This document shows, piece by piece, positions 1 through 64,000 of a stretch of 64,000 bases of DNA. Numbering within the stretch: the stretch's first letter is position 1; the number at the start of each line of letters is the position of its first letter. The stretch covers positions 160,061-224,060 of the forward strand of contig PLGG01000012.1 in NCBI GenBank assembly GCA_003138515.1, given 5' to 3'. The DNA is from Acidobacteriaceae bacterium. GTDB lineage: Bacteria; Acidobacteriota; Terriglobia; Terriglobales; Acidobacteriaceae. The notes under the pieces are model-generated. The model did not search any database. It was not told the DNA's origin and saw nothing but the letters and a program-made list of their open reading frames with translations. The position numbers were made by a program, and so were the translations under genes.

Positions 1-823
1 CGAAGACGAGCTGCTCTTTCTTTGAAGGCTCGCGGCCGATGACGCCGGTCCAGGTGATGTCGTAATAGATGCTGGAGGGCGAGTCGAGACGCCCCCAGAT
101 ATCGATGAGGAGGAAGTTGCCCTCGCGGATAGGGGCGGCGCGATCGGCGGTGGGCTCGTAGTGCGAGTCGGAGGTGTTCGCGTTGACGCTGACGTCGGGG
201 CCGTTTTCCCAGACGAGACCTTCGCGGCGCATGGCCTCCTGGAGCCAGACGACCATGTCGTATTCGGTGAGGCCGTCGGGGCGGTCAACCCCAGAAGGCG
301 GACGCAGGCAGCGAGCGATTTCGGCCCAGGCACCGACAAGAACGAGGTCGATGGCGCGCTGGGCGGCGGAGTGGCTGGCAATTTGATCCTGGGTGAGAAC
401 AGCCTCAAACTGGCTGACGAGATCGGCGGAGGTGACGATTTCCTTGCCGAGAGAGCGGAGGAATTCGACGGTGCCGGCATCGACCATGGAGACATACATG
501 ATGTCGTTGTTCGGCGAGTACTGCATGGCGATTTTCTTCTGGTTTTGGAGGAGATTTGCGAGGCCTGCGTGCAGTTCCTGCCAGCTTGAGTACTGCGTTT
601 TTGCGCCGGGCAGCGCGTCGAGGCGGCCCTGCTCGATACGATGAACGAGCTTGCGCGGCTCGCCGGATGCGGGAATGAAATAGTACCAGCGGCGGGTGAT
701 GTGCGCTTTGGGATCGAGCGAAAGGATGCGCGAGGCGATGGGATCGCGGTGGTGGTGGTCGTAGAAGAGCCAGCCGTCGAGCGCGGATTCGCGGAGGGCT
801 GATTGAATAGAGTCGAGATTCAT
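1..823 (-). CDS. M24-family metallopeptidase (Xaa-Pro aminopeptidase-like), 3' end outside the window
   Basis: The reverse strand is open without a stop from an ATG at 821-823 to the window edge, giving the first 274 residues. The protein begins MNLDSIQSALRES and then has a segment reading LDGWLFYD, followed by HHHRDPIASRIL. This is the N-terminal creatinase-like domain found in many bacterial M24 (Xaa-Pro aminopeptidase-type) enzymes. Further on it reads YSPNNDIMYVSMVDAGTVE, and near the edge IREGNFLLIDIWG, which resembles the start of the pita-bread catalytic fold around the first metal-ligand Asp. The remaining metal-binding residues lie outside the window, so activity cannot be judged. 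M24 enzymes usually remove an N-terminal residue preceding proline in the cytoplasm, but the substrate is unknown here. It is transcribed in the same direction as mnmG, about 45 bases downstream of it. Family assignment is fairly sure; exact function is not. Confidence 0.8.
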   Translation of the reverse strand, partial: MNLDSIQSALRESALDGWLFYDHHHRDPIASRILSLDPKAHITRRWYYFIPASGEPRKLVHRIEQGRLDALPGAKTQYSSWQELHAGLANLLQNQKKIAMQYSPNNDIMYVSMVDAGTVEFLRSLGKEIVTSADLVSQFEAVLTQDQIASHSAAQRAIDLVLVGAWAEIARCLRPPSGVDRPDGLTEYDMVVWLQEAMRREGLVWENGPDVSVNANTSDSHYEPTADRAAPIREGNFLLIDIWGRLDSPSSIYYDITWTGVIGREPSKKEQLVF

Positions 824-868
824 CACGGGAACATCATACGCGGGCGGGAGAGACAGCGAGTCAGCAAG

Positions 869-3118
<2,250 letters not shown>

Positions 3119-3179
3119 CCGATCCTATTCTACGGGTGGAATCAGATCGGAGCGCCGGCGCTGGGATCAGCGGGGGGGA

Positions 3180-3665
3180 TCAATAGGCGATGGCGTAGGC
3201 GCGGCCTTCAAGATTGGACGGGTCTTCGAGATTGGAGTGAACGCAGACGCGAACCGGCACGCCTGGAGTGAGGTCGTTGACGTCAATATCGGCGATGAGC
3301 AAGGAGGGTCGGCTGCCGAGGAGATTATGACGGCCGCTCTGGTTGACAAGCCGGAAGGGAACGGGCCGGTCCGATTGAGTGACTTCGAGGGTGAAGGGCT
3401 GTTGCTCGCTTTGGGGCGGGCGGGCGCCAGCGGAGCCGCCTTGCTGAGGCCGACCCGCGGATGCCCTGGCCCGCACGACGATGCGCAAGATGCCCTGGAT
3501 GGGCGGATCGAAGCTCGCCTCGATTGTGCCGGAAACCCCAATGTGGAAGAAGGCGTCAAGGGGCTCGACGGAGCGGGCCTTTGGGTGGACGGCAGAAGCG
3601 ATGGCCGCGCCGCCGGCCAGCAATGCCAGGAATAGAATCCGCGAGGCTGAGCGACGGCGAATCAT
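3180..3665 (-). CDS. Hypothetical secreted protein, 161 residues
   Basis: I do not recognise this family. The ATG at 3665 is preferred over one 16 codons upstream because GGGAGA lies a few bases before it and the protein then starts with a clear signal peptide: MIRRRSASR followed by the hydrophobic stretch ILFLALLAGGAAIASA. The mature part is about 135 residues and includes a low-complexity segment rich in Gly, Pro, Gln and Arg near the middle. The end reads LEGRAYAIAY. It has the look of a small beta-rich periplasmic or outer-surface protein. It lies immediately upstream of mnmG on the same strand, with about 60 bases between them, so co-transcription is possible but nothing links the functions. 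Confidence 0.65.
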   Translation of the reverse strand: MIRRRSASRILFLALLAGGAAIASAVHPKARSVEPLDAFFHIGVSGTIEASFDPPIQGILRIVVRARASAGRPQQGGSAGARPPQSEQQPFTLEVTQSDRPVPFRLVNQSGRHNLLGSRPSLLIADIDVNDLTPGVPVRVCVHSNLEDPSNLEGRAYAIAY

Positions 3666-3846
3666 TGCTGGTTCTCCCGGAATGGACTTTGCCCTATTGG
3701 CGCCCCCAGCCATATGAGCCGATTCTTTCGCGATCCAAGCGTGATCGTTGATTGATCAATCAACGATTTCGATGCCGCAAGGTTGCTTTCCGGCAATGAC
3801 CCGCAGCGGTTGCGAGCGGGTGGGGAAAAGTGCGGTGAGGAACCCA

Positions 3847-5889
3847 TTACGCCGCCTGCAATTCCAGAATAATGGCCGCGCCTCGGGGCTGAAGGTTCAC
3901 GGCTGATGCGCGACCGTTCTGGTCGCGCAGAATAGTGGCGCAAAGGCTGAGGCCCATTCCGGCTGTTTCGCCGCCGGCGCGGGCTGGAACAAAAGGATCG
4001 AAGGCGCGCTCAGGGTTGATGAAGCCGGGCCCGGAGTGAGTGACGGAGATGTGAACGAGGCTGCCTTCGCGGGCTGCTTCAAGACGAATCGTTTTAGACT
4101 CCCGGTGAGCCATTTCTGGACTTTCGCGATCGACCGCTGCGATGGCGTACTGCAGGCAATGGAGCAGTGCCTGGCGCAACTGCTGCGCGCCACAAAGAAT
4201 TCGTGGCATTCCGGGCGCCACGTTGACCTGGAATTCGATAGAACGCTGGAGAAATTCAGGACGATAGAGCTGCTCCATATCGGACAGCAGCTCCGAGACC
4301 GAGATGGCGGCGGGCTGGTCAGAGTGCGCATGCGAGACGCGGGAGAGGCTCTCAAGCGTGGAGCGGATGCTTCGCGCCTCGATGACGATGGACTCGACGG
4401 CCTTGCGATCCAGGTGGTCCAGCGAGGGCGAATCCTGGAGAAGAGAGGCAAAGCCAAGGATGACCGTGAGCGGACTATTCAACTGCTGTGTGACGTTGCT
4501 GGCCAACTGGCCGAGACCAGCGAACCGTTCCGAGTCGATGAGCTTTTCAAAAAGCATGGTTTGACTACGCGTGGCCTGAAGGCGGGAAACGAGCATTTCG
4601 ATGGGGAGCAGGTCGTCAAGGCGAGGCGCATCGGCGGAATCAGATCTGCGGCCGTCCTCGGGCCGCATTCCCTTGAGCAAGAGAGCTCCATCGACGCCGG
4701 AGCGGCCGACCATGGGAACAGCCAATACGGAGGTGAAGCGAAGGCGCTCGAGGTCGTCACCGGGGATGAGCCAGGGCGAGAGATCGAGATTGACAGTCTT
4801 GCTGTGCGCCACGGCAACAGGGGCCGAACCCGGCACCAAGAAGCCTTCAGCAGGAATTCGTTTTGCCAGTTGACCGAGCGGCCTGGCAATGGCAATCTCC
4901 AAGCCGGCGCATCCGGCCAACCGGTAGCGCCCGCCGCTTTCAAGCACCAACGCGGCTTGGGTAAAGCAACTATTGCTGACTACGGTGTCACAGATATCGG
5001 CGCCCTGGCGGTCAAAGTCTTCGACCCTGCGGCGAGTGAGCATGAGGTTGGCGTAGGCCTCAAGTTGGCGGCGGGCGCTGCGCTCGCGGTGCTGGGCTGC
5101 TTTGTTGCTGCTTAGCTCATCTTCGAGGGCGAGCATGATCATGCCGATCGCGGCGACGACCTTGGCCATGACAATCACGCGCGTGAGGTTGAGGTCGAGA
5201 AGCGCATTTTGGCCGACCAGGTGAAGAACGAGCAGACAGTGGAGCGACCAGGCGAGAAAGCCGAGGACGCTGAGGAAGACGCCGGGAGAAAATCGACGAG
5301 AGACGAAGACGAGCAGGACCGCAGCCAACTGGAGGTTGACGCATTCGACAAAGATCAGGCCGGAGCCAGCCCCGAGCAGGCAGCAGACCCAGATGGAGAA
5401 GGTACCCAGGACGGCGATGAACGAAACCCCGATCCAGACGGGCACAGAGCCCCTGGTCATTCCCCAGAAGACGCCAACGGCGAAGCTCATGCCCACAAGA
5501 AGTGGAAAGAGGAGGGTGAGCGGGCCGCGAGGCTGGACTCCGCCGAAGACTCCGTAAAGGAGGATGGAATAGAGGACAAGAAAAGCGACGTAGGGGACGA
5601 CGAAGAGGATTTGAAAACGTCCAACGCGGAAGCGAAGCGGGGACAGCGAGCCGAGAAACAAGGCCGCGCTCAACTGAATGAACGTTTGACCTGAAGCGAC
5701 CAGCCATGGGGAACCTGCTCCCGGGTAGCCATTCATGGTATACAGCAGAACCATGGCAACGATGGAACAGAGAAAGCCCAGAAACCAGAGCAGGGAGCGC
5801 GCGTCGCGGAAACGGAGATAGAGGTAGCCGAAGGCGGGAAGGAGCAACGCCATCAGGATAAGGGCCGGGGAATGATAATAGTCGGGCAT
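3847..5889 (-). CDS. Membrane histidine-kinase-like protein with GAF-like region and degenerate catalytic boxes
   Basis: The 680-residue protein begins with a run of about seven or eight hydrophobic segments (residues 8-255), then a short helical linker. A GAF-like region follows at about 285-440 (TSVLAVPMVGRSGVDGALLL), then a HisKA-like helix pair (450-520) and a HATPase_c-like region (530-678). The dimerisation helix reads FAGLGQLASNVTQQLNSPLT; the phosphoacceptor His of the usual AHELNNP motif is Gln468. In the ATPase part the N-box asparagines are replaced (LLHCLQYA), and the Asp of the DxGPG box is missing (THSGPGF). Only the glycines of the last box (GMGLSL) look intact. Canonical autophosphorylation is therefore unlikely. 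It may be a pseudokinase that senses a membrane or cytoplasmic signal through a partner. No response regulator is adjacent. Assignment to the kinase superfamily is firm; loss of activity is inferred from motifs. Confidence 0.85.
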   Translation of the reverse strand: MPDYYHSPALILMALLLPAFGYLYLRFRDARSLLWFLGFLCSIVAMVLLYTMNGYPGAGSPWLVASGQTFIQLSAALFLGSLSPLRFRVGRFQILFVVPYVAFLVLYSILLYGVFGGVQPRGPLTLLFPLLVGMSFAVGVFWGMTRGSVPVWIGVSFIAVLGTFSIWVCCLLGAGSGLIFVECVNLQLAAVLLVFVSRRFSPGVFLSVLGFLAWSLHCLLVLHLVGQNALLDLNLTRVIVMAKVVAAIGMIMLALEDELSSNKAAQHRERSARRQLEAYANLMLTRRRVEDFDRQGADICDTVVSNSCFTQAALVLESGGRYRLAGCAGLEIAIARPLGQLAKRIPAEGFLVPGSAPVAVAHSKTVNLDLSPWLIPGDDLERLRFTSVLAVPMVGRSGVDGALLLKGMRPEDGRRSDSADAPRLDDLLPIEMLVSRLQATRSQTMLFEKLIDSERFAGLGQLASNVTQQLNSPLTVILGFASLLQDSPSLDHLDRKAVESIVIEARSIRSTLESLSRVSHAHSDQPAAISVSELLSDMEQLYRPEFLQRSIEFQVNVAPGMPRILCGAQQLRQALLHCLQYAIAAVDRESPEMAHRESKTIRLEAAREGSLVHISVTHSGPGFINPERAFDPFVPARAGGETAGMGLSLCATILRDQNGRASAVNLQPRGAAIILELQAA

Positions 5890-6154
5890 GGAAGCCGCGA
5901 ATTTCCTTCCCTATCGCCGGAAAGTGCATATCCTTCGATATTTGCGGGTCCGGGCGGCGTTCTCACGAGCGAGCCTCAAATGGCGAGGATGCACGTCCAC
6001 CCAGCGCGCCGTATAGGCGTTCCGAGGCTAGTATCGAGGCCTCCCAATGGCAAAGTACATGCGTCTAAAGTTGCAATGGGGTGAGAGTATTGGGCAAGAG
6101 ATTTCCGGTCCCAACGGCGCATGCGGGAATCGCGCCAGGAGGCGAGCTGAATTG

Positions 6155-7030
6155 ATGATGCAACGCTGGATTGCGGCGATCGCGATGGCCGGCTGCGCCA
6201 TGATGGTTGCGGCGCAGAACAAGGACACGTTTACGCCGATGCCGCTCGATTCAGGTTTCGGGCGCATGGACATCTCCGATCCTCCCATTGCCCCGGAACA
6301 GATCATCAAGGAGTTTTCGGCGAAGGAGACGCAGTTCCAGGACGCGCTGAACCACTATACGTACCGACGCACGGCGCGCGTGGACGAGATTGACGACGAT
6401 AACAAGCCGAGCGGCGAGTGGTACGAGGTGGACGACGTGATCTTCGACCCGACGGGCAGGCGCACTGAGCGGGTAGACTTTGCGCCCCCGAACACGCTGA
6501 AGCAGATCATGATATCGCCATCCGATCTCCAGGACCTGGAGCACGGTTACCCGTTCGTGCTGACTACCGCAGACGTGCCCGAGTACGACATCGAGTTTGT
6601 GGGGCGGCAGAAGGTGGATGAAGTGGATTGCTATGTTTTTGACGTGAGACCGAAGACGATAGAGAAGGGCAAGCGGTACCTGGATGGGCGCATCTGGGTG
6701 GATGCGACCGAGCTGCAGATCGTAGTGACCAACGGACGCATGGTGCCAGACGACACGCGCAAGAACTCGGAGGACCTGCACGCGCCGTTCATGACGTGGC
6801 GGCAGCAGATTGACGGTAACTACTGGTTCCCTGTGTACACGAAGGGCGAGGGAATCTTGCACTTCTCCGGTGGCTACGGCTATATGGCTCAGGACGTGCA
6901 CATCCGCGAAACGATCAAATATACGGACTATAAGCGGTTCGGATCAACGAGCAAGGTCTATTACAACGGGCAGGAGGTTACGAATGAACCGCAACCCCCA
7001 ACGCCCGCGCCCAATAACCCACCTAAATAG
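6155..7030 (+). CDS. Hypothetical exported protein, 291 residues (lipoprotein-sorting-like fold suspected)
   Basis: ATG codons at 6155 and 6158 follow AGGAGG at 6137-6142 and open on a signal peptide (MMQRWIAAIAMAGCAMMVAAQ). A reading frame extends 36 codons further upstream but lacks a ribosome site and looks non-coding. The mature protein has long stretches of alternating charged and aromatic residues: YTYRRTARVDEID, FVGRQKVDEVDCYVFDV, RYLDGRIWVDATELQIV. These resemble the beta-sheet pattern of LolA/outer-membrane lipoprotein-sorting-like proteins, where a strand carries WVDxxxLQIV. The C-terminus is a short Pro/Asn-rich tail. The role is unknown; a periplasmic location is likely. The next gene, a porin, follows 160 bases downstream on the same strand. 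Confidence 0.7.
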   Translation: MMQRWIAAIAMAGCAMMVAAQNKDTFTPMPLDSGFGRMDISDPPIAPEQIIKEFSAKETQFQDALNHYTYRRTARVDEIDDDNKPSGEWYEVDDVIFDPTGRRTERVDFAPPNTLKQIMISPSDLQDLEHGYPFVLTTADVPEYDIEFVGRQKVDEVDCYVFDVRPKTIEKGKRYLDGRIWVDATELQIVVTNGRMVPDDTRKNSEDLHAPFMTWRQQIDGNYWFPVYTKGEGILHFSGGYGYMAQDVHIRETIKYTDYKRFGSTSKVYYNGQEVTNEPQPPTPAPNNPPK

Positions 7031-7189
7031 AGGCAGACGGCCGATCGAACAGCGTTGGGGCTGCACGGCGTTGGCAGAAAGTATGCAGAGGCCGGAGGCC
7101 GGGCGATCCGCGAGGCGACGGATGCATCAGCCGGATGATCTACTTAGTTTGTGACCGGTAGCTCGAACAAGCGCGCTGCTCGGGAAGCA

Positions 7190-8665
7190 ATGTGGCGCCT
7201 CCTGAAGCAAATTGCCATACAGATTCTATGCGGATTGGCAGTGGTGGCGTTCTACCGCCCATTGCGGGCGATTGCGCAAACGGCGGGACCGGCTCACGCG
7301 AAAGGTGAAGCGACCACGGGCCAGGACGCAAGCAAAGATCCGAGCAAGGAATCCAGCGCGGAGGACACGACTGGCGACGACTCCGAGACGGTATTTCCGC
7401 ACACACAAACGGGACGGTACTGGATCTCAGGGCAAGCAAACGTGATTCTGCAAGTTCACGGCGCATTCAGGGCACAATACAGCGGGCCAAACAGCCTGAC
7501 CAACTTTGCGGAGAGCGCAACCACACACTTGTTGACGCTCTATACCGGATACGAGCTCTCGCAAACTACCGAAGTCTTTGCCGATATCGAAGACGCGACA
7601 GGTAACGGGATTGCGAATACGGTCGGATTGGCGGGATTTGTAAACCTCGATGCAGTGCGAGTGAGGGAGGGCGTGCCGGGGAAGGATGACCCGTACCTTG
7701 CACAGTTGATGCTGCGCCAGATCATCCCGTTGACGAGCGAGCGAGTGAAAGCCGACCGCGACGAACTGGATCTGGCGACCTCGCTTCCCGCGCGACGGCT
7801 GGAGTTGCGCGCAGGCAAGATGGACCTGACGGATTTCTTCGATACGAACACCTATGGTTCCGACAGCAATCTGCAATTCCTGAACTGGACGGTGGATAAT
7901 GATGGTGCCTACGATGTGGCCTCAAATACGCGGGGTTACACCGAGGCCGTCATCGTGGAGTATAACGATCCCTCGCGGGCCGTGCGCTTTGCCGAAGCGC
8001 TGATGCCGAAGGTTGCGGACAGTCCATTCCTTGATGCCGATGTGGCGCGTTCACGCTCGGAGAACCTCGAGTTGGAGGCTCGCGGGAAGCATATTCTGCA
8101 TCGAGACGGCACCGTGCGGCTGTTGAGCTATCTGAATCACGGCAACATGGGAAACTACCGCGAGGCGAATACGGAGTTCCTCGCGGGCGAGACTGCGACG
8201 CCGGATATTATTGCGACGCGCCGAGAGGGGCGGCACCGCTACGGCTTCGGCTTGAACATGGAGCAGGAGATTCGGAAGAATGTGGGCGTGTTCGCGCGCC
8301 TCGGCTGGAGCGATGGGCGCAACGAAACCTATTGCTACACCGAAGACGACCGGACAGTGCAGATCGGCGGGCTGGCCATGGGCGACGCGTGGCGGCGCAG
8401 CAGCGATCGAGCCGGCGTGGCGTTTGTTACGAACGCGATCGTGGCATCGCATCAGCAGTATCTTGCGTTGGGCGGGCTCGGTTCCCTGCTCGGCGACGGC
8501 GGCTTGACTTACGGCCGGGAGAAGATTGTCGAGACTTTTTACACCGCTCACCTTTGGCGCGGTTTGTTCATTTCTTACGATTTCCAGCACATCAACGACC
8601 CCGGCTATAACCAGGCGCGCGGGCCCGTTGCAGTTTCTGCGTTTCGCTTCCACACGGACTTTTGA
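7190..8665 (+). CDS. OprB-type carbohydrate porin
   Basis: From the ATG at 7190 the product has a typical signal peptide (MWRLLKQIAIQILCGLAVVA) and about 460 mature residues. An upstream GTG at 7151 is possible but has no ribosome site; GGGAA precedes 7190. The mature chain has the alternating pattern of an outer-membrane beta barrel and family-like segments: YTGYELSQTTEVFADIE near the start, the periodic strand YGFGLNMEQEI, GVFARLGWSDGRNE in the middle, and DFQHINDPGYNQARGPV near the end. It terminates in Phe, as expected for a barrel. OprB-type porins let sugars or other small solutes cross the outer membrane. Substrate is not predictable. It is followed by a short degenerate repeat and then the convergent regulator gene. 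Confidence 0.75.
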   Translation: MWRLLKQIAIQILCGLAVVAFYRPLRAIAQTAGPAHAKGEATTGQDASKDPSKESSAEDTTGDDSETVFPHTQTGRYWISGQANVILQVHGAFRAQYSGPNSLTNFAESATTHLLTLYTGYELSQTTEVFADIEDATGNGIANTVGLAGFVNLDAVRVREGVPGKDDPYLAQLMLRQIIPLTSERVKADRDELDLATSLPARRLELRAGKMDLTDFFDTNTYGSDSNLQFLNWTVDNDGAYDVASNTRGYTEAVIVEYNDPSRAVRFAEALMPKVADSPFLDADVARSRSENLELEARGKHILHRDGTVRLLSYLNHGNMGNYREANTEFLAGETATPDIIATRREGRHRYGFGLNMEQEIRKNVGVFARLGWSDGRNETYCYTEDDRTVQIGGLAMGDAWRRSSDRAGVAFVTNAIVASHQQYLALGGLGSLLGDGGLTYGREKIVETFYTAHLWRGLFISYDFQHINDPGYNQARGPVAVSAFRFHTDF

Positions 8666-8740
8666 TAAGGACAGGGACCGAGGGACCAAGGGAACGAGGG
8701 ACCGAGCGATCAAGGGATCTGCGGACCAAAGCAAGCCAGC
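8666..8740. repeat. Short degenerate tandem repeat between convergent genes
   Basis: Directly after the porin stop the sequence repeats variants of an AGGGACC(G/A)AGGG unit several times, then variants of AGCGGAGTT. It overlaps nothing coding and ends where the convergent regulator gene stops. It looks like a low-copy simple repeat; no strong hairpin was seen. Confidence 0.5.
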
Positions 8741-8744
8741 GGAG

Positions 8745-9689
8745 TTAGCGGAGTTCGCCGGATGCGTTGCCTGCGCCCATGAGGACGAGAGACCGCTGCG
8801 CAAATGGCGAGTAGACGAGAAGCGTGGTGCAGGCGAGCGCGAGGCCGAAGTCGATGTGGTGGAGGAGAAGGAAGGGCGAGAGGGACCAAAGCTCGTCGAA
8901 AACAAGTAGAAACGGCCAGAGCTTGAGGAATTTGCCGCGGAATCCAGGCGCGTGAAAGAGAGCGGCGCAGAGGACAAAGGCGCGGGCGGGAATGAGGATG
9001 GCGGCGCAGACGATAAGGCCGTGAAAAATGAGAGATGCTCCGGATAGCAGCGAGAGGAGACCGTCGATCTCCGCCAGATTGGCCAGCGCTCCCACATAGA
9101 AACCCAGATACATGAACTGAAAGAGAACGAAGAGCGTTTGCACCACCGGGAAGGATGTTCTGGGGAGATCTTCCGGCGAAGCGAGAATGCGATTGCGCGG
9201 TTGGGGATCAGGATGAGAAGGTGGCGCGGCGCGATCGGTTGACGCGGGAGCCGGGGACTCGATTGGCGCGGGCTGTGGAGCGTCGCCGGAATCGATGCGA
9301 TCAAAGATGGGATCGGGGATGCGCTCAGGGATGTGTTCGGCAATTCGTTCGACTGGCGCGAGGAAGCGATAGCCGCGACGGGCGAGGGTTTCGACGAATC
9401 GAGGACTACCGGCCGTGTCGCCGAGAGCCTCGCGGATGCGATTGACCGCGGAGTTGACGCCATGCTCGTAGTCGACGAAGGTTCCTTCAGGCCATAGCAC
9501 GCGAGAGATTTCATCGCGCGTGATCAACTGACCCGGCCGATCGAGAAGCATGAGAAGAATCTGGAAGGGCTGTGCGTTGAGCTTGACGCGCAATCCCTGC
9601 CTGCGCAACTCACCGGTGGCGGCGTCCGCTTCAAAAACGCCAAAGCGATAGCGCCGGTCGGGCCGAAGGTCGCTCCTCAAGTCTGTCAT
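8745..9689 (-). CDS. ToxR/CadC-type winged-helix regulator with C-terminal membrane domain
   Basis: The start at ATG 9689 gives MTDLRSDLRPDRRYRFG, directly before an OmpR/PhoB-type winged-helix domain (residues about 12-110). That domain contains FQILLMLLDRPGQLITRDE, ISRVLWPEGTFVDYEHGVN and the closing RFVETLARRGYRFLAPV, which is diagnostic of this DNA-binding family. A Pro/Ala-rich linker follows, then about four hydrophobic segments from roughly residue 185 to the end. The arrangement is a one-component membrane-bound transcription regulator with a cytoplasmic DNA-binding head. Unlike ToxR or CadC it has no large periplasmic sensor; the sensory part must be the membrane bundle. Targets are unknown. 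It is convergent with the porin and divergent from the secreted protein at 9872, which may be a target. Confidence 0.85.
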   Translation of the reverse strand: MTDLRSDLRPDRRYRFGVFEADAATGELRRQGLRVKLNAQPFQILLMLLDRPGQLITRDEISRVLWPEGTFVDYEHGVNSAVNRIREALGDTAGSPRFVETLARRGYRFLAPVERIAEHIPERIPDPIFDRIDSGDAPQPAPIESPAPASTDRAAPPSHPDPQPRNRILASPEDLPRTSFPVVQTLFVLFQFMYLGFYVGALANLAEIDGLLSLLSGASLIFHGLIVCAAILIPARAFVLCAALFHAPGFRGKFLKLWPFLLVFDELWSLSPFLLLHHIDFGLALACTTLLVYSPFAQRSLVLMGAGNASGELR

Positions 9690-9871
9690 GGCTTTCGACA
9701 AGTGTAGCTGACAGTGCGGTCGATGCAGAGTTGGGCGGAAGCCGGGTTGGTGCAAATGAGAGATCGGCGGAAATCCAACGGCTGCTGCGTCTTGCACGGT
9801 GAGAATCATTCACCCCCGGGTGAGGTGACGTGCATTGCCCGCCCATCGTCGAAGGGGTAAGGTGCCAAGAG

Positions 9872-10666
9872 ATGACGAGAAAGCGATTTGCGAGATTGCT
9901 GGCTGGCGGAGCGCTGCTGGCGTTTCTGACGTCCGCGGCTTTAGCTGCGGAAGAGCCCACGCCTGACGCTCTTGCTGGGTTCCAAAAGTATGTCGATCGC
10001 CTGGAGCCGCGGCTGGCCGAACAGCATCGGTCGGCGGAGGGTTTTCTGGCGCCCGTGGATGGGACGCGACTCAGGAGCGGTGACGTGGTGATCGAACATC
10101 TGACACCGGCGACAGGCGCGGAGTTGCCGGGAGCACTCGTTCATCACTGGCGGGGTACGGCGTTTCTTCCGGGAGCGACACTTGCCGATTATGAGCACTT
10201 GTTGCGGGATTTCGAGGCTTATCCGCGGCACTGGGCGCCGGAAGTGGTCCGGGCAAACGCGCTCCAGCAACAGAGCAATCACTACCAGATGACGATGCGC
10301 GTGGTGCAACATCACATATTGACAGTCGTGACGGACGGAACGTACGACGTCACGTTCGGCCGGCTGGATGCGCAGCATGGGTACAGCGTTTCGCGCAGCA
10401 CCAGGATCGCGGAGATCGACGCGCCGGGAACGGCCAGGGAGCGCGCGCTGAGTCCAAGCGAAGAGCATGGGTTTCTTTGGCGGATGAACACCTATTGGAG
10501 TTACGAGGAGCGGGACGGCGGGTTGTACATCCAGATCGAGTCGGTCTCGCTGACGCGATCCATTCCGGTGGGGCTGGGGTGGGCGATTGGGCCGTTTGTG
10601 GAGAGCGTGCCGAGGGAATCGCTCGAGTTTACGCTGCGAGCGACGCGGGATGCGCTGAAAAAGTAG
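9872..10666 (+). CDS. Hypothetical exported protein, 264 residues (START-like suspected)
   Basis: The ATG at 9872 starts a clean signal peptide (MTRKRFARLLAGGALLAFLT, cleaved after SAALA). The mature protein includes FEAYPRHWAPEVVRANALQQ, YWSYEERDGGLYIQIESVS and a C-terminal PRESLEFTLRATRDALKK helix. This pattern of an N-terminal helix, a beta-sheet in the middle and a long C-terminal helix suggests a START/SRPBCC-like ligand-binding fold, but I cannot identify it firmly. The gene is divergent from the winged-helix regulator and followed 46 bases later by the CDP-alcohol phosphatidyltransferase gene on the same strand, so a two-gene unit is plausible. If so it may handle a lipid or lipid precursor in the periplasm, which is inference only. 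Confidence 0.65.
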   Translation: MTRKRFARLLAGGALLAFLTSAALAAEEPTPDALAGFQKYVDRLEPRLAEQHRSAEGFLAPVDGTRLRSGDVVIEHLTPATGAELPGALVHHWRGTAFLPGATLADYEHLLRDFEAYPRHWAPEVVRANALQQQSNHYQMTMRVVQHHILTVVTDGTYDVTFGRLDAQHGYSVSRSTRIAEIDAPGTARERALSPSEEHGFLWRMNTYWSYEERDGGLYIQIESVSLTRSIPVGLGWAIGPFVESVPRESLEFTLRATRDALKK

Positions 10667-10712
10667 TGCCGCAGCGACGGAAAACCGAAGGCAATGTGGA
10701 AAGGAGACAAAG

Positions 10713-11420
10713 ATGGGCGCACAGATTCTGGCAGCTAAGAATGAAGTAGCGTTTGAGAATGCACGACGCGTGAATGAGGCGTTGACGGCGCGGATGGAGA
10801 AGCGCGCGTTGCAGTGGATGGCCGAACGCGCGCCGATGTGGGTAAGTTCAGACCAGCTCACCCTGCTGGGCTTGACCGCGCAGATTGGAGCGGGCATCTG
10901 CTTCGCGTTGTCGCGATACGACCGCAGGTTCCTGCTTGCGGTGATTGTGTGCCTGGCGTTGAACTGGCTGGGTGACAGCCTGGATGGGACGCTGGCGCGC
11001 GTGCGCCGGCAGGAGCGGCCGCGCTACGGGTTCTATGTGGACCACATCGTAGACGTTCTGGGGTCGGTGGCGTTGATGTGCGGGCTTGGCTGGAGCGGGT
11101 TGCTGCACCAGGCAACGGCGATGGCCATGCTGATCGCGTTCCTGGTGCTATCGAGCGAAAGCTACCTGGCCACTTACACGCTGAAGTGCTTTGAGCTTTC
11201 GCAGGGGATCTTTGGGCCGACGGAGATTCGTATTTTGCTGGCGATGGGCTGCCTGGCCGCACTGCGCAGCCCATATGCGACGGTGTTTGGACACAGAATG
11301 CTGCTCTTCGATCTGGGCGGGGCGATTGCGACGGCCGGGATGGCCGGAATGGCCGCGGCGGTGACGGTGCGTCATACGGCGCAACTCTACAGACACGAAC
11401 CGATTGGCAGGAGCCGCTGA
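10713..11420 (+). CDS. CDP-alcohol phosphatidyltransferase family membrane protein
   Basis: A good ribosome site (AAAGGAGA, seven bases before the ATG) precedes this 235-residue protein. The family signature is present as DSLDGTLARVRRQ followed by GFYVDHIVD. This is the DxxDGxxAR...GxxxDxxxD motif, whose aspartates bind the metal ions that activate CDP-alcohol for transfer. Six hydrophobic segments surround it, and the N-terminal segment (residues 1-45) precedes the first helix with MAERAPMWVSSDQLTLLGL. These enzymes make phospholipids or lipid-linked polyols in the inner membrane from a CDP-alcohol and a second alcohol. The acceptor cannot be told from sequence. It follows the exported protein at 9872. 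Confidence 0.85.
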   Translation: MGAQILAAKNEVAFENARRVNEALTARMEKRALQWMAERAPMWVSSDQLTLLGLTAQIGAGICFALSRYDRRFLLAVIVCLALNWLGDSLDGTLARVRRQERPRYGFYVDHIVDVLGSVALMCGLGWSGLLHQATAMAMLIAFLVLSSESYLATYTLKCFELSQGIFGPTEIRILLAMGCLAALRSPYATVFGHRMLLFDLGGAIATAGMAGMAAAVTVRHTAQLYRHEPIGRSR

Positions 11421-11530
11421 GGTGAATGCGCCGATGCGAGGGGGCGAAACCATAGTTTGCGTAAAGTGTGGAAGCGGCACGCCGATGAGAGAGACCGGGG
11501 GGTGTCTTCGGGGATTCGGCGGATGCCGCG

Positions 11531-12289
11531 ATGGAAGCAAATGCGATATTCTGCTTCGTCCTGAGGAATCCCGTCGTGACAAGCACGATGAATCACGCGA
11601 CGTACAAGAATCCCGCGGTCCTGTCGCACCACGCGATGCGCAGGATGGTCGGCGTCATCGCGCTACTGCTTCCTCTCGTTCTTGCCGGCGGGACCATCCT
11701 GATCTCGCTCCTTGGACCCAGCCACGCGCTGCCTCGTCCCCTTCTGGAGCGATCGATCAGCGATTATCGATACACAGCAATGAGCGGCTGCGAGGTCGGA
11801 AGCCTGTGCGCAATCGCGGCGTTCCTGATGTGCTCGCGAGGATACGACTGGGCGGACGAGATCACGGGGTATCTGGCCGGGTTTCTGACTCTGGGTGTGG
11901 CACTGTGTCCCTCGGTGAATCCGCGAGACCCTCTGCACACTCCGCTGCAGTTGGAGTTGAATACGGTTCACACCGTGTTTGCGGCGCAGATGTTTCTCGT
12001 CCTCGCCTATTTCTGCCTGGTTCTGTTCCGCAAGAGCGCGCCTGGGAAAAGCCGCACTCGACGCAAGCAGCACAGAAACGCCGTCTACGCGGTGTGCGGG
12101 ACGGTGATCCTCGTCTGCGACGTCCTTATGGTCAGCCTGAATCTGGATCGCGCGGAGCGATGGCTGAGGCCGATCAACCCGCTGCTGACCTGCGAATCGC
12201 TGGCGCTCATCGCCTTCGGCATCGCTTGGCTGACCAAGGGCAACGGCATCCTGAGAGACAGGCCGCATAACCACGTCCAGGCTGCCTGA
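11531..12289 (+). CDS. DUF998-like integral membrane protein
   Basis: The 252-residue product has about six hydrophobic segments, including GVIALLLPLVLAGGTILISL, LCAIAAFLMCSRGYDWADEI, a segment around AGFLTLGVALCP, TVFAAQMFLVLAYFCLVLF, VCGTVILVCDVLMV and LALIAFGIAWLTKGNG. The order and the ISDYRYTAMSG loop resemble DUF998-type proteins. An alternative ATG lies at 11588 (MNHATYKN); neither start has a convincing ribosome site. Function is unknown. It is tail-to-tail with the long gene ending at 12320, with 30 bases between the stops. Confidence 0.65.
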   Translation: MEANAIFCFVLRNPVVTSTMNHATYKNPAVLSHHAMRRMVGVIALLLPLVLAGGTILISLLGPSHALPRPLLERSISDYRYTAMSGCEVGSLCAIAAFLMCSRGYDWADEITGYLAGFLTLGVALCPSVNPRDPLHTPLQLELNTVHTVFAAQMFLVLAYFCLVLFRKSAPGKSRTRRKQHRNAVYAVCGTVILVCDVLMVSLNLDRAERWLRPINPLLTCESLALIAFGIAWLTKGNGILRDRPHNHVQAA

Positions 12290-12319
12290 CGGGCGCGGAA
12301 AATCTGTTGCGCGAGTTCC

Positions 12320-15300
12320 TCAGTGTCCCTTTCCGGTATGGGTTTGATCCGCGGATAACGGCCCTTGGAGCGGAATCTGGCGGCGCAGAGGCACGCGGGC
12401 ATCGCGGGCGAAATACCAGCGCGCGGCAATCGAGAATGAATTCTCTTCCAGGCGACTGCCGCTCAGTTGCGGCTTGTAATAGAAGCCGGTGTAAGTGGGG
12501 GCGAAGGTGAGATTGCCCCATGAAGGAAGGACCAGCGCCAAGCTCAAGGGAATGTCGTATTCCGTTTGCGTGGGCAATTCAGCAGAAGGAGTACGCCCGA
12601 AGAAATAGTCACCGGTGCTGTCGCTGACCAGGCTGATCTGCTTCCCCGGAGTACTGCCAAAGAGACGGTTCTGGAAGTGGAAGGTCCAGTAGAAGCCGGG
12701 AGTGTGGAGTGTTTTCACCGCGGCGACGTATGTGGTGCTGCTGTTGATGACGAATTTCGCATTGGTGAAGCAGTTTTGCAGCGTGACATTGGCTTTGACC
12801 TGGCAGGTTACTGGTGGTGGAGGGGTACCGCTCGCGGGATGGTCCTGGAAGGTGAGCGAAGACAGAACTCCATTCTGTTGGCTGAACTCCATGCCTGTCT
12901 CGTAGTAGCTTCCGGCCGAGAACCATGATTTTGGGCGGTTGCTACCAAACTCACGCCTGAATCCGGCGCGGTCAGTCCAACCGGAGACGCGCGGGAGTTG
13001 GACCGTAAGCTCCCCAGTTCCAGCGGAAGCGGCCCAAGTGAAGAACAGGTAGGGATTGTTGATTTCAATCTGGTACTGACGCGGCGTGAGAACCAGCAGG
13101 CTTCGCGGCAGGGAACGCACGCTACGCACGGAATTGTCACTCTTCATGGCGTGAAGCCGAACCTGGAGAAAAGCGCCCTCGGTTAGATTGTTCAACGAAT
13201 AGGAGGGGTTGATCGGCTTGCCGTTAAGATTGCCGAGGACCGCGCGGTCGTATGCGAAGGCAGTTTGCTCGCCGACAGAGAGGGACGCGAGCGCCTTGGC
13301 GCTGCCGGCCGGCTTGAAGAACGTTCCCGTAATTCTGCTGGCCAATTCCAGATCCAATTCCTGCGAGGTGGGGGTGGAGGCGCGGGAGTCGGAGACTCCC
13401 TGGAATTGCGCAACATTTGCATTTCCGCCGACCGGCGCCCGCGAGGTGAAACTGGCGACCAGCTTGGCAAATTCGATTTGCCAAAGCGGCATTTGCTGGA
13501 ATTGCTGGTTTTGAGCGGTGATTACCTTTTCCGCGGAACCTGTGGCGGGGGCCAGAGTAGCGACTTGAGGGGCGGGGCCATGCAAGGAATTGAAGAGATA
13601 GTGCGAGAGGGGAGCGGTAATGTAAACATCGGTTCTTTGATGGTTGACGGGGGGAAGACTCTCAAGCGTACCGTAGACGGCTTTATCCTGGGCCAACTGA
13701 TCGCTGGTCACCAACCAATAGTAGCCATCGTCGGAGACGGGTGTTCCGCCGATGCAGTAGGTGGTCATGCCTGCGGCGTCGCCATTGCACGATGGATCGA
13801 CAGGAATCCAGAGAGGCTCGTTGTTCTGGTTGATCTCAGTGACGTTGGCGAGGGTAGACTGCACAATGCCGTAGGAGATGAGCCACTCCTGCGTAACGCC
13901 GGTATCGGCCAGCTGGGCCTGCTGGGCCATCTGGTTCTCTGAGACTGCGAGCAAACCTTTCAGGCTCCTGCCGGTGACGGCGACATACTCGAGGTAGTCT
14001 CCCTTCCAGAAGATGCGATCGAGGGCGACGCGCAACTTGCAGAGATCGGGATGCTCGGTCTCATTGGCGCACACTTCATAGCCGGAGTAGCCCGGGCCGA
14101 TTGCGTCCAGTTCCACGTCGCGGCTCTGCAAAAGGACTACGTCGGCGTTGGGGCGGGACGCTTTCTCCAGGTCGTTGAGGAGCGCAAACTCGGCTTTGCT
14201 CTTCGAGTCGGAGCCGACAATCGCAGACGGCGTGGGAAGCTGCTGCAATTGCGCCAACAATTGGGTAAGCAGTTCGATGGTTGTGGGACTGGAACCCTGG
14301 ACTGGAGGCGGGGCAAAGATGCCATCGGATTCGTTGGCGATGGAGAAGCTCATATCGGCCGGGGAGTCAAGGCTGAGGCGCGAGACTTTCCCAGGGTAGT
14401 CGCCAGTTTGAGAGTTGTAGCTGGAAATGGGCGCCACGACGGGAGCGGGGTAGTCGCGCTTGGCGGACGCCGGAAAGCTGAGCGAGAGTTGCGGAGTGCC
14501 GTACCCGGACTCGGCCTCGCTGAGGACGACGTCGACGTGGAAGTGCGCGCCATCATTTTTTAGCAGGGCTGAGACGCGTTCGGAAAGAACCTCCGCCTCA
14601 GTGTGTGGCATCTGGGCCATGACGACAATCTTGTCGAAGGGGCGCTGATTTTGGTCGGCGGCCAGAAGCTCGGCGCCGCGCACGATAGCCTCGGCGATCG
14701 GAACGGGATCGGTGGCAACCGTGGCGCCACTGCCGGGGGTTTGACGGTCGCCGCAAACCCCAAAGGTGCTGGCGGGGTCTTTATGGGCGCCCGGGCACAA
14801 GCGGATATTGGTTTGCGATACCGCATTCATGGTGTTCTGGCCGGTAAGACCGACAATGAGGACACTACTGCCGTCCGCAGTCTGCGCGACGGTGTAGCCG
14901 ATGTCCTTTTCTTCGATGGCGAGGGTGCGGAGCAAGCCATCAATGGCGGCGTCTCGCTCCTTGTCTGTCAATATCACAGAAGCGCCAACACCTTTGCGAT
15001 CTGCGGCGGTCTGCTGCGCCGCGCCTGCGCCCGAATTCTGGGGTGGCGGCGCGAGAATGGTCCCCATGCTTTGAAGGATCTGTTCGAGGCGGCCGACGTA
15101 GGTGCACATCTCAGCCTGATCGCCCGTATTTGCGGGAGCGGGGCAATCGCTCATGGCTTTCAACTTATCGGCGAGATCGCTTACCTGCTCCACAGTCAAT
15201 ACCTGGTTGCCGGCCTGCGCTTGTTTTGATTTTTCGCCAGAGGAAAGAGCCGGAATGTGGAAGCGCTGGCCCCAGGCCGATTGCAGAATGGAGATTTCAT

Positions 15301-16174
15301 CGCGCACAAGCTCGCTGAGCTCAATTGGCCGGCCTTGCGCCTGGGCGGCGCTCTCTGACGCGAGCACCTGCAGAGCCGAGACGGTGGGGTTGCTTCCGCC
15401 GTTGCGGGCGAGACGGTCGAGGCGGCCGAGCCAGTCGAGGGGTTCGGGTTCGGGCGCAGAGGCATCGCCGACGCAGCGGAATGTGTTGCGGTCCAATGGA
15501 TTCTGGCTGAAGAGCAAGGGGCATCGCGCGCCGCCGCCGCCTTTCAGGGCGATGCGCAGGTTCGCGCCGAGAAGGTAAGTCTTGTGGTCGAAATTGCCGA
15601 TCTCCCCGGTCTGGTTTGGGTCCCGGCCAGCATCCGACAGCAGCAGCGCAGCCTCGCGCAGCCATTGCGCGGTATACATAAAGTCCTGGCTTCCGGGCAC
15701 AACGGCGCGAAATCCAGCATGCATCAAGAAATTAAGCACGTTGTCGCAATCAGCTCTGGGGGCAACGCGACCGTCGTCCTTGTAAAGACTCTCCGGGCGG
15801 GTTTCCTTTGTGTTTGGGTCGATGGTTTGGGGCAAATTGCAGCCGCCCTTGGAGGGATCCGGCGTATTCAGGTTCTCAAGCTGAATGGAGGCGCCAAACT
15901 CCGGGCCGAAGTTGTCGCCCATGCTCAGCAGCAATCTGCTCGAATCGGCGTTGCGGTAGTCAAGAAAACTCTTCACGGGCGGCAGATGATTCTGATCCGC
16001 CTCGTTAAATTCCATTCTGTAATAGCCGTACAGGCCGCCGGTGTAATCGATCTGGGTCTTCGTTGTCTGTCCGCGGAGGGCGGATGGAAGCAGAAGGTGA
16101 AGGGTCAGGAAAACGAACAACGGGGAAACGAGCAGCGGGGAAAGGAAACGAACGAACGGCAAGGATGTACGCAT
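12320..16174 (-). CDS. Large exported 5'-nucleotidase-like protein with degenerate metal sites and barrel-like C-terminus
   Basis: The ATG at 16174 is supported by GGAGGG five bases upstream and gives a signal peptide (MRTSLPFVRFLSPLLVSPLF...), making 1284 residues. Residues about 40-330 follow the order of a calcineurin-like 5'-nucleotidase domain but with ligands replaced: DYTGGLYG where the family has HTNDLHG, SMGDNFGPE matching the second motif, and VVPGSQDFMY where GNHEFD is expected. A middle region contains DKIVVMAQMPHTEAEVLSE. From about 700 it resembles the 5'-nucleotidase C-terminal domain, with ADVVLLQSRDVELDAIG and YLEYVAVTGRSLKGLL. The last 250 residues have alternating strands (LFFTWAASAGTGELTVQLP, SFSIAARWYFARD) like an outer-membrane beta structure. 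It probably binds a nucleotide or phosphate ligand without hydrolysing it; this is inference. It stands alone, divergent from the TIR gene. Confidence 0.75.
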   Translation of the reverse strand: MRTSLPFVRFLSPLLVSPLFVFLTLHLLLPSALRGQTTKTQIDYTGGLYGYYRMEFNEADQNHLPPVKSFLDYRNADSSRLLLSMGDNFGPEFGASIQLENLNTPDPSKGGCNLPQTIDPNTKETRPESLYKDDGRVAPRADCDNVLNFLMHAGFRAVVPGSQDFMYTAQWLREAALLLSDAGRDPNQTGEIGNFDHKTYLLGANLRIALKGGGGARCPLLFSQNPLDRNTFRCVGDASAPEPEPLDWLGRLDRLARNGGSNPTVSALQVLASESAAQAQGRPIELSELVRDEISILQSAWGQRFHIPALSSGEKSKQAQAGNQVLTVEQVSDLADKLKAMSDCPAPANTGDQAEMCTYVGRLEQILQSMGTILAPPPQNSGAGAAQQTAADRKGVGASVILTDKERDAAIDGLLRTLAIEEKDIGYTVAQTADGSSVLIVGLTGQNTMNAVSQTNIRLCPGAHKDPASTFGVCGDRQTPGSGATVATDPVPIAEAIVRGAELLAADQNQRPFDKIVVMAQMPHTEAEVLSERVSALLKNDGAHFHVDVVLSEAESGYGTPQLSLSFPASAKRDYPAPVVAPISSYNSQTGDYPGKVSRLSLDSPADMSFSIANESDGIFAPPPVQGSSPTTIELLTQLLAQLQQLPTPSAIVGSDSKSKAEFALLNDLEKASRPNADVVLLQSRDVELDAIGPGYSGYEVCANETEHPDLCKLRVALDRIFWKGDYLEYVAVTGRSLKGLLAVSENQMAQQAQLADTGVTQEWLISYGIVQSTLANVTEINQNNEPLWIPVDPSCNGDAAGMTTYCIGGTPVSDDGYYWLVTSDQLAQDKAVYGTLESLPPVNHQRTDVYITAPLSHYLFNSLHGPAPQVATLAPATGSAEKVITAQNQQFQQMPLWQIEFAKLVASFTSRAPVGGNANVAQFQGVSDSRASTPTSQELDLELASRITGTFFKPAGSAKALASLSVGEQTAFAYDRAVLGNLNGKPINPSYSLNNLTEGAFLQVRLHAMKSDNSVRSVRSLPRSLLVLTPRQYQIEINNPYLFFTWAASAGTGELTVQLPRVSGWTDRAGFRREFGSNRPKSWFSAGSYYETGMEFSQQNGVLSSLTFQDHPASGTPPPPVTCQVKANVTLQNCFTNAKFVINSSTTYVAAVKTLHTPGFYWTFHFQNRLFGSTPGKQISLVSDSTGDYFFGRTPSAELPTQTEYDIPLSLALVLPSWGNLTFAPTYTGFYYKPQLSGSRLEENSFSIAARWYFARDARVPLRRQIPLQGPLSADQTHTGKGH

Positions 16175-16531
16175 GGCGCCCTCCGGAGATCGTGCGGAAT
16201 AAGAAGCCCGGTAGTTGAGCGGTTCCGAAGCTGTTGTAGCCATTTCCGGCCTCGGAGCCGGGTGGATTCTTCTTTGTGAGGAATCCACATGGGGTCTATG
16301 GCTTCAGGACGGAGTAACCGCGGAACCACTGGTGTGCATCCATGATCCAAGAATGGATTAGGCACGTCAATCGAATTCAGCGGTGCGCATGCTGCTGGAG
16401 GCAGGTTTTCGCATGGCATCAACAGAACCGGCGGATGGGGCGGATCGCGGACCGCAATCCTGCCTAGTTGCGTTATAGTGTGCCTAGAGCAATCCTCCAT
16501 CAGAAGCAGCCACAGTCCGAGTCCGCAAACC

Positions 16532-17914
16532 ATGAACGCAATTGATAATTCCGAATCGCGCGAGAAGACCGTGCATGTTTTTGTGAGTTATGCTCGCGAA
16601 GACAAGCGGTGGTTAGATCCGGAGTACCGGTACAACCTGATTCCCTTTCTGGCGGAGTCGCTGCGGCGGCTCAACGTGGTCTTTTGGTACGACACGGAAC
16701 TCAAGCCGGGAGATGTGTTCAAGCGGCAGATTGAATCGGAGATCGATCAGACACAGATCGCGATACTGATCGTGAGCCAGAGTTTTCTGAATTCAGAATT
16801 CATCGAACAGACTGAGATGCCGCGCATTGCGGAGCGAGCGCGGCAGGGCGAGACGATCGTCATTCCGGTGCTTGTGGAACCGTGCGACTGGAGCGACTAT
16901 CCATTTCTTGCCGACCGCCAGATGGTTCCCAGCGCGAATCCGTTGATCGATTTCACGGAGAGCGATGCCAAGTGGGCGAAGGTCAAATTCCAGGTTCTGG
17001 ATGGGCTCAAAGCGCAGTTGAAGAGGATACGGGAGCCGGCTCTGGCGCCGACGCCGGCAGCTCGTGGCGTTGAGGCTCCTGCGGCAGTCTTCGCGGCGCC
17101 AGCGAGTTTGAGCGCGGTGGTCAGCGGCGATCGGGGAACAGGCGCGAGGAGACCTGGCGAAGGTGCGCCTGGGAATGAGCGTGCTGCTCAGTCTCACGGC
17201 ATGCGGATTCCTGCATGGGTCTGGGGTGCAGGAGCAGCTCTCTTGTTGCTTGCGATCTACTTTGGGGTGCATTCCAATTCGCATCCGGCCCCGGCAGGTC
17301 TGCCTCAGGCCGGGCAGGCGCCCGTGCAGAGTCCAACCGGCACCGGTGGTCCCATCGAGACGGTTCCAGCTCCGCCCGCGACGACACCCACATCTGGACC
17401 CGCAAACAGGCTGCCGGCCAACCCGGCTGCGAGCAGAGCGCCTTCACTCGCGAATACGATGAAGACCATTCAGGGCGAACTGAGCGGCATCGCGACCGTG
17501 AACTTTACCGTATTCGGCACGAATACGGCCAACGGCACGACAGGCCAATACACCGTTGTTCAACAGTTCAGAAACGTCGTCGCCGACCCTACCCAATGCC
17601 GAGTTTCCTACCACTGGACGGTGTGGCACAACGGCGTGGCCCAGCCCGTCATCGACAAGAATGCCTGGTTTATGTTGCATGACGTCACGAGCGTTGTCGT
17701 TGAGCCCCATATCCAGTTCGTGACCCAGAACAACGCTGCCAGCGGCCAACCCAACATGGTCGCCACGTCGACCGCTCCGGCGATAACGACGCTCGTCGTA
17801 CACACGCCGAGCTGGGTCAACCCGTTTACCTTCACGGACAGGGGCTCCGCTTACGGCGCCGCCAAAACGGTCACCGAGGCAGTCAGCCTCTGCGGCGGTC
17901 ACCTCGCGAACTGA
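16532..17914 (+). CDS. TIR-domain protein with a single transmembrane segment
   Basis: The ATG at 16532 (MNAIDN) is preferred; an upstream start at 16478 adds 18 residues of no recognisable kind. A TIR domain occupies about residues 14-165: HVFVSYAREDKRWL (box 1), VVFWYDTELKPGDVFKRQIE (box 2), then IAILIVSQSFLNSEFIEQTE and IVIPVLVEPCDWSDY. Glu95 in IEQTEMPRI occupies the place of the catalytic glutamate of NAD-cleaving TIR enzymes. A Pro/Ala/Gly-rich linker leads to one transmembrane helix (IPAWVWGAGAALLLLAIYFG, about 226-246), another Pro/Thr-rich linker and an exported C-terminal domain of about 150 residues with two cysteines, which I do not recognise. TIR domains in bacteria often cleave NAD+ or make cyclic ADP-ribose-type signals in immunity. 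The gene converges with the RCK/RyR gene, with 78 bases between stops. Confidence 0.85.
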   Translation: MNAIDNSESREKTVHVFVSYAREDKRWLDPEYRYNLIPFLAESLRRLNVVFWYDTELKPGDVFKRQIESEIDQTQIAILIVSQSFLNSEFIEQTEMPRIAERARQGETIVIPVLVEPCDWSDYPFLADRQMVPSANPLIDFTESDAKWAKVKFQVLDGLKAQLKRIREPALAPTPAARGVEAPAAVFAAPASLSAVVSGDRGTGARRPGEGAPGNERAAQSHGMRIPAWVWGAGAALLLLAIYFGVHSNSHPAPAGLPQAGQAPVQSPTGTGGPIETVPAPPATTPTSGPANRLPANPAASRAPSLANTMKTIQGELSGIATVNFTVFGTNTANGTTGQYTVVQQFRNVVADPTQCRVSYHWTVWHNGVAQPVIDKNAWFMLHDVTSVVVEPHIQFVTQNNAASGQPNMVATSTAPAITTLVVHTPSWVNPFTFTDRGSAYGAAKTVTEAVSLCGGHLAN

Positions 17915-17992
17915 TGGTCGGCATCGTCCGATTCGCACAAGGCTCCCCGGACTTTCGGGTGCTGCCTTCAACGCTGCGTGGAAGAACGGAAC

Positions 17993-20056
17993 TCAGACGT
18001 CGAGAGCGACGCGGTCGCGAAGCGACCAGCCGTTGGCGCGTTGAATCAGCAGAGCACGGTCGGCGGGCTGAGCTTGCGGTTTGCGCAGCGAGAACTCGCG
18101 TGGCTCTTCACTTGAGAAGAGCCAAAGGCTAAGCGAGGGCAAGGACAACGCGCGCGCGGCGGTGCGCACAGCATCGGGCTCGTCGAGATCGACGATCAAA
18201 CTGCAATGCACGGTGACAGGAGCGTCGAGCAACTGGTCGAGTTCCGCGGGGGCGGTCGCCAGCCATTTGCCGTAGAGGCGCACAGGGCGAATGGGACGGA
18301 GTTCGATCCCGAGCCCGGCTAAGATCTCCGGCAGGCGGGCAATCTCTTTCCGTTCCCAATTCTTTTGTTCGTCGTTGAGATCGTTCCACTGAGGCATGCG
18401 CGCACCCTGGCGCTGCGCCGAACCGAAGCGGATATCGACGAGGCGGCGCTCAATGCTGTAGCGGCGGTGTTCGAGCTGGGCAAGCAGCTCGACCTGTTCC
18501 TCGCTCAATGCGATGACGACGGGGGACTGCACATCGCGCGCCAAGTGCAGGCCGGCCAGCTCGAGGAGCAGGGGCGTGTGGTCAGCGCGCCAGCGATTTG
18601 ACATCTTCATAAACTCAGGCAGCTCGCGGAAGGGAACGTTGGCCTGGGGATTGAGCGTGTCCTGGGCGCGATGCCGGTAGTCTTCGTGAAGAGCCTGCGC
18701 GAATGCATCCAATTGAGAGCCGAACAACACCTCCGGGCTGAGCGTTTCCTCGAGGGTTCCGAAGATCTGTAGACGATCGATAAACGAGGAGATGTTTTCG
18801 ATGCTGCGCACCAGCTCGCCAAGGCGGCGATAGTGCTCGAGGCGGACGTAGATGGGGACGTGGAGATGGCCGTTGCGATCGAGGAGGGCGCGCATTTCGA
18901 GGGCGGCGCACAGGCTCACCTCGTCGTCGCCGAGGGCAAGCGCGACACCGAGCAGAAGCCCGGCTGATTCGAGCCTGGATTCGATCGTGCGCGCGAGATC
19001 CGGAGATCCCGGCGTGACGGAAGCGGTGACGAATTCGAGCGTTGCCATCTCCGTTGCGGTGGGATTGGTCACGGCAAATTTCTCCTTTGCCGCATCCGCG
19101 TCCTGGTCGAAGACGACGATTTTGAGCATCTGGCCCAGAGCGACCGGTGAAGAACGGATGAGATGCAGCGCGATCTCGCGCCCATAGGCGCCGAATCCAA
19201 CGAGGACAAAGGTGCGCGCTTCAAACTCGGGGCTAGGAGGCAGATGGAGTTGCTTGGTAAGCATGCGCGCCGCGGCGTTGAAGGAGTTGAAGAGGCGCAG
19301 GTCGACATGGCCGGAGCCGAGAGACCGCTTATCGCTGGCGATCAATCGCTTGTGCATCCAGTCATTGCGCAGCTCGGCCAGTACTTGAATCCGGCCTGAT
19401 TTGAGATAGCGGGGCTGGGCATGGATGGCGTCGATCTGGAGTGCGATGTCCATGTTTTCGCTGTCCGATCCGGTGCAGACGATGGCCGCTTGCGCACGGC
19501 GGATACCAGCGGCGAGCAGCACGTGAGGATTCTTGGCGTCGCCCTGGAGCACCGGAACTCCGGCCTTCTCACAGGTTGCGGCGTAGGGCGAATCACCCAG
19601 CAGATCGACGGCGACAACGCTGTAATGCGCAGCGCGCAGGTTCTGAATGATCTGCATGCCTACGTCGCCGATGCCGCAAACGATGGAGTGGCCAGATTTG
19701 CGGCGCGCCAGGGCAGTGCGGAAGTTCTTTCTGACTCCACTGAGGAACAGTTGCGCGGCGGACAACACTGCGATTCCAGGCACCGCGATCTGTGCGATGA
19801 TCAGTTGCCAGGGAGCTTTGCCGGGCTGAAAGAGATCGTAAAGCCGGATGAGACCGACTGAGCTGAACAGGCAACGCAGGGCTTCCAACCAGGGGTGACC
19901 CGCGTGAAATGCCACGTAAACGTGGTTGGGATCGAATGGCGGATGACTCGGATCGGCGATGAAGTCGCTTCCCGCCCTGGCGTAACCCCAGAAGCCGAGC
20001 CCGACGGCAAGAACGGCGAAGGCGACGAGAACGGCTTTTTCGAATCGCTTTTCCAT
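17993..20056 (-). CDS. Membrane protein with two RCK (TrkA-N) domains and a C-terminal RyR-type domain
   Basis: Starting from the ATG at 20056 (MEKRFEKAV; an upstream TTG at 20080 is also possible), the protein has about 687 residues. Hydrophobic segments are near the N-terminus (AVLVAFAVLAVGLGFWGY; WQLIIAQIAVPGIAVLSAAQ), without a TVGYGD-type potassium filter. Two Rossmann domains follow: HSIVCGIGDVGMQI about residues 123-240, and FVLVGFGAYGREIALHLI about 279-420. Near 500-580 a RyR-repeat-like stretch reads LSEEQVELLAQLEHRRYSIE ... MPQWNDLNDEQKNWERKEI, matching the bacterial RyR pattern of a conserved ELEHxRW helix and an EExK...D helix. RCK domains bind nucleotides or ions and gate channels. 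It is the second gene of a two-gene unit with the SLOG protein; about 27 bases separate that stop from this ATG. A ligand-gated membrane protein is the likely role. Confidence 0.8.
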   Translation of the reverse strand: MEKRFEKAVLVAFAVLAVGLGFWGYARAGSDFIADPSHPPFDPNHVYVAFHAGHPWLEALRCLFSSVGLIRLYDLFQPGKAPWQLIIAQIAVPGIAVLSAAQLFLSGVRKNFRTALARRKSGHSIVCGIGDVGMQIIQNLRAAHYSVVAVDLLGDSPYAATCEKAGVPVLQGDAKNPHVLLAAGIRRAQAAIVCTGSDSENMDIALQIDAIHAQPRYLKSGRIQVLAELRNDWMHKRLIASDKRSLGSGHVDLRLFNSFNAAARMLTKQLHLPPSPEFEARTFVLVGFGAYGREIALHLIRSSPVALGQMLKIVVFDQDADAAKEKFAVTNPTATEMATLEFVTASVTPGSPDLARTIESRLESAGLLLGVALALGDDEVSLCAALEMRALLDRNGHLHVPIYVRLEHYRRLGELVRSIENISSFIDRLQIFGTLEETLSPEVLFGSQLDAFAQALHEDYRHRAQDTLNPQANVPFRELPEFMKMSNRWRADHTPLLLELAGLHLARDVQSPVVIALSEEQVELLAQLEHRRYSIERRLVDIRFGSAQRQGARMPQWNDLNDEQKNWERKEIARLPEILAGLGIELRPIRPVRLYGKWLATAPAELDQLLDAPVTVHCSLIVDLDEPDAVRTAARALSLPSLSLWLFSSEEPREFSLRKPQAQPADRALLIQRANGWSLRDRVALDV

Positions 20057-20083
20057 GCTCCTCACTGCAACCCGCGGCAACGA

Positions 20084-21874
20084 TCAGCCGGGCAGATTTA
20101 ACGTGCGATAGCGGAAGACAAAGCTCCAGTCCATGGTTTCAGCAATCATAACGCTTGCCAGTTTTTCGGCGGTCTGGCGTAGCGCGGCGAAAGTCTCGTG
20201 GGGCGAAGCGAGAGCTTTGTCCAGCCCGGCCGACCGAATGGCCTCGAGCTCGCGCGCCATGGCCAGCGAGCGGTCGGCGCTGCGTGAAAACTCGCCGTGA
20301 TTAGCGATGCCGTAGAACGCGGCGCCGAAGGCGGGCGGCACGGTGGCCAGCAAAAGCAGCCAGGGCGATTCTCCAAAGATCACGTGCCAGACGCAGGCAA
20401 GCCCCGTTCCAAGGAACAACGCCGTGCCGATGAGATGGAGGTGATGGCTTAACTTGTGCATCGTCTCGTGGTTGCCTTCGTGGTACTTTACCTGGCCCTC
20501 AAGGATGTCCGCGATCAGTTTGGCGACAGAGGAGACATAGGCCTGGTTGATAACGGCGTTTACCAGGCCGAGGTCGCGCGCGATATTGCGAAACATCCCA
20601 TCGACCCAGGAGCGGTCGAAACCGGATCGAAAGTGAGCCGGGGGCGGCGGCGCGGCCAGCGCGCAGCCGAGCAGGGCCAGGTAACAGTATTGGCGCAAGA
20701 GCTCGGCCAGTTGACGCAGGTTGAGCCAGCGCTCATGCCAGCGTCTCCGGCGGCCGTGCCAGGTAATGGCGAGAATAATGACGATCAGGGAGAATTCAAT
20801 AAGCGCGGGAATTCTACCCAGGTCGATGCCGTGCCGTCCGCAGACGTAATCCGCCATGGGAACCAGGACAGCGAAAGCAGCCATGAGGCTGGTCGCCAAC
20901 GAGGTCGAGCGAAGAACTCCGGCATAGTAGGTAGACAGTCCGTCGGCCCAGCCATACTGGGGACAGAGCCGGTCGAGCAGGTACCGGCGCGCGTCTTCGG
21001 GCAGGCCGGGGGAGCTGGCAATCATCCTCTCCCATTCTTCCCGCGACGACTTCTCGAAATTCGGAACGCGCCACGATTGAAAGCGAAGGCGGCCGCGGGC
21101 GACAAGATCGCGAAAGATACGGAAGATCCGGCCTGGGTCGAAGTTCGGCTGCTTCTCGGCGAAATAGGCATGGCTGAAGTTGAAGCTGTTCTCGCCGTCT
21201 TCGCGATCGGAAAAGCGCGCGGCTAAGATTGACTTCAGCTCATCCAATGCGCGAGTTTGGCGCTTGCCAGACTTATCGGCTTGGAGAATGCAGGGATCCT
21301 TCGGTTCGGACGCATTGAGCCAGACGACCGGCGTGTGCTGCGCCAGGGCTTCTTCCACGATCTGCGTGGTGCCACCCCTGCCCGCTGCCGGTTCGCCATC
21401 CCAGATGGCGATCAGCACATCGGACTGCTCCACGACCATGCGCCCGACGCGTTCGTAAGACTCGTCCTCCCTGGCTCGCGAGCCTTCAATCTGAAAAACC
21501 GTGGAGGCCTTCGCGAGGAGATTGTGGAACTCGTCGCGGGAGGCAGCGTCTTCGAAGTCGTGGCAGTATTCGGATGCGAGGAATGGGAGAGGGCATTGCA
21601 GATCCGCGTTCAGTGCGAGACCGGCGTGGGCGACGATGCGGTCAGCACCCTCAGCGAGTGGAGAGAGGATGCGTAGAAGCGGCAGGTCGGGCGAATGAAG
21701 GAGAGGATCGCGTGCGTCCGAGGCCAAAACGGCGATGGCTTTGAGAACTTGTGCGCATTGACCAGGCAGGCTTGCGGCGACTTCGCGGGATAGCCGGTTG
21801 GGGCGATGGCCCGTTACGCCGATTTGAACCACCAGGCGAGGCCGCGGCGGCGAGCTTGACTCTTGAGATGCCAT
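20084..21874 (-). CDS. SLOG-type nucleotide-binding domain fused to a membrane domain
   Basis: With ATG 21874 (MASQESSSPP) the product is 596 residues; the frame continues 29 codons upstream without a family-like sequence. Residues about 12-220 form a SLOG/LOG-like Rossmann domain: VVQIGVTGHRPNRLS, ILSPLAEGADRIVA, LPFLASEYCHDFED, then SDVLIAIWDGEPAAGRGGTT and PVVWLNA. These are the glycine and acidic positions expected of TIR- and RyR-associated sensors of nucleotide-derived ligands. A linker is followed from about residue 310 by YYAGVLRSTSLATSLMAAFA and further hydrophobic segments, about four in all, in two pairs separated by a long soluble helical region (LNLRQLAELLRQYCYLALLG). The layout resembles the SLOG-plus-2TM effectors described in comparative studies of nucleotide-centred conflict systems. 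It is immediately upstream of the RCK/RyR gene. Confidence 0.8.
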   Translation of the reverse strand: MASQESSSPPRPRLVVQIGVTGHRPNRLSREVAASLPGQCAQVLKAIAVLASDARDPLLHSPDLPLLRILSPLAEGADRIVAHAGLALNADLQCPLPFLASEYCHDFEDAASRDEFHNLLAKASTVFQIEGSRAREDESYERVGRMVVEQSDVLIAIWDGEPAAGRGGTTQIVEEALAQHTPVVWLNASEPKDPCILQADKSGKRQTRALDELKSILAARFSDREDGENSFNFSHAYFAEKQPNFDPGRIFRIFRDLVARGRLRFQSWRVPNFEKSSREEWERMIASSPGLPEDARRYLLDRLCPQYGWADGLSTYYAGVLRSTSLATSLMAAFAVLVPMADYVCGRHGIDLGRIPALIEFSLIVIILAITWHGRRRRWHERWLNLRQLAELLRQYCYLALLGCALAAPPPPAHFRSGFDRSWVDGMFRNIARDLGLVNAVINQAYVSSVAKLIADILEGQVKYHEGNHETMHKLSHHLHLIGTALFLGTGLACVWHVIFGESPWLLLLATVPPAFGAAFYGIANHGEFSRSADRSLAMARELEAIRSAGLDKALASPHETFAALRQTAEKLASVMIAETMDWSFVFRYRTLNLPG

Positions 21875-22115
21875 GGCGCGGTGATGGACGATGCGCTCCC
21901 TATGCCGGTTCTCCAGTTGCTGTGAGGCGAAGCGGCAAACGCTAAGTGGCTTTTTCACCAAGGAAAAGCCACCCTGCTCCGCACTGGAAATGCCACCTTC
22001 TAACTGGAGAACCGCGTTAAATCTGGGTTGAGCATATCACGGCGTCAAACGCAACACTGGCTTCTATTTAAGGGCGGGAAAAGCCGTGCTCCGAAGAAGC
22101 GAAGGTGGAAAGGAA

Positions 22116-22192
22116 TGGTAGGCACGATTGGATTCGAACCAACGACCTCTTCCGTGTCAAGGAAGCGCTCTAACCAACTGAGCTACGCGCCT
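22116..22192 (-). tRNA. tRNA-Val (GAC)
   Basis: A full cloverleaf can be folded on the reverse strand. The acceptor arm AGGCGCG pairs with CGTGCCT including one G-U. The D arm contains GCTC and AGTTGGTTA, and the anticodon stem CTTCC/GGAAG encloses the loop TTGACAC with anticodon GAC. The T arm is GTTGG TTCGAAT CCAAT, and CCA is encoded. The length is 77 bases. It lies next to the SLOG unit. No second copy of its 3' end was seen in the window. Confidence 0.95.
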
Positions 22193-22339
22193 AAGACGTG
22201 CCAGCGGCTAGTTTAACAGGATCGAAGCAACGCGAAAAGGCACAAATCGCACCACTACCCCGCACTTTGCGGCTGAGCCCCGCACCTTGGCGACTTCGTT
22301 CTGCGGCAAAGATGAAGGCACTCGAGCCGCCGGGGTGGC

Positions 22340-23245
22340 TCAGCCGTGGCGGATGAACGAGCCATTGTGCAACTCGGCCATCGCCTGACGAAGCTCTTCC
22401 TGCGTATTCATGACGATGGGCCCGTACCAAGCAACCGGTTCCTCGAGTGGCTTGCCCGAGACGAGCAGGAAGCGAATGCCCTCGGGGCCGGCCTGGACCA
22501 CGATCTCGTCGCCGCGGTCGAAGAGGACAAGCGAATGGTTGTTCGCGTCGTAGACGGCCTGGGCGTTTGGGTCGACAGCGGATTCCGTGAGCACTGCCTG
22601 CGGCTCGGACGCGTCGCTGAAGCTTCCCGCGCCCGCGAAGACGTAGGCGAAGGCGTTGCGCGTGGTCTCGACCTTGATCCGCTTGCGCTTGAAGGGCGGG
22701 ACGGAAATGTCGACGTAACGCGGGTCGGCAGCGACACCCTCGACGGGGCCGGTCTTGCCCCAGAATTCCCCGCAGATGATGCGCGCTTTGGTCCCGTCAT
22801 CTTCGGTGACCTCGGGGATTGCGTTGGACGGAATGTCCTGGTAGCGCGGGTCGGTCATCTTGAGCGACGCGGGCAGGTTGGCCCATAGCTGAAAGCCATG
22901 CATGCGCCCGCGCTCGTCGCCTTTGGGCATCTCCTGGTGGAGAATGCCGCTGCCAGCGGTCATCCACTGCACATCTCCGGCGGTCATACGGCCCTTGTTG
23001 CCGAGCGAGTCACCGTGCGCAACCTCGCCGGCGAGGACGTAGGTGATGGTTTCAATGCCGCGGTGCGGGTGCCAGGGAAAGCCGGCCAGGTAGTCGGCGG
23101 GATTCTCGTTGCGGAAGTCATCGAGCAAGAGGAACGGATCGAATTCGGCAGTTTTGCCGAAGCCGAAGGCGCGCTGCAGCTTGACGCCGGCTCCCTCGAT
23201 GGTTGGCTTGGTTTGGTAGATCTCTTTTACGGCTCTGAGCGACAC
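22340..23245 (-). CDS. Pirin family protein
   Basis: The start is GTG with GGAGG six bases before it. The 301-residue protein has the bicupin layout of pirins. The N-terminal metal-binding cupin carries FPWHPHRGIETITYVLAGE and then VAHGDSLGNKG, with the His-His-Glu-His ligand set. Next come VQWMTAGSGILHQEMP and the C-terminal cupin reaching to about residue 285, with QAGPEGIRFLLVSGKPLEEP and VAWYGPIVMNT. Pirins bind iron. Some act as quercetin 2,3-dioxygenases, others as redox sensors; which applies here cannot be told. The promoter region contains the palindromic site at 23368-23387, shared with the yceI gene 450 bases upstream, so the two are likely co-regulated. Confidence 0.9.
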   Translation of the reverse strand: MSLRAVKEIYQTKPTIEGAGVKLQRAFGFGKTAEFDPFLLLDDFRNENPADYLAGFPWHPHRGIETITYVLAGEVAHGDSLGNKGRMTAGDVQWMTAGSGILHQEMPKGDERGRMHGFQLWANLPASLKMTDPRYQDIPSNAIPEVTEDDGTKARIICGEFWGKTGPVEGVAADPRYVDISVPPFKRKRIKVETTRNAFAYVFAGAGSFSDASEPQAVLTESAVDPNAQAVYDANNHSLVLFDRGDEIVVQAGPEGIRFLLVSGKPLEEPVAWYGPIVMNTQEELRQAMAELHNGSFIRHG

Positions 23246-23367
23246 GGTGGACCTCCGGGAGTGGAATGAGCGGCAAACGCATGGGCCGCCCGATTCGGGG
23301 GCGGCCCGCCTGGAGAAACATGCTCGTCATCCACTCTCAGCGTACTGCTATTCGATGCGCGGGGGAG

Positions 23368-23387
23368 ATATTCGTTGCAACAGGTAA
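23368..23387. promoter_or_regulatory. Palindromic operator candidate upstream of the pirin gene
   Basis: ATATTCGTTGCAACAGGTAA lies about 120-140 bases before the pirin start. Its central GTTGCAAC is a perfect palindrome. The first 15 bases are identical to the site at 24026-24045 upstream of yceI. A shared regulator, perhaps of the MarR type, is inferred from the shape only. Confidence 0.5.
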
Positions 23388-23436
23388 ATCGGGGATCAGA
23401 GTTCAGAGCCGCGAATTCCCTGCACGCAGCCGCCGC

Positions 23437-23985
23437 TTACTGGGCGGCCTTGATGAGCTCCACATCGAGGGTGATGGTCACTTCCTCGCCAACCAACACG
23501 CCACCGGCTTCAAGAGTCGTATTCCAGGTGAGCCCAAAATCCTTGCGGTTGATTTTTGCGGTAGCGGTGAGGCCGATGCGCGTGTTGCCCCAGGGATCCT
23601 TTGCAGGCTCGCTCACTTCCTCGACGGTCAAAACCACTGGCTTGGTGACGCCGTGGATGGTCAGGTCACCGGTTACGGAAAATCCGTCGCCTTTTTTCTC
23701 GATGCGGGTTGATTTGAAGGTCATGGCGGGGAATTTTTCCACATGGAGGAAGTCGGGGCTCTTGAGATGACCGTCACGCTGCGCGTCTTGGGTGTTGACG
23801 GTGCTGGCGTCGATGGAGACCTCAAGGGTGGACTGAGTGTGGTCGGCTTCGAAGCGGTGCAATACGCCGCTGATTCCGCTGAATTTGCCTCTGACGTTGG
23901 AGATCATCATGTGTTTGACCTTGAACTCGGCCGCGGAGTGTGCGGGATCGATGTTCCAGGTGGAGGTGGCGGTGGTAGGGGTCAT
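23437..23985 (-). CDS. YceI family protein
   Basis: A strong AAAGGAG lies nine bases before the ATG. The 182-residue protein is a YceI lipocalin-like barrel: TSTWNIDPAHSAAEFKVKHM at the start, RGKFSGISGVLHRF, TVNTQDAQRDGHLKSPDFLH, then FSVTGDLTIHGVTKPVVLTV and WGNTRIGLTATAKINRKDFG. These are characteristic of the family, whose members bind polyisoprenoid or similar lipids. There is no signal peptide, so it may be cytoplasmic here, unlike E. coli YceI. The upstream operator candidate at 24026-24045 lies about 40-60 bases before the start codon. It is divergent from dnaG. Confidence 0.93.
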   Translation of the reverse strand: MTPTTATSTWNIDPAHSAAEFKVKHMMISNVRGKFSGISGVLHRFEADHTQSTLEVSIDASTVNTQDAQRDGHLKSPDFLHVEKFPAMTFKSTRIEKKGDGFSVTGDLTIHGVTKPVVLTVEEVSEPAKDPWGNTRIGLTATAKINRKDFGLTWNTTLEAGGVLVGEEVTITLDVELIKAAQ

Positions 23986-24025
23986 GTTGGGTTGCTCCTT
24001 TCAATTGGTTGGATGCGGGAAGGGG

Positions 24026-24045
24026 ATATTCGTTGCAACAAGTAT
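24026..24045. promoter_or_regulatory. Palindromic operator candidate between yceI and dnaG
   Basis: ATATTCGTTGCAACAAGTAT is an imperfect 20-base palindrome (ATAYTYGTTGCAACRARTAT in consensus). It shares its first 15 bases with the site upstream of the pirin gene. It is well placed, 40-60 bases from the yceI start, to act on its promoter, and it is about 60 bases upstream of the dnaG start on the other strand. Confidence 0.55.
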
Positions 24046-24106
24046 TTAGGCGAATGGGCTGCCGGCCCGAGCGGACCGAAGCCTTATGCTTGGTAGCAGA
24101 CTTCCC

Positions 24107-25891
24107 GTGAGCGACTTTGCCCAATCCGTGAAGCAGCAGGCCGACATCGTGAAGGTGATCGAGAGCTACATCCGGCTGCGCAAGGCTGGGGCGCAACGGT
24201 TTACAGGGCTGTGCCCGTTCCACAAGGAGAAGACGCCGTCGTTCAGCGTGCACGCAGGGCAGCAGTTCTTTTACTGCTTCGGCTGCCAGACTACCGGCGA
24301 CGTGTTCAGCTTTGTGGGCAAGATCGAGAACGTGGGCTTTCCCGAGGCAGTGCGGATCGTTGCGCAGAAGTGCGGCATTCCGCTGCCTAAAAGGGAGTTC
24401 TCCTCGCCGGAGGAGGCTGCCGGAGCGCGGATGCGGACGAAGCTGCTGGAGCTGCACGAGACAGCCGCAACGTGGTTTGAGGAGCAGTTGCGCGGGCCCG
24501 GCGGAGCATTGGCGCGGGAATATCTGGCTGGGCGAGGAATGACGGAAGAGGGGATCAGGAAGTTCCGGATCGGGTTTGCTCCGGACGGCTTTCACGCCCT
24601 GCACGAGCGCCTGGGAGGCGTGGCCGACGAGGAGACGCTGCGCGCGAGCGGGCTATTCAGTTCGAAGGAACAAGGTGACGGGGGGCAGGGGCCGATCTAC
24701 GACCGGTTCCGCAAGCGGGTGATGTTTCCAATCGCGAATGAGGGCGGGAGGGTGATTGCGTTTACGGCGCGAACGCTTGAGACGGGCGACAAAGCTGGAG
24801 CGAAGTACATCAACTCGCCGGAGACGCCGCTCTATTCGAAGGGGCAGGTGCTCTTCAATCTGGACAAGGCGAAGCCGGCCATTCGCGCGCTGGAGTTTGC
24901 CTTGCTGGTGGAGGGGCAGATGGACTGCATCAGCGTGTTTCTGGCCGGGATACAGAACGTGATTGCGACCAGCGGGACCGCTTTTACCGAGCAGCAAGTG
25001 GCAATTCTGAAGAGGCACACATCGAACGTGATCGTGAACTTCGATCCCGATACGGCAGGCGCGAATGCAGCCGAGAAGTCGATTGCGCTGCTGACCGAGG
25101 AGGGGTTTGCAGTCAAGATTGTGACGCTTGAGGGGGGACTCGATCCCGACCGGTTCATCCGTGAGCGGGGCGTGGAGGCCTATAAGGAGGCGCTGCGCGA
25201 GTCGCGGCGACAGGCAGACTATTTGATCGAGAGAGCGCGGATGCTCTTCCCGGGGGCAAGCGCGGAACAGAAGGTGAAGGCGATGAATTTTCTGCTGCCG
25301 CACATTCGGCGGATGCCGGAGACCCTCGCCAGGGAACAGTTTGCAGCGGACGCGGCGCAGAAACTGGGGATCGGGTCCGCAGTGCTGCGCGAGGAACTGC
25401 GGCAAGCGGCGCTGCGGCGGCGGGAGCGGGTAGAGGAGCGGGCGGCGAAATTGACGGAAGTGGAGCGCGTGCTTCTGCGGGCGCTGGCTGTGACTGATCC
25501 TGAGGGCGCGGAGGCGCGGCTGCTGGCGGCGGAAGCATTGACGAACAACGCGATGTGGTTTGAGCATCTGGGCGCCTTCGGGGCTATGCAGGCGTTGGCG
25601 GATCGGGCGGCGAAAGACCCCATGGACGCCGTGGTGGATCCGGGACAGCGGGCGCTGTTGGCCGAGGCGCTTCTGGGCGAGAGCCGGGCGCCGGAGGCGA
25701 ACGAGGTGGAGAGCGCGGTACAAGAGGTTCAGGAACGTGCGATCGAAGGCCGGCTGCGGGAGATGCGGGCGCAGATTGCCGAGGCCGAGCGCCAAGGCGA
25801 CTTCGCCGGGCTGGCGATTCTGACCCAGAAGAAGCTGGAATTGGACCATGTGCTGCGAAGGCTGCGTGGCCAAAAGGCGCAGGAACGGTAG
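24107..25891 (+). CDS. dnaG: DNA primase DnaG
   Basis: DnaG makes the RNA primers for lagging-strand synthesis together with the replicative helicase. The GTG at 24107 (VSDFAQSVKQQADIV) matches the usual start of the family; an ATG at 24086 would add seven residues. The CHC2 zinc ribbon is present (LCPFHKEKTPSFSV ... FYCFGCQTTGDVFSFV). The Toprim core contains LLVEGQMDCISVFLAGI, ATSGTAFTEQQ and VNFDPDTAGANAAEKSI, with the Glu and Asp metal ligands in place. The C-terminal region (from about residue 440) is the helicase-interacting segment, rich in Glu, Arg and Ala, and is variable as expected. The length of 594 residues is normal. It is divergent from yceI and is followed after a 486-base gap by rpoD. 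Confidence 0.97.
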   Translation: MSDFAQSVKQQADIVKVIESYIRLRKAGAQRFTGLCPFHKEKTPSFSVHAGQQFFYCFGCQTTGDVFSFVGKIENVGFPEAVRIVAQKCGIPLPKREFSSPEEAAGARMRTKLLELHETAATWFEEQLRGPGGALAREYLAGRGMTEEGIRKFRIGFAPDGFHALHERLGGVADEETLRASGLFSSKEQGDGGQGPIYDRFRKRVMFPIANEGGRVIAFTARTLETGDKAGAKYINSPETPLYSKGQVLFNLDKAKPAIRALEFALLVEGQMDCISVFLAGIQNVIATSGTAFTEQQVAILKRHTSNVIVNFDPDTAGANAAEKSIALLTEEGFAVKIVTLEGGLDPDRFIRERGVEAYKEALRESRRQADYLIERARMLFPGASAEQKVKAMNFLLPHIRRMPETLAREQFAADAAQKLGIGSAVLREELRQAALRRRERVEERAAKLTEVERVLLRALAVTDPEGAEARLLAAEALTNNAMWFEHLGAFGAMQALADRAAKDPMDAVVDPGQRALLAEALLGESRAPEANEVESAVQEVQERAIEGRLREMRAQIAEAERQGDFAGLAILTQKKLELDHVLRRLRGQKAQER

Positions 25892-26377
25892 GGTTTTGGG
25901 CGGTGGCCGGAAGTGCCTTCATTTGGGCAAATCATGCGTCGAAAAGGCCGTTGCGCGCGTCTAATCTATGAGTAAGGGACCGGGATCGGGTGGCTGGGCA
26001 ACTGGCCTGAGCGGGTTTGCAGGCATTGGACCGGGCTGATTTTGTCCGCCGAGTTTTTGCTGGCGTGGGCAAGTGCAGCTGTGGTAATCTGTTGATCTCA
26101 GTGAGGATGCGCGCCCCTTTGCCCCACACATGAGCTCCGGCTCGCGGGCGACCCAGGCGAAACCTGAAGCGCTGCCATCCTGTTCCGAGAAAAGTCAAAA
26201 CCGCTTTTGCGGGCTTGCGGATGTGTAGGCAAGCGGGGATTTCCTCTGGGAAGTCTTCATTTTGTGCGTCTGAAAACCGGGCGCGGAGCGGGTTTGCTGT
26301 GGGCGCAGATGAATGTGCACGGCGAACTGTGCAAGCAGGCGAAATGATGGGGCCGCTTTGAATGATGCGGGTCCAAG
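25892..26377. other. Non-coding stretch between dnaG and rpoD
   Basis: No convincing gene is present in these 486 bases; open frames there overlap antisense to rpoD or have no ribosome site. It presumably holds the rpoD promoter, but I could not point to clear -35 and -10 boxes. No long palindrome was seen. Confidence 0.6.
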
Positions 26378-28138
<1,761 letters not shown>

Positions 28139-28164
28139 CGGTTCGGCTCGAACAAGGACATTGC

Positions 28165-28201
28165 AGGCCGCAGCTTTCGAAAAAGGCTGCGGCCTTTTTT
28201 T
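28165..28201 (+). terminator. Intrinsic terminator of rpoD
   Basis: AGGCCGCAGC at 28165-28174 pairs perfectly with GCTGCGGCCT at 28186-28195. The hairpin is followed by a run of T. It begins 27 bases after the rpoD stop codon. Confidence 0.9.
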
Positions 28202-28428
28202 GCGTGCACAACGCGGCAGAATGGGCCGGGGCTAGAGATTTCGGCGGGATCGAGTCACGCTTTCGGGCGGAGCTGCCGATACATGCTGAGAGGTGTGCTC
28301 CCTACCCGCACTGCGTTTCCGGGGCGACGGAAAGACATTGCCGTCGCTGCAGATGAATCGAGCGGTGTAGAGCGGGCTGTGGGCGCGCCGCCGATGGGGC
28401 TGAGTGCGAGACGAGGGGAGGCTCGGCT

Positions 28429-28893
28429 GTGACGAACCAGATCTTATTTGTTGACGATGACAGGCGCGCGCTGGATGGCTACAGGCGGCTCTTGCGTCGT
28501 GTATTCGAAATCGAGACCGCCGCCAGCGGAATACAGGGATTGGCGACGATTCAGGTTTTGGGACCGTTTGCCGTGGTTGTCTCAGACATGCGCATGACGG
28601 GCATGAATGGCGCGGAGTTTCTGGCGCGCGTGCGAGAGTTGGCGCCGGAAACGGTAAGGATCCTGCTGACCGGGTGTAAAGATCTGGATCTCGCGATCGA
28701 AGCGGTGAATGACGGACAAATCTTCCGTTACCTGAATAAGCCCTGTGGCAAGGATGAACTGGTGAGCGCGGTCCGCCTTGGATTAGCGAAATACCAAAGC
28801 AATGCAGAGGACGGCGAGCTCATCAAGGAGGCCAGGCTGCGCAGAATGGAAGCGGCCCGTAGCGGCTCGTGCGAAACCATTCCCCTGAAATGA
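28429..28893 (+). CDS. Response regulator, receiver domain only with short C-terminal helix
   Basis: The start is GTG, preceded by AGGGGAGG eight bases upstream. The 154-residue protein is a receiver domain: ILFVDDDRRALDGYRRLL (acidic pocket), VVVSDMRMTGMNGAEFLARV with phosphoacceptor Asp, RILLTG with the conserved Thr, and FRYLNKPC with the conserved Lys. The FRYLNKP pattern is typical of receivers of the RpfG/HD-GYP or adaptor type. After about residue 120 only a charged helix remains (AEDGELIKEARLRRMEAARS), so there is no DNA-binding or enzymatic output. No kinase lies beside it. It may be a stand-alone phosphorelay intermediate or signal sink. The histidine-kinase-like gene at 3847 is far away, and no link can be claimed. 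Confidence 0.85.
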   Translation: MTNQILFVDDDRRALDGYRRLLRRVFEIETAASGIQGLATIQVLGPFAVVVSDMRMTGMNGAEFLARVRELAPETVRILLTGCKDLDLAIEAVNDGQIFRYLNKPCGKDELVSAVRLGLAKYQSNAEDGELIKEARLRRMEAARSGSCETIPLK

Positions 28894-29077
28894 ACTACTT
28901 CGAGCCGGCCTCGTTGCCCGCTAGGATTGTTGGACGCCGAGAGTCCGTTGTTCCGCAACAAACCAGCTCCGATATAATCGCCCTTTGACTTGACCGCGGA
29001 AAAATCATCCCTATCAGAGCGATCCAAATCAATCGCTTCAGGTGAACGCGTGCGCGGCCGAAAGGGCAATCCCGTTG

Positions 29078-30517
29078 ATGACAGATATGACTCGCCGGCA
29101 GTTTGGCAAGACCGTGGCCGCAACGGCCGCGCTGGCAAACGTAGCGATGCCTGTAAGTGCACTTGGCCAAACGGCGGCGGCGAAGGGCCTCGAATTCCCG
29201 CAGGGATTTGTGTGGGGCTGCGCAACGGCTGCGTATCAGATTGAAGGCGCGGCTAGCGAGGACGGGCGGAAGCCGTCGATCTGGGATGTGTTTGCGCACA
29301 CACCGGGAAAGACGAACAACGGCGACACGGGCGATGTGGCCGACGATTCCTATCACTTGTTCAAAGAGGACACGCGCCTGCTGAAGAATCTGGGTGCGGG
29401 CGCATACCGGATGTCGGTTTCGTGGCCGCGCATCTTTCCCGACGGCACGGGGCAGCCGAATCCCATGGGAATGGACCACTACAAGCGCGTCGTGGATGAG
29501 TTGCTCGCGAGCGGAATTACACCTTACATCACGCTTTTCCATTGGGACCTTCCCGCTGCGCTCAAGGGAGGTTGGCAATCGCGCGACACAGCGCTGGCCT
29601 ACGCCGACTATGCGGGTTTTGTGGCAGACCAGCTAGCTGACCGCGTGCACCAATTCATGACTATCAACGAGTTTGATTCTTTTACCAACCTTGGGTACAA
29701 GACTGGCAAATTTGCGCCGGGATTCCAACTGCCCGCGGCTGAGGTGAACCAGGTGCGCCATCACGCGATCCTTGCGCACGGGCTGGGTGTGCAGGCGGTT
29801 CGCGCCAGCGCGCCGGCGGCGCAGGTGGGCCTGGCCGAGAATCCGACGGTGTTTACGCCGGTGATCGAAGATGAGAAGAATATCGAGGCGGCGCGGCGGG
29901 CGATGCGCGAAGAAAACGCCGCATTTCTGACTGCGGTTCTGGAAGGTAAATACACCGAGGGTTACCTGGAGCGCGAAGGAGAGAACGCCCCGCGAATCGC
30001 GGCGGGCGACATGCAAGCCATCGGGAGCCCGATCGACTTTCTCGGCTTGAACGTGTACTCGCCGTATTATGTTCGCGCGGACGATTCGCGGCAGGGGTAT
30101 GAAATTGTGCCGCGACAGGCGTCGCATCCGCACATGGCTTCGGAGTGGATCGCCGTTGGCCCGGAGGTGATGTACTGGGCGGTGCGCAATGTTAGCGAGC
30201 TGTGGCATCCGCGGGTCATCTACATCACGGAGAACGGGTGTTCGGCCGATGACGTGGTGACGGCAGACGGAAGGATTGAGGATACGGATCGCGTGATGTA
30301 CCTGCGCAACCACCTGACGCATTTGCACCGGGCAGCGGCGGAGGGATTTCCCGTCAAGGGTTACTTCCTGTGGAGCTTGCTGGATAACTTTGAGTGGGCC
30401 GACGGCTACAGCAAGCGCTTTGGACTTCATTACGTGGATTTCAAGACGAAGAAACGGACGGCAAAGCTGAGCGCGGATTGGTATCGCGAAGCAATTCGAC
30501 GGAACGCGGTGGTGTGA
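29078..30517 (+). CDS. Glycoside hydrolase family 1 beta-glucosidase-like enzyme, Tat-exported
   Basis: The ATG at 29078 gives MTDMTRRQFGKTVAATAALA, a twin-arginine signal (RRQF) with a hydrophobic stretch. An upstream in-frame ATG exists but lacks support. The catalytic TIM barrel starts at GFVWGCATAAYQIEGAASED, the standard GH1 opening. The acid/base Glu is in FMTINEFDSF; the usual NEP appears as NEF. The nucleophile Glu is in VIYITENGCS, followed by GYFLWSLLDNFEWADGYSKR, which binds the sugar. Length (479 residues including signal) is normal. GH1 enzymes hydrolyse beta-glucosides or beta-galactosides; exact specificity is unknown. Tat export suggests a folded protein active in the periplasm. 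It stands alone, with no transporter beside it. Confidence 0.92.
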   Translation: MTDMTRRQFGKTVAATAALANVAMPVSALGQTAAAKGLEFPQGFVWGCATAAYQIEGAASEDGRKPSIWDVFAHTPGKTNNGDTGDVADDSYHLFKEDTRLLKNLGAGAYRMSVSWPRIFPDGTGQPNPMGMDHYKRVVDELLASGITPYITLFHWDLPAALKGGWQSRDTALAYADYAGFVADQLADRVHQFMTINEFDSFTNLGYKTGKFAPGFQLPAAEVNQVRHHAILAHGLGVQAVRASAPAAQVGLAENPTVFTPVIEDEKNIEAARRAMREENAAFLTAVLEGKYTEGYLEREGENAPRIAAGDMQAIGSPIDFLGLNVYSPYYVRADDSRQGYEIVPRQASHPHMASEWIAVGPEVMYWAVRNVSELWHPRVIYITENGCSADDVVTADGRIEDTDRVMYLRNHLTHLHRAAAEGFPVKGYFLWSLLDNFEWADGYSKRFGLHYVDFKTKKRTAKLSADWYREAIRRNAVV

Positions 30518-30609
30518 TCTCGATCAAAGCGCCCGGGGCCGGGATAGGGCCGGCACAGAGGAACGCATTGCGCGCTCCCCTGTGCTGGATGTTCGTTCTG
30601 CCTTTTGTA

Positions 30610-31119
30610 TTAATGCGGTAAGACAAGCAGGTCCGCTGCCAGTAACTTCTCCGTCAGCCTGTCCAGAGCCAGCGGAAACCTGTAGCCAACTGTCCTGATA
30701 CCGATGCCGAGCATCAGGGCAGCTTCCTCTTGCGTGTAATCCTGAAGCACTACCTTGCCCAAAAGCTCCCGATCGAGGATGCTGAGCTGGCTCAGGCAAT
30801 TCTCGATGTCGAGGACGAAGATGACAGCGTCCTCGAAGGTTCGAATGGGACGGCTGGAGGCCCAACCCCGCCCGACAGGATCGCCCAGGATCGAAGGCGC
30901 CCTACCCACCTGCGTGGAAGCGTACAGATAGCGCCGCAATAAGCTCTCGGTGTGCTTCCGGTAGAAGGCCAGGTTGGCCGGAGGCTTGTAGTCGTGCTTT
31001 CCAAGGCTTAAGTCAGGCCGCGCCGCGGATTGTTGTTTCGATCTCCTTTGTTCGATTTGCCAGGCTGCCTCAGCGGTGCTGGCGTCCCATTCCATTGGCA
31101 ACTGAAAGGCTGCGCTCAT
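30610..31119 (-). CDS. Sigma-70 region-4-like DNA-binding protein
   Basis: The 169-residue protein ends with an HTH resembling region 4 of sigma factors: LSILDRELLGKVVLQDYTQE, then EAALMLGIGIRTVGYRFPLA and LDRLTEKLLAADLLVL. The N-terminal two-thirds is Arg/Ser-rich (IEQRRSKQQSAARPDLSLGK) and contains no region 2 core-binding helices, so it is not a complete sigma factor. Such short proteins occur as autonomous HTH regulators in mobile or plasmid-like regions. Its start ATG overlaps by four bases the stop of the zinc-ribbon gene, so the two are translationally coupled. Targets are unknown. Confidence 0.7.
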   Translation of the reverse strand: MSAAFQLPMEWDASTAEAAWQIEQRRSKQQSAARPDLSLGKHDYKPPANLAFYRKHTESLLRRYLYASTQVGRAPSILGDPVGRGWASSRPIRTFEDAVIFVLDIENCLSQLSILDRELLGKVVLQDYTQEEAALMLGIGIRTVGYRFPLALDRLTEKLLAADLLVLPH

Positions 31120-31325
31120 TGCGCACCTCCGGCTGCCTCAGCCACCGCCCAAACCCTGGCAAGTTGCTTACGGCTCGGACGTCCGCGCCGCCTGCGACTT
31201 TCCGGCGATGGAAAATCTCTCAGTTTAGATTCGCATTCCTTGCAGTACACACTCCCTTGAGTTTGGGCCCGGTACCAGAGGCAACCACACCCTTCGCAAA
31301 CCTTCAATTGCACGCGCACTTCCAT
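31116..31325 (-). CDS. Small zinc-ribbon protein
   Basis: The ATG at 31325 follows GGAGA at eight bases; six codons upstream another ATG has a weaker context. The 69-residue protein has a four-cysteine ribbon: VCEGCGCLWYRAQ and VYCKECE. A basic tail (ESRRRRGRPSRKQLARV) follows, which could contact nucleic acid. It is coupled by a 4-base overlap to the sigma-like gene. The pair probably acts together, for example as a DNA- or RNA-binding adaptor with its HTH partner; this is inference. Confidence 0.7.
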   Translation of the reverse strand: MEVRVQLKVCEGCGCLWYRAQTQGSVYCKECESKLRDFPSPESRRRRGRPSRKQLARVWAVAEAAGGAQ

Positions 31326-32011
31326 GACTGATTCTCCGCACATGTTTCTTCTCCCGACGGAATTTGGTGATGCATGTTGTTCCCCGGGGTGAAGAGAACC
31401 AGGCTGGACAACTCAGGTTTCTCATGTCCTGATGGGGGATTGCCGCCCGAGCTCTCTTGGTTTCTGTCATGACCATCGGCGCGCAGATCCTGGAATATTC
31501 TCGACTGACTTGTCTGGGGCGCCCCAACGAGGCGCTCGAGTGTGGGAACGGAGTTGCCGGATCGATCGAAATTCCTCCGGCAATGATCAATCGCCGCCGC
31601 AAGAGGCAGAAGTCCGCCTCCGCCTAAACGATTGGCGATAAAGCGTTTCCAAAAAGATTCCCACAAGTCAAAGTGTGATTCAGTAAACCCATTGTGGGGA
31701 TATGCTGCTCTTACGTCAACGACCCACTACGACTTTCCGGTCATTGCCTTTTAAATCGCCGCCAAGACGCTCAAAATGAAGGCAAATAAGCCCTAATAGT
31801 GGCAATAATATACTTGGCAAAACGGCAGGAATCAAGCACAATCGAAATGCCGTGACAGGGTGTAGCATGGGGCAAATAGAAAAGCCCGCTGGCAGGCGGG
31901 CTTTGGTCTTGCGGTTTGGCTCACTTCCAAATCATGCCATGGAGGTGTGCTTTGTCGCAAGTGCTATTTTCGCCTGTCCTATCTGCCTCCATGCAAGAGG
32001 AGGAATTGCGA
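31326..32011. other. Intergenic stretch without a convincing gene
   Basis: No frame here has both a ribosome site and recognisable content. A 120-codon reverse frame starting with TTG at 31666 was considered and not accepted. The stretch 31670-31860 is comparatively AT-rich, unlike its surroundings, and may hold a promoter for the gene at 32012. A hairpin sits at 31881-31904. Confidence 0.55.
31881..31904 (-). terminator. Hairpin with T-rich tail on the reverse strand
   Basis: AAAGCCCGC at 31881-31889 pairs perfectly with GCGGGCTTT at 31896-31904. On the reverse strand it continues with TTCTATTTG, so it could terminate transcription coming from the right. No gene on the reverse strand reads into it, so it may instead be a boundary left by a mobile element. 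Confidence 0.5.
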
Positions 32012-32668
32012 ATGACATTTCAGGTGGGATTGGTGGGCAGGGATTGTTTGCTTCTTGGGAGCGATCGGAAGCAAAGAGTGACCCCCACTATCTTCCGGGT
32101 GGAAGAGCAATACAGCGAATTCATTGGGCAACAGAAAATGAAGGTGAATTCTGAGCGAACCATCGCAGTGGCTTGCTCTGGAAGTGATGTCGTATGGGAA
32201 TCCGCGGAGAAGGTGCTGAGCGCCGAGGGAGCCACCTCGACTTCCGCTGAGTGGCTAGAAAAAATGATCAAAATTGGCGAATCTCGCCCCGCCACCTCAT
32301 GGAGAGACAAGATCCTGGTCCTGCGTTCTGGGCATGCCGGGGAATTTATCAGAATCGACATGGGAGAACGCACGCTAGAAATAAAGGACAAGATCACGAG
32401 CGGTTTACCACTTGCAGCTACATACTTTCTGAAGCGGTACTATCGCCAATCTCTGAGATTTGAGGCCTTGCGAAAACTGGCACTCCTCGTGCTGGACTGC
32501 GGCGCGCAAGAATCTCCAGAAAACGTCGGCTACGGATATGATCTTTTAGCTATTCGCAATGGAACGATCCAGCCCGTGGAGACTGTCCAAGAGGATAGCC
32601 ACGAGATTATAGAAATTCGTTCTCGCATGGAATCAGCGATCAAAGATATTCTCTTACGGGAGCACTGA
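32012..32668 (+). CDS. Orphan proteasome-like (N-terminal-threonine) hydrolase
   Basis: The ATG at 32012 follows AGAGGAGG at eight bases, so the frame upstream of it is not translated. The 218-residue protein begins MTFQVGLVGRDCLLLGSDRK. After removal of Met the new N-terminus is Thr1, and Asp17 of the family's DRK/DSR motif is in place. A lysine-rich segment, QQKMKVN, probably supplies the Lys33 equivalent, which would be shifted by an eight-residue insertion. Then RTIAVACSGSDVVW matches the strand containing the conserved Gly-rich turn of proteasome beta subunits. The rest is helical, with YFLKRYYRQSLRFEALRKLA. Proteasome-type peptidases work as rings; no partner alpha subunit, ATPase or Pup-like tag gene is nearby. 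It lies in an accessory patch and may be a peptidase of a mobile system. The fold assignment is probable, not certain. Confidence 0.65.
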   Translation: MTFQVGLVGRDCLLLGSDRKQRVTPTIFRVEEQYSEFIGQQKMKVNSERTIAVACSGSDVVWESAEKVLSAEGATSTSAEWLEKMIKIGESRPATSWRDKILVLRSGHAGEFIRIDMGERTLEIKDKITSGLPLAATYFLKRYYRQSLRFEALRKLALLVLDCGAQESPENVGYGYDLLAIRNGTIQPVETVQEDSHEIIEIRSRMESAIKDILLREH

Positions 32669-32709
32669 TAAACCTCGCAAAATGGCGAGCGTGCGAGACA
32701 ATTGAGGGC

Positions 32710-32913
32710 ATGAGAAAACTTGCGTTCGCGATTGTGGTTTGTTGCTTGACTGGATGCGGTTGCAACTGCCAGCGCTTTGTACCTATGCCACGCGCTGGCG
32801 ATGAAGGTCCGTTCGTGCTCGACACGAAAACCGGCCAGTTCTGCGACGGGAGCCCGAGGCAGAATAGTGTCTTCCCTCTGTGTCACGATCTTTATACCGG
32901 CAAGATCAACTAG
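32710..32913 (+). CDS. Small putative lipoprotein, 67 residues
   Basis: The ATG at 32710 begins MRKLAFAIVVCCLTGCGCNC, a signal peptide with a lipobox ending LTGC. The mature part is short and has several cysteines and a C-terminal stretch reading FPLCHDLYTGKIN. It is about 40 bases after the proteasome-like gene on the same strand. No function is recognised. An outer-membrane or periplasmic lipid anchor is likely. Confidence 0.6.
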   Translation: MRKLAFAIVVCCLTGCGCNCQRFVPMPRAGDEGPFVLDTKTGQFCDGSPRQNSVFPLCHDLYTGKIN

Positions 32914-32915
32914 GA

Positions 32916-33662
32916 TCAATTCGCTTTGCCGCCCTTGAGAGCCAGCAGCGTCTTGCGGGCAATATAGGCCGATTCCCCGAGTTGGTTGTTGCTTACCAAT
33001 TGCAGCAGCGCCCAGCGCAATTTTGCATCGGTCCTGGCGTTCACGGAAAGAATTCTCTTCATCGATTCGTAGGCAATGAGATCGGCGGCCTGAAGCCCTG
33101 CGGCGTTGCTGGACATGAAAGAGAGCGAACTAAATAGCGTCCTATCTTTGAACTTTTTGTCCGCGATCATCTGATCGTAAGCCTGAGTGGCGTGTGCGTT
33201 CCAATTCCCCGACTCAAATACCATTGCCAGCTTATCGCGAACAAATTTCTCCCGCACCACATGCCCAAGACTGATCATCACTTGCTTAACGCACAAACCA
33301 AACGCGGATTCGAGCATCGTGTCGGCCCTGTCTGGAAAAGCGTTAACCATATCTTTCAGGTTGACCGCTGCGGCCAGAAACACGGATGGGCGATTTTTTA
33401 GAATCGCAACGAGATCTGCAGTCAGTGCCTCGCTCATTGGCTTATCCCAGTTCTTGAATTCTTCCTTGAAGCCGTTCACGTTAGTTGCGTGAAAGCGCGA
33501 AATCTGCTGATCCGCCCGGTGCCTTTGATTCGTTGCCTTTATGCACGCATCCCAATCGCCCTCCAGTTGCTTCCATTGGCTTTCTTCCATGAGCCAGCCA
33601 CCGACAAGCATTAGCGTTTTTCCGTTGTCGTAACTTTCATCGAACTTGAATATGAGCGCCAT
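32916..33662 (-). CDS. DUF3800-like protein
   Basis: The ATG at 33662 (MALIFKFDESYDNGKTLMLV) opens a 248-residue protein. FDES at the N-terminus, followed by a Val-Gly-Gly stretch, is the start of DUF3800 proteins, a family with an RNase-H-like fold often found in defence or mobile regions. The frame extends 68 codons upstream but without conserved features. Later segments (MLESAFGLCVKQVMISLGHV, SSNAAGLQAADLIAYESMKR) also match this family, including the GLQAADLIAY motif that carries a conserved Asp. The enzymatic role is undefined in the family. Its start faces the small gene at 33767, about 105 bases away, with a hairpin (ACCCTCA/TGAGGGT) between them. Confidence 0.7.
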   Translation of the reverse strand: MALIFKFDESYDNGKTLMLVGGWLMEESQWKQLEGDWDACIKATNQRHRADQQISRFHATNVNGFKEEFKNWDKPMSEALTADLVAILKNRPSVFLAAAVNLKDMVNAFPDRADTMLESAFGLCVKQVMISLGHVVREKFVRDKLAMVFESGNWNAHATQAYDQMIADKKFKDRTLFSSLSFMSSNAAGLQAADLIAYESMKRILSVNARTDAKLRWALLQLVSNNQLGESAYIARKTLLALKGGKAN

Positions 33663-33743
33663 TAGGCGGTGTCCTTTGGGGCCGGAGTGAATGATGCGAA
33701 TGAGATCGCTAATTTCGAATTGACTGCGACGGAGCACGAGTAT

Positions 33744-33761
33744 ACCCTCATTTCTGAGGGT
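33744..33761. promoter_or_regulatory. Hairpin between divergent accessory genes
   Basis: ACCCTCA at 33744-33750 and TGAGGGT at 33755-33761 are perfect inverted repeats, with a four-base loop. They lie five bases before the GTG start at 33767 and upstream of the DUF3800-like gene. The hairpin may be an operator or translational control site. Confidence 0.4.
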
Positions 33762-33766
33762 GAACT

Positions 33767-33964
33767 GTGGCGAACGGCCCAACGACTTCCGCCAAGAATG
33801 TAGTGGGCACCGCCGCCGCTCTCGATTCTTTTGTGCGCCGGATTCTCGCTGTACCTCACAGCGCAATCAAGGCGAAGCTGGATCAGGAAAAAGCGGCGAA
33901 GCAAACGCCCATCAAGCGTTCCGCTTCCCGCGCTTCTGTCTCCTCATCCAACCGGGATACCTAG
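33767..33964 (+). CDS. Small conserved-looking protein, 65 residues
   Basis: The GTG at 33767 opens MANGPTTSAKNVVGTAAALD and continues SFVRRILAVPHSAIKAKLDQ. The pattern of an aromatic residue, then LAVPHSxIKAKLDxEK, resembles small helical proteins that occur beside DUF3800-type genes and in mobile regions. The end is a basic Ser/Arg-rich tail. It is divergent from the DUF3800-like gene and overlaps by a few bases the reconstructed end of the transposase on the other strand. No function is known. The frame is short, so the call is moderate. Confidence 0.5.
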   Translation: MANGPTTSAKNVVGTAAALDSFVRRILAVPHSAIKAKLDQEKAAKQTPIKRSASRASVSSSNRDT

Positions 33965-34946
33965 AAAGGCTCCGCACTCGTTTCTCCCACCTTGCCGGTC
34001 AGTTCTGCATAAGTTAGTCTCTTCCCTAAAATCTGCGATACTGCCAGCGAAAATCTATCCGCGTCGTCCAGCGAATTGTCTCTGGTGGTGCGGTTATTGT
34101 AGCGAAAAACCTGCTCAGTCACGTAACGGCAAGGTGGAATGGCTCAACTGCAACGTAAGTGCCCTTGAGCCCCCGCTTTAGCAGCGACCAGAAATTCTCG
34201 ATGCCCTGAGTGTGGACCTGGCCGCGAACGTACTTTTCCAAGTGGTTCACGGTCTCATGCACAAAGTCCCGGTGAGCGAGATTCCAATAGCCCTGCCACT
34301 GATCGGTGTAGACCTTCGACTTCTTCTCCACGTTCGCCAGAATCTCGTTTTGCAGGGTCTCGCGGTTCACATCGGGAATCACTTTGGCGCGAACCTGCCG
34401 AGTTTCGCGGTCCCGTATGCCCACGACGATTGCCTTGGTGGACGATCCGCCGACCGGCCTCCCCTTGTATTTGCTGCGCACCTTTGCGCGGTGCATGTTG
34501 CCAATCTTGCCGCCGACGAAAGTCTCATCCACTTCCACGGGGGCGCTACCAGGTCCGCCGAACTTTACGAGCGCGGTAGCTTTCATCCCGAGGCGAATCC
34601 TGTGCAGCATGAACCACGCGGTTTTCTGAGTCACGCCGATGGCACGGTGCAGCTCATAGCTGCTGATCCCGTTCTTGCAGTTGGCAAGGAGCCAGAATGC
34701 CGGTAGCCACTTCTCAAGGCGGATCGGCGAGTCTTCCATCACGGTCCCGGTCTTCAAAGTGAACTGGGGCGCATCATGCTTGGCGCGGCAATGCCAGCGG
34801 TCGTACTTCGCAAGGAACAGCACGTCCTTGGAGCCACAGCGAGGGCACACAACGCCGTCGGGCCAGCGGTTAGCAACAAGATACTCCCGGCAACGATCAG
34901 CGTCAGAGAAGTAAAGTATCGCGTCTTGAAGGGTTTTGAGCTTCAT
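33961..34946 (-). pseudogene. IS1595-type transposase, interrupted by a -1 frameshift
   Basis: The intact part (34119-34946) starts at ATG 34946 and has the family's zinc-finger-like N-terminus (VCPRCGSKDVLFLAKYDRWH) and the catalytic set EVDETFVGG, VYTDQWQGY and TQGIENFWSLLKRG. The frame stops after FHLAVT. Reading with a -1 shift at about 34131 restores the expected end: RYVTEQVFRYNNR, then DDADRFSLAVSQILGKRLTY and a stop at 33961-33963. So one base appears lost, or a programmed -1 shift is used. No terminal inverted repeats could be identified by eye, so the element's limits are unknown. It lies among accessory genes and marks this patch as mobile. Confidence 0.85.
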
Positions 34947-35060
34947 GGTTCAAGAATGCGCCTCTTTCTCTATTTTGTCAAGTATGTTAATGCCCTAATA
35001 GTTTTGCGAGAGGAAATGAGACAAGATTTCGTCTCATTGCCGGCGGCAAATTTTCCACAG

Positions 35061-35765
35061 ATGAATTTCACGCAGATGCACGAGCACCTCCGCCTGGAAC
35101 TGCTGCGCAGAATACAGCGGGGGACACTCAGCGTCTCACTGCTGGGCCGACAGACCGGATTTGGACAGGCCCATCTGTCCAACTTTCTGCATAGCCGGAG
35201 ACAACTCTCGTTGGAGGCCATGGACCGGATCCTGGCGGCGCAGCATTTGACCGTCGCTGACCTGCTGCCTTCTGTGCAAAGGCCGGAACGGTTATCCGGG
35301 AGCGATGGGGTCTGCGCGGTCCCGGTCGTCTCGCACGCAGTGGCGCTGTTCGAGCCGGTGATCCGGCCAACCGTCATTCAATCGCTGCTGCACCTGCCGG
35401 CGGCGGCGCTCGAATCGGTTCACTCGCGGGCGTCGGGAGCCAGGCGGGCATGGGAGCGGTTTGTCGCCGTTCGCGTGGCGGCTGCCGATGCCCCACCGAT
35501 GGAGCCGCTGCTGCTGCCGGAGGCAATCGCGCTCATCGATCGGCACTACAATTCGCTGCTGCCATACCGCCCCGATCGCGCGAATCTTTACGCGGTTCGG
35601 CAGGGATCGCACCTGACATTCCGATATGTGGATTTCATTGCCAGCCGTCTGGTGTTACGCCCACACAACCTTGCATTCCCTGTGTCGGTGATTGAAGTAG
35701 ACCCGGGAGAGTCGCCCAGCGAGTTGCTGGCCGGGCGGGTTGCGTTGATCTTGAACGAGCTGTGA
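35061..35765 (+). CDS. Helix-turn-helix regulator, 234 residues
   Basis: The start at ATG 35061 (MNFTQMHEHLRLELLRRIQR) is chosen because the HTH begins there; the frame runs 95 codons further upstream, across the transposase start, which is implausible. Residues about 8-70 are an XRE-like HTH: GRQTGFGQAHLSNFLHSRRQ, then LSLEAMDRILAAQHLTVADL. The C-terminal part (80-234) includes RYVDFIASRLVLRPHN and VEVDP-like ends, reminiscent of the ligand- or protease-like domains of phage-type repressors; I cannot assign it. Its role is probably local control in the accessory region. It faces the MurU-like gene tail-to-tail. Confidence 0.7.
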   Translation: MNFTQMHEHLRLELLRRIQRGTLSVSLLGRQTGFGQAHLSNFLHSRRQLSLEAMDRILAAQHLTVADLLPSVQRPERLSGSDGVCAVPVVSHAVALFEPVIRPTVIQSLLHLPAAALESVHSRASGARRAWERFVAVRVAAADAPPMEPLLLPEAIALIDRHYNSLLPYRPDRANLYAVRQGSHLTFRYVDFIASRLVLRPHNLAFPVSVIEVDPGESPSELLAGRVALILNEL

Positions 35766-35813
35766 AGAACAATGCGCGATGTAAGGCCGCAGATGAAGTG
35801 GCCGGGCGGTGCT

Positions 35814-36560
35814 TTAACTTGCGGGATATCTTCCGTTTGCCAGATCGCGTTCGGCTTCAGCGAGGTTCTCAGGCCGGCCGAGATCGCGCCAGTACGACTC
35901 ATCGGCGCAAAAGGCGCGGATCGCTTCACCCTGGGCGGCGAGATGGAGATACACGGGAATGATGGAGAAGGCGCCTTCCTCGGACATCTTGGAGAAAATG
36001 CGTGGCGAAAGGACGTGAATGCCACTGAAGGCGAGCGAATGGACCGGCTGCGCGGGGACGACCCACTCGGTTTCTGCATCGATGCGACGGCCGCAGAGCC
36101 GGCCATGCTCGTCGAAGAGAAGGTAACGCGAGGAGTCTCGCTGCTGAACGGCCAGGGTGGCGAGTGCGTTGTGTTCGACGTGAAAGCGGACCATGCGCGC
36201 AAGATCGACGGTGCTAAGGACATCGACGTTGTGGACGATGAAGGGCTGTTGCGCGCTTTCGCCGGCCTCCAGGAAAAACCAAGCGGTTTTTTTGAGGCCG
36301 CCGCCAGTGTCGAGCAAAACCTCCTCGCGCGAGATTTCAATGCGCATGCCGAAGTTGCGATTGGCCTGGAGGTATTCGACGATTTTGTCTGCGAAGTGAT
36401 GGACATTGAGAATGACCTCGCTGACGCCAAAGGCACGCAGGCGGCCGAGGGTGAGCTCAAGGAGGGTACGGCCGCCGACAGTGACCAGCGCTTTGGGGCT
36501 GTCGTTGGTGAGCGGACGCAGGCGCGTGCCCAGACCGGCGGCGAAAACCATGGCCTTCAT
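35814..36560 (-). CDS. Nucleotidyltransferase, MurU-like
   Basis: The 248-residue protein has the GT-A-type nucleotidyltransferase N-terminus MVFAAGLGTRLRPLTNDSPK, with the Gly-rich loop and Arg of sugar-1-phosphate nucleotidyltransferases. Later motifs LNVHHFADKIVEYL, LLDTGGGLKKTAWFF and FIVHNVDVLSTVD are also present. MurU converts N-acetylmuramate-1-phosphate and UTP to UDP-MurNAc in cell-wall recycling. The adjacent upstream gene is AmgK-like, the kinase that makes the MurNAc-1-phosphate in the same pathway. The stop of that gene abuts this start directly (TAA then ATG), which strongly suggests coupled translation. Length is normal. Substrate is inferred from the neighbour, since the fold alone also fits mannose-1-phosphate guanylyltransferases. 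Confidence 0.85.
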   Translation of the reverse strand: MKAMVFAAGLGTRLRPLTNDSPKALVTVGGRTLLELTLGRLRAFGVSEVILNVHHFADKIVEYLQANRNFGMRIEISREEVLLDTGGGLKKTAWFFLEAGESAQQPFIVHNVDVLSTVDLARMVRFHVEHNALATLAVQQRDSSRYLLFDEHGRLCGRRIDAETEWVVPAQPVHSLAFSGIHVLSPRIFSKMSEEGAFSIIPVYLHLAAQGEAIRAFCADESYWRDLGRPENLAEAERDLANGRYPAS

Positions 36561-38003
36561 TTACTTTGCTTCCCCTAACAATCCCAAGTTTTCGAGCTCG
36601 ATGTGACGGACGACAACTTCGATGCCGTTGACGCCAAGCAGGTGTTTGGCAAGTTGTTCCGCAAGAAAAACCGATCGATGTTGGCCACCGGTACAGCCAA
36701 AGGAGACCATCAGGCTGGAGAAACCGCGCTGACGATAGTTGGCGACACTGGCGTCGATGAGCGAAATGGCGTGTGACAGGAATTGATGGACGTTCTCCTG
36801 ACGGTCGAGGTATTCGATGACGGGCGCGTCGCGGCCGGTGAGTGAGCGGAATTGTTCTTCGCGGCCGGGGTTGGGCAGGCAGCGCGCATCGAAGACGAAT
36901 CCGCCGCCGTTGCCTGATTCATCGGCAGGCATGGAGTGGTGGAAGGAGAAGCTGAAGATGCGAACGGTCAAGCCCGTGGAAGGCGCGGCGCTTTGCTGCA
37001 GTTTTTCGCTGGATGACATTCTTTCGAGCGCATCGAGCAGGGCCGGCAGGGCGATAGGCAACCTGACGTGCTCCGCGAGCCAGCGCAGGTTCTTAAGCGC
37101 GTACGGAACGCTCTCAAGGAAATGCGGCTTGCGCTCATAGAATCCGCGGAAACCGTACGCGCCCAGCGCCTGCAGGATGCGGACGTAGACGAAGGCGTAA
37201 TAGTATTCCATGAATGCGTCGCGTTTGAGGCCGACGGAGTCGGCGAGGCAATCGAGATAGTGGTCGAGGAGTTGCTGGCGCAGATCCGGCGGCAGATCAG
37301 CCTTGCCGTCGAACAGGAGCGATGCGATGTCGTATTGCAGCGCGCCCTTGCGGCCGCCCTGGTAGTCGACGAACCAGGGATGGCCGTCGCACAGCATAAT
37401 GTTGCGCGATTGGAAATCGCGATAGAGAAAGTAGTCGTGATCGGCGCCGAGCAGAAATTTGGTCAGGCGCGTGAAATCGACTTCGAACGCCTGCTCGTTG
37501 AAGGGTATGCCGGCAAGGCGGAGAAAGTAGTACTTGAAATAGTTCAGGTCCCAGGCGATGGACTGGCGGTCGAAGCTGGCACGCGGATAGCAAACTTTGT
37601 AATTCAGATCGCGTCCCGCCTCGACCTGGAAGCGCGGCAGGACGGCGACAACTTTGCGATACGCTTCAACGACCTCGGGCGCGATTTCGTGTCCGGAACG
37701 ATTGGCGCTGAGGAATTCAAAGAGAGTGGTGTTGCCCAGATCTTCTTCGAGATAGGCCCCGTGGCTCAAGTCCTCGGCATAGATCTCGGGTACAGGCAGC
37801 CCGTGACGGCGGAAATGGCGGGAAAACTCGAGAAAAGCAACATTCTCTTCGCGCACGGAATAGAGAATTCCGACGGCGGTGTGCCCCGCGCCGGCGAGGC
37901 GGACAATGACGCGCCCGGAACCGCCGAGCTGGCCCTGGAGCGGCATAACGCGCTCCGGCGGCGACTGGAAGTGCTGCTCGAAAAGGCGTCTGAGAACGTC
38001 CAT
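36561..38003 (-). CDS. AmgK-like anomeric sugar kinase fused to a RapZ C-terminal-type domain
   Basis: The 480-residue protein starts at ATG 38003. Residues about 1-330 are an aminoglycoside-phosphotransferase-fold kinase. It carries DYFLYRDFQSRNIMLCDGHP, the catalytic-loop equivalent, followed by WFVDYQGGRKGALQYDIASL, the metal-binding motif (DFQ replaced by DYQ). This matches AmgK, which phosphorylates MurNAc and GlcNAc at C1. From about residue 350 a second domain appears: TVRIFSFSFHHSMPADESGN, FVFDARCLPNPGREEQFRSL, then VSFGCTGGQHRSVFLAEQLA. This is the C-terminal domain of RapZ, which in E. coli senses glucosamine-6-phosphate and controls glmZ RNA. It lacks the RapZ N-terminal P-loop domain. 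The fusion puts an amino-sugar sensor on the recycling kinase. The MurU-like gene follows directly. Confidence 0.88.
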   Translation of the reverse strand: MDVLRRLFEQHFQSPPERVMPLQGQLGGSGRVIVRLAGAGHTAVGILYSVREENVAFLEFSRHFRRHGLPVPEIYAEDLSHGAYLEEDLGNTTLFEFLSANRSGHEIAPEVVEAYRKVVAVLPRFQVEAGRDLNYKVCYPRASFDRQSIAWDLNYFKYYFLRLAGIPFNEQAFEVDFTRLTKFLLGADHDYFLYRDFQSRNIMLCDGHPWFVDYQGGRKGALQYDIASLLFDGKADLPPDLRQQLLDHYLDCLADSVGLKRDAFMEYYYAFVYVRILQALGAYGFRGFYERKPHFLESVPYALKNLRWLAEHVRLPIALPALLDALERMSSSEKLQQSAAPSTGLTVRIFSFSFHHSMPADESGNGGGFVFDARCLPNPGREEQFRSLTGRDAPVIEYLDRQENVHQFLSHAISLIDASVANYRQRGFSSLMVSFGCTGGQHRSVFLAEQLAKHLLGVNGIEVVVRHIELENLGLLGEAK

Positions 38004-38091
38004 GAAAGGCTACTGGGGTTGGCTCATGCTGCTTCGACAACAATAGTCACGCAGGGGAAGCGGACGCAAGGCGGGCAAGACGCCGAGGCGC

Positions 38092-39477
38092 TCAGTCGAC
38101 TTCATGCGCCGTATCGGGATTGTCGAATCGAGTAAACCGGGACGCGAAGTGCAGGTGCACAATGCCGGTGGGACCGTTACGTTGTTTGGCGATGATGAGC
38201 TCCGATTTGGCCTTTTCGTCCGACGTCATCTCCTCGTCGCGCTTGTAGTAACTGTCGCGGTGAATGAAGGCGACAACATCGGCGTCCTGCTCAATGGAGC
38301 CCGACTCGCGCAGATCGCTGAGCAAGGGGCGCTTGTCGTCGCGTTTTTCGTTGCTGCGCGAGAGTTGCGACAGCGCCATCACCGGTACCTGGAGTTCTTT
38401 GGCCATGGCCTTGAGGCCGCGCGAGATAGCAGACACCTCCTGAACGCGGTTCTCGTAGCCCTTGCGCGCGGCCCCCGGCGGGGTGGCCGACATCAGTTGC
38501 AGGTAGTCCACCACGACGAGATCGAGGCCGCCGGCGTTCTGCTTGAGGCGGCGCGCCTTGGCGCGCATCTCGGCCACCGTGGTATTCGCCGAGTCGTCGA
38601 TGAAGATGCGCGATTCAATCAGTTGTTCCAGCGCCAGTTGCAGTTTTTCGTGGTCCTTTCCGCCAATGTGACCGGCCTGCATCATTCGCTGATCGACCCA
38701 CGCCTGAGACGCCAACATGCGGCGCAGGAGCGATTCTCTGCTCATTTCCAGGCTGAAAACGGCCACGACTTTCCGATGCGTCACCGCCGCGTTTTGAGCG
38801 ATGTTGATAGCCAGGGCCGATTTTCCCATCGAGGGGCGAGCGGCGATGATGATCAACTCCCCTTTCTGAAGGCCTCGAGTCATCTCATCGAATTTCGTGA
38901 AGTCGGTTTGAAGACCGGTAATCGTGAGGCTCTGTTTGTAGAGGTTGTCGATCGTGCCGAACGAGTCGCGGACGATAATATCGAGGGGCTGCAGGCCTTG
39001 AGCGAGGCCGTTTTCGCTGACCTCGAGCAGTTGCGACTCGGTCTCATCGAGAACGCCGATGGCATCCTGGCTCTGGTCGGCAGCCTTAGCGATGGCGGCT
39101 GAGCAGATGCCCATGAGGCGGCGCAACATGCTCTTGTCTTTAACGATGCGGACGTAATCCTCGATGACCGGGCGGCGGGGCAAACCTTCAGTGAGGGATG
39201 CCAGGTAGGCGACGCCGCCGACGGATTCGACCTCCTTGTAGCGCGCCAGTTCTTCTGCAAGCGTGACAATGTCAATGGTGCGGCCAGTGTCGATCAACTC
39301 GCTCATACGGAGGAAGATGCGGCGATGCGAATCGAGCGAAAAGTCGTCGGCCTTGAGGGCTTCGGCGGCCTCGGCGTGGGCGGCATTATCGAGCAGGATC
39401 GCGCCCAGGATGGTCTTTTCCGCGTCAAGATTCGCGGGCAGGCCGGCTTCGAGGGTGAGGTCGGGGACAGTGGCCAT
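38092..39477 (-). CDS. dnaB: Replicative DNA helicase DnaB
   Basis: The ATG at 39477 (MATVPDLTLEAGLPANLDAE) is the start chosen; an upstream frame of 18 codons has no family content. The 461-residue protein has the N-terminal helical DnaB domain (EKTILGAILLDNAAHAEAAE) and the hexameric RecA-like helicase domain. The domain has Walker A in IIAARPSMGKSALAINIAQ, the H1a/H2 region with FSLEMSRESLLRRMLASQAW, the DLVVVDYLQLMSA Walker B, and MALSQLSRSNEKRDDKRPLL (H3). The end is VHLHFASRFTRFDNP. Length is normal. It unwinds DNA ahead of the replisome and binds DnaG, whose gene lies elsewhere in this window. It has no intein. The gene is single, between the recycling pair and the SDR. Confidence 0.97.
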   Translation of the reverse strand: MATVPDLTLEAGLPANLDAEKTILGAILLDNAAHAEAAEALKADDFSLDSHRRIFLRMSELIDTGRTIDIVTLAEELARYKEVESVGGVAYLASLTEGLPRRPVIEDYVRIVKDKSMLRRLMGICSAAIAKAADQSQDAIGVLDETESQLLEVSENGLAQGLQPLDIIVRDSFGTIDNLYKQSLTITGLQTDFTKFDEMTRGLQKGELIIIAARPSMGKSALAINIAQNAAVTHRKVVAVFSLEMSRESLLRRMLASQAWVDQRMMQAGHIGGKDHEKLQLALEQLIESRIFIDDSANTTVAEMRAKARRLKQNAGGLDLVVVDYLQLMSATPPGAARKGYENRVQEVSAISRGLKAMAKELQVPVMALSQLSRSNEKRDDKRPLLSDLRESGSIEQDADVVAFIHRDSYYKRDEEMTSDEKAKSELIIAKQRNGPTGIVHLHFASRFTRFDNPDTAHEVD

Positions 39478-39605
39478 AGAAAAGAGTTTGAGGCTTGCGG
39501 AAGCGGAGGGCAAGCTGGGAAAAACGAGCACGAATCTGAATAATCAGGTAAGAATTTGAGACCGAGCCCTGCCCAAAATCGTCACGCTCAGCACTAACTG
39601 GGCCC

Positions 39606-40349
39606 TCAGCCGTTGAGACGCGCGAAGATGGTGTCGAAATTGCCGGATTCCGCGGCGAAGCGGAGGGTCTTCACGTTCTCGACGCAGATTTCCTGGGGCG
39701 TGGGTTGCGACGTGAGGATTTCCATGGCCTCAGCAATGAACTTGCCGAGCGGCATGGCGCGCGGGTTGCTGAAGCCGTCCATCAGGTTGGTAGCGACGTA
39801 GGGAGGGATTAGCTCGAGAACTTCGATGCCAGTGTTGCGAAGTTGCGCGCGGAGCGAAAGCGTGTAGGAGTGGAGAGCCGCTTTGGCAGCGCAGTAAGTG
39901 GGTGTGCGCGCCATGGGCAGGAACGCCAACCCAGAGGATACGTTCATGATGGTGGCGCGCGGTTGCTGTTGGAGGTGCGGCAGCAAGGCTGCAGTGAGGC
40001 GGATGGGGCCGAGCAGATTAGTGGCAACGATGGCCTCGGCATCGGCCAGGTCGGGCTGCTGCTCAAGAAGCTTTTCTGCGCGCATGATGCCGGCGTTGTT
40101 GATGAGGACATTGAGAGAGGGGAACTCAGCGATAACCTGTGCGGCAAATGCACGGATGGGGGCGCGGTGTTCGATATCGAGCTGGAGCGACTTGATGCCG
40201 GGATTGGCGGCGGTGGTTTCGTCGAGAGCCTGGAGCCTGCGTCCGGCGACGATGACTTGGTTGCCGAGGGCGTGGAAGGATTCAGCAAGGCCGCGGCCGA
40301 TGCCGGAACCGCCGCCAGTGATCAGGATGGTGTTGCCGGTCGTATTCAT
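39606..40349 (-). CDS. Short-chain dehydrogenase/reductase
   Basis: The start at ATG 40349 (MNTTGNTILITGGGSGIGRG) gives 247 residues; a start 21 bases upstream is possible. The cofactor loop is TGGGSGIG, and NNAGI and VSSGLAFLP with YCAAK provide the catalytic Ser-Tyr-Lys. The rest is a regular classical SDR. An Arg in ILTSQ... and the acidic residue after the second strand (VAGRR) suggest NADP use. Substrates are unknown. The pattern of the middle part (LNVLINNAGIMRAEKLLE and PHLQQQPRATIMN) resembles DltE-like SDRs. It is on the same strand as dnaB, about 130 bases upstream of its start. Confidence 0.85.
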   Translation of the reverse strand: MNTTGNTILITGGGSGIGRGLAESFHALGNQVIVAGRRLQALDETTAANPGIKSLQLDIEHRAPIRAFAAQVIAEFPSLNVLINNAGIMRAEKLLEQQPDLADAEAIVATNLLGPIRLTAALLPHLQQQPRATIMNVSSGLAFLPMARTPTYCAAKAALHSYTLSLRAQLRNTGIEVLELIPPYVATNLMDGFSNPRAMPLGKFIAEAMEILTSQPTPQEICVENVKTLRFAAESGNFDTIFARLNG

Positions 40350-40699
40350 GGGACCGAATGCCTCTGACACAAATGATAGCGAGATCGCGTGGTTCTTGCG
40401 TTGAGGAGCACAGCAGACTGCTTGCGACTCGCAATGCCGGCGAGCTTCATTGTTACTCGAAGCAACCTATCGCCACGGTTGCGGCGTCGAAGGAGCCAAA
40501 GTGGGCCATTGTGGGCAGTCATTTACCATCTTGGAACCGATCTACTAATGAGTGATCTAAATCGCTCGCCGGCGATTTAACCGAAAAGGATAATGAGGCA
40601 TCGACTACGAAGCAACGCCTTTTGCCGGGCATCTTTGTTGTCGACCTCGACTGATTCTGTTCGGCGCATTGCCGATAGGAGTCGAAGGAGGATGCCGAC
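40350..40699. other. Non-coding stretch upstream of a small membrane protein gene
   Basis: No reliable gene is seen in these 350 bases. The hairpin at 40558-40579 (TAAATCGC and GCGATTTA, six-base loop) lies about 120 bases before the small gene at 40700 and may be a regulatory or boundary site. Confidence 0.5.
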
Positions 40700-40969
40700 A
40701 TGGCAACCCAACCATTCGACAACGCCCACCTGCTAACAGTTTCGCCTTCCCAGCTTGCACCTCAATTGCGAATGAGCAGTTATGCCGCCACCCTGGCTGG
40801 AGCAAAGGTTCTGAGGAGCGGCGCTGCTCGAGCAGGCGCGGAGTGGCCCGCCGGGGCGATTGTCAATTTGCATCTTTTGGGAAAAGGAGTAGGGTGGGCG
40901 CTAGCGATCGAAAGCGCGGCGGCACTGAGCATTTATGGCATCTGGTATCTGTGGCATCTTTGGCTGTAA
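40700..40969 (+). CDS. Small membrane protein, 89 residues
   Basis: AGGAGG lies eight bases before the ATG, one of the best ribosome sites in the window. The protein reads MATQPFDNAHLLTVSPSQLA and ends with a hydrophobic segment (ALAIESAAALSIYGIWYLWH, about residues 67-86), so it is probably anchored by a single C-terminal helix. There is nothing recognisable and no neighbour link: the diacylglycerol kinase-like gene follows about 200 bases downstream. Codon pattern and ribosome site suggest it is real. Confidence 0.55.
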   Translation: MATQPFDNAHLLTVSPSQLAPQLRMSSYAATLAGAKVLRSGAARAGAEWPAGAIVNLHLLGKGVGWALAIESAAALSIYGIWYLWHLWL

Positions 40970-41176
40970 GTCGCACTGGCATACCGAACCTTCGCAGGAA
41001 ACTCGACCCGCCTTAGACCGGCAAAACGATTCTCTCCCCTGATCTTTTGCGTCCAAACCAAGGCGATACGTATTTAGTGTTATTTCAACCCTGCAATCTG
41101 CATTTCTCGCTTCAAATCTGCGATGATGGCAAGATGTGCCTGAGGGCACTTTAGACAGATAGGATCCACCGTCCAG

Positions 41177-42139
41177 GTGAAACCCGCAATGCGCCGTGTG
41201 GCGCTGATCTACAACCCGGCTTCAGGCCAATACTCCGCGCGGAGGCACGCGGCCGTTGACGAGATCAAGGCCGTGCTCCGTGAAGCGGGAGTTGTGGCAG
41301 AGGCGTTTGAAACCGGCGCACCGGGCAGTGCGACAACCATCGCAGAACGGGCCATCCGCGACGGCTTCGATACGATTCTGGCTTGCGGCGGTGACGGCAC
41401 GGTCCATGAGGCCGTACAGAGCATGGTCGGCACCGACGTGGCGCTGGGAGTGGTTCCACTGGGCACAGCCAACGCCCTGGCTGCGGACCTGGGACTGATC
41501 GCATCGCCGGCCAAAGTGGCGCGCAAGCTGCTGGATTCGACGCCGGCGCGAGTTTCCGTAGGGCGCATTCACTACGAAGACAAGACCGGAAATCCCGGCG
41601 CGCGCTATTTCATCGTAGCGGCGGGAATCGGCGCCGATGCGTTGCTGATGTCGCGGCTGGACTCGCGGCTGAAGCGAAGACTGGGATATGTTTTGTATCT
41701 GATCGAGGCGTTCCGGATCTGGGCTACTTCGTCTTTTCCGCTTTTCGAGGCGGAACTGCCATCGAATGGAAACGGCGGCGGGCGGGTGCTGGTGGTTTCG
41801 CAGTTGCTGGCCGTGCGGGTGCGCTCATTTGGCGGAGTCCTGCGCACGTTGGCTCCGGGCGCAAGTTTGCGCAATGGCAGCCTGAGCATGCTGGCTTTCA
41901 AAACGCAAAGCCGGTTGCACTACCTCTCATTCCTGCTCGCGGTGATCGCCGGGCGGCACACATTCAACCGGGATGTGGAACTGATGGACTCGCCATCGAT
42001 CGAATGTCGCGCATGCAACGGCTCTGCCGATCATCTCTTCGTCGAGGCGGATGGAGAGGTTCTGGGCTCTCTGCCGGTGCGGCTCGAAGTCGTGCCCCAT
42101 TCGCTTACGCTGCTGATCCCGCCAAGTGTGCAGCCGTGA
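41177..42139 (+). CDS. Diacylglycerol kinase family protein (DagK/YegS-type)
   Basis: The start is GTG, with an internal ATG four codons later (MRRVALIYNPASG). The 320-residue protein has the lipid-kinase signatures IYNPASG, LACGGDGTVHEAVQ (GGDGT nucleotide loop) and VPLGTANALAADLG. The C-terminal part continues with AAGIGADALLMSRLDSRLKR and ends with EADGEVLGSLPVRLEVVPHS, as in the family. It phosphorylates diacylglycerol or a related lipid; YegS-type proteins act on phosphatidylglycerol. Substrate cannot be told. It is convergent with glpD, which uses glycerol-3-phosphate, a link that may be accidental. Confidence 0.9.
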   Translation: MKPAMRRVALIYNPASGQYSARRHAAVDEIKAVLREAGVVAEAFETGAPGSATTIAERAIRDGFDTILACGGDGTVHEAVQSMVGTDVALGVVPLGTANALAADLGLIASPAKVARKLLDSTPARVSVGRIHYEDKTGNPGARYFIVAAGIGADALLMSRLDSRLKRRLGYVLYLIEAFRIWATSSFPLFEAELPSNGNGGGRVLVVSQLLAVRVRSFGGVLRTLAPGASLRNGSLSMLAFKTQSRLHYLSFLLAVIAGRHTFNRDVELMDSPSIECRACNGSADHLFVEADGEVLGSLPVRLEVVPHSLTLLIPPSVQP

Positions 42140-42227
42140 AGAGCGGGGCGTAGCTGGTTTTTTCCCCGCATTATGCGGCGATGGATTCCCCCGGAGCGGC
42201 ACCCTGCTCAGCTGATCGCCCCTCGAC

Positions 42228-43796
42228 TCATTCCTCGTAGAGATAGCCTTTAGCGGTTTCCTGGAAACTGCGCAGGTCGTCTGCCTTCCAGGCGTCGCAG
42301 CGGTGGAGCTCGCTCGCCAGCAGGTCAGCGACGGCGGGTGCGGCTTCGATGGCGGCGCGCGCATCGAGAAAAAGAGCTCGGGTACGGCGGGCGAGCACGT
42401 CCTCGACCTTACGAGCCATTTCGTATCGTGCTGCCCAGACAACCTCGCGCCGCCTGAAGGGCAGGCGTGGGTGCAGCAAAGCATCCAGACTCGAGTCCTG
42501 GGCGGAAAGTGCGCGAAGGGCAGGAAGATCGGAACCATAAACACTCTCCCACGGGGAGTTCGCAGTGGTTGTGTCGGCGGTCCAGCCGTGAAGCTTTAAT
42601 TCCAGAGTTGGAGACGAACGCTTGGGGAGGCCTGCAACTTGCGTGGCGCGATCAACTGTGTCCTGTCCCATGCGGCGGTAGGTGGTCCACTTTCCACCCG
42701 TCACCGTAATGAGGCCGGATGCAGAGACCAGGATGGTGTGATCGCGAGAGAGTTTTGAGGTCCTGACGCCGCCTTTGCGGACCAACGGCCGCAGACCAGA
42801 CCACACACTGAGAATCTCTTCGGGGCGCGGCGCACGGCCCAGGTAGCGGGCGATGTGGTCGCGCAGGAACTTCTTCTCTTCAGGAAGTGCGCGCGGCTCG
42901 GGCGAGGTGGTGTGAACGGGTACGTCGGTGGTTCCGACAAGCAGCGCGCCGAGCCAGGGAATGGCGAAGAGGACGCGGCCGTCAGCCGTTTTGGGAATCA
43001 TGAGCGCGGTGTTCCCAGGGAGGAAGGAACGCGGCAAGACGAAGTGCGATCCCTGGCTGACGACCAGAAACGAGCCGCGCGGGCGGCCATCGAGCGCAAG
43101 TGTTTCCTCGGCGTGAACGCCACAGGCGTTGATGACGGCCTTGGCCTGCACCTCGAAGTCGCAGCCGTCTTCGAGGTCGTGAGCCCGGATGCCGGCAATT
43201 TTGCCGCCGCGTTCGATCAGACCCGTGGCTTCAACGTAGTTGATGGCGGTTCCGCCATGATCCTGGAGGGTGCGCAACAACGCGATCGCGTAGCGGGCGT
43301 CGTCGAACTGACCGTCGTGATAGAGAATGCCGCCGCAAAGATGGTCGCCCGTCACTCCAGGCAATCTTGCGAGCGTGCTCTCGCGGGAGAGAAGTTCTGA
43401 CCGGCCGAAAGATAGTTTTCCCGAAAGCCGTTCGTAGACCTTGAGGCCGACACCATAGTAAGGAAGCGAAAAATAGCTGTAAGCCGGGACAACGAAACAG
43501 AGATCGTGTACCAGATGAGGCGCGTTGCGCAGCATGTGGCCGCGTTCGCGCAGGGCGTCGAGGACCAGCGTCAAGTTCATTTGCTCGAGATAGCGCACGC
43601 CGCCATGCACGAGCTTGGTGCTGCGGCTGGAGGTTTCTTTGACGAAGTCGGAACGCTCTACAAGCAGCGTGCGGTAGCCGCGAGCGGCGGCTTCCACCGC
43701 TGCACCCAAACCAGTGGCCCCGCCGCCGATGACCAATACATCCCACGGCTGCGACGCAGCGCCAATTTGGCTGAGAATTTCCTGCCTATCGATCAC
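42228..43796 (-). CDS. glpD: Aerobic glycerol-3-phosphate dehydrogenase GlpD
   Basis: The start is GTG 43796 (VIDRQEILSQIGAASQPWDV), with GGAAG eight bases upstream; the frame runs 73 codons further upstream with no family content. The 522-residue protein has the FAD motif DVLVIGGGATGLGAAVEAAA and the family stretch KETSSRSTKLVHGGVRYLEQ. Further motifs are GIRAHDLEDG, CGVHAEETLALDG and the C-terminal domain with VTGGKWTTYRRMGQDTVD. It oxidises glycerol-3-phosphate to dihydroxyacetone phosphate at the membrane, passing electrons to quinones. Length is normal. No glpK or glpF lies nearby. It is convergent with the diacylglycerol-kinase gene. Confidence 0.94.
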   Translation of the reverse strand: MIDRQEILSQIGAASQPWDVLVIGGGATGLGAAVEAAARGYRTLLVERSDFVKETSSRSTKLVHGGVRYLEQMNLTLVLDALRERGHMLRNAPHLVHDLCFVVPAYSYFSLPYYGVGLKVYERLSGKLSFGRSELLSRESTLARLPGVTGDHLCGGILYHDGQFDDARYAIALLRTLQDHGGTAINYVEATGLIERGGKIAGIRAHDLEDGCDFEVQAKAVINACGVHAEETLALDGRPRGSFLVVSQGSHFVLPRSFLPGNTALMIPKTADGRVLFAIPWLGALLVGTTDVPVHTTSPEPRALPEEKKFLRDHIARYLGRAPRPEEILSVWSGLRPLVRKGGVRTSKLSRDHTILVSASGLITVTGGKWTTYRRMGQDTVDRATQVAGLPKRSSPTLELKLHGWTADTTTANSPWESVYGSDLPALRALSAQDSSLDALLHPRLPFRRREVVWAARYEMARKVEDVLARRTRALFLDARAAIEAAPAVADLLASELHRCDAWKADDLRSFQETAKGYLYEE

Positions 43797-44031
43797 GCCT
43801 CTCACTTCCTTTCGATCTGACCGGACGACGGAAAACAACACGATCTGAGGCGAGGCACGACTCGACGCACACGAGCTACGTTGCGAGCCGGTACGCCGCC
43901 TTCGATCAAGGTGAATGGCTGTTTTTCCGCCCAGACTCTGGTCTCTCAGTGGGCGCGATATTGGGCGAATCCGGGAACCTGCGAGACGCGCCGGCCGCAT
44001 TGCAGTGGCCGGCACGCCTGTTTGATGCGGG

Positions 44032-47000
44032 TTAGTAAGTTACTTTCAAACCGAACTGAACGATGCGTGGCGAGAACGTCGACGTGATGGTGCCGCCGCC
44101 CAAACTGGTAGGCGCAGAGACTCCGTTTGCCGTGCCCGACACCGTGCTGCCGCCTGTTCCCCCGGGCAGATACAAGTTCGTGTGGTTGAAGATGTTGTAC
44201 AGCTCCGAGCGAAACTCGATCTTCACCCGTTCAATGGGAGTGTTGAAGTGTTTGTTGAAGGCCAAGTCGGTCTCATAATACGCAGGCGTACGACCGAAGT
44301 TCTTGGGCAAGCTGCCAAATGGGCTCGCGATGGTGGCCCCGGTTACAAAGCTGGAGCCGCTGGTATAGGTTTCGGGAATGTTCAGAGCGGAGGCGTTGAT
44401 GTACTGCACCTGCCCGTTTGCCAGATGTGTCTTCTGGATATAGGGAACGCCCCGGACCAGGTTGGGGCGATAGGCCGCAAACCCACGCCAGTTCTGCGTC
44501 AACGTGGGCGAAACCTGGTTCTTTGCGTTGGGCGTGTACTGGATGTTGAACGGCGTTCCAGCCTGCATGAAGTTCACGCCGCTGATCTGCCATCCACCGA
44601 GAATCGCGTTCAGTGGCCCGTTCGCCGTATTCATCCACTTCTTTCCCTGGCCAAACGGCAGTTCGTAAACCAGGGTGGTGATGTTGGCCACGGGTAGGTT
44701 GTAGTCCGACTGGCCATAATCGGCCTGGATGTTGTCGCCGTTCTGCGGGCATGGAGTATTAGCGTCGAGAGTCGACGAAGCATTGTCCAGCGCATGCTGC
44801 CAACTGAAGGAGTTGAGCAACGTCAAGCCGCCCACCATACGCTGCTCGTACCGCACCTGCAGCGCGTTATAGCTGGAGTGGAATTCGCTGAGCGCCTGCG
44901 TGATGTCGCCGTACTGGAAGGTGTTGGGGTACAGCGCCTGGTTATTGAGCAGGTATCCGCTCCAGTTTGGATAAGGACGCTGCCAAATTCCACCTTGCGG
45001 GTTCAAGCTCGACGCGACCGGCGGCAAAGCGGTGTTGCCCTCGTTCGCATTGACGAAGCCCTGCAGGTGAACACCATGGTTGCCTACATAGGCAATGTCG
45101 AGGAGGATATTCTTAGCCAGCGTCTTTTGCACGCTGAGGAACCAGCTCTCGGCGTAGCCGTCCCTGGTGTTCGGCGGGATGGAGTCGATGTTGTCGGTGC
45201 CGGCGCTGAAGGTCGTTGCCAGTCCGGTTGGGAAGCCTTGCGAGAGCCTAACGTAACCATTGGTCGTGCCGACGGCCGGGTTGGTGACCGTGGTGATCAA
45301 CGCAAAAGGTGCATTGATGGCGATATTGTTGCCCGATCCGGCGCGCCAGTAGTGCACATACGCGGTACCATAACCGCCGCGAACGGCGATCGAGTTGGTC
45401 GGCGCAAAGGCGAAGCCGACGCGCGGCGCCCAGTCGGAAAGATCGGGGTTGACGAGTGTCTTGCCGTAAACACCGCCGCCGCTAAAGGGAGCAATACAAG
45501 GCGCCGAACCGCACATGGGCGACTGCGCTGTCGTATAGCCGGGAGTGAGGGTTTGCAGCGTTCCGGTGCCCAGGTTGAAATTCGAAATGAGGTTGTTGCG
45601 TTCGGACCATGGCGAACCGTACTCCCAGCGCAGCCCAATATTCAAGGTCAAATTGTTGGTAACCTTCAAGTCGTCCTGCGCATAGGCGCTATCCATACCC
45701 TGGTAGACGTGCGTGATGTAGTAAGTGGCAAGTGAGTAGGTCCGCGAAGCGCCAAACAGAAAATCAGCCCAGTACGTGTCGGCCACGGAACTGGTGTTCG
45801 GGCAACTCGATCCAGCCGCCGCCGGACAAGCGCTGTACCCGTTTGAGAACGCAAACGAACCATACAGTGGATTCGAGTCCTGAATCTCCTGAAAGACTTT
45901 CTCGTACTCGTAGCCGAACTTGAGCGAGTGGCGACCCTTGACCCAGGTGAAGTTCACCTTGGGATCGAGCAGGGAGGGATTCTGCCATTGCGGGTTCGTG
46001 CTCTGGCGGCCGAAGGAGGTGAAACCGCCGCTGACGGCCATCGACGGCAGGCCTCCGGAAACATTCGCGATGGTTGGCAAACCCGGAATCGTACCCGACG
46101 GAAACGCTGTATTGCCGATCGCGAACGTCCACTTGCCTGCTTTGGTGCCGGAGAGGGCCAGGCGGGCATCGACGAATTTATTAGTCCCGATGGAATGGTT
46201 GAAGCCAAGAGCCACCTGCTCATCGTGAATCAGGATGTGGCCGTTGGTCTGCATGTCGATCGGCTCGGGCAGGAGGTTATAGTTCTTGCCGATCTCCTTG
46301 CGGTCGCTAACCTTCAGGAACCAGGAGGTGTTCTGGCTCTGCTGGAAATCCAGCCGCAGGTCGCCCTTGTCGGCATAATCGGTGAACGGCGCGTTCAGCG
46401 GACAATCGTTCGTGGCCACGCCCGTCGATGCGGAACCAGCGGTGACCACGCATCTGCCACCCGCATTCGAGGCCAGCGCTCCCTTATATAAATTGGCAAT
46501 CACCAACGAGGTCGCGTCAGCATCGGCTTTGGCCTGCGTGGGCCAGTTGGCGTACGGCGTGCCGGCCGGAATATAGGTGCCCGGGCTCCACGGATCCTGC
46601 ACCGCAACGGCCAATTGGCCGTTTAGCTCATTGGTGGTGGGGACGGTATCGATGACCGTAGGCGTGAGCTTCTGCCGAAAGCCCTCGTAATCGAGGAACC
46701 AGAAAAACTTGTTGGTGATGATCGGCCCGCCAAAGTTAACGCCGAACTGGTTGCGGTTGAAGATGGGTTTGAAGAAGGGATATTGCTGGCCCGTGACAGC
46801 GTTGATCGAAACCGGTTTGATGTAGCCGAAGGCATTCAGGTCGGTGTTACGGAGGAATTCGTAGAGCGTGCCATGAAACTGGTTCGTGCCGCTCTTAGTG
46901 GCGACGTTGATGGTGGCGCCGGAGGAGCGGCCGTACTCCGCGCTTTCGTTGTTGGTCACCACGTCAAACTGGGCGACGGAATCCGGCGGAGGTTGAATGA

Positions 47001-47718
47001 TCTGGTTGTCGAAGCCCTGGTTGCTTTCGCCGTAGGAGTTGTTGTCCATGCCGTCGATCAGGTAGTCGTTGAACATGCTGCGCTGCCCGTTCACGCTGTA
47101 CGATCCCTGGCGCAGGAGAGACGTGACGCCCGTCTGATTGGCCTGCGATGGATCGGGGCGCGCGCCGGAGACATAGTCCACGAGATCGGAATAATTGCGG
47201 CTCACGAGCGGCAGGGCCGCGCTTTGATATCCCGTGATGGTCTGGTCGCGCTGGCTCGATTCTGTCTGAAGTTGCAGGGCGACGTCGCTTACTTCAACTG
47301 TGGTGGCCTCGGCTGCGCCAACCTTCAACACGAGGTCGATGCGTTCGCGCTCGCCAACGGAGATGGTGATGTGTTTGGCCTCGGCGAGGGCATAGCCCGC
47401 AGCACTCGCCGAGATGGTGTACTCGCCGACACGGAGCGATGGGAATTCATAGTCGCCCGACTCGCTGGTCTTGACGACCGAGGCAACTCCGGTGGCATCG
47501 TTGGTGACGGTCACGGTAACGTTTGGAACCGCAGACCCGCTGGAGTCGCGAATGGTCCCGACGAGGCCGCCATTGTCGTATTGAGCGAAAGCCGCAGGGG
47601 AAGAAATCACCAACAAGAGCGCCATCGCCAGAAAAATCCATCCGGAACCTCGAATCCCGAACCTCGTCCTGATATTGACTCCGGCTTGTTGCCCCACAGA
47701 TCGGTTTGAAGAATTCAT
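44032..47718 (-). CDS. Oar-like TonB-dependent receptor with carboxypeptidase-regulatory-like N-terminus
   Basis: The start at ATG 47718 is supported by GGGAGG four bases upstream, and a signal peptide (IFLAMALLLVISSPAAFAQY) follows. The 1228-residue protein has a carboxypeptidase-regulatory-like domain (GLVGTIRDSSGSAVPNVTVT and ESGDYEFPSLRVGEYTISAS, about residues 45-130). Next is a plug region with NQTGVTSLLRQGSYSVNGQR and DYLIDGMDNNSYGESNQGFD. A long beta barrel ends with FSPRIVQFGLKVTY. The terminal aromatic residue and layout are those of the Oar-like receptors abundant in Acidobacteriota. A role in uptake of large glycans or in surface adhesion is usual for the group, but no ligand can be named. 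It stands alone, with no SusD-like partner. Confidence 0.92.
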   Translation of the reverse strand: MNSSNRSVGQQAGVNIRTRFGIRGSGWIFLAMALLLVISSPAAFAQYDNGGLVGTIRDSSGSAVPNVTVTVTNDATGVASVVKTSESGDYEFPSLRVGEYTISASAAGYALAEAKHITISVGERERIDLVLKVGAAEATTVEVSDVALQLQTESSQRDQTITGYQSAALPLVSRNYSDLVDYVSGARPDPSQANQTGVTSLLRQGSYSVNGQRSMFNDYLIDGMDNNSYGESNQGFDNQIIQPPPDSVAQFDVVTNNESAEYGRSSGATINVATKSGTNQFHGTLYEFLRNTDLNAFGYIKPVSINAVTGQQYPFFKPIFNRNQFGVNFGGPIITNKFFWFLDYEGFRQKLTPTVIDTVPTTNELNGQLAVAVQDPWSPGTYIPAGTPYANWPTQAKADADATSLVIANLYKGALASNAGGRCVVTAGSASTGVATNDCPLNAPFTDYADKGDLRLDFQQSQNTSWFLKVSDRKEIGKNYNLLPEPIDMQTNGHILIHDEQVALGFNHSIGTNKFVDARLALSGTKAGKWTFAIGNTAFPSGTIPGLPTIANVSGGLPSMAVSGGFTSFGRQSTNPQWQNPSLLDPKVNFTWVKGRHSLKFGYEYEKVFQEIQDSNPLYGSFAFSNGYSACPAAAGSSCPNTSSVADTYWADFLFGASRTYSLATYYITHVYQGMDSAYAQDDLKVTNNLTLNIGLRWEYGSPWSERNNLISNFNLGTGTLQTLTPGYTTAQSPMCGSAPCIAPFSGGGVYGKTLVNPDLSDWAPRVGFAFAPTNSIAVRGGYGTAYVHYWRAGSGNNIAINAPFALITTVTNPAVGTTNGYVRLSQGFPTGLATTFSAGTDNIDSIPPNTRDGYAESWFLSVQKTLAKNILLDIAYVGNHGVHLQGFVNANEGNTALPPVASSLNPQGGIWQRPYPNWSGYLLNNQALYPNTFQYGDITQALSEFHSSYNALQVRYEQRMVGGLTLLNSFSWQHALDNASSTLDANTPCPQNGDNIQADYGQSDYNLPVANITTLVYELPFGQGKKWMNTANGPLNAILGGWQISGVNFMQAGTPFNIQYTPNAKNQVSPTLTQNWRGFAAYRPNLVRGVPYIQKTHLANGQVQYINASALNIPETYTSGSSFVTGATIASPFGSLPKNFGRTPAYYETDLAFNKHFNTPIERVKIEFRSELYNIFNHTNLYLPGGTGGSTVSGTANGVSAPTSLGGGTITSTFSPRIVQFGLKVTY

Positions 47719-48227
47719 ATTGCCTCCCAATGATTTCGTTTCAAAAGCGGTTGACCGAATTCCCTGTTCGCCAGCGCTATTAACTAATCGAAAGATACGG
47801 TCATCGGAAAACGCGATTCGTTATTTGAACCGGATGAGAAAGCCATGCCCCAGGGACGCGCGTTCGTCCAAGGGGAGGGATATCCGCGCGGCCCGTGGGG
47901 ACGGACACGGGGATAAAGAGGCTCAGAGCCCAAGACAGCGCCCCGAGTCATTGAGTGCGAGACGATTCAAAGCCATCCTTGGCCACTTCCGTTAAGATTC
48001 GAGGAATACACCGTTAAAAGTCTGCCAAAGACAAAAATCCACCCCAAAGACAGACCCCTCCTCTCGGCACCCAAATGCACGAGATCGATTCAGGAGAAGC
48101 TGTACTTGGCGGTGGATTTCTCTGAGTCTTTTTCCGCGAGAGGAAGCTAACAAAGGCGCAATGAGCGTGTCAAGAACAATTTGGCGCAGGTAGACAACGA
48201 GGCGGAACGGCGACTACGGGCGCGCGA
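47719..48227. other. Non-coding stretch upstream of the TonB receptor gene
   Basis: These 509 bases contain the TonB-receptor promoter region and the 3' flank of alanine dehydrogenase. I saw no gene, strong hairpin or repeat in it. Confidence 0.6.
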
Positions 48228-49343
48228 TCAGGCAATCACGCCTGAAGCGGCTTTCCATGTACGATGCTGGCTTTCGGCCACTCCGCGATACGTGAGCGTC
48301 CCCAACCAGGTGTTCAGCCCTTCAGCCAATCCTGCATCCTGACGCAACGCCTCGCGCGCGCCCATGTTGGCCAGCCTCAGCAAATAAGGGAATGTGGAAT
48401 TGGTGAGCGCCAGTGTGGAAGTGTGAGGCACTGCGCCCGGCATGTTGGTGACGCAATAGTGCACCACACCATCGACGACAAAACTGGGATTCGAATGCGA
48501 GGTGGGCCGCGCCGTCTCAACGCAGCCGCCCTGGTCGATTGCCACGTCGACTATAACCGCGCCAATCTTCATTTGGGACACCATGGCACGCGTGACAAGT
48601 TTCGGAGCCGTGGCTCCGGGAATCAGGACTCCGCCAATGACCAAGTCCGCCTCGCGCGTGGCCTGCGCAATGTTGTAACTGTTTGAGGCCAACGTGTAGA
48701 GGCGCCCACCGAAGATGTCATCGAGCTCGCGCAGCCGGTTCAGGTTCACGTCGATGAGGGTGACCTTGGCGCCGAAGCCGAGCGCAACGCGGGCTGCATT
48801 GGTACCCACGATGCCTCCGCCAAGGATAGTGACATGCGCCGGCGGCACGCCGGGCACACCGCCGAGCAGGATGCCGCGTCCTCCGCGTTCTTTTTCGAGA
48901 TACGTCGCGCCGACCTGCACGCTCATGCGGCCTGCAACCTCGCTCATGGGCGTGAGGAGAGGCAACGTCCCTTGCCGGTCGCGCACCGTTTCGTAGGCGA
49001 TGCCGATGACCTTCGACTCGAGGAGTTTGTCGGTGAGCGCAGGCAGCGGCGCCAGATGCAGGTAGGTGAACAGGACCAAACCTTCGCGGAAGTAGACATA
49101 CTCCGATTCGATTGGTTCCTTCACTTTTACGAACATTTCGGCGTTGCCCCACACAAAGCCCGCGTCACCGACGATCTCCGCGCCTGCATTCTGGTACTCC
49201 GCATCGGGAAATCCGGACTGCGCGCCGGCAAGTGTTTCGACGAGAACTTTGTGGCCGGCTTCAGTGAGCGCCTTAACGCCCGCCGGAGTGACACCGACCC
49301 GGGCTTCGCTGTCCTTGATCTCTTTGGGAACGCCGACGATCAT
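48228..49343 (-). CDS. ald: Alanine dehydrogenase
   Basis: The 371-residue protein starts at ATG 49343 ([20 protein letters not shown]). The substrate Lys is in [16 protein letters not shown] and the catalytic His in [17 protein letters not shown]. The NAD-binding fold carries [20 protein letters not shown] and [19 protein letters not shown]. It ends with the conserved [20 protein letters not shown]. The enzyme interconverts alanine with pyruvate and ammonia, linking amino-acid and carbon metabolism. It is divergent from the Lrp/AsnC-type gene at 49532; such regulators commonly control ald. The intergenic region of 188 bases probably contains the site, though I could not mark it. Confidence 0.96.
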
Positions 49344-49531
49344 GGTTTTCTCTCCCGTGCGATGCCGCCTCCGCGTCTATTCGACGTTCTCTGGGGAGGG
49401 CTGCTGGCCGGAAGCCGGCGCGCCGAATGGGGGGCTTGATCGCGGTGAACGGCCGCCTGGCTTCCGGCTTCAAGCAATTCTACGGCGCAAACTCCTTCCA
49501 ATGTGTGCAAAGTTTGTGATATACCAACCGA

Positions 49532-50068
49532 ATGGGAACGAAACGTGATCTAGAGTCCATTCTTGAGCAACATTCGCCCACGGCTGCGGCAATCGCGGGA
49601 GTGCCGGCGGGATCGATCGCGGGATTGGACGAGCTTGATGCCGCGATTCTGCGCTATCTAGAGCGCCAGGGGCGGGCGACAAACTACGAGGTGGGCGAGG
49701 CCGTGGGCCTGTCGGCGTCGGCAGCCTCGCGGCGCATTCTGGCGCTGGAATCATCGGGGGCGATACGCGGCTACCGCGCGATGATCGATGACAGATTGCT
49801 GGGCAAGCAGATGACGGTTTACATTCGCGTCACACTTGAGCGCCAATCTTCCACCGTGCTGAGCGCCTTTGAAGACGCGGTGCGCCACTGCCACGACATC
49901 GTGAGCTGCCACCTGCTGGCCGGCCAATATGACTACATCCTGGTGGCTCGCGTGGCTGGAATCGACGACTACAACCGCCTGCACCAGAACGAACTTTCGC
50001 GGCTCCCTGGCGTGATCCGGCTGGAGACCAGCTTCGCGCTGCGGGATGTGCTGGAGGGAAAGGCCTGA
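49532..50068 (+). CDS. Lrp/AsnC family transcription regulator
   Basis: The 178-residue protein has the Lrp HTH: LDELDAAILRYLERQGRATN, followed by VGEAVGLSASAASRRILALE. The C-terminal AsnC ligand domain is AMIDDRLLGKQMTVYIRVTL and SCHLLAGQYDYILVARVAGI. The first 30 residues are an extra N-terminal stretch not typical of short members. Amino-acid binding to the second domain is usual. It is divergent from ald and likely controls it, as do similar regulators elsewhere; this is inference from position. Confidence 0.93.
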   Translation: MGTKRDLESILEQHSPTAAAIAGVPAGSIAGLDELDAAILRYLERQGRATNYEVGEAVGLSASAASRRILALESSGAIRGYRAMIDDRLLGKQMTVYIRVTLERQSSTVLSAFEDAVRHCHDIVSCHLLAGQYDYILVARVAGIDDYNRLHQNELSRLPGVIRLETSFALRDVLEGKA

Positions 50069-50109
50069 GGCTCAGAATCATCAAGGCCGAGCCCAGCCAT
50101 CCAGTCTGC

Positions 50110-51168
50110 CTACTCCATCGTTTCGCGCGCTCTGCGCCACAAGTCGAGGTCGCCGTCCTGCGCGTAACGGTCGATTTCCTTGAGTTCCGCGGCGGTGAAC
50201 TTGAGCTTCTTCAGAGCGTCGAGCGAGTCGTCGAGCTGCTCGACGTTACGCGCGCCGATGAGGGCCGAAGTGACACGTGTGTCTCGCAGCACCCAGGCGA
50301 TGGCCATTTGTGCGAGGGTCTGGCCCCGGGCCTGTGCAATCTCGTTGAGCGCGCGGGCACGCTTCAGGTTCTTCTCGGTCAGAAAATCCTTGAGAAGCGA
50401 TGAGTTTTCGAGTTTGGCGCGCGAGTCTTTGGGAACGCCTTTGAGGTATTTGCTGGTGAGCAGACCCTGCGCGAGCGCAGAGAAGGCGATGCAGCCCGCG
50501 CCAATTTCATCGAGCGTGGCGAGAAGGCCTTTCTCGATCCAACGGTTGAACATTGAATAAGATGGCTGATGAATGAGCAGCGGGACGCCCATCTGCTTGA
50601 GGATCTTTGCGGCCTCGCGCGTACGCTCGGGACTGTAGGACGAGATGCCGACGTAGAGCGCCTTGCCCTGATGCACGGCGGAGACCAGCGCGCCCATCGT
50701 TTCTTCGAGCGGGCAATCTTTCCAGGGCCGATGCGCGTAGAAGATGTCAACATAGTCGAGGCCCATGCGTTTGAGGCTGTCGTCAAGCGAGGCGAGCAGG
50801 TATTTTCGCGATGCGCCGATGCCGTAAGGGCCGGGCCACATGTCGTAACCGGCCTTGGAGGAGATGATGAGCTCGTTGCGCAGGCCGCTTGAGTGCTTGC
50901 GCACACCAAAGTCTTTTCTGAGAATCGTGCCGAAGTTTTCCTCGGCTGAGCCGTAGGGAGGGCCATAGTTGTTGGCTAGATCGAAGTGGGTGACGCCGCG
51001 ATCGAAGGCGCGGCGGACCATGGCGCGGCCGGTCTCAAAGACGTCGGCGCCGCCGAAGTTCTGCCACAGGCCAAGGGTGATGGCCGGGAGCACAAGGCCG
51101 GATTTGCCGCAGCGGCGGAAGATTGCGTGATCGTAGCGGGTGGGGGCGGGTACATAGGCGGTTTCCAT
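50110..51168 (-). CDS. Aldo/keto reductase, YghZ-like
   Basis: The 352-residue protein has the catalytic tetrad of the family: Asp and Tyr in DLANNYGPPYGSAEE, Lys in IISSKAGYDMWPG and His in IFYAHRPWKDCPL. Further signature motifs are GKALYVGISSYSPERTREAA and LLTSKYLKGVPKDS. The sequence is closest in pattern to YghZ-type L-glyceraldehyde-3-phosphate reductases. Specificity is not certain; the role could be methylglyoxal or general carbonyl detoxification. It is an NADPH-dependent cytoplasmic enzyme by family. It is the downstream neighbour of the small Cys/His protein gene on the same strand, 12 bases beyond that gene's stop. Confidence 0.9.
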   Translation of the reverse strand: METAYVPAPTRYDHAIFRRCGKSGLVLPAITLGLWQNFGGADVFETGRAMVRRAFDRGVTHFDLANNYGPPYGSAEENFGTILRKDFGVRKHSSGLRNELIISSKAGYDMWPGPYGIGASRKYLLASLDDSLKRMGLDYVDIFYAHRPWKDCPLEETMGALVSAVHQGKALYVGISSYSPERTREAAKILKQMGVPLLIHQPSYSMFNRWIEKGLLATLDEIGAGCIAFSALAQGLLTSKYLKGVPKDSRAKLENSSLLKDFLTEKNLKRARALNEIAQARGQTLAQMAIAWVLRDTRVTSALIGARNVEQLDDSLDALKKLKFTAAELKEIDRYAQDGDLDLWRRARETME

Positions 51169-51180
51169 AGCATTCCCATG

Positions 51181-51639
51181 TTACTGCGTGGGCCTTTTGG
51201 GTCCGGGCGCCCGGGGCGGTGCGGTTATCGCGTCGAGCCCCAATTTTTCTGCGAGTGCATTGATCAGGGAGACGGCTTCGTCGTCGGAAGGGTCAGCGGA
51301 GAAGAGCAGCTCGTCAAGAGGCGGATCGGAAGTGGGAGCGGCGGGTACGGGAGAGCGAGTCTCGGGGTGGTTGCAGGCCATTTGGAGTCCCAAAAGGAGA
51401 ATGGATGCGCGGCGAGCACTGACGCGGCCGTCGGCAAGACCCTGAAGGACGCTGTGGAGGGCGTGGGGGATTCCGTTCTGGTCGAGAGTTGTGGGTATCT
51501 CGACGCGATGCTCCGCTGACAGGCTTTTGGCCTGAGGCGGAATGCGGCGGCCGTGGAAGTAACAGAAGGCAGAGCCCCGGATGGCAGGCGACTGGCAGCT
51601 GAGTCCGCTGAGCATTATGTGACGGCAGGTTGCGTACAT
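51181..51639 (-). CDS. Small protein with Cys/His pattern, 152 residues
   Basis: The ATG at 51639 follows AAGGGAAG, a reasonable ribosome site; the frame extends 66 codons further upstream without content. The protein starts MYATCRHIMLSGLSCQSPAI and has FCYFHGRRIPP, giving a C-x2-H ... C ... C-x2-H arrangement likely to bind zinc. A helical stretch (DGRVSARRASILLLGLQMAC) and a Pro/Ala-rich tail follow. Similar small proteins are seen in Acidobacteriota; no function is known. The gene is on the same strand as, and 12 bases upstream of, the aldo/keto reductase. Confidence 0.6.
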   Translation of the reverse strand: MYATCRHIMLSGLSCQSPAIRGSAFCYFHGRRIPPQAKSLSAEHRVEIPTTLDQNGIPHALHSVLQGLADGRVSARRASILLLGLQMACNHPETRSPVPAAPTSDPPLDELLFSADPSDDEAVSLINALAEKLGLDAITAPPRAPGPKRPTQ

Positions 51640-52038
51640 GGATCTTCCCTTTCCGGGGGGACACCCCTCTACCCCGCCACCCCCGGGTGTTTTCGGCAAG
51701 TTGGTGCATGAAAAGCGGTTGCCGGCACGGATCGGGAGTAAGCTCCGCCTTTTCACGAACCTGAATCTCAAGCTCGGGCAAAGGCGGGGTTTATGAGACC
51801 CGCAGGCCAGATGTGCGGCCGAGGGCGGCCTCTTCATGGAATTGTGAGATCAGGATAGCGAAATGAGGGCAAACTATCGGCAAACTTCGCATCGCTGCGA
51901 GTCGCTGAAGAATAAAGGGCTTACAACAAATATCCGCGCCGACCCCTTGACAAGTCTCTGGGGTGAACCCCTGGAGTGGCGGCGGACCGGTCTGCGCGAG
52001 GGAAGATGCGCGGGCCGAGCGGGGTTCGGTCCCTTTAT

Positions 52039-52332
52039 CTAGAGGCGTTTAGCCCAATAGCCGGGACGACGCTTGGCGTGGGCAACAGCAATGACCTGGA
52101 TGTCGTACAGGCGTTCGCGGAAGACCACAGAAAAAGGATAGCGCTTGAGGATTACGCGGCGGGTGCCGTGCAGGTATGGAGGACAGGTCTGCGGAGTGTT
52201 GCGCAAATGGGCAAGAGCCGCCCTTAGTTCATCTGCAAAATCCAAAGCCGCTGATCGACTTCGATTCCAATACCAATCAATTGCGTCGCGGGATTCGGGT
52301 CTGGATTCAGGGTGATACTCGAGTGGCTTCAT
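52039..52332 (-). CDS. ParE/RelE-family toxin
   Basis: The 97-residue protein begins MKPLEYHPESRPESRDAIDW, a ParE-type N-terminus with a beta strand and a helix. It continues FADELRAALAHLRNTPQTCP and LHGTRRVILKRYPFSVVFRE, including the strand where the toxin arginines sit, and ends VAHAKRRPGYWAKRL. ParE toxins poison DNA gyrase; RelE toxins cleave mRNA on the ribosome. The family is clear, the target is not. The start ATG overlaps by four bases the stop of the antitoxin gene, a standard type II arrangement. Confidence 0.88.
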   Translation of the reverse strand: MKPLEYHPESRPESRDAIDWYWNRSRSAALDFADELRAALAHLRNTPQTCPPYLHGTRRVILKRYPFSVVFRERLYDIQVIAVAHAKRRPGYWAKRL

Positions 52333-52571
52333 TCCCGCCGCTTGCTGGCAATATGCGCGTCCAGATCGGCCAGAAACTCCTCGTGCGGGATCATCTTTAC
52401 CGCACCCGAGTCAATCTCGTCGAGACGGCGCTTGATCTCGTCGCCCCATGCGGATTCGACTTCGGCGGCGGCGTGCTCATCTTTGATCAGGAGGCATTCC
52501 GCGAGCCACTCCTGTTCTTCTGGAGGAAGTTTCAGCGCTTCGTCGAGAAGTCGTTGTGCGTTCGGACTCAT
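52329..52571 (-). CDS. Antitoxin of the addiction-module-component type
   Basis: The 80-residue protein (MSPNAQRLLDEALKLPPEEQ, then EWLAECLL and WGDEIKRRLDEIDSGAVKMI, ending LADLDAHIASKRRE) matches the short helical antitoxins annotated as putative addiction module components, paired with ParE/RelE toxins. The pattern is a helical N-terminus rich in leucine followed by an EIxRRxxEIdsG segment. It lies immediately upstream of the toxin with a 4-base overlap. Such complexes usually repress their own promoter. Confidence 0.85.
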   Translation of the reverse strand: MSPNAQRLLDEALKLPPEEQEWLAECLLIKDEHAAAEVESAWGDEIKRRLDEIDSGAVKMIPHEEFLADLDAHIASKRRE

Positions 52572-52617
52572 GGGAAGATTGTAGCGCGATTCCTGATTCG
52601 ACGGTCGCCATTGGTAC

Positions 52618-53565
52618 TCAGTGATAGGCCCAGGTCAACTCCGCGCGCTTGTTGAGGTCCGCGTCATAGAGCACAAAACCATCGGTGTCCTCGGGCTGAT
52701 TCAATCCGAAAATCAGTTCTGATCGTCCGTCGTTGTCGTAGTCCCCTGCATCGAGCAGATAGAGAAACGAACCTATGCGTTTGACTTTGCCATCCGCATC
52801 GACGAAGAACCAAGGGTCTGAGAGTGGATCGTTTGGATCGTCGATGTAGCCGCAATTTCCGGCGTCCAGATCGGTTTCCACCAGGAATGTTCCGTTGCCC
52901 GACGCGTAGGCAACCGGAAAAGATAACGCGGAGTCCGGAAACCGCCAATTGCGCTTCACGATCTTTTCGTCTTTGCAGCGGACAACCTGGGAGAAATCCC
53001 GACGGAATGAATCGCGCAAGAGGATGGATACTTCGCCTGGTGGGCTGGCGATCCGTTTCCAGCCGTCTGGATCGGTAAAGTTCGGCTTTGAAACAACGAC
53101 GAGAGGTCGGCGAGCTCTGCTCGGCCCATCTGCCTCTCCAAGTGGCGCAAACTTTGAGGCTGGCTTCCCGACGACAGGGACTTTTTCGGCATCGGTGACG
53201 ATCTCTTGGATGCGAGCATTGTAGTCGGACTCGCGATCTATTTCGCCCGACGGCAGTTTCGAATCCTCAGTCTGAATTCTCCCGAGACTCCTTCCGTCGA
53301 AGACGACAGTCCATCGCACTGTCTGCGGGATCGAGGTTGAATCTGACGGAACAGTCTCCCATCCCTTTGCCGTCTTTTCGAAAGCTATGCGCACCATGCG
53401 ACGCCGTGCCGGGCCCGGCTCCCAGTTGGCCACTTCGTGGCGATTGTCGTCGAGAATGCCTACGAAGACATGTTCAGAACTTGTGCTTCCGGGCGCCTGA
53501 CCAAATGCGCAAGTCCCAAAATGAATTGCGAGAAGGAGGCCGCCAAAAATCGAGATTTTTGACAT
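52618..53565 (-). CDS. Hypothetical exported protein with a terminal FG-GAP-like motif
   Basis: The ATG at 53565 follows AGGAG at six bases. A signal peptide (MSKISIFGGLLLAIHFGTCA) precedes about 290 mature residues. Near the end, LLDAGDYDNDGRSELIFGLN is a calcium-binding FG-GAP/VCBS-like repeat of integrin-type proteins. The rest, including VVFDGRSLGRIQTED and GNCGYIDDPNDPLSDPWFFV, is not recognised. It lies between the ParE module and the aldehyde-dehydrogenase copy, within a patch of small modules. It is probably a surface or periplasmic protein. Confidence 0.65.
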   Translation of the reverse strand: MSKISIFGGLLLAIHFGTCAFGQAPGSTSSEHVFVGILDDNRHEVANWEPGPARRRMVRIAFEKTAKGWETVPSDSTSIPQTVRWTVVFDGRSLGRIQTEDSKLPSGEIDRESDYNARIQEIVTDAEKVPVVGKPASKFAPLGEADGPSRARRPLVVVSKPNFTDPDGWKRIASPPGEVSILLRDSFRRDFSQVVRCKDEKIVKRNWRFPDSALSFPVAYASGNGTFLVETDLDAGNCGYIDDPNDPLSDPWFFVDADGKVKRIGSFLYLLDAGDYDNDGRSELIFGLNQPEDTDGFVLYDADLNKRAELTWAYH

Positions 53566-53590
53566 TATCAACTCCTGTTAGCCATACGGC

Positions 53591-53710
53591 CTCACTCCGC
53601 ATTATCAATCTGCGCTCGCTGGAGCTTGTCGGAGTAATCCACATAGACGGCTTTCCAGGTGGTGAAGAAGTCGAGCGCGCCGAGGCCTTCGCGGTGGCCG
53701 TTGCCGGTGT
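53591..53710. repeat. Direct repeat copy A, flanking the BrnT/BrnA cassette
   Basis: It is 120 bases long and in the same orientation as copy B at 54416-54535, with nine mismatches and no gaps. Beyond both copies the flank also shares CTAACAGG. The two copies bracket a 705-base segment that holds only the brnT and brnA genes. Confidence 0.85.
53592..53710 (-). pseudogene. Second, separate copy of the 3' end of the aldehyde dehydrogenase gene
   Basis: Read on the reverse strand this 119-base stretch encodes the last residues of an aldehyde dehydrogenase ([20 protein letters not shown], then [10 protein letters not shown] and a stop at 53592-53594). It matches 54416-54535 over 120 bases without gaps. 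The nine differences are all at third codon positions and synonymous. The open frame does not continue upstream beyond 53710, so it is a fragment, but an apparently undecayed one. It ends six bases from the BrnA stop. Confidence 0.88.
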
Positions 53711-53715
53711 ATATC

Positions 53716-54030
53716 TCACCCGCGAATGCGACGGTTGGGGCGCGGCGGGCCGCTTGTTTTTAGAGCTGCGACCTTTTCAGCAATCCAGAGCTTGATCAGA
53801 GACTGATACGGTACATCGAGTTTCTGCGCGTGACTGCGAATTGTATCCAGCAAGTTTTCAGGCATGCGCAATGAAATCGCCTCGGTGGAAGGCTTGAGCC
53901 TGGGAAATGCGACCAGCTTCGCCTTACTCCAGTCCACGTATTCTGTGCTGTCGTTTTTTGGGGACTCCCAGAATGCGCGCTCTTCTGCCTCATTCGCGAA
54001 TTTAGGGATTGGCTTTAACCGCTTGCTCAT
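53716..54030 (-). CDS. brnA: BrnA-type antitoxin
   Basis: The 104-residue protein has an N-terminal toxin-binding region ([34 protein letters not shown]) and a C-terminal ribbon-helix-helix DNA-binding part ([37 protein letters not shown]). This matches the BrnA group. The start overlaps the toxin gene by 29 bases. In BrnTA modules the antitoxin follows the toxin and represses the operon, as here. The gene's stop is six bases from the duplicated aldehyde dehydrogenase end. Confidence 0.88.
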
Positions 54031-54301
54031 AAACGGCCCTCTCTTCGCGGCTCATATCTCGCGCTGAAATGGTGCGGATTAACGCACCGTCTCCGCGCAA
54101 CGTAAATGTGATATGCAGCCTGCGATCTCCATCAGTCCTGCCTAACGCGTGAATTCGTGGCTCAGCCTGGCTGTGTTTCAGGTCAGGAGCAAACAGCAGC
54201 GGCTTGTTGAGAAAGATCTGCTCGACCTCTGCCTTTGTGACGCTATGTTTCTCATTCTTACGCGAGTTCCCCTCATCCCACTCGAATCCCGTCGGTTCCA
54301 T
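54002..54301 (-). CDS. brnT: BrnT-type toxin
   Basis: The 99-residue protein begins MEPTGFEWDEGNSRKNEKHS, with the BrnT signature FEWDxxNxxKNxxKH. It continues VTKAEVEQIFLNKPLLFAPD, RIHALGRTDGDRRLHITFTL and [20 protein letters not shown], with the core beta-sheet and the ISARxMSxxER end typical of BrnT. BrnT is an RNase-like toxin that blocks translation. It overlaps brnA by 29 bases, and the pair forms one unit between the two aldehyde-dehydrogenase end copies. Confidence 0.9.
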   Translation of the reverse strand: MEPTGFEWDEGNSRKNEKHSVTKAEVEQIFLNKPLLFAPDLKHSQAEPRIHALGRTDGDRRLHITFTLRGDGALIRTISARDMSREERAVYEQAVKANP

Positions 54302-54415
54302 TCATGGCTTCCTTGGGTAGCTTTACAAAACTCTCTCTAAGCCCGTCCACACACGTATATGTACGCAATATACAGCAAGGGAGGCTTTCGAAGCAAGAAC
54401 TGCCCCTGTTAGAGG

Positions 54416-54535
54416 CTCACTCCGCATTGTCGATTTGCGCCCGCTGGAGTTTGTCGGAGTAATCCACATAAACGGCTTTCCAGGTGGTGAAGAAGTCGAG
54501 TGCGCCGAGGCCTTCACGGTGGCCGTTGCCTGTGT
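54416..54535. repeat. Direct repeat copy B, the 3' end of the aldehyde dehydrogenase gene
   Basis: This is the terminal part of the full-length gene at 54417-55907. It is the partner of copy A at 53591-53710; alignment is described there. The differences fall only at third codon positions. Confidence 0.85.
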
Positions 54536-55907
54536 GCTTGACGCCACCGAAGGGCAGATGCACCTCGGCGCCGATCGTCGGCGCGTTGATGTACGTGATT
54601 CCGGATTCGAGATCGCGGATGGCGGTGAAGGCTCGGTTGACGTCGCGCGTGTAGACAGAAGTGGAGAGGCCGTAGTCGATGGAGTTGGCGATTTCGACGG
54701 CCTCGTCAAAGGTTGAGAATTCCATCAGGCAGACGACGGGGCCGAAGACCTCTTCGCGGGCAATGCGCATGGCGGGTGTTACGCCGGCGAGAACGGTGGG
54801 CTCGAAGAATGTGCCGTGGGCATAAGCGCCGGAAGTGAGCGCGTGGCCGCCACAGAGGCACTCCGTGCCTTCGTGCTTTGCAATTTCGAGGTAACGTTGA
54901 GTGGTTTCGATCTGGTTGGCGTTGACCTGCGGGCCGACTTCGACCAATTCGTCGAGGCCATTGCCGATTTTGAGCTTTTTGGCGCGAGCGACGAATTTCT
55001 CGGTGAATTCGGCGGCGATCCCCTTTTGTAAAAGGATGCGGCTGGTAGCTGTGCATCGCTGGCCGGTGGTGCCGAAGGCGCCCCAGAGCGCGCCGTCGAG
55101 AGCGAGGTCAAGGTTGGCATCGTCGAGAACGATCTGGGCATTTTTCCCGCCCATTTCGAGCGAGACCTGCTTGAAGGTGGCGGCTGCGCGCTGAGCGACG
55201 AGCGAACCGACGGCGCTGGAGCCGGTGAAGCTGATGGCGCGGACGTCGGGGTGCTCGACCAGCGCCGCGCCCGCGGTCGATCCGGTGCCGCTGACGACAT
55301 TGACCACGCCGGGAGGCAGGCCAGCGTCGATGAGGGCCTGGACGAGGTTGTAGGTGGAGAGCGGCGTGTCAGTCGCGGGCTTGATGACGCAGGTATTGCC
55401 GGCAACGAGCGCGGGAAAGAGCTTCCAACTGGGGATGGCCATGGGGAAGTTCCACGGCGTGATGAGACCGACAACGCCCACGGGCATGCGGACAGACATG
55501 GCGAACTTGTTCTGAAGCTCGGAGGGGGTGGTGACGCCAAAGAGCCTGCGGCCTTCGCCGGCCACGTAAAAGGCTTCGTCGATGGCTTCCTGCACGTCGC
55601 CGCGGGTCTCAGCCAGGACCTTGCCCATTTCCCGCGTCATCTCGCGGGCATATTTTTCTTTGTTTTGGAGGAGGTTAGTGCCGGCGCGAAGGAGGATCTC
55701 GGCGCGTTTGGGAGCGGGAACCAGCCGCCAGGCGGCGAATGCCTTCTTAGCGGCAGCTACGGCCAGGGCGACGTCTTCGGCGTGAGAGGAAGGAAACGCG
55801 CCAATGACGTCGGAATGGTCGGCCGGGTTGAGGTTGAGGATGGTCTTGCCGCTCGCCGCGGCGACCCATTGGCCGCCGATCAGGTTGTGGTAGATGGGAT
55901 AGGTCAT
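54417..55907 (-). CDS. Aldehyde dehydrogenase (NAD(P)-dependent)
   Basis: The 496-residue enzyme has the ALDH signatures: [20 protein letters not shown] (cofactor site), [18 protein letters not shown], the catalytic Glu in [13 protein letters not shown], the catalytic Cys in [14 protein letters not shown] and [14 protein letters not shown]. It ends [20 protein letters not shown] followed by [10 protein letters not shown]. That tail is like the ALDH groups that act on alpha-ketoglutaric or aminoadipic semialdehydes, but specificity is uncertain. The start is ATG 55907. The stop lies at the junction with the BrnTA cassette, so the insertion did not break the gene. It probably oxidises an amino-acid-derived aldehyde in the cytoplasm. 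Confidence 0.92.
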
Positions 55908-56189
55908 GAGTGCCTCGTGGACTGTGGACAGTGGACAGGGGCCAAGCGCCAGAGAGTCATCCTCGCGCCACGGGCTCCTTGCCGAACCTAGCTACAATCC
56001 GCAGATCAGCATAACCCCGTTTCTGGTTTGAGAGCCAGCAGCGGGAGCGAGGATCAATTGGATGGGGGCGCTTCTCAAAGGCTGAAGCGGCGGACGAGAC
56101 CCGGGCACCAGGTTTTGCGGGATTCAGGTTAAATGGTAGGCTGGTTCCGCAGTTTCCCCACTCAATCCCCGCATCTTAAGGAGGTTAGA

Positions 56190-56987
56190 ATGCCAGGTGA
56201 AGCGAAGCCAACCGCAGAGGTGAATGGTGTACTTTGGGGCGCCCGGTCCGCCGACTGGGCGTCTTTGCAAGAGAGACAGTGCCGGCCGGTGTACGAAGCG
56301 GTGCTGGAGCGGCTCAATGTGGGTCCCGGCATGGCGTTTCTGGACGCCGGTTGCGGGTCGGGGATGGCTGCCCAGATTGTTGCGTCTCGCGGCGCGCGTA
56401 TCTCTGGACTGGACGCTTCTGAGGCCATGCTGGCCATCGCCCGCCAGCGGGTGCCGGAGGGAACATTCGGATGCAGCGATCTGGAGACGCTGCCCTTTGC
56501 CGACGCCTCGTTCGACGCAGTGACCGGATTCAACTCCTTTCAATACGCCGGGAATCCAGGCAGGGCTCTGGCTGAGGCTCGGCGAGTGACGAAGCCGGGC
56601 GGAAGGGTTGCGATTGTCACATGGGGACCGCCCGAGGGCATGCCGGCAGCAGCATTGGTCGCCGCCCTGAAGCCACTACTCCCCATGCCGCCGCCGGGCG
56701 TTCCGGGGCCATTTGCGCTATCGAATGAGGAGGCGCTGCGCGGATTTGCGGACTCAGCCGGACTGAAACCCGAAAGCATTTTTGACGTGCAGAGCCCCTT
56801 TCGCTATGCCTCTCTCGAGGATGGCGTTCGCGGCCTGGGATCGTCAGGCGTAGCAGCAAGGGCCCGGAATGCGTCGAGCGACGAAGCCGTGGACCGGGCG
56901 CACACGGAAGCTCTTGAAGCTTTTCGCCAGCCCGACGGCAGCTACCATATCCCAGCTGTCTTTCGCTGCCTGATTGCGCGCGCCTAG
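56190..56987 (+). CDS. Class I SAM-dependent methyltransferase
   Basis: The start at ATG 56190 follows a near-perfect AAGGAGG; a start 19 codons upstream is rejected. The 265-residue protein has the SAM-binding motif FLDAGCGSGMAAQIVASRGA, then ISGLDASEAMLAIARQRVPE and FADASFDAVTGFNSFQYAG, with VTKPGGRVAIVTWGPPEGM as motif post III. The layout is a UbiE-like/class I fold. The acceptor is unknown. It stands alone between the aldehyde dehydrogenase and the mre operon. Confidence 0.9.
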   Translation: MPGEAKPTAEVNGVLWGARSADWASLQERQCRPVYEAVLERLNVGPGMAFLDAGCGSGMAAQIVASRGARISGLDASEAMLAIARQRVPEGTFGCSDLETLPFADASFDAVTGFNSFQYAGNPGRALAEARRVTKPGGRVAIVTWGPPEGMPAAALVAALKPLLPMPPPGVPGPFALSNEEALRGFADSAGLKPESIFDVQSPFRYASLEDGVRGLGSSGVAARARNASSDEAVDRAHTEALEAFRQPDGSYHIPAVFRCLIARA

Positions 56988-57254
56988 AGTCCCAACGGCT
57001 CGGCTCCGATTCGGTTGCTGCAGGCGCTGAACGAGAAGCTCGCGAGTCATGGATCGTGAGTCGTGGCGGCGTGGCCGCAATCCGCAAAACGAGCTCTTCC
57101 TGTTTGCGGCTGGGAGTCCGGCGACAGAGGAAATGCGCGGAAGCGCCGCCTCCCGTTACTAAGGCGGCACGCATGACGCCCAGTGCCTCCTTCGTGTTAT
57201 GGGCCGATCGCTGCGGCCAAGGGCAAGTAGCCGTACAATAGGCTTTGAGGTTGA

Positions 57255-58331
<1,077 letters not shown>

Positions 58332-58340
58332 AAACAGGGA

Positions 58341-58434
58341 TCAGGTTTCAGGGATCAGGGATCAGAAAGAACCCGCCAGCCCTCCCACCATCGTTCAAGA
58401 AACGGCGCTCCGCCTTCTGAGCCCTGAAACCTGA
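58341..58434. repeat. Inverted repeat between mreB and mreC
   Basis: TCAGGTTTCAGGG at 58341-58353 is exactly complementary to CCCTGAAACCTGA at 58422-58434. Around both arms further degenerate copies of CAGGGATCAG and its complement occur. The element fills most of the 122-base spacer. It could form a long hairpin within the operon mRNA. Confidence 0.7.
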
Positions 58435-58453
58435 CACCTGAACCCTGGCATTT

Positions 58454-59710
58454 ATGGAATCGTTGATCGTTCGCTATCGGAACCTTGTGGTGCTGCTGGC
58501 ACTATTGGCAGCGCAGCTCGTCGGCCTTGCTGTGCAGGTGCGCCGGACAGCAGGCGGCACCAGCATGTTCAACGACACCGACCCGAGCGGCGTACGGCTG
58601 ATCCGGCTTTGGGCCAATGCGTTGATTTCGCCCCCGGAGCGGCTTGTTCACGCGAGCAAAATCGGAATGGCGGCAACCTGGTCGAACTACATCGATCTGG
58701 TCCATGTCCGCCAGCAAAACAAGGATCTGAAAAACACTGTCGACCGGTTGCGGCTCGAGGAGGCCGCATTGCTGGAGGATGCGCGACAAGGCCAACGTCT
58801 GCAGGCGATCCTCGGCTTCCAGCAAAGGTACATCTATTCCACGCTGGCCGCGCAGGTCTATGGCTCCAGCGGCAGCGACCGCTCGCATGATTTCTTTATT
58901 GACAAGGGATGGCGCGACGGCCTGAAGCCGGATATGGCCGTGATCACGGCGGAAGGCATCGTGGGCAAGGTGCGCGATGTTTTTCCGCACACTGCGCAGG
59001 TGCTGGCCGTAAACGACACCACCAGCGGCGCGGGCGCGATTCTGGAGGCGACGCGCATCCGCGGCGTTCTTCGCGGCGATGCATCGGGACAGCTTGAAGT
59101 AGTGGGCGTGACTGCCGATCAGCGCATTCAGCCGGGTGAGCATGTGCTCACTGCTGGGGGCGACCTGATCTTTCCGCGCGGGCTGCCCGTGGGTGTGGTG
59201 AAGAGGGTGATCCGCGATCCCGATCGCGACGGCCTGGTCGACATTATCCTTACACCCGCCGCGCCGCTGGATCGCCTCGACGAGGTGCTGGTGATTACAT
59301 CGACGAAGCCGCGGTTCCCGCCCCAGGATCAGAAAGATCTTACAGCGAGCGCGAGTGAAGAAAGCGCGGTGCCCGCCGCGATCAAGGATCAGGTGAAGGC
59401 GTCGGAGATCATGGCGGAGAAGCTGCCGGGATTGATCGACCCCAACCTGCCTCCCGATCAACAGCCGCTGAACGACAACAGCAATCCGAACCCCGCCGCG
59501 CGACCGCCGCAGCCGCTGCATCCAGATGAGTTCTCACCAAGCGCAAATGACGATTCCAATGCGGGGCTGGGAGCTGACTCCACGCAGAAAACAAAGAATT
59601 CTCCGGCCGCTCCGGCCAGCCAAGGTGGCGGGACAAGTGGCGGAACAGGTGGCGGGACGGGACCGGCGCCGAAGTCCAATCCGCAAACGACGCCGCGGAG
59701 GAATCCGTAG
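58454..59710 (+). CDS. mreC: Rod-shape-determining protein MreC
   Basis: The 418-residue protein has an N-terminal membrane segment (LVVLLALLAAQLVGLAVQVR), a coiled-coil part (LRLEEAALLEDARQGQRLQA) and the MreC beta domains. Those include VSRDG-equivalent stretches such as GWRDGLKPDMAVITAEGIVG, VLAVNDTTSGAGAILEATRI and DLIFPRGLPVGVVKRVIRDP. The C-terminal 120 residues are a disordered tail rich in Pro, Asn and Gly. MreC bridges MreB to the periplasmic elongation enzymes. The gene is second in the operon and lies two bases before mreD. Confidence 0.95.
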   Translation: MESLIVRYRNLVVLLALLAAQLVGLAVQVRRTAGGTSMFNDTDPSGVRLIRLWANALISPPERLVHASKIGMAATWSNYIDLVHVRQQNKDLKNTVDRLRLEEAALLEDARQGQRLQAILGFQQRYIYSTLAAQVYGSSGSDRSHDFFIDKGWRDGLKPDMAVITAEGIVGKVRDVFPHTAQVLAVNDTTSGAGAILEATRIRGVLRGDASGQLEVVGVTADQRIQPGEHVLTAGGDLIFPRGLPVGVVKRVIRDPDRDGLVDIILTPAAPLDRLDEVLVITSTKPRFPPQDQKDLTASASEESAVPAAIKDQVKASEIMAEKLPGLIDPNLPPDQQPLNDNSNPNPAARPPQPLHPDEFSPSANDDSNAGLGADSTQKTKNSPAAPASQGGGTSGGTGGGTGPAPKSNPQTTPRRNP

Positions 59711-59712
59711 CC

Positions 59713-60234
59713 ATGTCCCTGCTCGGCGCCGATTCCCGGCGCGAAATAGAGATCCACCGCTACCCACTGCTGGTGTACACGCTGGTTCTGCTGGGTTCGC
59801 TGGTGTTGCAGGCATGGCTGCCGCGCGTGGTCGGCCGCTACGTCTGGTTCGATCTGCCGCTCGTGGTGATCGTCTACTTTGCTTTGGGCCGGCGCAATCC
59901 CATGCAAGGCACGTTAATGGGCGCGGCGATGGGCCTGTTTGAAGACGCGCTTTCGCACAATGCCATCGGCATCAATGGCATCGCCAAGACCACTGTCGGC
60001 TTCCTGGCGGGCTCGGTGGGAATTCGCATCGACGTGGACAATCACACGATCCGCGTGCTGCTCAACTTCGCGCTGTCTCTGGTCTCCAGCGCGATCTACC
60101 TTTTCGTAACCCGTTTCCTGCTTGGTCTATCGGTGGAATGGAACGGCCTGACGGAGTTGCTGCGGGCCGTGGGAAATGGCGTGATTGCACTTGTGCTGTT
60201 TCCGTTGCTTGACCGTCTGCAGATCAGGGACTGA
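59713..60234 (+). CDS. mreD: Rod-shape-determining protein MreD
   Basis: The 173-residue protein is hydrophobic throughout with about five membrane segments: YTLVLLGSLVLQAWLPRVV, LPLVVIVYFALGRR, GTLMGAAMGLFEDALSHNAI, VLLNFALSLVSSAIYLFVTR and VGNGVIALVLFPLLDRL. This is the usual MreD pattern, with a Gly-rich ALMG and a GLFEDAL segment. It is a partner of MreC in the elongasome. It lies two bases after mreC and about 70 bases before mrdA. Confidence 0.92.
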   Translation: MSLLGADSRREIEIHRYPLLVYTLVLLGSLVLQAWLPRVVGRYVWFDLPLVVIVYFALGRRNPMQGTLMGAAMGLFEDALSHNAIGINGIAKTTVGFLAGSVGIRIDVDNHTIRVLLNFALSLVSSAIYLFVTRFLLGLSVEWNGLTELLRAVGNGVIALVLFPLLDRLQIRD

Positions 60235-60302
60235 AGAACTAATGCATACCGTAGCGCGATCAGGTGAAAAACCGAGTTCGCTGTATTGTGAAGAGTAGGA
60301 CC

Positions 60303-62405
60303 ATGGATTCAAGCTTCAGTCGCGGCGAAAAGCTTTCCGCAGTCAAACTGGCGTTTGTGCAGTACGGCATCCTATTGATGATGCTCGGCCTGGCTGCGGG
60401 CCTGTGGCGGCTGCAAGTGCTGAATGTGGAGAGCTACCGCGTGCTGGCCGAGCAGAACCGCATTCGCAAGGAGCCGATCCTCGCGCCGCGCGGCAAGCTC
60501 TTCGACCGCGAGAATCGGCTGGTAGTGGACAACTACCCGTCCGTCACCTGCTTCCTGGTGCGCGAACAAAGCCCCAATGTGGACGCGGATCTTCCATTGA
60601 TCGCGCACGGTCTGGATCTCGATCTCGAACAACTGCGGGCCACCCTGCGCCGCTTCCGTACCCAGCCCGGCTATCAGCCCATACCCGTCAAACAGGACGT
60701 GACTGCCGACGAACAGGCCTTTATCGCAGCCCATCGCAACGAGCTGCCGGAGCTCGAGACGATCGACGAGGAGCGCAGGCTCTATCCGCGCGACGGTTTC
60801 GCCGCTCATTTAATCGGCTACGTCGGCGAGTTGAGCGAAGACGATTTGAACAATCCGCGTTTTGCCTACTATGAGCCGGGCGACGTCGTGGGCAAGGCAG
60901 GCGTGGAGGAGACCTACGATGAACTGCTGCGCGGCCAGGACGGCTCGCGAGAGGTGGTCGTCGACAGCCGTGGACGCGAAGTCGGCTATTTCGGAATCCA
61001 GCACGCTGTCCCTGGGCAGGATTTGAAGCTCACCATTGACAACGATCTCCAGCGCGCAGCCGAACTCGCCCTGGGCAGCCGTAACGGCGCCATTGTTGCG
61101 ATGGACCCGCGAAATGGCGAGATTCTGGCAATGGTCTCGCGCCCCAGCTTCGACCCGAATGAATTTGCCGTCAAGATAGACCGCGCCGACTGGAACAAGC
61201 TGGTCACCGATCCCGAGCATCCGTTGTTGAACAAGGCTATCCAGGCGCAGCTTGCGCCGGGCTCGACCTTCAAAATCCTCATGTCGGTGGCTGGACTGCA
61301 AGAAGGCGTTGCGCAGAACATGCACATCGTCTGTACGGGCGGCTGGGGCCCGTACGGCTACTTCCACCACTGCGACCGCAAGCACGGACCGGTTGACATC
61401 AACACCGCGATTCCCTACTCGTGCGACACGTTCTACTACATGCTGGGCGATAAGCTGGGCATCGACCGGATCGTGAAGTACGCGACGGAGTTTGGGTATG
61501 GACAGAAGACCGGAATTGATTTACCGGGAGAGCAAGCTGGACTGATGCCCTCACCCGATTGGCTGATCAAGAACTTCCATCACCGCTGGTATCCCGATGA
61601 GACGCTCGACGTGGCCATCGGCCAGGGCGCGGTGGAGGCAACTCCGATGCAACTGGCGCGCATCATCGGCGGCATTGCATCGGGAGGCCACATGGTTCGG
61701 CCGCATGTGGTTTTTCCCAACGAGCTTTCCAGCGATTTTTATAAATCGCTCGAAGATAGCTTTCCCGGGACGGGCGAGGCCTACGTTCCGATCGATCCGG
61801 CGAATTGGGACATTATTACGAATGGCATGGCTGAAGTGACGGAGCCGGGCGAGTTTCACACGGCGGGCTCCGCGCACCTTGAGGGCATCGACATTGCAGG
61901 AAAGACAGGTACAGCGCAGCAGATGAGTCACGAAGCGCTGGCAAAAACCAACAAGGGCCGGGCCACGAATCCCAACGTGTGGTTTGTGGGCTTGGTGCCA
62001 AGGCGCAACCCTGAGCTTGTGGTGGCGGTGCTTTGGGAAAACGGCGAGTTCAGCTACTATCCCGCGCGCATCGGCGCCCAAGTGGTGGCGGCTTTTGTGA
62101 ATAAGAAGCGGCGCGAAGCGCACAATCTGCCGCCCGCGAAGGCCGCAGCGCCTGTTGAGATGGGCGCGTTGTGGTCGACCCCCGATTCTGGGCCGGGCTC
62201 CAAACCGGGCGCGAAGGGCGCCACGGTTGCGCGGATCCACAGCGGACATTTCTTTGTCGATGGCAACGGGATTGTGGCGGAAGCCCCTAAGGCCGCGCAG
62301 AAACACGAGACCGGGCGCACGACTCCGCAGGCGGCCGCATCCGCGAAGAATTCGCCGCAAGTGGCTGCGCTAGCCCCGCTGCGGCAAAAGGAACCGCAGC
62401 CCTGA
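60303..62405 (+). CDS. mrdA: Penicillin-binding protein 2 (elongation transpeptidase)
   Basis: From ATG 60303 (MDSSFSRGEKLSAVKLAFVQ) the 700-residue protein has a single N-terminal membrane anchor. The N-terminal pedestal follows (RKEPILAPRGKLFDRENRLV, then YVGELSEDDLNNPRFAYYEP). The transpeptidase carries the SxxK motif in LAPGSTFKILMSVAG, the SxD-type second motif in IPYSCDTFYYMLG and KTGT in DIAGKTGTAQQ. A C-terminal tail of about 60 residues rich in Ala, Pro and Lys is extra. PBP2 cross-links peptidoglycan together with RodA. It overlaps the rodA start by one base (TGATG). Confidence 0.95.
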   Translation: MDSSFSRGEKLSAVKLAFVQYGILLMMLGLAAGLWRLQVLNVESYRVLAEQNRIRKEPILAPRGKLFDRENRLVVDNYPSVTCFLVREQSPNVDADLPLIAHGLDLDLEQLRATLRRFRTQPGYQPIPVKQDVTADEQAFIAAHRNELPELETIDEERRLYPRDGFAAHLIGYVGELSEDDLNNPRFAYYEPGDVVGKAGVEETYDELLRGQDGSREVVVDSRGREVGYFGIQHAVPGQDLKLTIDNDLQRAAELALGSRNGAIVAMDPRNGEILAMVSRPSFDPNEFAVKIDRADWNKLVTDPEHPLLNKAIQAQLAPGSTFKILMSVAGLQEGVAQNMHIVCTGGWGPYGYFHHCDRKHGPVDINTAIPYSCDTFYYMLGDKLGIDRIVKYATEFGYGQKTGIDLPGEQAGLMPSPDWLIKNFHHRWYPDETLDVAIGQGAVEATPMQLARIIGGIASGGHMVRPHVVFPNELSSDFYKSLEDSFPGTGEAYVPIDPANWDIITNGMAEVTEPGEFHTAGSAHLEGIDIAGKTGTAQQMSHEALAKTNKGRATNPNVWFVGLVPRRNPELVVAVLWENGEFSYYPARIGAQVVAAFVNKKRREAHNLPPAKAAAPVEMGALWSTPDSGPGSKPGAKGATVARIHSGHFFVDGNGIVAEAPKAAQKHETGRTTPQAAASAKNSPQVAALAPLRQKEPQP

Positions 62406-63508
62406 TGCCCCTACGCCGTTTCTTGAGTTTTCGCGACTTCGACTGGACGTTGCTGGGCCTGGTGCTCCTGCTTTGCGCGATGTCGGTTCTGGAAGTTCAC
62501 TCGGCCACAGTACATACGAAGTTCGCCAGCTTCGGAACCAAACAAGTCCTGTTTATCGGAGCCGGCCTTGTGGGCATGTTTGTCCTGGCCAAGATCGACT
62601 ATCACCGCCTGATCGACTGGTCGCCCTGGTTCTACGGCATTTTTGTTGTCTCACTGGTCGCCGTGAAGGTCATCGGCCACAAAGCCCTCGGCGCGCGCCG
62701 CTGGATCGCCGTCGGGCCCATCCAATTCCAACCTTCCGAGTGGGTCAAGCTGGTGCTGATCCTCGCCGTGGCACGCTACATCGCCAATATTGGCGGCCGC
62801 AACCTGACTTGGACGGAAATCTTCAAAGCCTTTGGCATGGTTGGAGTTCCGATGATCCTGGTGCTCGTCCAGCCGGACCTGGGCACGACGCTCACGTATG
62901 CGCCGATTCTGGTTGCGGGCCTGTTCCTGGGCGGTATCAACTTGCGGCAGAGCTTGATCTTAATCACGGTGGGCGCGGTTCTGGTGGGCGGAGTCTGGTC
63001 GAGCGGCAAAATTCTCAAGCCCTATCAGAAGGCGCGGCTCACAAGCTTCATCAATCCGGGCAACGATCCCCGTGGGGCGGGCTACCAGGTGCTGCAATCG
63101 GAGATCGCTGTCGGATCGGGTGGCGTTTGGGGCAAAGGCCTGGAAAAGGGAACCCAAACCCAGGGCTACTTCCTGCCCATCCCGTATACGGACTTTATCT
63201 TTGCCGCGTTCAGCGAGGAACACGGCTTCGTGGGCGCGTTTTTCATCCTGCTGCTATACTTCCTTATATTGATGCGTTTGATTCAGAACGCTCAAACAGC
63301 CGCCGACCTGCCCGGTTCCCTCATTATTATGGGAATAGTGGCTGTGTTGACCTTTCAGATCGCGGTCAACGTTGGCATGGTCATCGGGCTGATGCCCGTC
63401 ACCGGGATCCCTTTACCTTTAATGAGTTACGGTGGATCTTCGGTGCTGTTTACGTTCCTGGCGCTGGGCGTGGCGATGAATGTCCGCATGCGCCGGTTCG
63501 TTAACTGA
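62405..63508 (+). CDS. rodA: Peptidoglycan polymerase RodA
   Basis: The 367-residue protein has about ten membrane segments: LGLVLLLCAMSVLEVHSA, QVLFIGAGLVGMFVLAKI, and later segments up to LMSYGGSSVLFTFLALGVAM. SEDS-family motifs include QPSEWVKLVLILAVARYI, VLVQPDLGTTLTYAPILVA, then PYTDFIFAAFSEEHGFVGAF and TGIPLPLMSYGGSSV. RodA is the glycosyltransferase that extends glycan strands, partnered with PBP2. The first codon overlaps the mrdA stop. It closes the recognised operon. Confidence 0.96.
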   Translation: MPLRRFLSFRDFDWTLLGLVLLLCAMSVLEVHSATVHTKFASFGTKQVLFIGAGLVGMFVLAKIDYHRLIDWSPWFYGIFVVSLVAVKVIGHKALGARRWIAVGPIQFQPSEWVKLVLILAVARYIANIGGRNLTWTEIFKAFGMVGVPMILVLVQPDLGTTLTYAPILVAGLFLGGINLRQSLILITVGAVLVGGVWSSGKILKPYQKARLTSFINPGNDPRGAGYQVLQSEIAVGSGGVWGKGLEKGTQTQGYFLPIPYTDFIFAAFSEEHGFVGAFFILLLYFLILMRLIQNAQTAADLPGSLIIMGIVAVLTFQIAVNVGMVIGLMPVTGIPLPLMSYGGSSVLFTFLALGVAMNVRMRRFVN

Positions 63509-63675
63509 CGCATCTCGATCTGTTTGGTTGAGGTGTGGTCCCAAAGGTTTGGCTCTTGGTTACACCGGAAACGTTCCGGAATTGCTTCCGGGGATTGTTT
63601 TTGGCCGCAAGAGAGGTAGTTTCAAGTATTTCGCCGGCATGGTCCCAATGGATCGCGCCCGGCAGGATTGGGTTT

Positions 63676-64000
63676 ATGAGTACGCAGAGACGGGAAGACC
63701 ACTTGCGGCTCGCTCTTTGCAAAGATCGCGCGGGGAATTCGGAGGACGGATTCCATGGTTCGCCGGCGCGAGAATCCTTTGCAATAGCCGCTGGTCCAAC
63801 GGCCCCGCCGGAAAGTCCGGCCCGGACGGCCACAAACTCTCTGTCATCGGATCACCGCAACCAGCAGCCCGTTCGGCTTGTTTTCATCGACATCCGCATT
63901 GGTTCGCCGCCTGTTGGGAAGACCTCGATACAGAGGCTATCCCTTGGGCATCCCCGGGGTTATCCGTCCATCCATTCCTTCGCCGATCGTGCGCGCCCCA
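63676..64000 (+). CDS. Unassigned open frame running off the window
   Basis: The ATG at 63676, after AGGATTGGG, opens a frame without a stop to the window end, 108 codons. It begins MSTQRREDHLRLALCKDRAG and later reads QQPVRLVFIDIRIGSPPVGK. I recognise no family. The first half is unstructured in look. It could be the start of a gene that follows the rod operon, or chance. The 167 bases between rodA and this ATG show no gene. Confidence 0.3.
   Translation, partial: MSTQRREDHLRLALCKDRAGNSEDGFHGSPARESFAIAAGPTAPPESPARTATNSLSSDHRNQQPVRLVFIDIRIGSPPVGKTSIQRLSLGHPRGYPSIHSFADRARP

What the first reader, a model, noticed from the sequence alone, without database searches (positions are those of the whole stretch)
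32012..32668. Orphan proteasome-like hydrolase in an accessory region
The chain starts (after Met) with Thr and has the Asp17 motif and other beta-subunit features, but there is no partner alpha subunit, ATPase or tagging gene. Together with the DUF3800-like gene, the lipoprotein and the transposase, it suggests an uncharacterised mobile proteolytic or defence module.
Basis: partly seen in the sequence, partly recalled or inferred. Interest (0 to 1): 0.6.

Follow-up and report, generated by a model that had tools for sequence, protein, structure and literature searches.

The report
Proteasome-like enzyme riding a transposon
A free-standing relative of the proteasome's cutting subunit, with its catalytic residues in place, is carried by a small jumping element in an acidobacterium, and some of its relatives ride similar elements and phages; what it does is unknown but can be tested.

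Summary
Window 32012-32668 encodes a 218-aa protein with Met-Thr start, Asp17 and Lys33. A 16-member family profile matches archaeal proteasome beta over nearly its whole length (E 5e-8). The predicted model has the proteasome/Anbu fold (VIA Z about 22), with Thr1 in register.

The gene, a small lipoprotein-like ORF, a DUF3800 gene and an IS1595-family transposase lie in one 3,194-bp element (31801-34994) with about 25-bp terminal inverted repeats and an 8-bp target duplication. Six of seven relatives fetched lack the insert there; the seventh holds a different insertion. Two other family members sit in separate IS1595 elements with perfect 8-bp duplications; some others lie in viral contigs or near integrases.

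So this is a recurrent cargo gene: a proteasome-like subfamily found so far almost only in Acidobacteria(ceae) and two viral contigs. Ntn-hydrolase chemistry is inferred from fold and residues. Activity, oligomer and substrate are untested; a role in conflict between mobile elements is my inference. The broader proteasome-like family, phage members included, is already known (Fuchs et al. 2021).

The parts
31793..31800 (.). left target-site duplication CTAATAGT
   Evidence: adjoins the empty-site breakpoints
31801..31825 (+). left terminal inverted repeat, starts GG
   Evidence: 20 of 25 identical to the right end read outside-in
31801..34994 (.). IS1595-family cargo transposon, 3,194 bp
   Evidence: TIRs, 8-bp TSD, IS1595 transposase, insert absent in 6 of 7 relatives fetched
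31998..32003 (+). Shine-Dalgarno-like AGGAGG
   Evidence: sequence
32012..32668 (+). proteasome-beta-like Ntn hydrolase gene (218 aa; Thr1, Asp17, Lys33, Gly47)
32710..32913 (+). small lipoprotein-like ORF (67 aa; lipobox LTGC read by eye)
   Evidence: sequence; no Pfam or PADLOC family (given from 32707)
32916..33662 (-). DUF3800 protein gene (PF12686)
   Evidence: E 5.5e-4, just at the curated cut-off
34119..34946 (-). IS1595-family (ISXO2-like) transposase with zinc ribbon; C-terminal part out of frame
   Evidence: PF12762 1.4e-35 and PF12760 4.1e-10; its expected C-terminal sequence lies in another frame at about 33961-34125
34970..34994 (-). right terminal inverted repeat
34995..35002 (.). 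right target-site duplication CTAATAGT

Best explanation
Shown: the gene encodes a proteasome-like (predicted Ntn-fold) protein with Thr1, Asp17, Lys33 and Gly47 in place, and it is cargo of an IS1595-family transposon that inserted between a sigma-70-like gene with a small zinc-ribbon ORF and an HTH-like gene. Inferred: methionine aminopeptidase removes Met1, which exposes Thr1. The Thr1 hydroxyl attacks a peptide or amide carbonyl, helped by Lys33/Asp17, with the Gly47 amide as oxyanion hole. It works without an alpha ring or a dedicated ATPase, as a homo-oligomer or monomer, on a limited set of substrates. It persists because it moves: IS1595 transposons, phages and islands carry it from genome to genome. 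Its most likely service, inference only, is in conflict between mobile elements, for example cutting a protein of an incoming phage or rival element. The confidence given covers the mobile-borne, ATPase-free Ntn hydrolase; the conflict role alone I put at about 0.25.
For: Fold and residues. Start at Met-Thr in two relatives. Transposon: transposase, TIR/TSD, empty sites. Recurrence: L119 and L130 elements with TIRs, IS1595 transposase and perfect 8-bp TSDs; within 9 kb of the 18 family loci a transposase profile finds IS1595 transposases only at these three, each inside the unit with the gene. L121 carries the gene between two window-type TIRs without a transposase. The three transposon-borne members lie apart in the tree. 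Two viral contigs carry the gene. Foreign composition: gene 50.8% GC, element 53.3%, flanks 59-60%. dN/dS 0.35 and 0.15 for the two pieces shared by an intact copy and the broken E. modestus copy. Gabija GajA/GajB near one member.
Against: No activity, oligomer or substrate data. Ten of 16 members lack Gly47 (A-x-D/N/S instead), so part of the family may be inactive or different; the window member keeps it (read by eye over a one-column gap). Proteasome D166 and S169 are not clearly conserved. Defence is weakly supported: no PADLOC match for the hydrolase, and L120 and L011 lie among ordinary-looking chromosomal genes (by eye). Only 3 of 18 loci are in IS1595 units with a transposase. One of 30 control intervals reached a TIR+TSD score of 26 against 27 for the window, so the score alone would not prove the ends; the empty sites do. 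The window's transposase is frameshifted, so this copy may no longer move by itself.
Confidence: 0.6

Rival explanations
1. An ATP-independent clean-up peptidase that benefits the host (unfolded or damaged proteins), like the uncapped 20S proteasome or the proposal for BPH, spread by mobile elements only by chance.
For: Fuchs et al. 2021 (PMC8665760) raise this for orphan homologues without ATPases; in L120 and L011 the gene stands alone among ordinary-looking chromosomal genes (by eye).
Against: Very patchy: 16 of 398 genomes of the bacterial family match at all, at least four of these only through other orphan families. Divergence is high, the gene recurs inside mobile elements, and the host already has HslV with an HslU-like ORF.
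Confidence: 0.2
2. A specific transpeptidase, ligase or amidase rather than a protease, like the monomeric archaeal connectase.
For: One member's only Pfam hit is connectase MJ0548_N, weak, E 0.03. The invariant Gln3 next to Thr1 (16 of 16) and the Asn common in the GDxxN loop look family-specific and could tune the acyl-enzyme.
Against: The profile finds proteasome subunits, and no connectase is among the 60 rows shown. Helices are predicted at 59-70 and 78-90, which I take for H1/H2; the paper says connectase lacks these.
Confidence: 0.15
3. A regulator or processing factor of the mobile element itself, for example one that trims the transposase or a phage protein.
For: Recurs within IS1595 units beside the transposase gene and on viral contigs.
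Against: Sister elements with window-type TIRs carry a transposase but no hydrolase (L178, L179), so it is not needed to move. In L023 it is on the opposite strand to a terminase-like ORF (named by eye).
Confidence: 0.12
4. A decaying passenger without function.
For: The window transposase is frameshifted; the E. modestus copy is broken and L049 truncated.
Against: Thr1, Gln3 and Asp17 are in 16 of 16 and the Lys column is nearly invariant; dN/dS is well under 1 in the one pair measured; 15 of 18 loci read hold an apparently complete open frame, one more being cut by a contig end.
Confidence: 0.1

Closest known systems
Proteasome-like family of Fuchs, Alva and Lupas 2021 (20S alpha/beta, HslV, Anbu, BPH, connectase and 22 further subfamilies)
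   Same: Predicted fold, Thr1/Asp17/Lys33, no propeptide (shown in two members), no dedicated ATPase seen; some subfamilies (PPH, AAH) are linked to phages according to the paper.
   Different: No subfamily in their Table 1 is named for Acidobacteria. Gln3 is invariant in the 16 read here, Gly47 is lost in 10 of 16, and the gene is transposon cargo. Their alignments were not at hand, so overlap with one of the 22 cannot be excluded.
Anbu (5nyg, 5nyw, 5nyj, 5lox)
   Same: Fold over the whole model, Z 22.1, rmsd 2.5 over 207 residues; long C-terminal helix in the model (197-215).
   Different: 12-17% identity in the structural alignments; no Anbu chain is among the 60 sequence hits shown.
Archaeal 20S proteasome beta (6he5, 1j2q)
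   Same: Best sequence-profile match, E 5e-8, positions 2-207.
   Different: No alpha subunit found in the genome; D166/S169 not clearly conserved; stand-alone gene.
Transporter IS of the IS1595 family (tIS, e.g. tISCpe8)
   Same: IS1595 transposase with zinc ribbon, inverted ends starting GG, 8-bp TSD, passenger genes between the ends.
   Different: Passengers are a proteasome-like hydrolase, a lipoprotein-like ORF and DUF3800; the transposase is frameshifted in this copy.

Membership tests
Proteasome-like (Ntn hydrolase) family | Ntn proteasome fold | tested here: met
   predicted model: AlphaFold2 pLDDT 81.7, pTM 0.81; Foldseek E down to 1.4e-11; VIA Z 22
Proteasome-like (Ntn hydrolase) family | sequence relationship | tested here: met
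   16-row profile against PDB: proteasome beta 5.2e-8. The window protein alone has no Pfam hit; 6 of 16 members hit PF00227 at E up to 1, best 0.0044
Proteasome-like (Ntn hydrolase) family | Thr1 after Met | tested here: met
   16 of 16 rows with an N-terminus; in-frame stops upstream in L120 and L011. Removal of Met itself not tested
Proteasome-like (Ntn hydrolase) family | Asp17 and Lys33 | tested here: met
   Asp17 16 of 16; Lys column nearly invariant, aligned with K33; the alignment is one column off there
Proteasome-like (Ntn hydrolase) family | Gly47 oxyanion residue | tested here: met
   present in the window protein (SGS) but in only 6 of 16 members, read by eye over a one-column gap
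Proteasome-like (Ntn hydrolase) family | assembly and peptidase activity | not testable with these tools
   needs protein
20S proteasome | alpha subunit in the genome | tested here: not met
   only 2 PF00227 matches in G000 at E 0.001 (97% complete assembly): HslV and L158
HslV | partner HslU beside it | tested here: not met
   no ATPase seen in the element; the genome's HslV with an HslU-like ORF lies on another contig
Anbu | Anbu-type sequence and split-ring assembly | tested here: inconclusive
   fold match, no sequence match among rows shown; assembly not testable
PPH, AAH and the other new subfamilies of Fuchs 2021 | membership of their sequence clusters | not tested
   their sequences and alignments were not available
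IS1595-family transporter IS | DDE_Tnp_IS1595 domain and zinc ribbon | tested here: met
   PF12762 1.4e-35, PF12760 4.1e-10
IS1595-family transporter IS | terminal inverted repeats and 8-bp TSD | tested here: met
   the 8-bp rule for IS1595 and GG ends of the related Merlin elements from passages of PMC8101967
IS1595-family transporter IS | passenger genes inside a unit that moved | tested here: met
   insert absent in 6 of 7 relatives fetched
IS1595-family transporter IS | intact transposase | tested here: not met
   C-terminal part out of frame; real change or assembly error not known
Known anti-phage defence systems (PADLOC) | match to a model | tested here: not met
   0 families for the three cargo proteins of the element at E 0.01; transposase not scanned

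The most novel reading that the evidence does not exclude
A family of stand-alone proteasome-type threonine hydrolases has become a portable weapon or shield of mobile elements: IS1595 transposons, temperate phages and defence islands of Acidobacteriaceae exchange it, and it cuts one or a few proteins of competing elements. To my knowledge that would make it the first proteasome relative with a role in conflict between mobile elements.
Probability: 0.25. Interest if true: 0.8.

Novelty: new member of a known kind. Interest (0 to 1): 0.5.

Why it matters
Fuchs et al. (PMC8665760, parts 1-4 of 6 read) wrote that they found no genomic context suggestive of a function for the orphan proteasome homologues. 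Here a context is exact: cargo of IS1595 transposons in three separate elements, plus two viral contigs. In the listings I saw no report of a proteasome relative as IS cargo; most subscription papers are outside that library. The family has an apparently intact member in a named strain (Granulicella aggregans M8UP14), so activity, assembly and effects on phages or plasmids can be tested directly. It also shows that small IS1595 units in this genus carry varied cargo worth listing.

Tried and rejected
Single-sequence searches with the window protein in Pfam, PADLOC, plasmids and phages found nothing; only the family profile and the fold made the relationship clear. The viral scan with A1 found nothing. 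The DNA pattern scan gave 55 stretches in genome contigs: I kept 13 in 11 genomes after reading the frames and dropped 42, of which 37 begin [VM]TLQ[VI]G in a recurrent frame, mostly of Pseudomonas, that does not look like the family beyond the pattern. An earlier count said 15 kept in genome contigs; the correct number is 13, plus two viral contigs. Weak profile matches L009, L010, L022 and L118 were not accepted; C-terminal pieces in G020 (L018/L096) and G693 (L114) were left out of all counts. Proteins L019, L097, L111-L113, L115 and L117 matched A1, A2 or A5 but lack Gln3 and fall outside the family (100/98); L116 also lacks Gln3 and was not put in the tree. The DUF3800 model was poor (pLDDT 46) and not used. 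Rfam: one sub-threshold chance match. A gene-calling script left most family genes out or scored them low; I then read frames directly. The idea that hydrolase and DUF3800 form a fixed pair was dropped (2 of 18 loci; L179 has DUF3800 alone). The idea that all members are transposon cargo was dropped: a TIR+TSD scan of the 18 family loci and L158 found a convincing pair in the window and L130 only; L119 was seen by another tool, with a 1-nt offset.

Many end branches of the tree are long, so exact placings are unsure.

Full report
Observation. Window 32012-32668 (+) is an open frame of 218 aa. Counted from the Thr after Met, Asp is residue 17. An AGGAGG lies 8 nt before the ATG. The N-terminal codon pattern of the family occurs once in the window and in none of 100 shuffles (partly circular, since the pattern was made from the family). 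The window protein alone matches no Pfam family and nothing significant in the PDB by sequence (best 0.64, an archaeal proteasome alpha subunit).

Relatives. All tallies here include the window's own genome. Searching 60 relatives with the protein gave 3 genomes with a match; profile searches of the genus gave 4 of 80, 8 of 79 (E 0.01) and 9 of 79 (E 0.001), some through other orphan families. A single-sequence search of 200 family genomes with the L002 protein found only the own genome. In 398 genomes of the bacterial family, 16 match the A5 profile at E 0.001, at least four of them only through other orphan families (read). In phylum-wide samples 3 of 396 and 2 of 396 matched, all but the own one weak. 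A DNA pattern for the N-terminus over the genome-contig collection (84,980 species) gave 55 stretches, of which 13, in 11 genomes, are the family: ten genomes labelled Acidobacteria, Acidobacteriaceae or a genus of that family, and one labelled Hyphomicrobiales whose contig carries window-type TIRs and may be mis-binned. Members that depart from the pattern are missed. Two viral contigs hold the gene. No plasmid or phage record matched the window protein.

Fold and residues. Sixteen sequences (A5) give a profile whose 60 best PDB sequences (of 82 at E up to 10) are all labelled proteasome, the best archaeal beta at 5.2e-8 over positions 2-207. Six of 16 members hit Pfam Proteasome, best E 0.0044. 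The model of the window protein (pLDDT 81.7, pTM 0.81) matches proteasome beta and Anbu (Foldseek; VIA Z 22.2, rmsd 2.2 over 184 residues for 8adn_K, and Z 22.1, rmsd 2.5 over 207 for Anbu 5nyg_E); model residue 2 falls on chain residue 1 in several beta rows. In the viral library the best match is a phage protein named 'Proteasome beta type-2 subunit'. Thr1, Gln3 and Asp17 are in 16 of 16 (A5 with the contig-end fragment L003 left out and L130 added). The lysine that aligns with K33 is nearly invariant in A5. Gly47, read by eye over a one-column gap, is in 6 of 16, the window among them; these six form one weakly supported group in the tree (82/87). The other ten have A-x-D, N or S. The alignment is one column off at K33 and uncertain around D166/S169; neither of the latter is clearly conserved. 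In L120 and L011 an in-frame stop sits just upstream of ATG-ACN, which rules out a propeptide there.

The element. DNA of window 28900-38200 was compared with 20 relatives and the own genome, and seven relatives were fetched at this site. In G006 the match runs from window 31782 to 35003 with 18 bases between; in G011 from 31792 to 35028 with 31; in G007 from 31719 to 35000 with 79. In G004, G005 and G010 the left match ends near 31490 and about 300 unaligned bases follow before 35000-35028, which leaves no room for a 3.2-kb insert. G003 has another insertion near the same spot, with another transposase that I read as IS1595-type (by eye). At the edges lie an 8-bp duplication (CTAATAGT, 31793-31800 and 34995-35002) and inverted ends identical at 20 of 25 positions, starting GG. 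The combined TIR+TSD score is 27 of 32; 30 control intervals gave 26 once and otherwise 23 or nothing, so the empty sites are the main proof. IS1595 elements are described with 8-bp duplications, mostly a zinc finger, and a single transposase gene, and the related Merlin elements with ends in GG (passages of PMC8101967). IS with passenger genes are called transporter IS, citing the IS1595 paper of Siguier et al. 2009, which I did not read (passages of PMC3129680; PMC5704250). Here the passengers are the hydrolase, a lipoprotein-like ORF and DUF3800. The transposase reading frame breaks near its C-terminus.

Recurrence. I read the surroundings of 18 family loci (the 16 of A5, L130, and the broken E. 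modestus copy). A profile of five IS1595 transposases, three of them from these units, finds transposases within 9 kb in 3 of 18, and these three are units with perfect 8-bp TSDs around both genes: the window, L119 (9784-11876, CAAAGGCG) and L130 (7101-9186, AAATATAT). The transposases are 30-35% identical to each other. L121 has window-type TIRs on both sides, no transposase and no duplication. L023 and L129 are viral contigs, the latter with a phage-type integrase and replication gene. L122 and L126 have phage-family integrases near, L125 one by homology, and L128 one about 8 kb away. L012 has GajA and GajB of Gabija (E 1.5e-111 and 1.4e-49) and a DUF3800 gene. L120 and L011 show no mobile gene close by, nor did I recognise one in L127; L123 has a recombinase-like ORF about 8.5 kb away; L013, L014 and L124 are short contigs. 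Members on IS1595 units fall in three places of the tree. TIR-like sequences of the window type are found in 12 of 79 genus genomes (0 for the reversed-pattern control); paired, facing ends on one contig were listed only in G000 (two pairs) and G035. Of five places then fetched, these two further pairs were read in full and carry other cargo: L179, DUF3800 with a perfect TSD, and L178 in the window's own genome, two unknown ORFs with no TSD.

How it probably works. Established knowledge of proteasome beta subunits makes an Ntn-hydrolase mechanism with Thr1 after Met removal the natural reading; this is inferred, not shown. The host has HslV with an HslU-like ORF beside it elsewhere, so the gene is extra. 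DUF3800 has been predicted by others to have an RNase H nuclease fold (passage of PMC10910872). My own DUF3800 model was too poor to use. A role in mobile-element conflict fits the carriers and one Gabija neighbour, but nothing here shows it. A dN/dS of 0.35 and 0.15 for the two pieces shared by L012 and the E. modestus copy suggests the protein was under selection (one pair only, one member broken).

Comparison. Fuchs et al. 2021 (PMC8665760, parts 1-4 of 6 read) describe 22 further proteasome-like subfamilies, two of them (PPH, AAH) closely linked to phages, with no context suggestive of a function. This family fits their definition. Whether it is one of the 22 could not be tested. I file it as a new member of a known kind whose notable feature is its carrier.

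Noticed in passing
L012:2887-5477 (-): Gabija GajA and GajB genes about 1-3.5 kb from a DUF3800 gene and a family member.
   Followed up: partly
L127:10212-11033 (-) and L128:5303-6022 (+): A conserved secreted-looking protein (69% identical) lies just upstream, same strand, of two very different family members; no Pfam match.
   Followed up: partly
L019, L097, L111-L113, L115-L117, L158: Several other orphan proteasome-like families in the same bacterial family, often with Met-Thr or Val-Thr before a proteasome-like strand; one is in the window's own genome.
   Followed up: partly
L178:265-3480 and L179:844-3593: Other elements with the same type of ends as the window transposon and different cargo; L178 is in the window's own genome and its transposase frame looks intact.
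   Followed up: partly
L154:1300-4870: A different insertion with an IS1595-type transposase (by eye) in a relative, within about 60 bp of the window element's target site.
   Followed up: no
L123:9649-10328: Edaphobacter modestus holds a broken family copy in two pieces.
   Followed up: partly
L121 (JAATFR010000254.1): Contig labelled Hyphomicrobiales carries window-type TIRs and a family member between them without a transposase; possibly mis-binned.
   Followed up: no
L023:9686-12961 (-): Terminase-like ORF of 1091 aa that seems to hold intein-like insertions, read by eye only.
   Followed up: no
25 nt upstream of the family start codons: A similar GAGGAATTGCC-like stretch precedes the ATG in several members; in frame it would read EELP. 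Probably the ribosome-binding context.
   Followed up: no
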